A DNA stretch of 33,007 nt from a virus, in the IMG/VR virus record IMGVR_UViG_3300030117_000232, positions 1 to 33,007 of that record; one strand, given 5' to 3'. A model generated the notes under the pieces. That model saw only the letters and a list, made by a program, of their open reading frames with translations, did no database searches and was not told the DNA's origin. This document shows, one piece after another, positions 1 to 33,007 of this stretch. How positions within the stretch are numbered: position 1 is the stretch's first letter; each line of letters begins with the position of its first letter. A program made the translations under genes and the position numbers.

Positions 1-98
1 TGAAAAAGGTGTTGTGTACATAGACCTTGAACAAATCTCTGAAAGATTTGCAGCTTTAAAAGAAATGCCAATCAAAGAAGCAAGGGCATTAATTAAAA
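1..98. repeat. Terminal direct repeat, left copy (contig circularisation overlap)
   Basis: Positions 1-98 are identical to 32909-33006. Position 99 (g) differs from the final base 33007 (a). A reading frame crosses the join without interruption, so this is most simply the overlap an assembler leaves on a circular or circularly permuted molecule. A real short terminal repeat cannot be excluded, but it would have to lie in the middle of a gene. Confidence 0.93.
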
Positions 99-1084
99 GA
101 AACAAAGATCTTGTTGCTAAAATGGCAGATGGCCCAGCCAAACGACAAGCTGAAATAGGCATAATGCACGCTGAGTTTCGTTTGAAGCACGCAGATTTAT
201 TTAAAACAGACAAAGATCTACAAGACTTTTTCTTGTTGCATGAAATGTTTCACGGCAAGTTTAAAAAGCGCAAAGGTGAGCAAGATATTGATTATGAGCG
301 TAGGATTAACAACCACGCTTTAAAACGCTTTAAAAAAGAAAAACCCATCAAAGAAAGCAAAACATCACAAGGCACGGTTGAGAACTTCCGCACAGCAATG
401 AATAGCGGTATTGGCAACACAGTCTTAATGGGTACGCCAGCAGACAAGCCGATTGCTGTTGATGGCGTATTTTATGTGCCGATGCACATTGCTCGTCAGG
501 TGGGCATGAAAGAAGACCCAAAGTTCAAGGGGTATGCTCGTATTGAAAATGGCTTGCTGTCTATGCCGTTCCAGTTCCTGTCTTACAGCCTTGCTGCGGC
601 CAACAAGATTACAGCTTCTATTGCTCAAGGTCAGGTAAAAAATCGCGCTATTGCTATTAGTGCTGCTATGGGCCTTGGATATATGGGCATGGAGTTAAAA
701 TACAAAGACTGGCAAATGGAGCGTATGACTTTAGACGAAAAGATTGCTAGATCATTTGATGCCTCTGGTGTGGCTGCTTTGTACTCAGATTTGTTCTATA
801 CATCTATGGGTATTAGTATGGCTCTTGGTGGGCCTGATATTGGCATGGGACTTATAAAACCTAAGTTTCAGCAAGAAAAGAACGCTCTTGATGCAATTAC
901 TGGCGTAGGTGGTGCTGGCCCATCTTATGCTGTAGATGTTGGGCGTGGTGTTGCTAAGTTTGTGCAGGGTGATTATGGAGAAGGTGCTGCTGATTTGCTA
1001 AGACGTATGCCGTTTGCGCAGTTGCATTTTCTAAAAGATACAACGAATGAAACAGCTAGAGCCTTCGCGGGTGGACGTTATTAA
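2..1084 (+). CDS. Internal virion (ejection) protein, gp16-like, C-terminal part
   Basis: This is the last 360 or so codons of the giant ORF that begins at 29937. Read across the circular join the whole protein is about 1351 residues. By position it matches the last and largest ejection protein of T7-like phages (gp16), which helps DNA cross the cell envelope. I see no lysozyme-like transglycosylase signature. Instead the sequence LLHEMFHGKF lies at about residues 1069-1078 (nt 239-253 for HEMFH). It contains HExxH, the zinc-binding core of zincin metallopeptidases, and a candidate third ligand, Glu in DYERR, follows about 15 residues later. Small-residue and hydrophobic stretches follow it. 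The protein ends AFAGGRY. The GTG at 14 is only an internal codon, not a start. The ejection role is inferred from gene order; the protease idea is speculative. Confidence 0.85.
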   Translation, partial: EKGVVYIDLEQISERFAALKEMPIKEARALIKRNKDLVAKMADGPAKRQAEIGIMHAEFRLKHADLFKTDKDLQDFFLLHEMFHGKFKKRKGEQDIDYERRINNHALKRFKKEKPIKESKTSQGTVENFRTAMNSGIGNTVLMGTPADKPIAVDGVFYVPMHIARQVGMKEDPKFKGYARIENGLLSMPFQFLSYSLAAANKITASIAQGQVKNRAIAISAAMGLGYMGMELKYKDWQMERMTLDEKIARSFDASGVAALYSDLFYTSMGISMALGGPDIGMGLIKPKFQQEKNALDAITGVGGAGPSYAVDVGRGVAKFVQGDYGEGAADLLRRMPFAQLHFLKDTTNETARAFAGGRY

Positions 1085-1106
1085 ACAGAAAGAGTAGGAT
1101 TGCGTC

Positions 1107-2825
1107 ATGACAATCAACCTTGCAGATAATACGCCTCGCGTATCATACAGTGTAGCCCAAGGCGTAACGACAACTTCGTTTGACGTTACCTTTGAGTTTT
1201 TTGATAACGCGGATCTTAATGTTTATGTAGACGATGTTAAGAAAGATCTTACTACTCATTATACTGTAAGTGGCGGAAATGGTTCTACTGGAACTGTAAG
1301 TATTTCTGTTACCGGCGCTACAGGTGGCAGCGATGTTGTTATTACACGCGACATTGATCTAAAGCGCACTACTGATTTTCCTGCTTCCGGCCCATTTCAA
1401 ATTGATTCTCTAAATACTGAACTTGATAAGCTGGTTGCTATATCTGCTGATCTTAATGATCTTGCTACTCGCAGTATTGTCCTGCCTGACTCAGATGCAA
1501 CATCAACACTTACCCTGCCTTCTGTTGATAACAGAAAGAGCAAGTATCTTGCATTTGATACTAGTGGCCTAATTTCCATGACAAGCGGTACGGCTGACGT
1601 AACACCAATCAGTTCTCAAATGAGTCCAGTGGTAAGCGCAACTTCTCTTCAACTCGGAAGGGAGCGTTTATTTACTAGCCTTAGTGGCAACGGCGATGAT
1701 GGTCAGGCTATCTTGGCTGATGGTTCTGGCGGGTATTATTGGGCTAATCCAAGCGGGTATAGAAACCTTGTTATTAACGGAGATATGCAAGTTGCTCAAA
1801 GAGGCGCTACCGCTACTGGCTCAACAAGTGGCGGTTATCTAACTTGTGATAGATTTAGAGTTACTCTTACTAGTTCTGGGACTTGGACGGCAACTCAATC
1901 TACTGATGCCCCAGCCGGATTTGCTAGTTCTCTTAAAATAAATTGTACAAGTGCTAATGCAGTTTATTCAAGTGGTGATGTTGTTGCTTTTCAATACAGA
2001 ATTGAAGGGCGAGATTTGCAACATTTGCAATATGGAACAGCCAATGCAAAAGATATGGTTATATCTTTTTGGGTTAAATCAGATGACGTTGGCGGTTCTC
2101 CGCCTACCAAAACAGTTGCATTTCAGCAAAATGATAGTTCACAAGTTAGAATTATTGCAAAAGCATTTACGACTACAAGCACTTGGACTCGGTATGAGTT
2201 TTTAATTCCCGGTGATACAGATTCAAATGCAAATATTAATAATGATAATGGCATTGGGCTTATGATTAGTTGGTATTGGTCTGTTGGGACTAGCTACAAT
2301 AGTGGCACCCTTGCAACTAGCTGGCAAAATTATAACGTCAACGATCTTGCAGTTGGGGTGAGTAATGACTCAGCTACTACATCTGAGTTTTATTTAACTG
2401 GCGTTCAGTTAGAGGTAGGACAAAACGCAACACCGTTTGAGTATTTGCCATATGGGCAGCAACTCAGTAGATGCCAGAGATACTATTATAGGCGTAATAC
2501 GGTTGGTTCTGATTATGCTGTGTTTGGTATTGGGCAATGCCACGACACAAGCAAGTGTAGAGCAGTAATGCATTTTCCTGTTTCGATGAGAGAAAGACCG
2601 GATTCTTTAGATAAAACACTTACTGCTGCTGATTATGCAGTAGAAGAAGCTGGCACACGTCATGCTTGTACAACAGTTCCAACGCTTGTAGCTGAATCAA
2701 CTACTACTGAAACTGGATATGTAGAGTTTACTAGCTCAACAAATTTTGCTGCTGGTAATGCTGGAACTGCAATGGCAAATAACACCGCTGGAACAAGTTA
2801 TATTGGATTTGATGCAGAACTCTAA
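1107..2825 (+). CDS. Tail fibre with T7-type N-terminal domain
   Basis: A 572-residue protein. Residues 1 to about 140 fit the T7 tail-fibre N-terminal domain that attaches fibres to the tail: the beta-rich start with SYSVAQGVTTTSFDVTF, then YVDD, ITRD and the DFPASGPFQ segment followed by a helical LNTELDKL stretch. From about residue 220 (NLVINGDMQVAQRG) to about 450 there is a beta-sandwich like the carbohydrate-binding domains of phage fibres, ending with the typical GVQLEVGQNATPFE. The last 120 residues are a variable beta-rich tip. It should form a trimer that binds the host surface. It lies just after the ejection protein and before a second receptor-binding-like gene. The start is the ATG at 1107, with a weak AGGAT upstream. 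The T7-type domain is a confident call; the receptor is unknown. Confidence 0.9.
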   Translation: MTINLADNTPRVSYSVAQGVTTTSFDVTFEFFDNADLNVYVDDVKKDLTTHYTVSGGNGSTGTVSISVTGATGGSDVVITRDIDLKRTTDFPASGPFQIDSLNTELDKLVAISADLNDLATRSIVLPDSDATSTLTLPSVDNRKSKYLAFDTSGLISMTSGTADVTPISSQMSPVVSATSLQLGRERLFTSLSGNGDDGQAILADGSGGYYWANPSGYRNLVINGDMQVAQRGATATGSTSGGYLTCDRFRVTLTSSGTWTATQSTDAPAGFASSLKINCTSANAVYSSGDVVAFQYRIEGRDLQHLQYGTANAKDMVISFWVKSDDVGGSPPTKTVAFQQNDSSQVRIIAKAFTTTSTWTRYEFLIPGDTDSNANINNDNGIGLMISWYWSVGTSYNSGTLATSWQNYNVNDLAVGVSNDSATTSEFYLTGVQLEVGQNATPFEYLPYGQQLSRCQRYYYRRNTVGSDYAVFGIGQCHDTSKCRAVMHFPVSMRERPDSLDKTLTAADYAVEEAGTRHACTTVPTLVAESTTTETGYVEFTSSTNFAAGNAGTAMANNTAGTSYIGFDAEL

Positions 2826-2836
2826 AGGAGCTAACA

Positions 2837-3151
2837 ATGGCTACAACACTTGCACAAGATCAGGACGAGTTTGAGCCTATCCAAGCACTCCCGCTTGGTA
2901 CGACTCAAACCGTAAGCGTAACAAGCAGCAGCGCAGCAAACAGCACTGCCTTTGCTGCTGGCACTACAGTAGTGCGCGTGGTAAGTACAACTGACTGCCA
3001 CATCATCTTTGCTACAAGCCCAACGGCAACAACCAGCACAGCCTATTTGCCTGCTAATCAAGTTGAATACTTCAAGGCAACGGCTGGTGAGAAAATTGCA
3101 GCTATTAGAGCCAACGCCGACGGAACCCTGTATGTAACCGAGATGGCCTAA
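2837..3151 (+). CDS. Small beta-rich virion protein, function unknown
   Basis: A 104-residue Ser/Thr/Ala-rich protein with alternating hydrophobic residues, suggesting a small beta domain (VSVTSSSAANSTAF, VVRVVSTTDCHIIF). It has a strong ribosome site (AAAGGAG at 2825-2831) before the ATG at 2837. Its stop overlaps the start of the next gene by one base (TAATG), so the two are probably co-translated. Lying between two tail-fibre-like genes, it is likely a tail or fibre accessory protein. I do not recognise a named family; small proteins of this kind are common in marine phage tail modules. Confidence 0.75.
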   Translation: MATTLAQDQDEFEPIQALPLGTTQTVSVTSSSAANSTAFAAGTTVVRVVSTTDCHIIFATSPTATTSTAYLPANQVEYFKATAGEKIAAIRANADGTLYVTEMA

Positions 3152-5367
3152 TGCTTAGAAACCCCGGACTACGCAAGAGCGTCGAGCAACCTGTCCTCGA
3201 CCTGAATTTTGCCGCCAGCCAGATTGGCTCTAACGCTGCGCCTGACAGCCGCATAGACTTCAGCCGTGGCAGCAACGCGTGGTTCGTGGATAGCGATGGC
3301 TTGGTGAAGAAGTCGCCGCATAACTTGGTGCTCCAATCTGAAGACCTGACTACAAACTGGTCAACTTTTCAAGCAAGTATTGTCGCAAATGCTGCGGCTA
3401 GTCCAACAGGCGAGTTAACGGCAGACAAGGTTGTAACTAATAACAGTGCAAATATATGCACTTGCTCTCAGTCAATTGCCAGTTTAGATGATTCAACTGT
3501 TTTTGTTTTTTCTGGTTATGTGAAGGCGGCTGAACTTACTGTAATTAATTTACAGTTTTATAATAAGGCAAACACATTCCACGGCTCCGGCAACTTTGAC
3601 TTAACTAATGGCACTCGCTCTGGCAGCCCAGCAGCAGGTACAGAGTCGTCAATCGAAAATGTTGGGAATGGCTGGTATAGAATTACATTCAGTGGGTTGA
3701 ACACTGGAACAGGGGGGCAAAACCCTAATTTTAGATTTGTCTGTAATGAGACAGGCGATGGCTCAAAAGGGTTTTTGGTCTGGGGTGCGCAAGTCAGCCA
3801 ACACACCACCCTGCCGGTAGACAACCCCTACATCAAAACTACGGGCAGCGCGGTGTATGCTGCACGCCTCGACCATGACCCTGCAACGAACACGCCGAAG
3901 GGGCTGCTTATCGAGGAAGCGCGGACTAATCTTGTTGATGACAGCGAAGACTTTACTAGCTCTCAAATAACTGCGGTCAGACTCACGCTGACGGCTAATA
4001 GCTCCACGGCTCCTAACGGCACAAATACTGCAACCGAGGCTGTGCCAAACACTGATAACAACACCCACCTGATTAGGTGGGATGACAGTGTTACCAGTGG
4101 AAAGACATACACTGCTTCTGTTTTTGTTAAACAAGCATCTGGCGATGCCAACATCCGCCTGCTTTTCAATAACTTAAATTCTGGCTTTGTATTTTCTGCT
4201 GCTGATTTCGATTTGTCTGCTGGTACTGTAAACAATCTTTCATGCAATAGTGCCTCTATTGAAGAATACGGAAACGGCTGGTTTCGTTGCTCAATTAGTG
4301 AAACAGCAACTGCTAGTGTTACCGGCAGAGTCCAGTTGAATGTTTCGGATTCTAGCGGCAGTAGCAGTTACGCTGGTGATGGCACTACCGGTGTATTTAT
4401 CTGGGGCTTTCAAATAGAAGAAGGCTCCTTCCCTACATCCTACATACAGACCACCGGCAGCACTGCCACCCGCAACGCAGATGTCGCGACGATGGGGCCG
4501 ACGACCGGCGGCACTGAGTTGGTGACTAATGGCACTTTTGATACTGATGTCAGCAACTGGAACGCATCAAACAGCACACTTAGCCATCAATCAGGTAAAT
4601 TGCGCGTCACAAGCACTGGCGGTGATTATCCTATGGCTATTCAAACCTTAACGACGGTCATTGGTAGACGATATAGACTTACTGCTGATGTCATTGTCGG
4701 TAACACACCTCTTGGTGGAGTCGTGCAAGTTAACGCAGAAACTGGTCAAAGTTTTACAGCAAGTGGTGGTCTTATTACGTCCAATAGCACTGTTACCATA
4801 GACTTTACTGCAAACATCACAAACGTAAACATTCTGTTGCACGGCCATACCGGCACATCTGCTGGACAATACCAAGAGTTTGACAACGTAAGCGTCCGAG
4901 AACTCTACCCCTTCGAGCAGTACAGGCCAGACCAAGGCACTATGGTTGTTGCGTTTGATACGCAGAGTGATGCTACTCGTGGCCCTTGGTGGTTTAGCCG
5001 TGGCGGCATATCCTCCACAGGCTGGGGTTTGAGGTTTCAACTCAATTCAAAGATAGACTCAATGGTTCGAGACTCTAGCAATTTTAATTCTCTAGACAAC
5101 TTAACGATAACACCAGACTTTGACATTGTTGCAGCATCTTACGAACAGAGGGCAAGCGACACGTTTTGCTCTGTAGCCACAGCAACAAATTTTGATGATG
5201 ACGGACATGTAAACGACATAGATGTGTCTGTGGATACGCTTGACATAGGCCAATGTAAAGTTGGCGGCTCTAATACCGGAATTTCCTCGGGTCATATCAA
5301 GCGTCTGCAATATTTCCCGATAGCTATGAATGACGAAACAAAGCTGAAGAATATGTGCGATGACTGA
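3151..5367 (+). CDS. Large receptor-binding-like tail protein with repeated carbohydrate-binding modules
   Basis: A 738-residue secondary fibre or receptor-binding candidate. Two similar modules are visible. Module 1 runs from about residue 57 to 240 (HNLVLQSEDLTTNW ... NGWYRITFSG ... FLVWGAQV). Module 2 runs from about 256 to 445 (RTNLVDDSEDF ... NGWFRCSISE ... FIWGFQIEEGSFPTSYIQTT). A third beta-sandwich starts near 454 (ELVTNGTFDTDVSNW) and ends VSVRELYPF. The last 150 residues (GTMVVAFDTQ onward) look like a concanavalin/LamG-type domain. These are features of phage proteins that bind cell-surface sugars. It overlaps the preceding gene by one base and the next by eight. Binding specificity cannot be read from sequence. 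Its position after the main fibre supports an adhesin role. Confidence 0.82.
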   Translation: MLRNPGLRKSVEQPVLDLNFAASQIGSNAAPDSRIDFSRGSNAWFVDSDGLVKKSPHNLVLQSEDLTTNWSTFQASIVANAAASPTGELTADKVVTNNSANICTCSQSIASLDDSTVFVFSGYVKAAELTVINLQFYNKANTFHGSGNFDLTNGTRSGSPAAGTESSIENVGNGWYRITFSGLNTGTGGQNPNFRFVCNETGDGSKGFLVWGAQVSQHTTLPVDNPYIKTTGSAVYAARLDHDPATNTPKGLLIEEARTNLVDDSEDFTSSQITAVRLTLTANSSTAPNGTNTATEAVPNTDNNTHLIRWDDSVTSGKTYTASVFVKQASGDANIRLLFNNLNSGFVFSAADFDLSAGTVNNLSCNSASIEEYGNGWFRCSISETATASVTGRVQLNVSDSSGSSSYAGDGTTGVFIWGFQIEEGSFPTSYIQTTGSTATRNADVATMGPTTGGTELVTNGTFDTDVSNWNASNSTLSHQSGKLRVTSTGGDYPMAIQTLTTVIGRRYRLTADVIVGNTPLGGVVQVNAETGQSFTASGGLITSNSTVTIDFTANITNVNILLHGHTGTSAGQYQEFDNVSVRELYPFEQYRPDQGTMVVAFDTQSDATRGPWWFSRGGISSTGWGLRFQLNSKIDSMVRDSSNFNSLDNLTITPDFDIVAASYEQRASDTFCSVATATNFDDDGHVNDIDVSVDTLDIGQCKVGGSNTGISSGHIKRLQYFPIAMNDETKLKNMCDD

Positions 5368-5788
5368 TGATATAGAAGACACCCCGCCGCCTCAAGTTGA
5401 CTGGTATCTCAAAGTAGCTGACCGAGCCGCTTTGATTACCGCACTGAAAGGGCCAAGCGAAACGCGAGACACGTTTGATGACGAGGGCAATGTCAGCGGC
5501 AGCGAGACGGTGTATCCTCACAGCATCATCACGCAGGATGAGGATGACAATAATGTCATTCGGGCCACAGCGTGGGTGCGGGTTGATGAGATTGGCAGCA
5601 TCTATGCGCCTACCGGCAAGACGCTGACTGACGATGACGGCAACGAGTATCCCGAAATGGCGGCTGTCACTGGCTACCACGCCAATCTAAGAAAGCTGTC
5701 GGACAAAGCCGACACGCTGATACAACACCTAGAAGATGGTGGTCACATTATTACGCCACCGGCAACGCCAGCGAGAGGGTTTGCGTGA
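5360..5788 (+). CDS. Acidic protein of the tail/lysis junction, function unknown
   Basis: A 142-residue protein rich in Asp and Glu, with a proline-rich start (DTPPPQVDWYL) and a central acidic stretch (DDDGNEYPEMAAVTGYHANL). Its start overlaps the end of the large adhesin gene by eight bases. Its TGA shares one base with the ATG of the next gene, so it belongs to the same transcription unit. It has no membrane segment or signal peptide. Position suggests a tail accessory or fibre chaperone, but I do not recognise a family. Confidence 0.72.
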   Translation: MTDDIEDTPPPQVDWYLKVADRAALITALKGPSETRDTFDDEGNVSGSETVYPHSIITQDEDDNNVIRATAWVRVDEIGSIYAPTGKTLTDDDGNEYPEMAAVTGYHANLRKLSDKADTLIQHLEDGGHIITPPATPARGFA

Positions 5789-5958
5789 TGGCAAAGCCTA
5801 CAGTTACATCTGTCAAAGCCGAACTGGACACCCATGAGGCAGTTTGCGCTGAACGCTGGAAGGAAACCATCCTGCGTATTAAGCGCATCGAACACATTAT
5901 GATCGGCACTGCTGGCACAACAATCCTTTTACTTATCGGGATCATAGTTAATGGATGA
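5788..5958 (+). CDS. Small membrane protein, XhlA-like (possible holin accessory)
   Basis: A 56-residue protein. The N-terminal 36 or so residues are charged and helical (SVKAELDTHEAVCAERWKET). A single membrane segment follows (GTAGTTILLLIGIIV), with a very short tail. A short amphipathic or coiled-coil part then one transmembrane helix is the layout of XhlA-type haemolysin/holin-associated proteins found beside phage lysozymes. Start and stop overlap both neighbours (TGATG before, ATGA after), as expected in a coupled lysis cassette. The assignment rests on topology and context. Confidence 0.72.
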   Translation: MAKPTVTSVKAELDTHEAVCAERWKETILRIKRIEHIMIGTAGTTILLLIGIIVNG

Positions 5959-6143
5959 TCCATGTGTTCTTGTTATTTGTTTATGTAGGTGTTGGTGAGG
6001 ATAAGCGGCTCACTAGTAATGATATGTATTTCCGCAGCGTTGATGACTGCGTGTACTTTGCCCAGAGACTGCACAAACAAGGTAACAACATCACTGCTTA
6101 TTGTTTGCCGAAGCTGGTAGATGACAAGGTAAGGGTGTACTGA
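5955..6143 (+). CDS. Small protein with signal-like N-terminus and two cysteines
   Basis: A 62-residue protein beginning with a hydrophobic stretch (MIHVFLLFVYVGVG) that could be a signal peptide or membrane anchor. A mature part carries Cys32 and Cys50 within FRSVDDCVYFAQRL and ITAYCLP, which could form a disulphide in the periplasm. It overlaps the previous gene (ATGA) and the next (TGATG, one base). I remember similar two-cysteine proteins near lysis genes in marine podoviruses but know no function. A periplasmic role in lysis is an inference. Confidence 0.7.
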   Translation: MIHVFLLFVYVGVGEDKRLTSNDMYFRSVDDCVYFAQRLHKQGNNITAYCLPKLVDDKVRVY

Positions 6144-6574
6144 TGCTTGCGGAACTTGCAGCAGCCAACGCAGCATTTGCAGTTATAAAGCAAGCTGTAT
6201 CCAACGGTAAGGACATAGCAGCTGCCGGTAGTGCCATTGCAGAATTTGTTGGCGCAAAAGAAAAGCTACAGCAGAAAGCGCAAAGAAAAGGTGGCGGCTC
6301 TGATCTGGAGGAGTTCATGGCTCTAGAGAAAATCAAAGAGCAAGAAGATCAACTCAAACAGATTATGATTTATGCTGGCAGGCCGGGGCTATGGTCTGAC
6401 TGGCAAAAGTTCCAAGCAAAAGCTAGAGTGGCAAGGCGAGAAGCAGAACAACAACGCATAAAAAAACGTAAACATCATTTCGAGGTCGCGGTGATTACGT
6501 TCTTCTTGATTATAGTTGCTTGTGTCTTGGCTTCTCTAGTCCTTTTGGTTTTACATCATCAAGGGAGATTATAA
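6143..6574 (+). CDS. Conserved phage protein with C-terminal membrane helix, unknown role
   Basis: A 143-residue protein. The N-terminal half is Ala-rich and helical (LAELAAANAAFAVIKQAVSN, FVGAKEKLQQKA). A conserved-looking middle follows (DLEEFMALEKIKEQEDQLKQ, then YAGRPGLWSDWQKFQ), then a basic helix and one strong membrane segment near residues 115-137 (VAVITFFLIIVACVLASLVLL). Close relatives are, from memory, common in marine phages, usually as unnamed proteins. The C-terminal anchor with a cytoplasmic helical body fits a membrane-associated lysis or late-infection role. TAATG joins it to the next gene. Confidence 0.75.
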   Translation: MLAELAAANAAFAVIKQAVSNGKDIAAAGSAIAEFVGAKEKLQQKAQRKGGGSDLEEFMALEKIKEQEDQLKQIMIYAGRPGLWSDWQKFQAKARVARREAEQQRIKKRKHHFEVAVITFFLIIVACVLASLVLLVLHHQGRL

Positions 6575-6777
6575 TGGAAGTAACTATGGAACGATTTTTG
6601 GCATGGAAGATCCTTCCAAGACTTATGATGTTTGTTATGACGTTTATGTATATTAGGGTTATTGAATGGGGAATGTCTTTGGAACAAATCTCGACTCAGC
6701 AATCTGCAATGGTTAGTGTTGTATCTGGTGCTATGACTGGTGCTTTTGCTGTTTGGTTAGGATCAGAAAAGAAATGA
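6574..6777 (+). CDS. Holin candidate (two membrane segments)
   Basis: A 67-residue protein starting at the ATG of TAATG at 6574, with GGGAG at 6563-6567. It has two hydrophobic segments, about residues 13-31 (LPRLMMFVMTFMYIRVI) and 43-62 (QQSAMVSVVSGAMTGAFAVWL), and a short basic tail (GSEKK). Size, two helices, charged tail and a position just upstream of the lysozyme match a class II holin, which would make the membrane holes that let the endolysin out. A longer frame extends to 6520, but the coupled start has the good ribosome site. Another holin-like gene follows, so which is the true holin is open. Confidence 0.75.
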   Translation: MEVTMERFLAWKILPRLMMFVMTFMYIRVIEWGMSLEQISTQQSAMVSVVSGAMTGAFAVWLGSEKK

Positions 6778-7151
6778 TACAGGCTTTAATTCCAATCGTA
6801 GGTGAACTAGCTGGTGGGTGGCTAAAGGGTAAGACTGCTGAAAAGGCAGCGCAAAGTCAGGTAAAGGTTGCACGAGCCGAAGCCGAAGCTGAAGTTATGC
6901 GCGTTGCTGCTACGCATGAAGCGGGGTGGGAGCGTGTTATGGCCGAAGCCAGCAAGGATAGCTGGAAGGACGAGGCATGGACTATATTATTTATAGTGAT
7001 CATTGCAATGTGTTTCATACCGCCGTTGCAGCCATATGTGGAGCGTGGCTTCACTGCGCTAGAGTCAACACCACAGTGGTTCCAGTGGGCAATGTACGCA
7101 TCGATAGCGGCCAGCTTTGGACTCCGTGGTATAAAGGGGATCAAGAAGTGA
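6774..7151 (+). CDS. Holin-like membrane protein (3TM-holin type)
   Basis: A 125-residue protein starting at 6774, four bases overlapping the previous stop (ATGA). A first weakly hydrophobic stretch (IQALIPIVGELAGGWL) is followed by a charged Ala/Glu-rich helix (residues 20-65). Two clear membrane segments follow: AWTILFIVIIAMCFIPPL, and FQWAMYASIAASFGLRG with a basic end (IKGIKK). The arrangement resembles the family called holin of 3TMs (gene-transfer-agent type). It lies directly before the lysozyme, whose GTG start overlaps its stop. It may act as holin, antiholin or pinholin. Confidence 0.75.
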   Translation: MIQALIPIVGELAGGWLKGKTAEKAAQSQVKVARAEAEAEVMRVAATHEAGWERVMAEASKDSWKDEAWTILFIVIIAMCFIPPLQPYVERGFTALESTPQWFQWAMYASIAASFGLRGIKGIKK

Positions 7152-7600
7152 ACGTAGAAAAACTAATCAATGACTTGGAAGTGGATGAAGGTTGTAAGTT
7201 TGAAATATACAACGACCATTTAGGATACCCAACATTTGGCATCGGCCATTTGATTACCGAAGATGATCCAGAACACGGTCAGCCTCTCGGCACCCCGATT
7301 TCTGGGGATCGGGTGCGAGAGGCTTTCGAAAAAGATGTAGACCGTGTGCGTATGGATTGCTTGAAGCTGTATCCAAACTTCACCAGCCTTCCTGATGACG
7401 CACAATTAATCATTGCAAACATGATGTTTAATATGGGGCTGCCGCGTTTGTCTCAGTTTAAAAAGATGAAAGCGGCTGTAGATGCTGGCGATTGGGAAGA
7501 GGCTGCTAACCAGATGGAGCAGAGCCGCTGGTATCGTCAAGTGACGAATAGGGCGGAACGATTGATTGAGCGGATGCGTCTTCTCGCTGTTCCTGTGTAA
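7148..7600 (+). CDS. Endolysin, T4-type lysozyme (GH24)
   Basis: A 150-residue muramidase that cuts the glycan bond between MurNAc and GlcNAc in peptidoglycan. The GH24 catalytic triad E-x8-D-x5-T is present as Glu14 (DEGC), Asp23 (YND) and Thr29 (YPTFGIGH). The C-terminal helices (MMFNMGLPRLSQF, SRWYRQVTNRAERL) are typical of the family. The start chosen is the GTG at 7148, which overlaps the holin-like stop (GTGA) and puts the catalytic Glu at the usual distance from the N-terminus. A longer frame back to 6977 only shadows the upstream gene. There is no signal peptide, so release should depend on the holins. Its last 95 bp overlap an opposing minus-strand gene. Confidence 0.95.
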   Translation: MNVEKLINDLEVDEGCKFEIYNDHLGYPTFGIGHLITEDDPEHGQPLGTPISGDRVREAFEKDVDRVRMDCLKLYPNFTSLPDDAQLIIANMMFNMGLPRLSQFKKMKAAVDAGDWEEAANQMEQSRWYRQVTNRAERLIERMRLLAVPV

Positions 7601-7727
7601 GCATCTCAATGGCTGCCTGTTGAAATCGAGCAGCCATGTGCATCATTTGAATTGGTGTCTGTGGCAGGGTGTGTAGCTTGCCATCTACACTTACAATGAT
7701 GCCGTCGTTTCTAGGTACAATAATCAT
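7506..7727 (-). CDS. Small protein, end of leftward block, unknown function
   Basis: A 73-residue protein (MIIVPRNDGIIVSVDGKLHT ...) with a short beta-rich start and a helix (IQMMHMAARFQQAAIEML). The start at 7727 overlaps the end of the upstream 56-residue gene by 17 bp and is preceded by AAGG. A longer frame begins at 7790, but that region is the coding part of the upstream gene. The C-terminal third is read antisense to the lysozyme end, so the true end could be under constraint from both strands. Function unknown. Confidence 0.6.
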   Translation of the reverse strand: MIIVPRNDGIIVSVDGKLHTLPQTPIQMMHMAARFQQAAIEMLTQEQREDASAQSIVPPYSSLDDTSGSAPSG

Positions 7728-7881
7728 TCTCTTGCCTTGCCACATCTTCAGCGGTTGAGATCGCAGCAGCCATGCGTGACCAGCCGTCATCAGGCTCTGA
7801 ACTTCCGCTCATACAAATGTCGTATAACTTCGTTAGTTCTTCTAAAACCTCTGCCTTTGTCAGAAACTCATTATCAGTCAT
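7711..7881 (-). CDS. Small acidic protein, unknown function
   Basis: A 56-residue protein (MTDNEFLTKAEVLEELTKLY ...), acidic and probably helical, ending ARQENDYCT. It has a strong ribosome site (AAAGGAGATA, about 7887-7896 on the opposite strand) at good spacing. It overlaps the next gene by 17 bp, as is usual in this leftward block. It comes after the hairpin terminator at 7925-7950, so it may receive only readthrough transcripts or have its own promoter. No family recognised. Confidence 0.65.
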   Translation of the reverse strand: MTDNEFLTKAEVLEELTKLYDICMSGSSEPDDGWSRMAAAISTAEDVARQENDYCT

Positions 7882-7901
7882 TGTGCTATCTCCTTTTTCA
7901 T
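7878..7901 (-). other. Possible 7-codon leader peptide MKKEIAQ
   Basis: On the minus strand an ATG at 7901, with GGAG about 9 bases before it, opens a seven-residue frame. Its stop overlaps the next gene's start (ATGA), and its own codons contain the next gene's AAGGAG ribosome site. It may couple translation or be chance. Confidence 0.3.
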
Positions 7902-7924
7902 GTCGTCGTTGTCTCCATAAGAAA

Positions 7925-7950
7925 GGCAGACAAGCCGAAGCTTGTCTGCC
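7925..7950 (-). terminator. Rho-independent terminator (UUCG hairpin) after the SSB-like gene
   Basis: A perfect 11-bp stem (GGCAGACAAGC with its complement) closes a four-base loop. Read leftward the loop is TTCG, an extra-stable tetraloop, and the stem is followed by TTTCTTAT. It lies between the SSB-like gene and two small distal genes, so it should end or reduce leftward transcription. The following T-run is imperfect, so some readthrough is likely. Confidence 0.75.
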
Positions 7951-7999
7951 AGTTTGCTAGGAGGAAACGATAGGAGAACCAAAACCAATACATCTCCAC

Positions 8000-8389
8000 C
8001 TAGAAAGGTATATCATCTTCTACCTCTTGTGAAGCATCTTCTTGCTTTGGCTCTGGTTCTTGTTGCTTTTGTTTCTCACTGACTTTGAGCGACATGAACT
8101 TTCGTCCATCTTTCTCGCCACGCCAACCAGCAATGCGCCAGTCCTGATGCAAGCCGTCGAGTGGGCCTGAGTAGTCTGGTGCTTTGTCGTTGCCGTTCTT
8201 GTCGTTGCTGAACAGGACACCGATCTTCTGAAAGATCTCAAGGCGTTTCTCGCCCGTGTTTGTTTCGGCAGTGACAATGACAACCTGCATGTCTTCGCCC
8301 ATGACGTTCAGCTTGCCGTTCAGCAGCAGACGTTGTTCGGGCCAAGGCTTGCCAGCGATGCCAGAGTTTCTATTGTCGTATTCAGCCAT
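8000..8389 (-). CDS. Single-stranded DNA-binding-like protein
   Basis: A 129-residue protein. The N-terminal part looks like an OB-type or DUF736-like fold (NRNSGIAGKPW ... LLLNGKLNV ... DYSGPLDGLHQDWRIAGWRG ... GRKFMSLKVSEK). A Gln/Glu/Lys-rich linker follows, and the last residues are EVEDDIPF. That acidic, Phe-ending tip is the hallmark of bacterial SSB proteins, which use it to recruit partners. The start at 8389 follows AGGAGAAAAGCCCA; upstream codons in the longer frame belong to the neighbouring gene. It is the last gene of the exonuclease-annealing-SSB set and should coat single strands during recombination and replication. Confidence 0.8.
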   Translation of the reverse strand: MAEYDNRNSGIAGKPWPEQRLLLNGKLNVMGEDMQVVIVTAETNTGEKRLEIFQKIGVLFSNDKNGNDKAPDYSGPLDGLHQDWRIAGWRGEKDGRKFMSLKVSEKQKQQEPEPKQEDASQEVEDDIPF

Positions 8390-8780
8390 TGGGCTTTTCT
8401 CCTGTGATGATTTGCATAGCAGTAGAGTTGTTATGCGGGTTGGCAATCTTGTATTGGGTTGGTGCGCGTCCGCGTGTTTTTACAGGCAGACCTGCCTTGC
8501 GTATGTTTTTGAGGTAGGTTCTGACTGACTCCTGTGTGTAGCCAAACTTGGCTATGATATCATCAACCGTCCTGTATCTGGTGAGCATGTACTGAGCCAT
8601 GCCGGTTGGATACCAGTCTGATCTGCGTTGTCTAATATCTGATACAGGCTTATGAACTATAACTGACGGTACCTGTTTTGGAACTGTCATGCCACGCAGC
8701 ACAAGCAGATCTTCAATCATCTTGTCGATACGAGCGAGTCGATACTCGATCTTGTCGAGTCGTTTATTAATCCCAAGCAT
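8382..8780 (-). CDS. Winged-helix/HTH protein in the recombination operon
   Basis: A 132-residue protein. Residues 1-30 are a charged helix that could pair as a coiled coil (INKRLDKIEYRLARIDKMIE). The second half holds a helix-turn-helix (TVDDIIAKFGYTQESVRTYL) and a wing-like strand (GLPVKTRGRAPTQYKI). It probably binds DNA as a dimer. ATGATG begins at 8783; the second ATG (8780) is better spaced from AGGAGG. It overlaps the annealing gene upstream and the SSB-like gene downstream. It could be a local regulator or a replication-initiation accessory factor; the target is unknown. Confidence 0.75.
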   Translation of the reverse strand: MLGINKRLDKIEYRLARIDKMIEDLLVLRGMTVPKQVPSVIVHKPVSDIRQRRSDWYPTGMAQYMLTRYRTVDDIIAKFGYTQESVRTYLKNIRKAGLPVKTRGRAPTQYKIANPHNNSTAMQIITGEKPNG

Positions 8781-9204
8781 CATCAGCCTCCTGTTTCTTT
8801 GTTACCTTCTGCACTTTGGGGTTGGACACACTGGCTGCATTGCCATCGTCATCTTCTGACGGAAGACCGAAGGCCGCTTGCAAGCCGTAACGCTTGGCGT
8901 ATGTGATACCGCTGCCCATCTTCTGCGGGTCTGTGTTGTCCTTGGTCAGCACAGGTGTGCGACCAGTGACTGACTCACCAGACTCGTGCATCAGGATTGT
9001 GGTTACAAAGATGTGATGCTCGTCAAAGTCAACAAGCTGGGTGAATGTCAGCCCAACCTTGCCAGCTTCTGCGCGGACAGTCTCAATGACTTCCTCTAGG
9101 TTGGCATACTTGGACTTGAAGAAGGGATTGTCTGCACCCTTCTTGGCTGCTGCCCCACTGTCGTGGAACTTGATCAGCGCTACTGCAAGGTTCTTAGTCG
9201 TCAT
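8767..9204 (-). CDS. ERF-family single-strand annealing protein
   Basis: A 145-residue recombinase of the ERF superfamily. Features seen: the N-terminal NPFFKSKYANLEEVIETVRA, the VGLTFTQLV strand, and MGSGITYAKRYGLQAAFGLPSEDDDGN, the conserved SYakRYaL-type motif of the family. ERF proteins form rings on single strands and pair complementary DNA, with an exonuclease and an SSB. Here the exonuclease gene is immediately upstream (11-bp overlap) and an SSB-like gene lies two genes downstream. The ATG at 9204 follows GGAGAACC. The acidic end (EADDAWD) is typical. It is short for the family, so it is probably the core domain alone. Confidence 0.9.
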   Translation of the reverse strand: MTTKNLAVALIKFHDSGAAAKKGADNPFFKSKYANLEEVIETVRAEAGKVGLTFTQLVDFDEHHIFVTTILMHESGESVTGRTPVLTKDNTDPQKMGSGITYAKRYGLQAAFGLPSEDDDGNAASVSNPKVQKVTKKQEADDAWD

Positions 9205-9997
9205 AGTGGTTCTCCTTTACTGCGATACGAAGTGATCCGCGCTTGTCGCGCTTGATGGTGAGGAGATCGCAGTACACCTCTCGCTCATCATCTCCTACCA
9301 TTGCCTTGAGATCAGCCTTGGCAGATTCAAATAGCTGTGCATTACCCTGTTGTTCGATGTAGTCATGGCACCGGCTGATGAACTCGTTGTCACCAGAAGC
9401 ATCGCGCTTGACCATATCGTTGACAGGAATCTTGTCTTGGTTTGTCGAGGCAACATGATTGCCATACACCTCGTCAGCTTCTGCTGGCGGTGTATCATCT
9501 ACAACAAGTTGCCAGAACGTCTTGAGATGCACACGCATCCGCTCAACGTAATCATCAGCACGAGACACACGCACCGACTCCCAGCGTCTGTTGCCAAACA
9601 AGACTGACAGATAACATTCTGTGTAGTTGCCAATCCACATATAGAACTGGATCTGTGGCATGTACTGCTTGAGTACATTGTCGATGGTGTTGTTGTCGTA
9701 AGTGTGCTTGCACTCGATTGGTGTGACGCCCTCGACAAGACCATCAAGATGCCCCTTGCATGGTACACCGTCTACATCTAGCTTGACCTCATGCTGGCTG
9801 GCAGACACTTGCTTGCCTGTCTGCTGATGAAACCAGTTAATGTTGAACTGTTCGGTGAATGAGCCAAGCTGTACTGGCAATACATCTGATAGATCGTCAG
9901 GCTTCTTGCGTCCTGTCTTCTCTTCCCAGAGTGATATCCAGTCACCTTCCATGATGCGGCGCATGTCGCTGCCGCCGATAAATCCTGTTCGGTTCAT
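9194..9997 (-). CDS. YqaJ-type recombination exonuclease (lambda-exonuclease-like)
   Basis: A 267-residue nuclease. It starts with IGGSD (residues 7-11), the usual opening of YqaJ proteins. Glu49 (GSFTEQFN), Asp85 (GHLDG) and Glu95-Cys-Lys97 (IECKH) make the PD-(D/E)xK active site. The enzyme should degrade one strand of linear duplex DNA to give single-stranded ends for the annealing protein next door. It is preceded by GGAGAACC and by a candidate promoter at 10019-10047 with an operator-like site. The residues and neighbours agree well, so the call is firm. Confidence 0.92.
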   Translation of the reverse strand: MNRTGFIGGSDMRRIMEGDWISLWEEKTGRKKPDDLSDVLPVQLGSFTEQFNINWFHQQTGKQVSASQHEVKLDVDGVPCKGHLDGLVEGVTPIECKHTYDNNTIDNVLKQYMPQIQFYMWIGNYTECYLSVLFGNRRWESVRVSRADDYVERMRVHLKTFWQLVVDDTPPAEADEVYGNHVASTNQDKIPVNDMVKRDASGDNEFISRCHDYIEQQGNAQLFESAKADLKAMVGDDEREVYCDLLTIKRDKRGSLRIAVKENHYDD

Positions 9998-10018
9998 TTG
10001 GTTCTCCTTTGCATAGAT

Positions 10019-10047
10019 AGTCTACTGCGAACTTGCAGTTAGTGCAA
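10019..10047 (-). promoter_or_regulatory. Candidate promoter P3 with operator-like palindrome, before the exonuclease
   Basis: Read leftward: a -35-like TTGCAC (10047-10042), a 17-bp spacer, and a -10-like TAGACT (10024-10019), leaving a short leader to the ATG at 9997. The spacer and its edge hold ACTGCAAGTTCGCAGT (10039-10024), nearly the same as sites at 11414-11429 and 14615-14630. It overlaps the last codons of the 212-residue gene. A repressor bound here would block RNA polymerase. Confidence 0.5.
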
Positions 10048-10660
10048 CCTTCTTGGCTGTCAGTGCCTCCATTAGTTTGCGACGTTTCTCAACACGCCAC
10101 TCAATGTGTTTGTGGAACTCGGCGTATGCCGGCCAGAAGGTACACGACTCCCCGACCTTCTGGACGGCATACAACACGATGTCCGCAGGATACTTGATTA
10201 ACTGAGCAGTGAGTGACTTGATCCTAATTGCCTGATCTTTGGCAGTTTCTCCTGCTGGCTTCACCACAAGCGTTGCCAGCATGGTTAGCTGCTCACCTAC
10301 CTGTTTATCAGGAAGGGGCGTCAGTGAGGCTTGTACGGCGTTTAAAGCACGGTCTAGCGATGCCTCGTCGGTCACATGCACATCGTAGCGTAGCAATGTG
10401 ATCTGAACGTCGCCATCACGAGGGAAGCGTGTGCGTTCTACACTAGAAATCGTCAAGCCCGGTAATAAGTCCAGCGAAGTGACCAGATTCCTGTCCACTT
10501 CTGCTGGATCTCCGACTTCCATTAGACGAGCCACCGCTCGTTGCTGCTGTTCCCCACTCAACGGCGTTAGTACACCATTTTTTGTAAGCGAGGTCTGGTC
10601 GCTTGAATGTGTTCCCTTTCGACCTGTGGTGATCGCGGAACTTAGTGGCTTCAATGTCAT
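10022..10660 (-). CDS. Replication-associated protein candidate (212 aa), unknown family
   Basis: A 212-residue protein. The middle (LSGEQQQRAVARLMEVGDPA ... LTISSVERTRFPRDGDV) and the C-terminal helices (YPADIVLYAVQKVGESCTFW ... AYAEFHKHIEWRVEKRRKLM) look like genuine protein. The FWPAYAEFHKHIEWRVEKR pattern reminds me of helicase-loader or replication-accessory proteins of other phages, but I cannot name a family. The start at 10660 has AGGAGTGGAG upstream. Its first 218 bp overlap the nuclease gene in another frame of the same strand, and its N-terminal 40 residues look low-complexity, so a later start is possible. Confidence 0.72.
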   Translation of the reverse strand: MTLKPLSSAITTGRKGTHSSDQTSLTKNGVLTPLSGEQQQRAVARLMEVGDPAEVDRNLVTSLDLLPGLTISSVERTRFPRDGDVQITLLRYDVHVTDEASLDRALNAVQASLTPLPDKQVGEQLTMLATLVVKPAGETAKDQAIRIKSLTAQLIKYPADIVLYAVQKVGESCTFWPAYAEFHKHIEWRVEKRRKLMEALTAKKVALTASSQ

Positions 10661-11075
10661 GGTTTATCTCCACTCCTAGCAAATCATTGAGTGTAGCCTG
10701 TTGCTTGTCGGTTGGCATCCATTCTTCAGATAACTCTGCTTTGGTTGCTCGTTTCTTTTTGGTTAGTAACGGAGCGATGTCACGCTCAAACACATCACCG
10801 TCAAAGATGACAAGCGTCTTTGGTGTGCCGACTTTGCGTTTGTAAAATGCAACGTCACGCACAACGGTGAATGGGTTGGGGAAGTTTGACTTGTCTCTGT
10901 ATTTTACTTCCACCACCAACTCAAGTCGTCCGAGTTTCCAGATGATGTCGCCGGAGTATTCTCCGCCGAGTGCTCCTGATAGGGGCTGGCGTTTGGCTTG
11001 GAAGCCAAGTTCTTTGAGCCAGTCGACGAACCATCTTTCGTGGTAGTTTCCTTTGTCGCGATTTTTGTTTGCCAT
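10443..11075 (-). CDS. Holliday-junction-resolvase-like nuclease
   Basis: A 210-residue protein. The first 110 residues fit the Hjc/endonuclease fold: Glu13 (NYHERWF), a glycine-rich turn (PLSGALGGEYSGD) with Asp43, then Glu56-Val-Lys58 in LVVEVKYRD, the PD-(D/E)xK triad. Such enzymes cut four-way DNA junctions formed during recombination or replication, and this block also encodes an exonuclease and an annealing protein. It starts at 11075 after AGGAGAACCA. The last 70 residues become Ser/Gly/Arg-rich and lie in a 218-bp overlap with the next gene, so only the N-terminal domain is clearly constrained. Confidence 0.78.
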   Translation of the reverse strand: MANKNRDKGNYHERWFVDWLKELGFQAKRQPLSGALGGEYSGDIIWKLGRLELVVEVKYRDKSNFPNPFTVVRDVAFYKRKVGTPKTLVIFDGDVFERDIAPLLTKKKRATKAELSEEWMPTDKQQATLNDLLGVEINHDIEATKFRDHHRSKGNTFKRPDLAYKKWCTNAVEWGTAATSGGSSNGSRRSSRSGQESGHFAGLITGLDDF

Positions 11076-11236
11076 TGGTTCTCCTGATAGCAGTCAAGGC
11101 AGATTGTGTACCATGACGGCGGGTTGATCGATGCTACTGGACAGACAAACCAAGGCGTCACTGCACCACATGCTTCGCATGTTTGTGCCTTGCCCTGATT
11201 AAGTTTCTTTTTTGTGCGTCTGTTTCTTGCTGGCAT
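10904..11236 (-). CDS. Small zinc-finger-like protein
   Basis: A 110-residue frame. The N-terminal 60 residues hold two Cys-x2-Cys pairs (CEACG and CLDCY) about 27 residues apart, plus a basic start (NRRTKKKLNQGK). This is a zinc-ribbon layout often seen in small DNA- or protein-binding phage proteins. The rest is Thr/Ser-rich and lies in a 172-bp overlap with the start of the nuclease gene, whose ribosome site falls inside this gene. The ribosome site for 11236 is weak and the start overlaps the HTH gene by 38 bp, so the start is uncertain. Confidence 0.6.
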   Translation of the reverse strand: MPARNRRTKKKLNQGKAQTCEACGAVTPWFVCPVASINPPSWYTICLDCYQENQWQTKIATKETTTKDGSSTGSKNLASKPNASPYQEHSAENTPATSSGNSDDLSWWWK

Positions 11237-11432
11237 CGGTGATGTAATCGAACACTAGTTTTGCGGTTTCGTAGCGTAACTCCCTGCCTTGATTGGCTCT
11301 GTAATAGGTTGAGTCTCGAACACCAGCTTGAAGGAACGCATCCTTGAGTGATATTCGGTGGCGCTTTGCTCTGTTTTTGAGCGTTGTCATGTAGCTTTTC
11401 ATGCAGGGATAGTCCTGCATACTTGCAGTCAT
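11199..11432 (-). CDS. Small helix-turn-helix regulator (Cro/XRE-like)
   Basis: A 77-residue protein. After a short N-terminus, residues 15-60 form a helix-turn-helix domain: TLKNRAKRHRISLKDAFLQA, then GVRDSTYYRANQGRELRYET. This is like small phage repressors. The ATG at 11432 overlaps the upstream stop by four bases. An internal ATG at 11402 would also keep the whole DNA-binding domain. The gene's 5' end contains the operator-like site CCTGCATACTTGCAGT (plus strand, 11414-11429) inside a promoter-like sequence, so it may repress itself. It is the best candidate for the protein that reads the three related sites; that link is an inference. Confidence 0.75.
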   Translation of the reverse strand: MTASMQDYPCMKSYMTTLKNRAKRHRISLKDAFLQAGVRDSTYYRANQGRELRYETAKLVFDYITDASKKQTHKKET

Positions 11433-11437
11433 GTCAA
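11409..11437 (-). promoter_or_regulatory. Candidate promoter P2 with operator-like site at the HTH gene
   Basis: Read leftward: a perfect -35 TTGACA (11437-11432), 17 bp, then a weak -10 GACTAT (11414-11409). The spacer is filled by ACTGCAAGTATGCAG. Transcription would start near 11402, where an in-frame ATG of the HTH gene lies, so a leaderless transcript is possible. The sequence also codes for the first residues of the HTH gene's longer form. Confidence 0.45.
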
Positions 11438-11809
11438 TTCGCTATTGCACTTTTGTTTTTGGACGCATTGTATGGCGTACATAATGGTTTCTAAATGCTC
11501 GTTGTTTCTTTGCTGTAAGTTTTTTTCAAGAACAACGACCATTCTCTTGGTTATATCTAACATTTCCTCAATATCTTCGGTGAACCCCGCCGAGTAATGA
11601 AGTCCAAAAACATCAGACAGAATTGCATATTCAACATCTGTTTCTAAGTTATGCAGCCATCCATACTCATCTGATTCTGCATATCTTTTGTGCATAGACT
11701 CCATAACACTACGATTGCCGGAAGGTCTGCGACTGCCCAGACTTATTCTTCCAGTGCTGGGATGTCCGCTGTATATGGAGATTTCTCTTTCTCTTTCTTG
11801 TGATGGCAT
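11429..11809 (-). CDS. Leftward-block protein, unknown function (126 aa)
   Basis: A 126-residue protein. The first 35 residues are Ser/Arg/Gly-rich and probably unstructured. The rest is helical and acidic (ESMHKRYAESDEYGWLHNLE, TEDIEEMLDITKRMVVVLEK). The ATG at 11809 overlaps the stop of the upstream gene by one base and has AGGAGG nearby; the GTG codon just before it is a less likely start. It overlaps the HTH gene by four bases, so the two are coupled. Being translated with the repressor candidate, it might modify its activity, but no family is recognised. Confidence 0.65.
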   Translation of the reverse strand: MPSQEREREISIYSGHPSTGRISLGSRRPSGNRSVMESMHKRYAESDEYGWLHNLETDVEYAILSDVFGLHYSAGFTEDIEEMLDITKRMVVVLEKNLQQRNNEHLETIMYAIQCVQKQKCNSELT

Positions 11810-11985
11810 CACTTATTTCCTCCTGATCTTTCTTTGCTGTAGATAGTCCTGACTTTGGAAGCAGCACCGAACTTCTGGCGTGTATGAAATGCTTTGGTGT
11901 ACACAGTCTCGGCTCGGCGCTTGCGTCCTTCTCGGATTTCTTTGTCGACTATCTTGGGGTTTCTATTCCGATACTTCGTCTGCAA
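11809..11985 (-). CDS. Small basic protein with TTG start
   Basis: A 58-residue protein read from TTG at 11985 (QTKYRNRNPKIVDKEIREGR ... KEIREGRKRRAETVYTKAFH ... IYSKERSGGNK). No ATG is in frame, but AAGGAG sits seven bases before the TTG, and the frame ends in TGATG, coupling it to the next gene. It is very rich in Lys and Arg and could bind nucleic acid. It overlaps the upstream winged-helix gene by 23 bp. It fills an otherwise empty 150-bp gap in a block with no other gaps, which supports it. Confidence 0.6.
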   Translation of the reverse strand: MQTKYRNRNPKIVDKEIREGRKRRAETVYTKAFHTRQKFGAASKVRTIYSKERSGGNK

Positions 11986-12328
11986 CGTAGAACTCCTTTG
12001 CCCACATGATTAGCTGCTGTCGGCCAGACTCGCCTTTGCGTTTGCGATGATCAGTGAAGATCAAGCCCTTCTCTTTGAGTTGCTTGTATCTGGCAGTGAT
12101 TGTGCTGTAGCGATAGCCCGGAAGGATGCGCAGCACATCGTCAGATATGCAGCCATTGTCTGCAAAGCTGGTGATTGCAGCTAATACAACACGCTCCATT
12201 TTGCTGACATCAAGCTGCTCGGCAGCATCATGGCTAGTGCTTGGGTCGTCACGACGAGCCAACTTAAATGCTGGTGTCTCTGGAAAATCTGGCTGGTCTA
12301 GTCCTAGCCTGTCAAACAGATCGTTCAT
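11963..12328 (-). CDS. Winged-helix DNA-binding protein
   Basis: A 121-residue protein with a winged-helix layout. SKMERVVLAAITSFADNGCI and DDVLRILPGYRYSTITARYK give the recognition helix, and LKEKGLIFTDHRKRKGESGR gives the wing. The stretch RRDDPSTSHDAAEQL before it is common in phage and bacterial proteins of this type. It probably acts as a transcription regulator or replication accessory. The ATG at 12328 follows AGGAGAACC. It overlaps the gene on each side by 17-23 bp. The target is unknown. Confidence 0.75.
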   Translation of the reverse strand: MNDLFDRLGLDQPDFPETPAFKLARRDDPSTSHDAAEQLDVSKMERVVLAAITSFADNGCISDDVLRILPGYRYSTITARYKQLKEKGLIFTDHRKRKGESGRQQLIMWAKEFYVADEVSE

Positions 12329-12503
12329 TGATTGGTTCTCCTAGTTGCTTGTTGATAAAAGTAACACAGGCATCGTGTTTGTATTCTAACCTGCGCCATT
12401 CTTGTTCGGTGTAATGGTCACGATCTTTGAGTTGTATCTCAAAGTGTGTGGCGATTGAGTCCATTAGGTAATGATACATCTCATATCGCATTAGGTTCTC
12501 CAT
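12312..12503 (-). CDS. Small helical protein, unknown function
   Basis: A 63-residue protein (MENLMRYEMYHYLMDSIATH ...), helical and charged, ending QLGEPINERSV. The start at 12503 follows AAGGAGAACAG; the frame also opens at 12527, but that lies in the previous gene's tail and lacks a ribosome site. Its 17-bp overlap with the next gene repeats the packing style of the block. No family recognised. Confidence 0.65.
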   Translation of the reverse strand: MENLMRYEMYHYLMDSIATHFEIQLKDRDHYTEQEWRRLEYKHDACVTFINKQLGEPINERSV

Positions 12504-12703
12504 TCTGTTCTCCTTGCTTCCGGCCATACAGAATGTTTTCCGAGTGGTGGATTTTTAAGTACAGCTTTCCTGATGTGTACCTCGCTGCCTTGTCTAAACC
12601 CTCCTTGATATGGCTCCTCTTGGAACTTGTGATCTATTGGGCCAGTAAACATGGTGTCAAAATCTGGGTCTATTACGAGACCGTACCAGTAATGGTATGC
12701 CAT
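12491..12703 (-). CDS. Small protein, unknown function (70 aa)
   Basis: A 70-residue protein rich in aromatic residues at the start (MAYHYWYGLVIDPDFDTMFT) and basic at the end (VWPEARRTEWRT). GGAG lies about ten bases before the ATG at 12703. It overlaps the zinc-finger-like gene by 31 bp and the next gene by 13 bp. No domain or family can be named. Confidence 0.6.
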   Translation of the reverse strand: MAYHYWYGLVIDPDFDTMFTGPIDHKFQEEPYQGGFRQGSEVHIRKAVLKNPPLGKHSVWPEARRTEWRT

Positions 12704-12927
12704 TCGTCTAACTCCATTGCAGTGTTGGCGGCATCCACTTCATCGGTGGCCCACACTTGTTGGTAGACTATGTACGATGTCATCACTTTGAGATCGTCAC
12801 TATCGCAGCAGGGGCAGAAGCCCCCGCTGTCTTCGCTGTAATGTTTGAGATCATGATAGTGTTCTATGTGTGCTTCGCACTCGCGGCACTCGTAGAACTC
12901 ACGGCTCAAGGTGTGGAATGTAGTCAT
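12673..12927 (-). CDS. Small zinc-finger-like protein (84 aa)
   Basis: An 84-residue protein with CRECEAH near residue 13 and CPCCDSDDLKV near residue 38, together a probable zinc-binding site (two Cys-x2-Cys pairs), with nearby His residues. The start at 12927 follows GGAGGAG; the frame opens earlier, but without a ribosome site and inside the upstream gene. Zinc-ribbon proteins of this size in phage early regions often bind host proteins or DNA. The exact role is unknown. Confidence 0.68.
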   Translation of the reverse strand: MTTFHTLSREFYECRECEAHIEHYHDLKHYSEDSGGFCPCCDSDDLKVMTSYIVYQQVWATDEVDAANTAMELDEWHTITGTVS

Positions 12928-13114
12928 CCAACTCCTCCATTGGGTTGGCTGCTTCCCATGCTTTGGTCGCACGATCTATAAATTTCTTGCGATCAAAGCG
13001 TGGGTTGGTTGCAGCTAACTTGTCAGCCATGTCTTGTATTTTTGCTGGCCACGGCAAGAGTGGTGCTACATTGTCTGCAATGTATTCAAAGTGGCGTTGT
13101 TGCATGAGTGACAT
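12899..13114 (-). CDS. Small conserved-looking protein (71 aa)
   Basis: A 71-residue protein starting MSLMQQRHFEYIADNVAPLL and containing ATNPRFDRKKFIDRATKAWE, a pattern I have seen often in small proteins of marine phage early regions (helical, with FDRxxF). The start at 13114 follows GGAGAACCGAATA, and the preceding gene stops at the same bases (TAATG). No function is known to me. Confidence 0.72.
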   Translation of the reverse strand: MSLMQQRHFEYIADNVAPLLPWPAKIQDMADKLAATNPRFDRKKFIDRATKAWEAANPMEELDDYIPHLEP

Positions 13115-13323
13115 TATTCGGTTCTCCACATGCGGTGTGTGTCTTGACCCTCTCTGCGTGTAACGCATTTATATCCGTAACGTGTCATTGCGTTTCGATA
13201 TGATGCCGTGTCGTAAGATTTGACAACAAAGCTGTCACCGATCTTTACGTCTGACAGAAAGCCATATTTATCTTTTTTATTGATGGCTGGCAGTGGGATG
13301 TTCTTTTCAACTTTAGGTTGCAT
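13114..13323 (-). CDS. Small beta-type protein (69 aa), unknown function
   Basis: A 69-residue protein: IPLPAINKKDKYGFLSDVKI, then GDSFVVKSYDTASYRNAMTR, and TRREGQDTHRMWRTE at the end. The scheme of a short linear motif, a VGDSF-like strand and a C-terminal R-x-WR is common among small phage proteins. The ATG at 13323 has AAGGAGG at good spacing and shares one base with the upstream stop. Function unknown. Confidence 0.72.
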   Translation of the reverse strand: MQPKVEKNIPLPAINKKDKYGFLSDVKIGDSFVVKSYDTASYRNAMTRYGYKCVTRREGQDTHRMWRTE

Positions 13324-13532
13324 TATTTTACCTCCTTGATTGATGGTTCGATTGGTTCTGCAACGAATCTATCAAGCGACTCGTGATATTTGCTTTTGAT
13401 TCCGTTGAGTGTGTACAGAGCGTGTTCTACCTCATAACGAAAGGCATCTTTGCCTGTGTCATTGATGTTGTCTCTGGCTCTGTCGAGGAGGCCAATGGCC
13501 CCCTCTACGAGTACGATGAATGGTGTTGACAT
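13323..13532 (-). CDS. Small helical protein (69 aa), unknown function
   Basis: A 69-residue protein, mainly helical (VEGAIGLLDRARDNINDTGK, AFRYEVEHALYTLNGIKSKY) and mildly acidic. AGGAGACAG precedes the ATG at 13532. It sits nine bases after the DUF932-type gene. No family recognised; probably translated as part of the same early operon. Confidence 0.68.
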   Translation of the reverse strand: MSTPFIVLVEGAIGLLDRARDNINDTGKDAFRYEVEHALYTLNGIKSKYHESLDRFVAEPIEPSIKEVK

Positions 13533-13540
13533 ACTGTCTC

Positions 13541-14413
13541 CTATGCAAGGTGCCAGTTGGCTGGCTTGAGTGCTTTGATAAGCAGGTTCTCACGGTTGCG
13601 TCTGGCAACGTGTGGTGTGTTGGTGTCACCAGTATGCGTAGCCCAATGTGTGCAAGCGTTGTACAAAGCCCACTTGTTGCTGCCGAGTTGAACTTTCTCT
13701 TTGTTCCACTGGCGGCAAAGCTGCTCGTAACGACGCTCGTTGATCTTGATGCTTGCATCCTGTGTTGGGTAACGACACAGCTTCATCTTGAAGAACAAGA
13801 AAGCTGTCTCGTCATCGACGCTGGTTGTCATCCAGCTTTTGTACACATCTTTGTCCTGCATGAATGTCTCAAGGCCAGCTACAATCTTGGCTGTGCTGCC
13901 TTTGACATTCACATTAGTGGTATGCTTGGCCCATGTGTTAGCTACAGTCATGGCGTTACTACAGCCATTTTTGCACCAGACCCTATGACCACGGCTGGTC
14001 TGCTGGAACGCCCAGCTACCATCGTAGCTGTTGTAAAACAGGATCTCGTGTTTGATGATATCGCCAACGTCAGGTTCGATGACCAGATCGTTGAACAAGA
14101 ATCGACCACGCATCTTGGCTCCGCCGTCGAGTGAGTCGATAGTCAAGTCATAGTCACGGCTGATGCCTGACTCATGCACTGCATCGACCATTGCATTGAC
14201 GACAGTCATGTTGGTTATTGGCTTGTATTTTTTTCCATGCACACCCAGAACCTGATTGGTGTCAGTGCGCACGATTGCACGCGCCATATTTTCTGGCACC
14301 TCAAGATTGTCAGTGTGGATTGACGATGCGTGTAAGCTGCACATCTCAACTGGGAAATGCCACAGCTTGGTTGCAGTATAGTCAATCTTTTTGTCTACAA
14401 TAGTTCCATCCAT
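13541..14413 (-). CDS. DUF932-type phage protein
   Basis: A 290-residue protein with the layout of the DUF932 (phage/plasmid TIGR03299-like) family. The early stretch RTDTNQVLGVHGKKYKPITN is the typical 'copy, then K-Y-x-P-I' segment. Later come GHRVWCKNGCSNAM with paired cysteines and WNKEKVQLGSNKWALYNACT near the end, close to the family's conserved core. Members occur on phages and plasmids beside recombination genes; their biochemical function is not established to my knowledge. The ATG at 14413 follows GGGGAACCAAA. It is the second gene behind the promoter at 14628-14655 and the largest ORF of the leftward block. Confidence 0.85.
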   Translation of the reverse strand: MDGTIVDKKIDYTATKLWHFPVEMCSLHASSIHTDNLEVPENMARAIVRTDTNQVLGVHGKKYKPITNMTVVNAMVDAVHESGISRDYDLTIDSLDGGAKMRGRFLFNDLVIEPDVGDIIKHEILFYNSYDGSWAFQQTSRGHRVWCKNGCSNAMTVANTWAKHTTNVNVKGSTAKIVAGLETFMQDKDVYKSWMTTSVDDETAFLFFKMKLCRYPTQDASIKINERRYEQLCRQWNKEKVQLGSNKWALYNACTHWATHTGDTNTPHVARRNRENLLIKALKPANWHLA

Positions 14414-14431
14414 TTTGGTTCCCCTTGCTGG

Positions 14432-14602
14432 CTACTCAGCCATTGTGCGGACAATGCCGCCGATGATGGCGACAAATAGGCCGCCGATAAGGCATGCGAT
14501 CTGAAAGAAGAAGGCGCTATCATCCATTGGCTCTGCCATTGATGTGCCGAAAATCAGAGCGAACATGCCGATTCCGATTAGAAAATTTGATAGAAGTTTC
14601 AT
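14432..14602 (-). CDS. Small two-helix membrane protein
   Basis: A 56-residue protein, first in its transcript. It has two membrane segments, about residues 5-20 (SNFLIGIGMFALIFGT) and 31-50 (FFQIACLIGGLFVAIIGGIV). The ATG at 14602 has AGGAGG five bases before it. It starts right behind a promoter with an operator-like palindrome, so it should be made early or on derepression. A role in superinfection exclusion or membrane alteration is possible; nothing in the sequence fixes it. A longer frame exists upstream but runs through the promoter. Confidence 0.7.
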   Translation of the reverse strand: MKLLSNFLIGIGMFALIFGTSMAEPMDDSAFFFQIACLIGGLFVAIIGGIVRTMAE

Positions 14603-14607
14603 TTTTT

Positions 14608-14655
14608 CCTCCTTACTGCATACTTGCAGTATAGCAGCAATTGTTGTGGTTGCAA
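14608..14655 (-). promoter_or_regulatory. Promoter P1 overlapped by palindromic operator
   Basis: Read leftward: -35-like TTGCAA (14655-14650), 16 bp, -10-like TATACT (14633-14628), start near 14621, then AGGAGG and the ATG at 14602. A palindrome with 7-bp arms, TACTGCA-tact-TGCAGTA (14614-14631), covers the -10 and the start site, where a bound repressor would stop transcription. It is the most symmetrical of the three related sites. Confidence 0.6.
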
Positions 14656-14705
14656 CGCAGTTATATGGCCGGGCAACCGGCGTTGGCAGCGTGGTACCGA
14701 GCATG

Positions 14706-14735
14706 AAAAAAGCCCCGCAGCCGAAGCTGCGAGGC
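14706..14735 (-). terminator. Rho-independent terminator after the 141-aa gene
   Basis: Read leftward: a 10-bp GC-rich stem around a TTCG loop, then six T. One pair is G-U in the leftward RNA but a mismatch in the rightward RNA, so the signal is specific for the minus strand. It separates the 141-residue gene from promoter P1. Confidence 0.9.
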
Positions 14736-14747
14736 TGTGTCAGCGTG

Positions 14748-15173
14748 TTAGGCTGACTTGGTGAAGAAGGAACCTGCATCCGCAGTGGCTGCTGCGTTCT
14801 GCTTGGCAGCGTTGATTTGATCAGGGAACATCTGCATCTGAGCTTGCTTGAAGTATGCAAGCAGCTCTTCAGCAACGTTCTGCTGATCGTTGTGCCAGTT
14901 CCAGTCACGCTCCCATTGCAGAAGCTGACCGGCATCGAAGGCTGGTGCGCCTTCAATGTCTCCGGCACGGTTGGCGTTCATCTCTACGCCCTTGTCGAAG
15001 ATCTCTGTCTTGATCTTCTCCTTGCGGTCAATCGACCACTCAAAGTGATCAATGATCTTTTGTACATGATACTGTACTGATCTGTTTGTTGTTTTGTTCT
15101 CTTCAACAGCAGCAAGAGAAAAGATGGTGGTCAGGTTCTTGGCAAGTCCATTTACGTTTGATTGCTTTGACAT
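14748..15173 (-). CDS. First leftward gene, unknown function (141 aa)
   Basis: A 141-residue protein, helical and charged (NRSVQYHVQKIIDHFEWSID, RDWNWHNDQQNVAEELLAYF), ending in an Ala-rich tail (AKQNAAATADAGSFFTKSA). AAGGAG precedes the ATG at 15173. It is the only gene between the divergent control region and the terminator at 14706-14735, so it forms its own unit and may be expressed strongly and early. I do not recognise a family; its place suggests a host-takeover or DNA-associated role. Confidence 0.75.
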   Translation of the reverse strand: MSKQSNVNGLAKNLTTIFSLAAVEENKTTNRSVQYHVQKIIDHFEWSIDRKEKIKTEIFDKGVEMNANRAGDIEGAPAFDAGQLLQWERDWNWHNDQQNVAEELLAYFKQAQMQMFPDQINAAKQNAAATADAGSFFTKSA

Positions 15174-15281
15174 TAGTCACTCCTTAGCAAAGAGGCGAGA
15201 CAATCCCGCCTTACGAACAACCCGCAATCACAGCAGCCTCTGCAATCAAGTCAGGCTCGGCCGGCATGCCAGTTTGATCCA

Positions 15282-15356
15282 GCCCGCTTGCGCGGATGCG
15301 CACCGGCCCGCTTGCGCGGCAGCGCAAATAAAAGCGCGGGCCAATAAGCGCGGGCT
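15282..15356. repeat. GC-rich direct and inverted repeats (possible origin or packaging element)
   Basis: GCCCGCTTGCGCGG occurs twice, 24 bp apart (15282-15295, 15306-15319). Each copy forms a small hairpin around GGAT or GGCA. Two copies of AAGCGCGGGC follow 14 bp apart and can pair back (GGCCCGC at 15305-15311 with GCGGGCC at 15336-15342). This is much richer in G+C than the surrounding genome. Confidence 0.75.
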
Positions 15357-15424
15357 GGGCAGCAAACTGAGCATGGGCGAGACTTGATACGCGCGACCAG
15401 CGCGGGTGCAAAGAGGCCGCTGTG

Positions 15425-15565
15425 ATGCGTTGGTTGTTCTTGGCGGATTGGGTCGTTTCTTTGGTTAGGAGTGCTATGTCAATGCTAGCAAACGTGGACT
15501 TGGCAAGGTTCTGCCAACAGCTTTTCTCGCAGTCTGATGTTGTTGTGGGGCATGATAATACATGA
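15425..15565 (+). CDS. Possible 46-aa ORF in the control region
   Basis: A frame (MRWLFLADWVVSLVRSAMSM ...) with a hydrophobic start. Another in-frame ATG at 15476 has GGAG before it, giving 29 residues. It is the only plus-strand frame here with a plausible ribosome site. There is no family and no supporting overlap, so it may be chance. Confidence 0.22.
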   Translation: MRWLFLADWVVSLVRSAMSMLANVDLARFCQQLFSQSDVVVGHDNT

Positions 15566-15620
15566 GGTATATCCCCCCTGTCCTGCGCGTGACGGCAATA
15601 GCGGCGCAACGTCCGTCAGT

Positions 15621-15642
15621 ACAGCAGTCTACAGACTGCTGT
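15621..15642. promoter_or_regulatory. Perfect inverted repeat, 10-bp arms
   Basis: ACAGCAGTCT, two bases (AC), then its exact complement AGACTGCTGT. No T-run follows on either strand, so it is more like a protein-binding site than a terminator. It differs from the three operator-like sites in the leftward block. Confidence 0.6.
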
Positions 15643-15722
15643 GCTGTCGCAACGGCCGCCACTAACTAATTGCCACGCGCACAGAACAGACATTGAAGCG
15701 GTTCTAAAGTACATTTTGTTGC

Positions 15723-15772
15723 TTGACATGGGGTTGACAGCGGGGCCACATTGGGGGGGAACACAGGGGGGG
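15723..15772. promoter_or_regulatory. Tandem TTGACA boxes and four G-runs before the small terminase
   Basis: TTGACA occurs at 15723-15728 and 15734-15739, one helix turn apart. Runs of 4, 4, 7 and 7 G start at 15730, 15742, 15753 and 15766, with loops of 6-8 bases. No good -10 follows. The place just before the small terminase is where packaging (cos or pac) sites often lie. Confidence 0.4.
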
Positions 15773-15784
15773 CAACAGTTAGGT

Positions 15785-16162
15785 ATGAGTATGACAGTAG
15801 CTAAGATACTAACCGATAAGCAGATGGCTCTGGTGGATACGCTCGTAGCTGATGGATGTAGCATCAAGGAAGCGGCTGGCAAAGCCGGATACGCAGAGGG
15901 TGAAGCCGGGAGAGTAAGTGCCAGTAAGGCTTTGCGACAGCCGCATGTGCAGCAGTACATGATGACAAGAGTCGGTGAGAGTCTTGGACTACATGCTACG
16001 ACGGCTGCTGCTAAGCTGCTTAACTTAGCGCGAGGCGCTAAGTCCGAGTATGTCCAGCTAGAAGCTAGCAAGGACATACTCGATCGTGCTGGCTTCAAGC
16101 CAGCCGATAAGCAGATGCACTTGCATGCTGGGGAAATTAAGGTGAGCATAGACCTGACATAA
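15785..16162 (+). CDS. Small terminase subunit (DNA recognition)
   Basis: A 125-residue protein whose N-terminal half looks like terminase small subunits: LTDKQMALVDTLVADGCSIK then EAAGKAGYAEGEAGRVSASK, a helix-turn-helix for binding the packaging site. The C-terminal part has QLEASKDILDRAGFKPADKQ and a short tail. It should form a ring that recruits the large subunit. The large terminase is about 1.6 kb downstream, past small genes. ATG occurs at 15785 and 15791; AGG upstream is weak and fits either. A longer frame back to 15641 has no support. Confidence 0.82.
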   Translation: MSMTVAKILTDKQMALVDTLVADGCSIKEAAGKAGYAEGEAGRVSASKALRQPHVQQYMMTRVGESLGLHATTAAAKLLNLARGAKSEYVQLEASKDILDRAGFKPADKQMHLHAGEIKVSIDLT

Positions 16163-16234
16163 GGGGGGTGGCCCCAAAAGTGTGGCTATGCCAGTGTGAC
16201 GTAGTACCACCCAGACATTAGAGGCAAAAAAGGC

Positions 16235-16555
16235 ATGTGTGTACCAGCAGTAGAGAAACCAGCGAAGAAGTTATTAAAGGGCGTTTCCAAGGTTCCTGAG
16301 AAAATTTACAAGGAAGCTATTAAGGTTCCGAAAAAGGCTGTTGAGGAAGTTGGCAAGGCTGTTGGTTTGATTGATTCCAAGCCTGATGTTATTCAGGTAC
16401 CGGCTCCGACTCCTGAGCCTATAGAGCCTGTTGAGCAGATGGGTGCTGCTGGCGGTGGTGTTTTGACTACAGCGCCGCGTGGCAAGGGTGTTGGTCGGCG
16501 CACTTCTTTTGGCGCTAGGGCTAGTTTGATTAACTTGAGGAACTTTGATTCTTGA
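16235..16555 (+). CDS. Small basic protein of the virion region, MC...GVGRR type
   Basis: A 106-residue protein: a Lys-rich helical start (CVPAVEKPAKKLLKGVSKVP), a Pro/Glu linker (APTPEPIEPVEQ) and a Gly-rich end with RGKGVGRRTSFGARASL. The N-terminal Met-Cys and GVGRR-S near the C-terminus recur in the 74-residue protein at 19334. Small proteins like this near terminase and portal in T7-like phages are often minor virion or adaptor parts. It is preceded by GAGGC. The 72 bp before it holds only a short GGGG/CCCC stem. Function not known. Confidence 0.68.
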   Translation: MCVPAVEKPAKKLLKGVSKVPEKIYKEAIKVPKKAVEEVGKAVGLIDSKPDVIQVPAPTPEPIEPVEQMGAAGGGVLTTAPRGKGVGRRTSFGARASLINLRNFDS

Positions 16556-16884
16556 AGACACCGGCATGGCAGCGCAAGGAAGGACAGAATCCCAGAGGTG
16601 GTCTCAACGCTGCCGGACGCGCATCATACAATCGTCGAACCGGCGGCAATCTCAAGGCACCGGTAAAGGCCAAGGCGGACACACCGCAGAAGAAGCGGCG
16701 CAAGGGCAGCTTCTTGGTAAGGATGGGCAGCGCCAAGGGGCCGCTGTACAAGGATGGGAAGAAGACCAGATTGAAGCTCTCACTAGAGGCATGGGGGCAT
16801 CGTGGTGACAAGGCCAGTGCTGTACGCAGGGGTCGTTCTTTGTTAGCCTCTTACCAGCGTTCCAAGGAGAAATCTAATGCCTAA
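16552..16884 (+). CDS. Basic small protein, DUF6321-like, TTG start
   Basis: A 110-residue protein opening KTPAWQRKEGQNPRGGLNAA then GRASYNRRTGGNLKAPVKAK, a pattern I recall from a conserved phage family (DUF6321, from memory). It is very basic and has SFLVRMGSAKGPLYKDGKKT later. It starts at TTG (16552), which overlaps the previous stop (TTGA); no ATG precedes the conserved part, so TTG is needed. Its end overlaps the next gene by eight bases. It may bind DNA, but its role is not established. Confidence 0.7.
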   Translation: MKTPAWQRKEGQNPRGGLNAAGRASYNRRTGGNLKAPVKAKADTPQKKRRKGSFLVRMGSAKGPLYKDGKKTRLKLSLEAWGHRGDKASAVRRGRSLLASYQRSKEKSNA

Positions 16885-17029
16885 CGTTGCCGGAAAAAAA
16901 TATGCGTATACTCCTGCGGGAAAGAAGAAAGCTAAGAAGGCTGCTAAGTCTTTGCTGACTTCTGCACAGAAGAAGCTGCCGCAGGATCTCCAAGATAAAA
17001 TTGTAAAGGCTAAGATGCGCAATGCCTAA
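16877..17029 (+). CDS. Small Lys/Ala-rich protein (50 aa)
   Basis: A 50-residue protein beginning MPNVAGKKYAYTPAGKKKAK, a start common in small marine phage proteins (MPxVGGKxYxYT). It is strongly basic, and AAGGAGA precedes the ATG at 16877. It overlaps the genes on both sides by eight bases. It probably binds nucleic acid or is packaged; this is not established. Confidence 0.68.
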   Translation: MPNVAGKKYAYTPAGKKKAKKAAKSLLTSAQKKLPQDLQDKIVKAKMRNA

Positions 17030-17285
17030 GTATCAGTTCAGAGATGGCACTCCTTATGATGGGCCGTATTTTATTATGCAGGACGGTAGAGTTCTGTCTG
17101 GTGCAACCTATACAACTGACTCTCAGCGTCTAGTGGAGATTGAAGATGGCGGTGAACGAAGCGGGGAACTACACAAAGCCAGCCCTAAGAAAGCGCCTGT
17201 TCAACAAAGTAAAACGAGAGGCAAAGGGCGGAAGAGCGGGTCAGTGGTCAGCAAGAAAAGCGCAAAGACTAGCCCTTCTGTATAA
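17022..17285 (+). CDS. Small protein with N-terminal conserved part, tail overlapped by another gene
   Basis: An 87-residue frame. Residues 1-42 (MPKYQFRDGTPYDGPYFIMQ ... YTTDSQRLVEIED) look conserved and folded. The remaining 45 are a Lys/Ser-rich tail. From 17146 the same DNA codes, in another frame, for a 55-residue protein that looks well conserved, so this tail may be free of constraint. It overlaps the previous gene by eight bases. Unknown role. Confidence 0.68.
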   Translation: MPKYQFRDGTPYDGPYFIMQDGRVLSGATYTTDSQRLVEIEDGGERSGELHKASPKKAPVQQSKTRGKGRKSGSVVSKKSAKTSPSV

Positions 17286-17313
17286 GAAGGCTGGCGGTGG
17301 TTACACCAACTAA
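17146..17313 (+). CDS. Small basic protein with GQWSARKAQ motif, overlapping in another frame
   Basis: A 55-residue protein: MAVNEAGNYTKPALRKRLFN, then AKGGRAGQWSARKAQRLALL and YKKAGGGYTN at the end. I recall many phage proteins with exactly this plan (TKPxLRKRL ... GQWSARKAQ ... KKxGGGY); their function is unknown to me. GGAG lies about nine bases before the ATG. The first 140 bp lie inside the preceding ORF in a different frame. Its motif strength makes it at least as likely to be real as its neighbour's tail. Confidence 0.78.
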   Translation: MAVNEAGNYTKPALRKRLFNKVKREAKGGRAGQWSARKAQRLALLYKKAGGGYTN

Positions 17314-17354
17314 TATTCGTATATTCCAACCCTAAGCACAGGAATAATGGAATA

Positions 17355-17606
17355 ATGGCACTAGCGGCTTCACAGAGATCCTTGAGAGCTTGGACACGCC
17401 AGAAGTGGCGTACCAAGTCAGGGAAGCCTAGCACTCAGGGCAGCAAAGCTACTGGTGAGCGATATCTCCCTGCTGCCGCCATCTCTGCCCTGAGTGACGA
17501 GGAGTATCAGCGCACCAGCCGGAAGAAACGTGCTGCCCTACGTCGAGGCAAGCAGTTCTCAAAGCAACCGAAGAGCATTGCTAAAAAGACTGCGAGTTAC
17601 AGATGA
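17355..17606 (+). CDS. Basic small protein, DUF5872-like (KWRTKSGKPS)
   Basis: An 83-residue basic protein: RAWTRQKWRTKSGKPSTQGS, then ATGERYLPAAAISALSDEEY, and a Lys/Arg-rich end (SKQPKSIAKKTASYR). The KWRTKSGKPSxxG ... ERYLP pattern matches a small family I remember as DUF5872, common in phages and large viruses, without a known function. The ATG at 17355 has a loose AGGAAT upstream. It overlaps the next gene (ATGA). Confidence 0.75.
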   Translation: MALAASQRSLRAWTRQKWRTKSGKPSTQGSKATGERYLPAAAISALSDEEYQRTSRKKRAALRRGKQFSKQPKSIAKKTASYR

Positions 17607-17797
17607 GTTTTCTGCACACGCTCAAACCAGAAGAGCGAGAGATCCTGCGCAGGGTGGTGAAAAAAGTACACCTTGCTCACCACCCCGAAGAGTTCTGCAC
17701 TGATCGCGAAGCCGATAAGGTAATCTCTGTGATTGGCCCAGAGGTGGTTGAGCGGATGATTAAGTTTGGCAAGGATCAGAAGGTTGACCAACTTTAG
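17603..17797 (+). CDS. Small protein directly before the large terminase (64 aa)
   Basis: A 64-residue protein (MSFLHTLKPEEREILRRVVK, VHLAHHPEEFCTDREADKVI, GPEVVERMIKFGKDQ), helical with conserved-looking His and Glu. Similar small proteins often precede the large terminase in marine podoviruses. It starts in the stop of the previous gene and overlaps the terminase start. It may be a terminase partner; not proven. Confidence 0.75.
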   Translation: MSFLHTLKPEEREILRRVVKKVHLAHHPEEFCTDREADKVISVIGPEVVERMIKFGKDQKVDQL

Positions 17798-19304
17798 CTA
17801 TAAGCCTGACGGCAAAGTCCTCAAAGCATTTATGAAAGACGATATGTTCTTTCGTGGCATCAGAGGGCCGGTAGGCTCTGGTAAGTCGGTTGCTTGCTGC
17901 GTTGAAGTCTTTCGTCGTGCATTACAGCAGAAGCCAAACAAAGATGGTATCCGGCGCAGCCGGTGGGCAATCATCCGAAACACCAACCCACAGCTTAGAA
18001 CAACGACAATCAAGACTTGGCTTGACTGGTTCCCAGAGGATCAGTGGGGCAAGTTTATGTGGTCAGTGCCATACACTCACATCATCAAACAGGCAGATCT
18101 TGAACTTGAGGTTATTTTCTTGGCCCTTGATCGCCCAGAAGATGTGAAGAAGCTGTTGTCATTGGAACTTACTGGCATCTGGATTAATGAGGCTAGAGAA
18201 GTACCAAAGTCTATTATTGATGCCTGTACCATGCGCGTGGGTCGCTTTCCTTCCATGCGTGATGGGGGGCCATCGTGGTCAGGGGTGATTGCCGATACAA
18301 ACGCGCCAGAGGAAGATCACTGGTGGCCGATTATGTCTGGCGAGGTGCCAGTCCCTGACCACATCCCTCATGAGCAAGCGCGTATGTTGCTTAAACCAGA
18401 CAACTGGAGCTTCTATGTACAACCATCTGGTATGCGTGAGGCACTAGATAAAAATGGCAATGTTTTGGATTATGCCAAGAATACTGGCGCTGAAAATGCC
18501 AAGAACATGCTCGAAAGCTACTATCCGAATCTAATTCGAGGTAAAACAAAATCTTGGATTGATGTGTATGTGATGAACCGTCTTGGCACTATTCAAGAGG
18601 GTAAGCCTGTTTATCCGATGTTCAATGCTGAAACTCACATTGCAACAGAAGAGATACCAATTGCTGATGGCATACCGCTGTATATTGGCATCGACTTTGG
18701 CCTTACACCCGCTGCTGTATTTGGGCAAAAGGTGCGCGGCAGGTGGCTAATCCAATCTGAAATTGTGGCAATTGATATGGGTATTGTGCGTTTTGCTGAG
18801 ATGCTGCGCCAAGAGATTGCTACCCGCTTTGGCAATCTTGATGTGCATATTTTTGGCGACCCTGCGGGTGACTTCCGCGCACAGACTGATGAAAGCACAC
18901 CGTTTCAGATCTTGCGTGGCGCTGGCTTACGCGCACAGCCTACACACAGTAACTCGGTAGATCTGCGCCTTGAGTCTGTGTCTAGCAATCTGAATAAGAT
19001 GGTAGATGGCAGACCAGCGTTTTTGATTGATCGTCGCTGTCCTACGCTCATTAAAGGTTTTGAGGGTGGGTATAGCTATAAGCGTTTGCAGGTATCTGGC
19101 GAGAGGTTTGATGACAAGCCAGAAAAAAACATGTATTCGCACATACATGATGCTTTGCAATACCTGATGCTGGGTGCTGGAGAAGGGCGTCAGCTTATAT
19201 CAGGGCAGAAGCCATTGAGGGCTTTCCAAGCTAAGAAAGAGTTTGATGTCTTTGCTCGAAAGCCTAAGCAACAGAAACGCAGCGGCTTGTGGGCAAGGAT
19301 GTAA
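17784..19304 (+). CDS. terL: Large terminase subunit (ATPase and nuclease)
   Basis: About 506 residues; drives DNA into the prohead and cuts it. Walker A is GPVGSGKS (residues 28-35, counting from the TTG at 17784), with a Walker-B-like GIWINE at 131-136. The nuclease part has Asp304 (YIGIDFGLTPAAV), Asp359 (HIFGDPAGDF) and Asp456 (HIHDALQYL), the usual RNase-H-like acid set. No ATG lies before the ATPase motif. TTG at 17784 (AAGG nine bases before it) and TTG at 17766 are both possible; the first overlaps the previous gene by 14 bp. Length is normal for T7-like terminases. It lies just before the portal gene. Confidence 0.93.
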   Translation: MTNFSYKPDGKVLKAFMKDDMFFRGIRGPVGSGKSVACCVEVFRRALQQKPNKDGIRRSRWAIIRNTNPQLRTTTIKTWLDWFPEDQWGKFMWSVPYTHIIKQADLELEVIFLALDRPEDVKKLLSLELTGIWINEAREVPKSIIDACTMRVGRFPSMRDGGPSWSGVIADTNAPEEDHWWPIMSGEVPVPDHIPHEQARMLLKPDNWSFYVQPSGMREALDKNGNVLDYAKNTGAENAKNMLESYYPNLIRGKTKSWIDVYVMNRLGTIQEGKPVYPMFNAETHIATEEIPIADGIPLYIGIDFGLTPAAVFGQKVRGRWLIQSEIVAIDMGIVRFAEMLRQEIATRFGNLDVHIFGDPAGDFRAQTDESTPFQILRGAGLRAQPTHSNSVDLRLESVSSNLNKMVDGRPAFLIDRRCPTLIKGFEGGYSYKRLQVSGERFDDKPEKNMYSHIHDALQYLMLGAGEGRQLISGQKPLRAFQAKKEFDVFARKPKQQKRSGLWARM

Positions 19305-19333
19305 GGTGATACAGGTAATTACAGGAGGCTGAT

Positions 19334-19558
19334 ATGTGTATTGGCGGTTTTGGCAAAACAACTGTTGTTCAAGCAGTAGACCCTATAGCAAGGGAAGAAG
19401 CTGCTGAAAGAAAAAGAGTTGTTACTGAGCAACGCAAGACGCGCAAACAAGAATCTCTGGCTCAAACTGTTGAAGCAACAACTCGTGGTGTTGGGCGTCG
19501 TTCTTTAATAACTGGCCCCGGTGGCGGCATGGGTTATTTTAATAGGTACAGAACATGA
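19334..19558 (+). CDS. Small protein between terminase and portal, MC...GVGRR type
   Basis: A 74-residue protein (MCIGGFGKTTVVQAVDPIAR ... EATTRGVGRRSLITGPGGGM ...). A glycine start, a charged middle helix and a GVGRRSL-Gly-rich end. It shares Met-Cys and GVGRR with the 106-residue protein at 16235. AGGAGG precedes the ATG at 19334, and its stop overlaps the portal start by four bases. Proteins at this position in T7-like phages are usually small virion parts; role unknown. Confidence 0.7.
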   Translation: MCIGGFGKTTVVQAVDPIAREEAAERKRVVTEQRKTRKQESLAQTVEATTRGVGRRSLITGPGGGMGYFNRYRT

Positions 19559-21138
19559 TTGTTAACACTGACGCAGAGCAAGCTACATACAGCAACGATA
19601 AAATTGCTGGTATGTATATGAAGAAATACGAAAAGGCAAAGTCTTTGCGTGAAAACTTTGTTGATTTGTTTGAGGAGTGTTACGAATATGCGTTGCCTCA
19701 AAGAGAGTCGTTTTACTATGAAGCAGTGGGCCAGCGTCGTGATGACAAGATCTTTGATGAAACGGCTGTTGTCGGTGTACAAGAGTTTGCATCACGCTTG
19801 CAGCAGGGTCTGGTGCCAAACTTTGCGCGATGGGCGGATTTTCGTGCGGGGTCTGAAGTTCCGAATGAAGCGCGTGAAGGCGTGGATAACGAGCTTGATG
19901 AAGTAACCGAGTATGTATTTGAAGTAATTCAGAATAGTAACTTTGGTCAGGAGGTGCATGAGTCCTTCCTTGATCTGGCTGTCGGCACTGGTGTGCTATC
20001 TGTATCTGAGGGTGATGCAATCAATCCGATTGTGTTTTCTGCTGTTCCATTGCCGCATGTAGTGCTGGATACTGGCCCAGATGATCGTATTGATCATGTA
20101 TATCGTGAGCGTCAGGTACGCGCTTCTGATGTGCCACTTATGTATAAGAACGCTCAGATTGGCAGTAAGCTACAAACTAAAATTAAGATGGCACCCGATG
20201 ACAAGATTAAAATTCTTGAGGTTGTGTGCAAAGATTATTCAGTAAAGAATGATGAAGCGTATTTGTTCTTCGCTATTGATTGCACAAACAAAGAAGTAGT
20301 CAGAGAGGAGAAGTATCGTGGTGTGGGGTCAAATCCTTTTATATGCTTCCGCTGGTCGAAATGCAGTGGCGAGGTCTATGGGCGAGGCCCACTCATCAAT
20401 GCGCTTAGTGCCATTAAGACTACGAATCTCACTATTGAGCTTATACTTGAGAACGCGCAAATGGCTATCTCAGGTATCTACCAGATGGAAGATGACGGAG
20501 TAGTTAACCCTGACACTATTAGTCTTGTTCCGGGTACGGTCATCCCGAAAGCTGCTGGTTCTCGTGGCTTGGAACCAATCCGCGCTGCTGGTTCGTTTGA
20601 CGTAGCTAACCTTGTGCTATCTGATATGAGGCTCAATATCAAGAGAGCGTTGTATAATGATATGCTTGGCAATCCTGACAGAACCCCAGCTTCTGCAACA
20701 GAAATTGCAGAGCGGATGGCAGATCTGTCGCGTCGTATTGGTTCTGCTTTTGGACGGCTACAAGCTGAGTTGGTACAACCTGTTTTACAGCGCGTAGTCT
20801 ACATCTTGAAGAAGCAGGGGCGTATCGAACTGCCGACTATTAATGGTAGGGAAGTAAAGGTTCGTTCTGTATCGCCGCTTGCACAGGCACAGGCAAATCA
20901 AGATATTACATCTGTGGCACGTTGGCTTGAGTTAGTCCAAGCGACCTTTGGCCCACAGGTAGTGCAGATTTTGATCGACTCAGAAGAAACAGCAGCATAC
21001 TTGGGCAAGAAGTTCGGTGTGCCAGATTCATTGATCCGCGACCTTGAGGAACGCAGACAGCTTGTAGCTTTGGCACAACAGTATGCACAGACTCAACAGG
21101 GAGCAATGGGTGGCGCAGAACAATTACCTCAGTCTTGA
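19555..21138 (+). CDS. Portal protein (head-to-tail connector)
   Basis: A 527-residue portal of the T7-type head-tail connector family, the dodecameric ring through which DNA enters and leaves. Family features: an N-terminal helix then YALPQRESFYYEAVGQRRDD, a conserved TAVVGVQEFASRLQQGLVPN, SRGLEPIRAAGSFDVANLVL in the middle, and a helical end after NPDRTPASATEIAERMADLS. Length fits T7 gp8 relatives (about 530). ATG at 19555. Its end overlaps a small gene. It is followed by scaffold and capsid, as expected. Confidence 0.93.
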   Translation: MIVNTDAEQATYSNDKIAGMYMKKYEKAKSLRENFVDLFEECYEYALPQRESFYYEAVGQRRDDKIFDETAVVGVQEFASRLQQGLVPNFARWADFRAGSEVPNEAREGVDNELDEVTEYVFEVIQNSNFGQEVHESFLDLAVGTGVLSVSEGDAINPIVFSAVPLPHVVLDTGPDDRIDHVYRERQVRASDVPLMYKNAQIGSKLQTKIKMAPDDKIKILEVVCKDYSVKNDEAYLFFAIDCTNKEVVREEKYRGVGSNPFICFRWSKCSGEVYGRGPLINALSAIKTTNLTIELILENAQMAISGIYQMEDDGVVNPDTISLVPGTVIPKAAGSRGLEPIRAAGSFDVANLVLSDMRLNIKRALYNDMLGNPDRTPASATEIAERMADLSRRIGSAFGRLQAELVQPVLQRVVYILKKQGRIELPTINGREVKVRSVSPLAQAQANQDITSVARWLELVQATFGPQVVQILIDSEETAAYLGKKFGVPDSLIRDLEERRQLVALAQQYAQTQQGAMGGAEQLPQS

Positions 21139-21373
21139 CGGCTATCAACGCAGTCGTCCAGATGACGAGAGAATAAGCATTAACATAACTGCCTTGTTCA
21201 AAGATGAACTTGGCAAGGATGTATTGAAGTATCTTCGTTCAATTACAATAGAAGCAGTAAATGGCGCAGCAGTTACTGATGCGGAGTTGCGCCATATGGA
21301 AGGGCAGCGATACATCGTGGGCCTCATAGAGTCGCGCATCCGGCATGGTCAAAAGGTGAAATCAAATGAATGA
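21110..21373 (+). CDS. Small protein between portal and scaffold
   Basis: About 87 residues (AQNNYLSLDGYQRSRPDDER, GKDVLKYLRSITIEAVNGAA, HMEGQRYIVGLIESRIRHGQ). The LRSITIEAVN ... EGQRYIVGLIE pattern is common in marine podoviruses at this point. The GTG at 21110 has AGGGAG nearby; the frame also opens with ATG at 21083 inside the portal gene, so the start is open. It may be a small head-assembly protein; not established. Confidence 0.72.
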   Translation: MAQNNYLSLDGYQRSRPDDERISINITALFKDELGKDVLKYLRSITIEAVNGAAVTDAELRHMEGQRYIVGLIESRIRHGQKVKSNE

Positions 21374-22097
21374 AGTTGAAGCAGAAGATTCCGGCATTGT
21401 AACTGAGGGTGGCAATCCGATGCTTGAGCCAGAAGCGGCACCTGATCCGCTTGCTGCTCTGCCTGAGAAGTTTAAATCTCTTGAAGATATGGTTGAGTCT
21501 TACTCAAACCTTGAAAGTAAGATTGGGGCCAAGGAAGAGACATTCCGCGATCAGTTTATGAAAGAGATGGAAGAGCAAGCATATGCTAATCGTCCAGCAG
21601 AGGTAGGTGATTATGTCTTGCCTGATAGCATTGATGATGAGTTAGCTACTGATAATGCTCTTTTGCAATGGTGGGCTAAGACCGCATTTGAAAATGGATA
21701 TAGTCAAGATGAGTTTGCTGAAGGCGTTGAGATGTATGTCAATGCAGTTAATGCAGACATACCTGACTATGATGCTGAAATAGAAAAACTTGGGGATAAT
21801 GCAAACGCTAGAACAGAAGCTGCTAGTTTGTTTGCTAATCAGTTTTTTACTGAGGATATGTTGCCAGCAGTAGAGCGTATGTGTGAGACGGCTGAAGGTA
21901 TTATGGTGCTTGAGCATGTCATGGATGCGTTGAAAGAAAGTGGTCCATCCAATGGTGCTGTTGAAGTTTCACGTGAAACAGAATCTGATTTGCGTCAGAT
22001 GATGCTTGACCCGCGTTATCATGACCCAGCGCGGCGTGACCCAACCTTTGTTAAACAGGTTGATGACGGCTTTAAGCGCATTTTCCAAAATGGCTAA
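21366..22097 (+). CDS. Capsid assembly scaffold protein
   Basis: A 243-residue, strongly acidic, helical protein (EAEDSGIVTEGGNPMLEPEA, FKSLEDMVESYSNLESKI, VGDYVLPDSIDD), typical of T7 gp9-like scaffolds that guide coat assembly and leave before DNA is packaged. A short patch of charged residues at the C-terminus (DPTFVKQVDDGFKRIFQNG) would contact the coat. It overlaps the gene before by eight bases and the gene after by eight. Gene order supports it strongly. Confidence 0.88.
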   Translation: MNEVEAEDSGIVTEGGNPMLEPEAAPDPLAALPEKFKSLEDMVESYSNLESKIGAKEETFRDQFMKEMEEQAYANRPAEVGDYVLPDSIDDELATDNALLQWWAKTAFENGYSQDEFAEGVEMYVNAVNADIPDYDAEIEKLGDNANARTEAASLFANQFFTEDMLPAVERMCETAEGIMVLEHVMDALKESGPSNGAVEVSRETESDLRQMMLDPRYHDPARRDPTFVKQVDDGFKRIFQNG

Positions 22098-22611
22098 AGA
22101 GGTGTTACGAGTTGGTAGGCTCTCGTTAATCAAAAGCCTACCCGATCACGCAGAGAAGATAGCTGATTATTTGCGCCGTCCTGACATGCGCGAGTGTTGG
22201 ATTAGCGATCTATCTCCAATGGAAGCACTAACAGAGCCATTGATTATTCACGGTGCAGTTACCTATACAATTACATTTGATGGCGTTGTGTCTGGTATGG
22301 TTGGGACAGTTCCAATAGACAACGACACTGCGCGTGTGTGGCTTCTTGGCACCGATAACATTACAAACAACTTCCGGCCATTCTTACGCGCTTGCAAACC
22401 TGCTATGGAGTTGCTGCAAGCCAACTATTCTGTACTAGAAAACTTTGTTCCTGCTGATCATCACGACACAATTATGTGGCTAAGTTGGTGTGGCTTTACC
22501 TTTGATCAGGAAATGTATGAAATACATGGACACACCTTTATGCGATTTGAGCGTTGCGCTGTAGATAAGAATAATGTTATTGGTGAATTAAGTCGGCCTG
22601 TAATGCACTGA
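22090..22611 (+). CDS. GNAT-fold-like phage protein (T7 gp13-like)
   Basis: A 173-residue protein beginning MAKEVLRVGRLSLIKSLPDH. It has ITFDGVVSGMVGTVPIDNDT and LSWCGFTFDQEMYEIHGHTF, the strand-turn pattern of acetyltransferase-like (GNAT) proteins related to T7 gp13, which T7 needs for virion assembly. It sits between scaffold and capsid, a position it often has in marine podoviruses. The start at 22090 is chosen; the frame opens at 22006 but shadows the scaffold. The stop TGA is followed in frame by 18 more codons (to 22668). Confidence 0.78.
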   Translation: MAKEVLRVGRLSLIKSLPDHAEKIADYLRRPDMRECWISDLSPMEALTEPLIIHGAVTYTITFDGVVSGMVGTVPIDNDTARVWLLGTDNITNNFRPFLRACKPAMELLQANYSVLENFVPADHHDTIMWLSWCGFTFDQEMYEIHGHTFMRFERCAVDKNNVIGELSRPVMH

Positions 22612-22692
22612 GCGACCCGCAAGGACAATCGCGTTGAGGATGCCAAACAGATAACCAACGAAATGTGAAAACAACCTTACGAGGACTGTACA

Positions 22693-23505
22693 ATGGCGAA
22701 CACTATTGATGTCGCATTTATTAAGCAGTTCGAGTCGGAAGTTCACATGGCTTATCAGCGTATGGGTTCCAAACTGCGGAACACTGTGCGCATGGCAAAC
22801 AATGTGACTGGCTCGACTGTTCGTTTCCAAAAGATTGGTGCTGGCTCTGCTTCCACCAAATCACGCAACGGAAATGTCACTCCTATGGAGCTTGTACACA
22901 CACAAGTAGAAGCAACTATGGAAGACTTTTACGCTGCTGAGTACATCGACAAGCTGGATGAACTCAAAATCAACATCAACGAGCGTCAAGCTGTGGCTCA
23001 ATCTGCTGCTGCTGCTCTTGGGCGTAAGACTGACGAACTTCTGTACACAGCAATGGATGCTGGTGCTAACTCAACTCAAATCCATGACACTGGTTCTGCT
23101 CTCGCAAAAGCAGATCTGCTGGCATTGTTTGAAACGTTTGGTACTGCAAACATTCCTGAGGATGGTGGTCGTTATTTAGCTATGCACCCAAAGGGTTATG
23201 CAGATCTGTTTACTATCAATGAGTTTGCATCGTCTGACTTTGTTGGTGAGCAGAACCTGCCGTTTGCTGGTGGCATGACCATGAAAGAGTTCCTTGGCTT
23301 CAAGGTCTTCTCTACATCAGCTATTACCGCTGGTAAGAACATGGCGTACCATACGTCTGCTGTTGGTCTTGGCATTAACTCTGATGTCTCGACTGAGATT
23401 AACTATGTGCCGGAAAAAGTATCACACCTTGCAACATCGATGATGTCGATGGGTGCAAAAGTTATCGACGATAACGGTGTATATGAAGTTCTGGACAACA
23501 ACTAA
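22693..23505 (+). CDS. Major capsid protein
   Basis: A 270-residue protein likely to have the HK97 fold, in the expected place after scaffold. MANTIDVAFIKQFESEVHMA, RFQKIGAGSASTKSRNGNVT, a long spine helix (ERQAVAQSAAAALGRKTDEL) and GFKVFSTSAITAGKNMAYHT are the usual elements of small capsid proteins in marine podoviruses. ACGAGG precedes the ATG at 22693. It is followed by a small decoration-like gene and a hairpin, as in T7 where the terminator follows gene 10. Confidence 0.92.
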   Translation: MANTIDVAFIKQFESEVHMAYQRMGSKLRNTVRMANNVTGSTVRFQKIGAGSASTKSRNGNVTPMELVHTQVEATMEDFYAAEYIDKLDELKININERQAVAQSAAAALGRKTDELLYTAMDAGANSTQIHDTGSALAKADLLALFETFGTANIPEDGGRYLAMHPKGYADLFTINEFASSDFVGEQNLPFAGGMTMKEFLGFKVFSTSAITAGKNMAYHTSAVGLGINSDVSTEINYVPEKVSHLATSMMSMGAKVIDDNGVYEVLDNN

Positions 23506-23520
23506 GAGGAGGACTGATAA

Positions 23521-23784
23521 ATGGCTTATACTTCGGCTGGTCTGACTCGCATGGCGGGTGGTGGTGGTCATAGCCTTTGGTTCTATGATTCCACTGACAC
23601 TTTGGAGACAGTTGACCAAGAGGGTTATTTTAATGATGCCGCTGGCATGATGAATGTAGGTGATATTGTTTTTGTCTATGACAATGACGCACCTGCTATG
23701 ACCATCTGTACTGTGCTATCCAACACCGGAACGGTTGTTGATCTAAGTGACGGTACAGCACTTGATCTGACTGACGACGACTAA
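23521..23784 (+). CDS. Capsid-adjacent small protein (possible decoration protein)
   Basis: An 87-residue beta-rich protein (MAYTSAGLTRMAGGGGHSLW, FNDAAGMMNVGDIVFVYDN, VLSNTGTVVDLSDGTALDLT), probably on the capsid surface. GAGGAGG precedes the ATG at 23521, suggesting strong expression like the capsid gene before it. Proteins of this size and type often follow the capsid gene in marine phages. The decoration role is inferred from place, size and strength of the ribosome site. Confidence 0.75.
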   Translation: MAYTSAGLTRMAGGGGHSLWFYDSTDTLETVDQEGYFNDAAGMMNVGDIVFVYDNDAPAMTICTVLSNTGTVVDLSDGTALDLTDDD

Positions 23785-23789
23785 TGGGG

Positions 23790-23811
23790 AGAGGGGGCTT
23801 CGGCCCCCTCT
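23790..23811 (+). terminator. UUCG hairpin after the capsid genes
   Basis: A 9-bp perfect GC-rich stem (AGAGGGGGC with its complement) around TTCG. No T-run follows. It may lower transcription of the tail genes relative to the capsid genes, as T7's terminator after gene 10 does, or control translation of the next gene. Confidence 0.65.
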
Positions 23812-23817
23812 ACTGAT

Positions 23818-24411
23818 ATGGCAGTAAGCAGTACAGCAGCAAATTCACCCATTGATATTTGTGCTAAAGCATTAATTTTGATAGGTGCAGAGCCGATCAC
23901 ATCATTTGATGATGGGACTACAGAGGCACTTGTTTCTGTGAATATGTATGAAGATGTTGCTAGAGCATCTTTAGTAAATGCACGTTGGCGTTTTGCTACT
24001 AACCAAGCTGTTATTAATAGACTTGCTGACTCACCTACTGGACGATATACAAATGCTTACCAGCAAGCGGTAGATACTTTGATGGTACACGCTGTTACCG
24101 TAAATGATTTACCAATTGAATATCAGATTTATGGCGACAAGATTTATGCCGACACATCAGTAAACGATATATTGATTGCTGATTATACATACAGAGCCAA
24201 TGAACAAACATGGCCATCATATTTTACTATTGCTGTCGAGTATGCTTTGGCAACCTTGTTTGCCACATCTATTGCGCGTGACTCAAGTCTTGCATCTTTG
24301 ATGCGCCAGTCGTCAGCAGAAGCAATGGCAAAAGCTCGTAGTTTGGATGCACAGCAGCAGACTACACGCAAGCTGGTAACATCGAGGTTTATCACTGACA
24401 GGCGAAGTTAA
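23818..24411 (+). CDS. Tail tubular protein A (gp11-like)
   Basis: A 197-residue protein with the T7 tail tubular A plan: ICAKALILIGAEPITSFDDG, EDVARASLVNARWRFATNQA, an extended middle and YTYRANEQTWPSYFTIAVEY, with a basic helical end. It forms the collar between portal and nozzle. The ATG at 23818 lies only six bases after the hairpin at 23790-23811 and has no ribosome site of its own; GGGGAGAGG is on the other side of the hairpin. It overlaps the next gene by one base (TAATG). Confidence 0.9.
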   Translation: MAVSSTAANSPIDICAKALILIGAEPITSFDDGTTEALVSVNMYEDVARASLVNARWRFATNQAVINRLADSPTGRYTNAYQQAVDTLMVHAVTVNDLPIEYQIYGDKIYADTSVNDILIADYTYRANEQTWPSYFTIAVEYALATLFATSIARDSSLASLMRQSSAEAMAKARSLDAQQQTTRKLVTSRFITDRRS

Positions 24412-26675
24412 TGGCAAGAGTCCGCGTACCGATAACAAACTTTCAGTATGGTGAGATTAGCCCATCGCTTGTTTCAAGAACTGATACTCCGCTCTACAAT
24501 AACTCAGCAAAAAAGGTAGAGAACTTCTTCCTGCGTAATGAAGGCGGACTACTTAAACGCTTTGGCACTCGCCGCATATATGAGTTTGATACAACGGTAG
24601 ATCCCTCTGCTACCCAACAACTCAGGCTAGTACCATTCATCTTTTCTGATGATGAGCGTTACATTGTTAGTCTTGAAAGCGCCAAGATTCGTGTGTTTCA
24701 GATTAACCCTACTACTGGAGTTGTGTCTCTAATCCAGACACTTACACAAGACGTAGATAGCGCAGCAATTCCGTTTAGCAATATAATCTTGCCAGAGCTT
24801 ACATATGCTCAATCTGGTGATGTTATGTTTATTGCGCATCAAACATTTATGGTGCGCAAGTTAGTAAGAACAAGCCTTACTACATTCCAACTTGAAACCA
24901 TGACCTTTAATCAAAGTGCTGATGGCTTTCGTATTAATCAACCATATTATTCATTTCAAGGCGTCGGAGTAACGCTAAATCCATCTGCTAGCACAGGAAG
25001 TGGAATTACAATTACATCTAGTACAGCTTATTTTGACATTACCGGATCTCAATCAGGTGGTAATTATCCTGACTCAAAACATGTTGGCGTTGTACTGCGG
25101 TATCATAACAATGAGATAACTATTACATCTGTTCAGTCTGCAACACAGGCTACAGGTAATGTTACTGATGAATTGTTAGTGCATCTTGATCAAGATGCTA
25201 TTGAGACAACTGATACAAGCACTACCATTCATATTACATTTGCTAATCATGGATTGTCCGTAGGGGATTCTATAACAATTTCAGCGGCTGGTGCTGTTGG
25301 TGGTATTAGCGCAAGCAATATAAATGGTACTCGTGCAGTTACTGAAATTATTAATGAAAATGAGTTTACAGTTACTGCTGGCTCTAGTGCTAATGCGTCT
25401 ACAATTGGTGGCGGTTCACCAAAGATTGTAACTCATGCAGCCTCTACTGAATGGGGTGAACAATCATATAGTGTTCTGCGCGGGTTTCCCGGCGCTGTTA
25501 CCTTTCATGAAAACAGGCTGTGGCTAGGTGGCACACTAGCCCAGCCTGACGGAATCTGGGCAAGTAAATCTGCTGATTACTTTAATTTTGATGTTGGTTC
25601 AGCACAAGATAATGATGCGCTAGATATTACAGCATCTATTGGTGAGATTAATACAATCAGGCATTTGGTGTCTAATCGTGATTTGCAGATCTTTACCAGC
25701 ACATCAGAGATGTATGTTCCGTCATTTACTGAAAAGCCAATTACGCCAACTAATGCGCAGGTGCGTAGGCAAACATCATATGGAGCAAACTTTGTGCGTC
25801 CTGATTCCTTTGATGGCGCTACTATTTATGTGCAGAAGACTGGTTCTGTAGTGCGTGAGTATATCTACTCTGATGCAGAGGCAGCATATGTATCTACTGG
25901 CATTTCTGTTTTGTCGCCTCATCTAATTACTAGTCCAGTACAAATGTCTATTTTGCGCGGTGCGATTAATCGTCCTGAGTCTTATGCTTTTGTTTTGAAT
26001 AATGATGGCAAGCTAGCTGTATTTACCTCGAACAGAGCAGAGCAGCGTGCTGGCTGGACACAGTGGACTACATCAGGAAAGTTTCACTCTGTATGCACAG
26101 TAGATGATCGTGTGTTCTGCATTGGCACCTATGATACTGGTGCTGGCACATCAAAGCATATTCTTATGGAGTTTGACTCAGGTTTGAATATGGACTTTGC
26201 AGAAGACTTTACAGGAACTGCTGGTGTCTTTGATGTATCAAGTCATTTTGCTAATGGTGCTGTAGTAAAGGTAATTGATGGAAATGATTTTATTGGAACC
26301 TTTACTGTAGCTGGCGGTAATGTCGATGTTTCTGCTGTTGAATTAATAACATCTGCTGAGATTGGTTTTGACTTTAATGTTGAAGCAGAGACTTTGCCAA
26401 TTGATGCACAAGTTACTGCTGGGCCACTAACAGGTGAGCCACGCTCTGTAAATCGGGTAATTGTGGATTTGTTAGACACCTTGTCTATTTCTATAAACCA
26501 AAAGAAACTGGTTATCCGAACGGTCACAGACGACTTCAGTCAAGATCGTGTAGCTGTTACTGGCAAGCGTGAGTTTAGGTTGCTGGGCTACAGTAAAGAT
26601 CCAACTGTTAAGATTACACAAACAGCGCCAATGCCTTTGCAGGTTAATGGCATTATTGCAGAGGTAACATTCTAA
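24411..26675 (+). CDS. Tail tubular protein B (nozzle, gp12-like)
   Basis: A 754-residue protein in the place and size of T7 gp12, the tail nozzle. The start VPITNFQYGEISPSLVSRTD and YNNSAKKVENFFLRNEGGLL fit the family, as do FPGAVTFHENRLWLGGTLAQ and ADYFNFDVGSAQDNDALDIT in the middle. It begins in the stop of tail tubular A and ends sharing one base with the next gene. Strong call based on pattern, size and context. Confidence 0.92.
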   Translation: MARVRVPITNFQYGEISPSLVSRTDTPLYNNSAKKVENFFLRNEGGLLKRFGTRRIYEFDTTVDPSATQQLRLVPFIFSDDERYIVSLESAKIRVFQINPTTGVVSLIQTLTQDVDSAAIPFSNIILPELTYAQSGDVMFIAHQTFMVRKLVRTSLTTFQLETMTFNQSADGFRINQPYYSFQGVGVTLNPSASTGSGITITSSTAYFDITGSQSGGNYPDSKHVGVVLRYHNNEITITSVQSATQATGNVTDELLVHLDQDAIETTDTSTTIHITFANHGLSVGDSITISAAGAVGGISASNINGTRAVTEIINENEFTVTAGSSANASTIGGGSPKIVTHAASTEWGEQSYSVLRGFPGAVTFHENRLWLGGTLAQPDGIWASKSADYFNFDVGSAQDNDALDITASIGEINTIRHLVSNRDLQIFTSTSEMYVPSFTEKPITPTNAQVRRQTSYGANFVRPDSFDGATIYVQKTGSVVREYIYSDAEAAYVSTGISVLSPHLITSPVQMSILRGAINRPESYAFVLNNDGKLAVFTSNRAEQRAGWTQWTTSGKFHSVCTVDDRVFCIGTYDTGAGTSKHILMEFDSGLNMDFAEDFTGTAGVFDVSSHFANGAVVKVIDGNDFIGTFTVAGGNVDVSAVELITSAEIGFDFNVEAETLPIDAQVTAGPLTGEPRSVNRVIVDLLDTLSISINQKKLVIRTVTDDFSQDRVAVTGKREFRLLGYSKDPTVKITQTAPMPLQVNGIIAEVTF

Positions 26676-27172
26676 TGGACCCCGCTACATTAGCAACAAT
26701 ACAGGTTTTTGGAACTGGCCTTAATATTTTTGGCTCTATTAGTGCTGGTCGTGCAGCAAAACGCGAAGCTGAATTTAATAGGCAGCAACTTGAGTTCAAA
26801 TCCAAGTTGCAAAAAATAGAAGCCCAAGAAAAAGCAAACTTACGTTTGCGTGATTTTGATTCTGCTCAAGCATCAAACCTTGCTTTTGCTGCATTTATTG
26901 GTAGAGATCCAAGTGATAGGTCTATGAAGGCTTTTATGGATCGTCAAAAACAAATTGCATATGAAGATGCTTCTGCCCTTGAGTCCGGTGCATTAATTGC
27001 AGCGTCACAAACAAGACGCATGGCTGCAATGGAAGGTGTGCGTGGGCGTAATGCTATTGTTCAGTCTTACTTTAATGCTGGCAGCGCAATAACTACTGGC
27101 TTGTATCGGTATCATGTTTATAAAACAGATAAACCAGATCCGTATAAAGAAACAGGGTATATTTATCCGTAA
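26675..27172 (+). CDS. Internal virion protein, gp14-like
   Basis: A 165-residue protein. A small-residue hydrophobic start (TIQVFGTGLNIFGSISAGRA) could cross a membrane. A long helix follows (KREAEFNRQQLEFKSKLQKI), and RGRNAIVQSYFNAGSAITTG near the end. The position before two larger ejection proteins and the helical nature match T7 gp14, which forms a pore in the host outer membrane. It ends in TGYIYP, and the next gene's product ends in TGYVYP. It begins in the stop of the nozzle gene. Confidence 0.82.
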   Translation: MDPATLATIQVFGTGLNIFGSISAGRAAKREAEFNRQQLEFKSKLQKIEAQEKANLRLRDFDSAQASNLAFAAFIGRDPSDRSMKAFMDRQKQIAYEDASALESGALIAASQTRRMAAMEGVRGRNAIVQSYFNAGSAITTGLYRYHVYKTDKPDPYKETGYIYP

Positions 27173-27183
27173 GGGGAGCCGTA

Positions 27184-29940
27184 ATGGCAGTAATTAAGCA
27201 ACGGCGTCAGTTTCTTCCGCAAAGCATTGGTGTAGTACGCGCTAACACTGGAGCCGCAGAGGTGGCTCGTAGTGTTAGTAATCTTGCTAATTCTATGATT
27301 GAGACTTCATTTGAAGAACTTAAAAAACAAGCGCGTGATCGTGGACAAGAGCTAGCAGAGGCTGCTGATCTTCGTGCTATTAATCCAATAACAGGTAAAA
27401 TTGAGGCTCTTAATATTCCAAGTGGTCTTGGTCGAGAAGCAGCCGATGCGTATGAAGAGCTTATTGAGAAGCGATACGTTACCCAGACAGAACAAGATTT
27501 TAAAATAAAAGCTGCTGAACTTGCTGTTGAATATGAGTTTGATCCTGATGGAGTTGCTAAATTTAGTACTGAATTTGGTGAGTATATTGAAGAAACAGCA
27601 GCTAACGCATCGCCAAAATTTGCCAGTGCGTTTCAAAATTTTGGTGCAGCCCTGCTTTCTTCTAATAAACTTAGCTTACAGCAAAACAGAAACAAAATTG
27701 AAAGACGCTCTTTAGCATCAGATGCTTCTGTATATATTGATCAACAGATCTCAGACTATAAAGACATAATTTCTTTGCCTACTTATGCACCGGGATCTCC
27801 AGCAGCAGAAGATGCCGAGATACTGCGCGACATTGCTTTAATGGAGTTTGAAAAAGCTCAAAAGCTGTTTCCAGATTTGATTACACCCGCTGACGTTGAA
27901 AGAGCTAGGGCCAACTTTGATCAGGCAATTGATGTTGCTATTGGCACCCGAATTATTAACAAGATCGAACTGTCTAGCGATATGGACTACACAACTGTAA
28001 ATCAAGTTGTGCGTGTTATCCGTGCGCGTGGTGCTAATCTACAAGATCTGCCTAAAGACATTCAAATGGATGTGTCAGAGCTTCTGATGTCTCCGACGTT
28101 TGCTGATAACGTCGATACAGTAATGCAAGACATTAAGCAGTATGGCTCAGACAAATCTATTGAAGCAACTATTGCAGCAGCAGAAGAAGCAGACGCACAG
28201 TCAGCAGAAGATGAAGCGCAAGCAAATGCTCAATTTGAAAATAGATTTGACCTTATGCCAAAGCGTAAGGCAGCTATTTCTAACATTACAGATGCTCTTA
28301 ATAACAACGACTTTGATGCTGCTGGTAATTTGTTTAACAAATATTCAAAGGAAGCTATTGCATCAATTAAAGACGTAGAAGACGAAGGCGCTTTAAACGC
28401 AGTAAATAGCAACATTGCTTATGTGCGTAACTTTATGCTGGATCAGATTGTAAATAAGACAAATCAAACAGCACAAAATGCAGCCGATCTGTCTAAGTTT
28501 GCAAACTATGTTATGAGCAATGGGAAGGCTCAAGACAAGCCAGAAGGCACAATGTTGGTGCTTGCAGACAACTTTATTGAGTTGTCTCGCGGCGTTAATG
28601 TGCAAAGCAAGTTAGATGGTCTTGTGGCTGATGCTAGACGCTTAGCTTCTGACGAAGCTACAACAAGAGCATCTCAAGCTGATATAGACACAGCGATGGC
28701 AATGAAAGATGGATTTGCAGATAACTCAACAACTAGAGTTAAAAAGGTTGCAGATCAACTTGTTAGGCCAGAAGGATCAACACCCAACTGGTATCTTAAT
28801 GAAGGCTTTGAGTCTAGAGCAGAGTGGTTTACCAAGTTAATGACTCAAGCTAATGGCGCATTGCCGGGGCCACTTATCAATGCTTTGAAAGGTTCTTTAG
28901 CAGGTAGTTTTGACAATCGACCAGATGATCTTATAAAGCTGATGCAATATTATGCACAGGGTCGTCAAATGCCTAGTGCTTTTGGAACTCCAAGAAACCT
29001 TTGGCAAGATCACCTTAGTGCAAAAGAGATTGGATTGCTTGAGGGTGCGCTTACTGTTGCCAGTTTTGAAGGCATTGATAGCTTTCCAAGCATACTTGCT
29101 ACATTGCGTGGCGCATGGCCGGATGGTGTTCCGGAAAATCAAAAGGTGTTTGATGATAAGTTGCGCACTTTGTTCGGCGATGGGAAGACTCTAAAAGATC
29201 TAACAGCAGAGTATTCTGTTACAGAAACCTTTGGTTTTACCAGTGATATACCCAACCCAAACATTGCTGGTGAGATTGAGCCGCTTGTTAAGTGGGCAAT
29301 ATTGTCAAACAATGATGCTGATGGTGTTAAAGACATGGTAATGCGCTATGTCGATCAACATTATCCAGAAACCAATGGGATCATTCTTGACCCTGTGTTT
29401 GGCAACATAAATAGGTCTAAGTTTGCACTATCAAAGACTTTTCACGAAAGAACACCGCAAGCAATTGCGGCATTGAACACTATTGTTCAGAGAAAAGTGC
29501 AACTGAGCGGCGCAGAAGATGACCCGCGCAATAACTACTACTTTGGCGTTAGTATTGATAATGATCGCTTGCGCGAAAGTATGTTAGTTGGTGGACGCGC
29601 ATTGCCCCCGGGCTACAAGTCTCCTTACGAGCAACGCATGGATGAACTTGAAGCGATTGTAGCAGGAGAGATGGACGCATCAGAAGGTACTCCACTTGGT
29701 TCTGATGGCGGTGTAAGAGTTTATTTAGTGCCGCAGCCTCTGGCTCCTGTTGGCGGTGAAGAAAATGTTGATACAGTTTATCAGATGTACAAAGTGAATG
29801 ATCGCACTGGTCAAATGACCCCTGCTTTTATTTACAATAAAGACGCAGATGGAAACGTCTTTGCAGAAATGGTGACTATACGCATGTCAGAGATTTATGC
29901 TGAATTGGGTGTAGCACAGACAGGATATGTCTATCCATGA
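27184..29940 (+). CDS. Internal virion (ejection) protein, gp15-like
   Basis: A 918-residue, mostly helical protein (SNLANSMIETSFEELKKQAR, EAADAYEELIEKRYVTQTEQ, many Ala/Asp/Glu-rich helices), as in T7 gp15, which with gp16 makes the tube that leads DNA into the cell. GGGGAG precedes the ATG at 27184. It ends AQTGYVYP, close to the end of the preceding 165-residue protein, and its TGA overlaps the next start (ATGA). No enzymatic motif seen. Role from gene order and size. Confidence 0.82.
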   Translation: MAVIKQRRQFLPQSIGVVRANTGAAEVARSVSNLANSMIETSFEELKKQARDRGQELAEAADLRAINPITGKIEALNIPSGLGREAADAYEELIEKRYVTQTEQDFKIKAAELAVEYEFDPDGVAKFSTEFGEYIEETAANASPKFASAFQNFGAALLSSNKLSLQQNRNKIERRSLASDASVYIDQQISDYKDIISLPTYAPGSPAAEDAEILRDIALMEFEKAQKLFPDLITPADVERARANFDQAIDVAIGTRIINKIELSSDMDYTTVNQVVRVIRARGANLQDLPKDIQMDVSELLMSPTFADNVDTVMQDIKQYGSDKSIEATIAAAEEADAQSAEDEAQANAQFENRFDLMPKRKAAISNITDALNNNDFDAAGNLFNKYSKEAIASIKDVEDEGALNAVNSNIAYVRNFMLDQIVNKTNQTAQNAADLSKFANYVMSNGKAQDKPEGTMLVLADNFIELSRGVNVQSKLDGLVADARRLASDEATTRASQADIDTAMAMKDGFADNSTTRVKKVADQLVRPEGSTPNWYLNEGFESRAEWFTKLMTQANGALPGPLINALKGSLAGSFDNRPDDLIKLMQYYAQGRQMPSAFGTPRNLWQDHLSAKEIGLLEGALTVASFEGIDSFPSILATLRGAWPDGVPENQKVFDDKLRTLFGDGKTLKDLTAEYSVTETFGFTSDIPNPNIAGEIEPLVKWAILSNNDADGVKDMVMRYVDQHYPETNGIILDPVFGNINRSKFALSKTFHERTPQAIAALNTIVQRKVQLSGAEDDPRNNYYFGVSIDNDRLRESMLVGGRALPPGYKSPYEQRMDELEAIVAGEMDASEGTPLGSDGGVRVYLVPQPLAPVGGEENVDTVYQMYKVNDRTGQMTPAFIYNKDADGNVFAEMVTIRMSEIYAELGVAQTGYVYP

Positions 29941-32900
29941 AGGTTGTTGTAGATCCATTTGCTCACAATGATGTTCTGTACTCTGGTGTGCAGACGCAGC
30001 TTGCTGCGGATGATCCATCATTCTTTGATGTGGTCGAAGCATCTGTTGGCTATACCTATGATCCGATTATCGAAGCTATTAGCAACAGGATCAAATACGA
30101 TGGTCTAGAAGACGTAAACTATCGTCCACTAGATAATATTGATGGCTACGAGGCATACCGTGATGATCTTATGGATGCTAAGAACGCCGAGCATATGGCT
30201 GATCTTAAACGCGCTATTGATGAGAATCTTGCAAGGCGCGACATACTGGCTAAAGCAACTTTTGGTCAGCATTTTTTTGCTGGCCTTGCTGATCCTATCA
30301 ATCTTGTTGCACTTCCTTTTGGTGGGGCTACCGTGGGCATGGCTCGGTCTTTTCTAAAGACCGGCGCATCTGTCGGCGTACTTGCTGCTGGTCAAGAAAC
30401 GCTTCGCGCACCATTTGATCCAGTGGGAACTAAGTCAGAGATTGCTATTAATGTTGGCTCTGCCTTTGTTATTGGCGGTTTGCTTGGCAGCGCAATATCT
30501 ATCCCTGCATCTCGTCGCGCCGCTGCATTTGAGGCTACTGAGAAATCGCTAGGTGAACATGCTGCCGTTCTTCGTGCGCAGCCTGATGTAAACAAGAATC
30601 TTCCGGCACCTACCACTGAGCGTCCATTGTCTCAGGTAGAAAACTATGAGCTTGATGCTGTTACTAGCACCGCTCCACGAGTTATACAACAGCTACAGGA
30701 ATCTGCGGATGAGGCTGCAAGGCTTGTAGATGAGCGTAGAGCGGAGTTTGACCGCGCCACTACCCCAGACGACATGACAAGAACTAAAGCCGCTCTAGAC
30801 GAAGCTGAAGAGTCTGCAAGCAACATTCAAGCAGAACTCAATGCGCGTAAGAACGAGTATGATATGTTCAAGCGTGAAGCGGATCTGCGTAAAGCTGATC
30901 AAGCTGCTATTGATGCTATGGATGATCCTTATGGATTGCCGAAGAATCTGTGGACTGACAGCGTATTCTACAAGTTTGTTACGACACCTATGAAGCGGGT
31001 GCTGCAAGACACTGGCATTACCGATAACGCTAAGAAGATCATTCTTGGTATTGCTGGTGACAGTGGCATCTTGCTTAACATGCACCGTGGTGGGCTGCGT
31101 CTTGGCCCATCTGTTTATCAGAAGGCATCTATGCGTGATGGCGAGTGGGTAAAGGTCTATGACGAACTGCGCAATATCTATGGCGCTGAGTTTGGCAAAG
31201 GCAAGCAAACTTTCCTTGATTATGATGTGGGTGGCATTACTCAGAAGGTAGCTGAGAAAGTAAAAGCCCAGCCTGAAAACATATCGTTCCAGCAATACAT
31301 CACAGAACTTAACAAGAAGCGTATGCGCGGCGAAGCAGCATCAACAGACGCTGAGTCTCGCGGCATAAAGCTGCTTGATGATTTCTACGAGACTTGGGAA
31401 AAGCGTCTTAATCAAACTGGCCTTATTGGCAACCAAGCATTTTACAAGAACAAGTCAATTTTGCTTGAAGGCGATATTGCCAAGAGACAGGCAATCGTTG
31501 ACGACTTAAAAGCAAAGAAAAACCGTACTGCGTCTGACGAAGATCGTCTTGCGCACAACCAACGTATGCTTGGTCGCCTCAAGAATCAAAAGGAAGACGT
31601 TGATTTACAGATCGAAGCGATGAAAGACTTCCCTGCTACCGGCAACTTTGCAGAGAAGTTTCACCCACGTTACTGGCTCAAAGGTGAAGTTGAGTCTCGC
31701 AGAGCTGATTTGCACAGAATTCTGACTGAATGGTATCAGAAGAATCCGTATGTGTATATTCTTAACGAGAAGACAGGCAAGTATCAAAGGGTGCGCACAG
31801 ATCCTGATACAGCAGGTCAACGAGCGGACGAAACAATCGACAAGATTCTTGGCCTAGATGACGTTACCGCAGAGGGTAACGCTTTTTATGGTTACGGACG
31901 CTCAAAGCATTTTCGTCATCGTGACGTTGATATTCCTAACGAGCTTGTGCTGGATTTTATTGAGACTAATCCTGTTGCTGTTATGAAAGCATACACGGCA
32001 AAGGTTGCGCCTCAGTATGAACTGCAAGTTAAGTTTGGCAAAGGCATTGATGATCTGCTTGATGAAGTAGAAGATGACTTGCTTGCTGCTGGTGTTGGGC
32101 GGCTGCGCATCAACAGAACGTTGCGCGATATTCGTCACCTTAATGATCGTGTGCAGGGTCAGGTTATTCGCAACCCGGATGCTTTAAATTACAAGGCTGC
32201 TATCATCCTCAAAGATCTGGCTATGCTGAACTATCTTGGTTCTGCTGGTTTTGCCACACTTCCTGACTTTGCCAAAATCATGATGGAGCATGAGATGGGC
32301 ACAGTCTGGAAAAGCCTGTTTGGTGTTATGTCTGACAATCGTGTGCGCATGAGTTCCGAAGAAGGTAGGATTGCTGGCGAGATTATAGACATCCTCAAGG
32401 GCGATGCTCACCTGCGATTTAGTGAAGGCATGATTAACAACCCGCTTAATGAGGGGTTGATGTCGAATGTTCGCTCAACATTCTTTATGCTTAACGGTGT
32501 TGCACCTATGACTGCAATGTTTAAAAAGCTGGATGCTATTGCGCGTGGGCATACTCTTATTGACTACTCTATTAAGCTGACTCGTGGTGAAGCTACCGAG
32601 CAAGAGATTGCATACCTAGCGAGGTATAACATTGGCAAGCAAGAGGCTGCTGAGATTGCTAATGCGCCGTGGGATAAGACTGATGGTGGCTTGTATCTGC
32701 CCAACACACGCGAGTGGACAACAGGTCGTCAGGCTCAAGCTAACTATGTCGATCTAGGCTATGACACTATCGTATTTAGATACGGTGACGAATTTAACGT
32801 TAGTCGTATTGTGAGCGATCCTGATGAATATGCTGCTGCGCGTCAACGTCTTGGGTGGAAAGATAAAGAATCAGGCATACCGTTTGGGTTTCATGAATAT

Positions 32901-33007
32901 GTGCATAATGAAAAAGGTGTTGTGTACATAGACCTTGAACAAATCTCTGAAAGATTTGCAGCTTTAAAAGAAATGCCAATCAAAGAAGCAAGGGCATTAA
33001 TTAAAAA
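29937..33007 (+). CDS. Internal virion (ejection) protein, gp16-like, N-terminal part
   Basis: Begins at the ATG of ATGA (29937) and stays open to the window end, continuing in frame at position 2 for a total of about 1351 residues. Residues 111-152 and 169-190 are hydrophobic (HFFAGLADPINLVALPFGG, INVGSAFVIGGLLGSAISI), fitting a protein that enters the host membrane. Residues from about 225 to 295 are a charged helix, probably a coiled coil (SADEAARLVDERRAEFDRA). The rest is helical. I see no transglycosylase domain at the N-terminus, where T7 gp16 has one. A possible zinc motif lies in the last quarter (see the feature at 2-1084). Confidence 0.88.
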   Translation, partial: MKVVVDPFAHNDVLYSGVQTQLAADDPSFFDVVEASVGYTYDPIIEAISNRIKYDGLEDVNYRPLDNIDGYEAYRDDLMDAKNAEHMADLKRAIDENLARRDILAKATFGQHFFAGLADPINLVALPFGGATVGMARSFLKTGASVGVLAAGQETLRAPFDPVGTKSEIAINVGSAFVIGGLLGSAISIPASRRAAAFEATEKSLGEHAAVLRAQPDVNKNLPAPTTERPLSQVENYELDAVTSTAPRVIQQLQESADEAARLVDERRAEFDRATTPDDMTRTKAALDEAEESASNIQAELNARKNEYDMFKREADLRKADQAAIDAMDDPYGLPKNLWTDSVFYKFVTTPMKRVLQDTGITDNAKKIILGIAGDSGILLNMHRGGLRLGPSVYQKASMRDGEWVKVYDELRNIYGAEFGKGKQTFLDYDVGGITQKVAEKVKAQPENISFQQYITELNKKRMRGEAASTDAESRGIKLLDDFYETWEKRLNQTGLIGNQAFYKNKSILLEGDIAKRQAIVDDLKAKKNRTASDEDRLAHNQRMLGRLKNQKEDVDLQIEAMKDFPATGNFAEKFHPRYWLKGEVESRRADLHRILTEWYQKNPYVYILNEKTGKYQRVRTDPDTAGQRADETIDKILGLDDVTAEGNAFYGYGRSKHFRHRDVDIPNELVLDFIETNPVAVMKAYTAKVAPQYELQVKFGKGIDDLLDEVEDDLLAAGVGRLRINRTLRDIRHLNDRVQGQVIRNPDALNYKAAIILKDLAMLNYLGSAGFATLPDFAKIMMEHEMGTVWKSLFGVMSDNRVRMSSEEGRIAGEIIDILKGDAHLRFSEGMINNPLNEGLMSNVRSTFFMLNGVAPMTAMFKKLDAIARGHTLIDYSIKLTRGEATEQEIAYLARYNIGKQEAAEIANAPWDKTDGGLYLPNTREWTTGRQAQANYVDLGYDTIVFRYGDEFNVSRIVSDPDEYAAARQRLGWKDKESGIPFGFHEYVHNEKGVVYIDLEQISERFAALKEMPIKEARALIK
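32909..33006. repeat. Terminal direct repeat, right copy
   Basis: Identical to 1-98. The giant ORF passes through both copies in the same register (codon AAT at 32907-32909, then GAA at 32910, which is GAA at 2). One base (33007) differs from position 99. Confidence 0.93.

Follow-up and report, generated by a model that had tools for sequence, protein, structure and literature searches.

Known small regulators and the locus of this study

The closest described counterparts of the locus that we analyzed are the Cro and CI repressors of lambdoid phages, especially Cro of phage PY54, whose cI and cro mRNAs were mapped by RACE and are leaderless, beginning at the AUG (PMC4488713). On the one hand, those regulators and the one described here are alike in being small helical helix-turn-helix (HTH) proteins with a 16-bp palindromic operator, in having operators within core promoters, and in leaderless mRNA, which is predicted in our case (PMC4488713). 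On the other hand, our phage has no divergent CI/Cro pair and no intergenic region with shared operators, neither an integrase nor plasmid functions were found in it, a single protein is assigned to three co-directional promoters, and this protein has no significant sequence similarity to lambdoid Cro/CI or to PY54 Cro. Likewise, the C proteins of restriction-modification systems (e.g., C.PvuII, C.Esp1396I, and C.Kpn2I) are small XRE-type autoregulators and are among the nearest predicted folds, but no restriction or methylase genes were detected here and no activator role is indicated; the neighboring genes encode nuclease, initiator, YqaJ, and Erf proteins, and the sites are single 16-bp palindromes rather than tandem C-boxes. 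HipB and DdrO were also HTH fold neighbors in the PDB search, with E-values that were not significant, but neither a toxin partner nor a damage-response context was seen.

The nearest cultured phages, judged by the terminase, are Pelagibacter phage EXVC031P Hodr (64%) and Methylophilales phage MEP301 (42%). Hodr shares the YqaJ and Hjc-like genes and MEP301 shares the Erf gene, but both are devoid of the HTH family and of the operators at these genes. No direct precedent was found in the open-access literature on Hodr and on Cro-like regulators of virulent phages. The type of regulator is already known; the HTH family and the circuit layout are new.

Operators and promoters of the early region

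The window (i.e., the whole stretch of DNA analyzed) is an entire uncultivated virus record of 33,007 bases. A sequence-only reading had pointed to three near-identical 16-bp near-palindromes in it, all of which were recovered in place and are the only matches in the record:

14615 to 14630, minus strand: operator O1, ACTGCAAGTATGCAGT on the minus strand, overlapping the end of the -10 and the start point of promoter P1
11414 to 11429, minus strand: operator O2, ACTGCAAGTATGCAGG, occupying the -35/-10 spacer of promoter P2
10024 to 10039, minus strand: operator O3, ACTGCAAGTTCGCAGT, within the -35/-10 spacer of promoter P3

O3 also overlaps the 3' codons of the reading frame that precedes it (10022-10660). 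The 16-mer ACTGCATACTTGCAGT has exactly three matches at up to three mismatches on either strand of the whole record (with 0, 1, and 2 mismatches); the whole-record scan that had been proposed for additional copies yielded none in coding sequence even at this threshold, and a reversed control pattern gave no match in the 33,007 bases. The arms ACTGCA/TGCAGT around N4 form a perfect 6-bp inverted repeat in O1 and match at five of six positions in O2 and O3. With a matrix built from 45 distinct sites, the three operators scored 19.8-22.7 against 12.4 for the next best, and order-1 Markov simulations gave 0.03 expected sites at scores of at least 19, a scoring with some circularity, as the same family supplied the training sites. 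Dinucleotide shuffles contained on average 0.50 matches to ACTGCATACTTGCAGT at up to three mismatches, and three were reached in one of 100 shuffles. Within the window alone, this leaves some room for three promoter regions that are alike by chance, but that reading is refuted by conservation (the same promoters carry sites in nearly all of 20 lineages, with controls at zero), and we give it practically no weight.

All three sites fall at leftward sigma70-like promoters, with hexamers and spacers (16, 17, and 17 bp) as first described, and two terminator-like hairpins accompany them:

14628 to 14655, minus strand: promoter P1, TTGCAA-16-TATACT (TTGCAA at 14655-14650, TATACT at 14633-14628)
11432 to 11437, minus strand: -35 of P2, the repressor promoter, TTGACA, spacer 17
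11409 to 11414, minus strand: -10 of P2, GACTAT, followed by 6 nt and then by ATG 11402
10019 to 10047, minus strand: promoter P3, TTGCAC-17-TAGACT (TTGCAC at 10047-10042, TAGACT at 10024-10019)
14711 to 14736, minus strand: intrinsic terminator-like hairpin, 11-pair stem with 8 GC and a T-rich tail, setting the P1 unit apart from the gene upstream of it (14748-15173)
7925 to 7950, minus strand: terminator-like hairpin closing the leftward early region, 11-pair stem with 7 GC and a T-rich tail

The -10 of P2 is weak, and a generic consensus promoter scan gave no excess over shuffles and listed only P1 of the three; the promoter assignment therefore rests on conservation and not on the generic scan. 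Specifically, the layout of P1 (TTGCAN/TATACT upstream of the site) recurs in many relatives, and P3 has in-register counterparts such as TTGAAC-17-TATAAT.

The position of two of the three operators between -35 and -10 could also be that of an activator acting in the promoter spacer in the manner of MerR. MerR proteins untwist promoter spacers of 19-20 bp. However, the spacers here are near optimal at 16-17 bp, O1 lies over the -10 and the start point, and the predicted fold is XRE-like and not MerR-like, so that we consider activation of this kind very improbable.

Behind the three promoters, a membrane protein with a DUF932 gene, the HTH gene, and an exonuclease with an annealing protein had been read; for the DUF932, exonuclease, and annealing-protein genes this agreed with Pfam or PHROG matches. 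Apart from the HTH gene itself, the leftward units contain:

14432 to 14602, minus strand: first gene of the P1 unit, a 56-aa membrane peptide (MKLLSNFLIGIG...) with the Shine-Dalgarno site GGAGGAA at 14612-14606
13541 to 14413, minus strand: DUF932 protein of the P1 unit (PF06067, 66.3 bits, E 4e-18)
10443 to 11075, minus strand: Hjc/PDDEXK-like nuclease (Hjc, phrog_244) in fusion with an O-like replication initiator, of which the C-terminal part is present (phrog_1032, C-terminal)
9194 to 9997, minus strand: YqaJ/RecE-like exonuclease (phrog_434, E 2e-31; PF09588) with the Shine-Dalgarno site AAGGAGAA at 10009-10002
8767 to 9204, minus strand: Erf-type single-strand annealing protein of the P3 unit (PF04404, 92.8 bits)
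8000 to 8446, minus strand: single-strand DNA-binding-like protein at the end of the leftward unit (phrog_7364, E 1e-6)

A short membrane peptide downstream of the operator was found in many relatives, though not in all.

Start codon of the HTH gene

The proposed autorepressor is encoded immediately downstream of P2:

11199 to 11402, minus strand: 67-aa HTH protein, starting at ATG 11402, with conserved start geometry and a four-helix AlphaFold2 model

The sequence-only reading had placed one operator inside the repressor-like gene, which proved to be an artefact of the start codon: O2 would be intragenic only if translation began at ATG 11432, and the start at ATG 11402, conserved in 20 lineages, puts the operator upstream of the gene. 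An ATGA overlap, by which ORF 11429-11812 ends on ATG 11432, was considered as evidence for the upstream start and rejected: of 95 regions only the window has this ORF, and ATG 11432 itself is missing from L025, L030, L064, L067, and L075 and is not a conserved start. Start codons were compared across 20 lineages delimited at up to 75% HTH identity, which are related to one another so that the counts are not independent. The distance from the -35 to the ATG was 34-37 nt in all 20, and the end of the -10 lay 6 nt from the ATG in 15. A Shine-Dalgarno-like motif (GGAG, GAGG, or AGGA) preceded the HTH gene in one of the 20 lineages, as opposed to 112 of 115 YqaJ genes. By these sequence-based features (i.e., a start codon where transcription is expected to begin, without Shine-Dalgarno), the gene has the hallmarks of a leaderless message. 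Because the promoter sets the start point on ATG 11402 in the 20 lineages, the repressor is probably 67 aa long and translated from a predicted leaderless mRNA that begins at this codon.

Conservation of the sites in related phages

Relatives carry the palindrome, with the consensus RCTGCA-N4-TGCAGY, at as many as three corresponding positions (i.e., where the early operon begins, at the HTH gene, and at the YqaJ exonuclease gene), and nearly all lineages whose loci span the region have sites at two or three of these promoters. The comparison of the same promoters in related phages, which had been suggested as a check, came out in favor of the sites: they are conserved although the HTH proteins are only about 35-50% identical, and persist down to about 35-40% identity with conserved arms and a variable N4 center. 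Perfect palindromes numbered 0-2 per record in 26 whole records, and the reversed control was zero in every one. At the HTH promoter, the operator is degenerate in some lineages, and in several (L024, L032, L037, L133, and L135) it lies over the -10/+1 and not in the spacer. The YqaJ-gene site occurs together with the HTH family and is missing from relatives that lack this family; operator and HTH family are jointly absent from Hodr, MEP301, L120, L121, and L132. The earlier proposal of a small regulon with a self-regulated HTH repressor is thus supported by the uniqueness of the sites, their conservation, and their co-occurrence with the HTH gene, with binding as the inferred step.

These data also bear on whether the sites are bound by a host regulator (LexA-like or other) or by a second phage HTH protein, with the 67-aa protein serving otherwise. 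A clear HTH_3 protein (HTH2, Pfam 32.6 bits) directly follows the 67-aa gene in most relatives, and this second XRE gene of many relatives could share the sites. However, the window clade, L024, and L076 keep the sites and HTH2 was not found there, whereas Hodr retains an HTH2 homologue but has neither the site nor the 67-aa family. Among the 95 HTH-bearing regions, HTH2 was found in 70, the winged HTH gene at 11963-12328 in 53, and the HTH gene at 8382-8783 in 25 (absences derive partly from limited contig coverage), and the operator was retained in regions where these other genes were not found. A single host regulator is further disfavored, as a weak argument, by the conservation of the sites across phages in metagenome-assembled genome (MAG) bins of different phyla. 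Altogether, we consider control by another regulator unlikely.

Proposed circuit and the question of lysogeny

A palindromic operator in the gene's own promoter and in early promoters is, as far as the sites go, the arrangement of Cro/CI-type regulators. We consider it likely that the 67-aa protein is a Cro-like, negatively autoregulated repressor of P1, P2, and P3 acting through the shared 16-bp site; binding, dimerization, repression rather than activation, timing, and early shutoff rather than lysogeny are what we infer from this arrangement. The protein would recognize RCTGCA-N4-TGCAGY as a dimer, which on O2 or O3 (17-bp spacer) or on O1 (-10 and start point) would exclude RNA polymerase and shut three co-directional host-sigma70 promoters, serving the start of the early operon with the membrane peptide and DUF932 (P1), the repressor's own gene followed by the nuclease/initiator genes (P2), and the YqaJ exonuclease, Erf, and SSB (P3). 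The repressor mRNA would be leaderless from its AUG, with the P1 and P3 genes using Shine-Dalgarno sites. Just after phage entry all three promoters would fire, and the rising repressor would turn them down, its own included, so that early, recombination, and replication functions would come as a pulse and then stay at a fixed low level. The circuit looks like an early-gene thermostat in a large marine phage group without sign of lysogeny.

Pfam searches of 22 records detected no integrase (PF00589), serine recombinase (PF00239), or ParA (PF13614), which confirmed the earlier description of a phage without integrase. A lambda-like switch is also not apparent, as no site has a divergent partner gene, all promoters face left, and none of these three families occurs in the 22 records. 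The host phages are apparently non-lysogenic marine podophages. A prophage search with YqaJ retrieved no relative from 84,980 genomes. Searching genomes with the HTH alignment gave four matches, all on MAG contigs that were apparently phage-only over the stretches read; as candidate prophages these were rejected, being most likely binned free phages.

The same results weigh against a role of the HTH protein as a repressor that confers immunity or maintains a dormant, non-integrated phage (in a plasmid-like or carrier state) by silencing early and replication genes until induction. Such a state requires no integrase, the initiator-like gene lies in one of the putatively controlled operons, and leaderless phage-repressor mRNAs are known from PY54, a telomere phage whose prophage is a linear plasmid (PMC4488713). 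Against it stand the missing ParA, integrase, and serine recombinase, the outcome of both genome searches, the absence of a match among 72,556 plasmid records and of a divergent partner promoter, and the fact that a repressor acting on its own only identified promoter points to homeostasis and not to a stable switch. We therefore regard dormancy as improbable. Put forward tentatively, and with fairly low confidence, is the broader notion that an abundant group of uncultivated marine podophages retains a lysogeny-type circuit while being unable to integrate, either as a purely lytic early-gene pulse timer kept group-wide or for a hidden non-integrated dormancy under one leaderless autorepressor. 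The locus raises the question of why phages without detectable lysogeny functions retain such a circuit, and a gene that had no annotation in a widespread group of marine phages becomes a directly testable candidate repressor.

Protein family and recognition helix

The window HTH protein had no significant match in Pfam, PHROG, or PDB sequence searches; the HTH_3 profile matched four of 22 relatives (best E 0.025) and not the window protein. The AlphaFold2 model (pLDDT 86) has helices at residues 4-14, 19-25, 30-37, and 44-64, and the nearest PDB structures in Foldseek were mostly XRE proteins, including 434 Cro (TM 0.63), all with E above 0.3. The family comprises 368 related stretches in viral contigs, with one weak match among 50,697 phage records and none among the plasmid records. 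It is defined by sequence alone, together with a putative operator, three predicted target promoters, and a start codon of conserved leaderless type, providing a clean natural data set on repressor-operator co-evolution and on selection on leaderless translation. The recognition helix S-T-[YF]-Y-R is invariant, and D or T before STYYR pairs with A or G at the outer operator base (54:5 versus 21:14; Fisher P 0.0004, phylogeny ignored).

Another palindrome, TTGCA-N3-TGCAA, was weighed as a possible weak version of the operator and set aside, as it fits a replication-initiator site better.

Operator sites in the window

A scan of the entire record (33,007 bases, 46% G+C) for ACTGCATACTTGCAGT with up to three mismatches gave exactly three sites, all where the sequence-only reading had placed them and none elsewhere, a number equalled by one of 100 shuffles. 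The promoter hexamers it had proposed were also right on re-reading the window sequence. The operators, written in the sense of the genes (minus strand), and the flanking hairpins are as follows.

O1, at P1 (early operon head): ACTGCA-AGTA-TGCAGT
O2, at P2 (HTH gene): ACTGCA-AGTA-TGCAGG
O3, at P3 (YqaJ exonuclease, Erf, SSB): ACTGCA-AGTT-CGCAGT
14736-14711 (-): strong terminator-like hairpin, preceding P1
7950-7925 (-): terminator-like hairpin, closing the leftward region

Given these hairpins before P1 and at the end of the leftward region, the three look like nested promoters of a single early region.

Conservation of the operator among relatives

Viral contigs were scanned with the HTH protein (47 loci, 38-100% identity), YqaJ (80 loci), DUF932 (20 loci) and an HTH alignment (368 stretches, 80 of them kept). 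Since many contigs are closely related, comparisons are best counted in lineages, of which there are about 20 at an HTH identity of ≤75%; some loci span fewer than all three operator places. Copies of the operator stand about 40 nt ahead of the YqaJ start, at the beginning of the HTH gene and, 2-3 kb upstream, where the early operon begins. Its arms are almost invariant and its four central bases variable, while the surrounding sequence and encoded peptide differ between relatives; the HTH-promoter copy is degenerate in some. At O3, the arms are retained although the stop of the preceding frame shifts, falling inside the operator or beyond it (ALTASSQ*, ALTAQLQ*, ELTA*), so it is the DNA that is under selection there. 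Each of 26 records contained 0-2 copies of the perfect pattern, and none contained its reversed control.

A probable leaderless HTH message

The sequence-only reading had started the HTH gene at ATG 11432, with the operator inside it. This start was abandoned because that ATG is absent in several lineages and a downstream ATG is conserved. In the 20 lineages, TTGAC (TTGAA in one) starts 34-37 nt upstream of the conserved ATG, a -35 distance found in 51/51 distinct promoter sequences, and the best -10 ends 6 nt short of the ATG in 15 (5, 5, 5, 7 and 8 nt in the others). The conserved geometry and the missing ATG place the gene at 11199-11402, encoding a predicted 67 aa, and the mRNA most likely starts at the AUG itself. 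An SD-like motif was found at the HTH gene in one of 20 lineages, there as part of a window-type operator, and at 112 of 115 YqaJ genes. The operator upstream of the HTH ATG occupies the -35/-10 spacer in most lineages and covers -10/+1 in a few, the leaderless geometry being retained with either placement.

The lambda cI message from PRM is the classic leaderless repressor message. PY54 cI and cro (PMC4488713) and the C.PvuII-dependent transcript (PMC2997769) provide further documented examples.

The candidate regulator

The third helix of the HTH family carries an invariant S-T-[YF]-Y-R in the family alignment, and AlphaFold2 modelled a confident four-helix HTH (pLDDT 86). The nearest solved structures, with no significant E-values, are mostly XRE-type regulators (HipB, C.Kpn2I, DdrO, C.Esp1396I, 434 Cro); HTH_3 membership by sequence is unproven. 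Both the family and the operator at these genes are absent from five relatives, namely Pelagibacter phage EXVC031P (Hodr), Methylophilales phage MEP301, L120, L121 and L132. Because MEP301 and L132 gave no YqaJ match, direct testing is confined to Hodr, L120 and L121; MEP301 has two operator-matrix matches elsewhere in its genome. Hodr keeps a homologue of a second HTH gene, which is absent from the window clade, L024 and L076, where the operators are kept. The identity of the residue preceding STYYR, D or T, correlates with the outer base of the operator (A versus A/G, with P 0.0004 uncorrected for phylogeny). Taken together, these observations make the 67-aa protein the probable binder.

In about 70 of 95 regions this second XRE gene (HTH_3) comes immediately after the gene of the proposed leaderless repressor; none was found in the window clade. 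Examples are:

L117:6256-6456
L033:5032-5235
L047:6215-6466

Proposed mechanism and lifestyle

From sites in 16-17-bp spacers or over -10/+1, where hardly any other effect is possible, the HTH protein would block RNA polymerase. Acting on its sole identified promoter, it would create negative feedback, with a quick rise and then a low plateau; its other targets would be the early operon head and the recombination genes YqaJ, Erf and SSB. Such a circuit would work like those of Cro and controller proteins. A lambda-type switch was rejected, since its divergent partner and prophage functions were looked for and not found. The main rival is that the protein serves a non-integrated dormant state. 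Integrase (as the sequence-only reading had noted), serine recombinase and ParA were found in 0/22 records, and genome searches with YqaJ and the HTH alignment found no prophage. With these absences, the feedback and the targets lead us to favour Cro-like early-gene shutoff rather than lysogeny.

Replication initiator and neighbouring genes

Within an O-like replication initiator gene lie two or three iterons (TTGCA-N3-(A/T)GCAA, with a 21-bp period), which form a candidate lambda-O-like origin.

L080:6133-6195: iterons
L067, L070, L074, L085, L092, L097, L106, L144 and L149, some 1,120 nt past the HTH ATG: iterons
L085:6903-7565: initiator gene (phrog_1032 replication initiation protein, E 3e-20)

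The iteron palindrome TTGCA-N3-TGCAA doubles as the P1 -35, 25-26 nt upstream of the operator, in 13 relatives (L067, L072, L074, L080, L081, L085, L089, L149, L150, L157, L160, L181, L187), so the initiator may co-regulate P1; it is degenerate at P1 in the window clade. Window 10443-11075 encodes a Hjc-like nuclease fused to the initiator's C-terminal part and lacks the winged-helix domain and iterons present in relatives, as if both had been lost together. The ORF directly upstream of P2 (11429-11812) is unique to the window among 95 regions, and various genes end right at the P2 -35 box depending on the relative, so P2 would be a module boundary.

Host labels and genome form

Phage contigs of this group (L133, L134, L135 and L136) fall in bins whose MAGs carry the labels Euryarchaeota, Rhodobacteraceae, Opitutae and Flavobacteriales; this is probably mis-binning, and the labels therefore do not establish hosts. 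Window 32948-33007 repeats sequence near the record start (1-99), and a reading frame continues through the junction when the ends are joined, which would fit a genome that is circular or terminally redundant.
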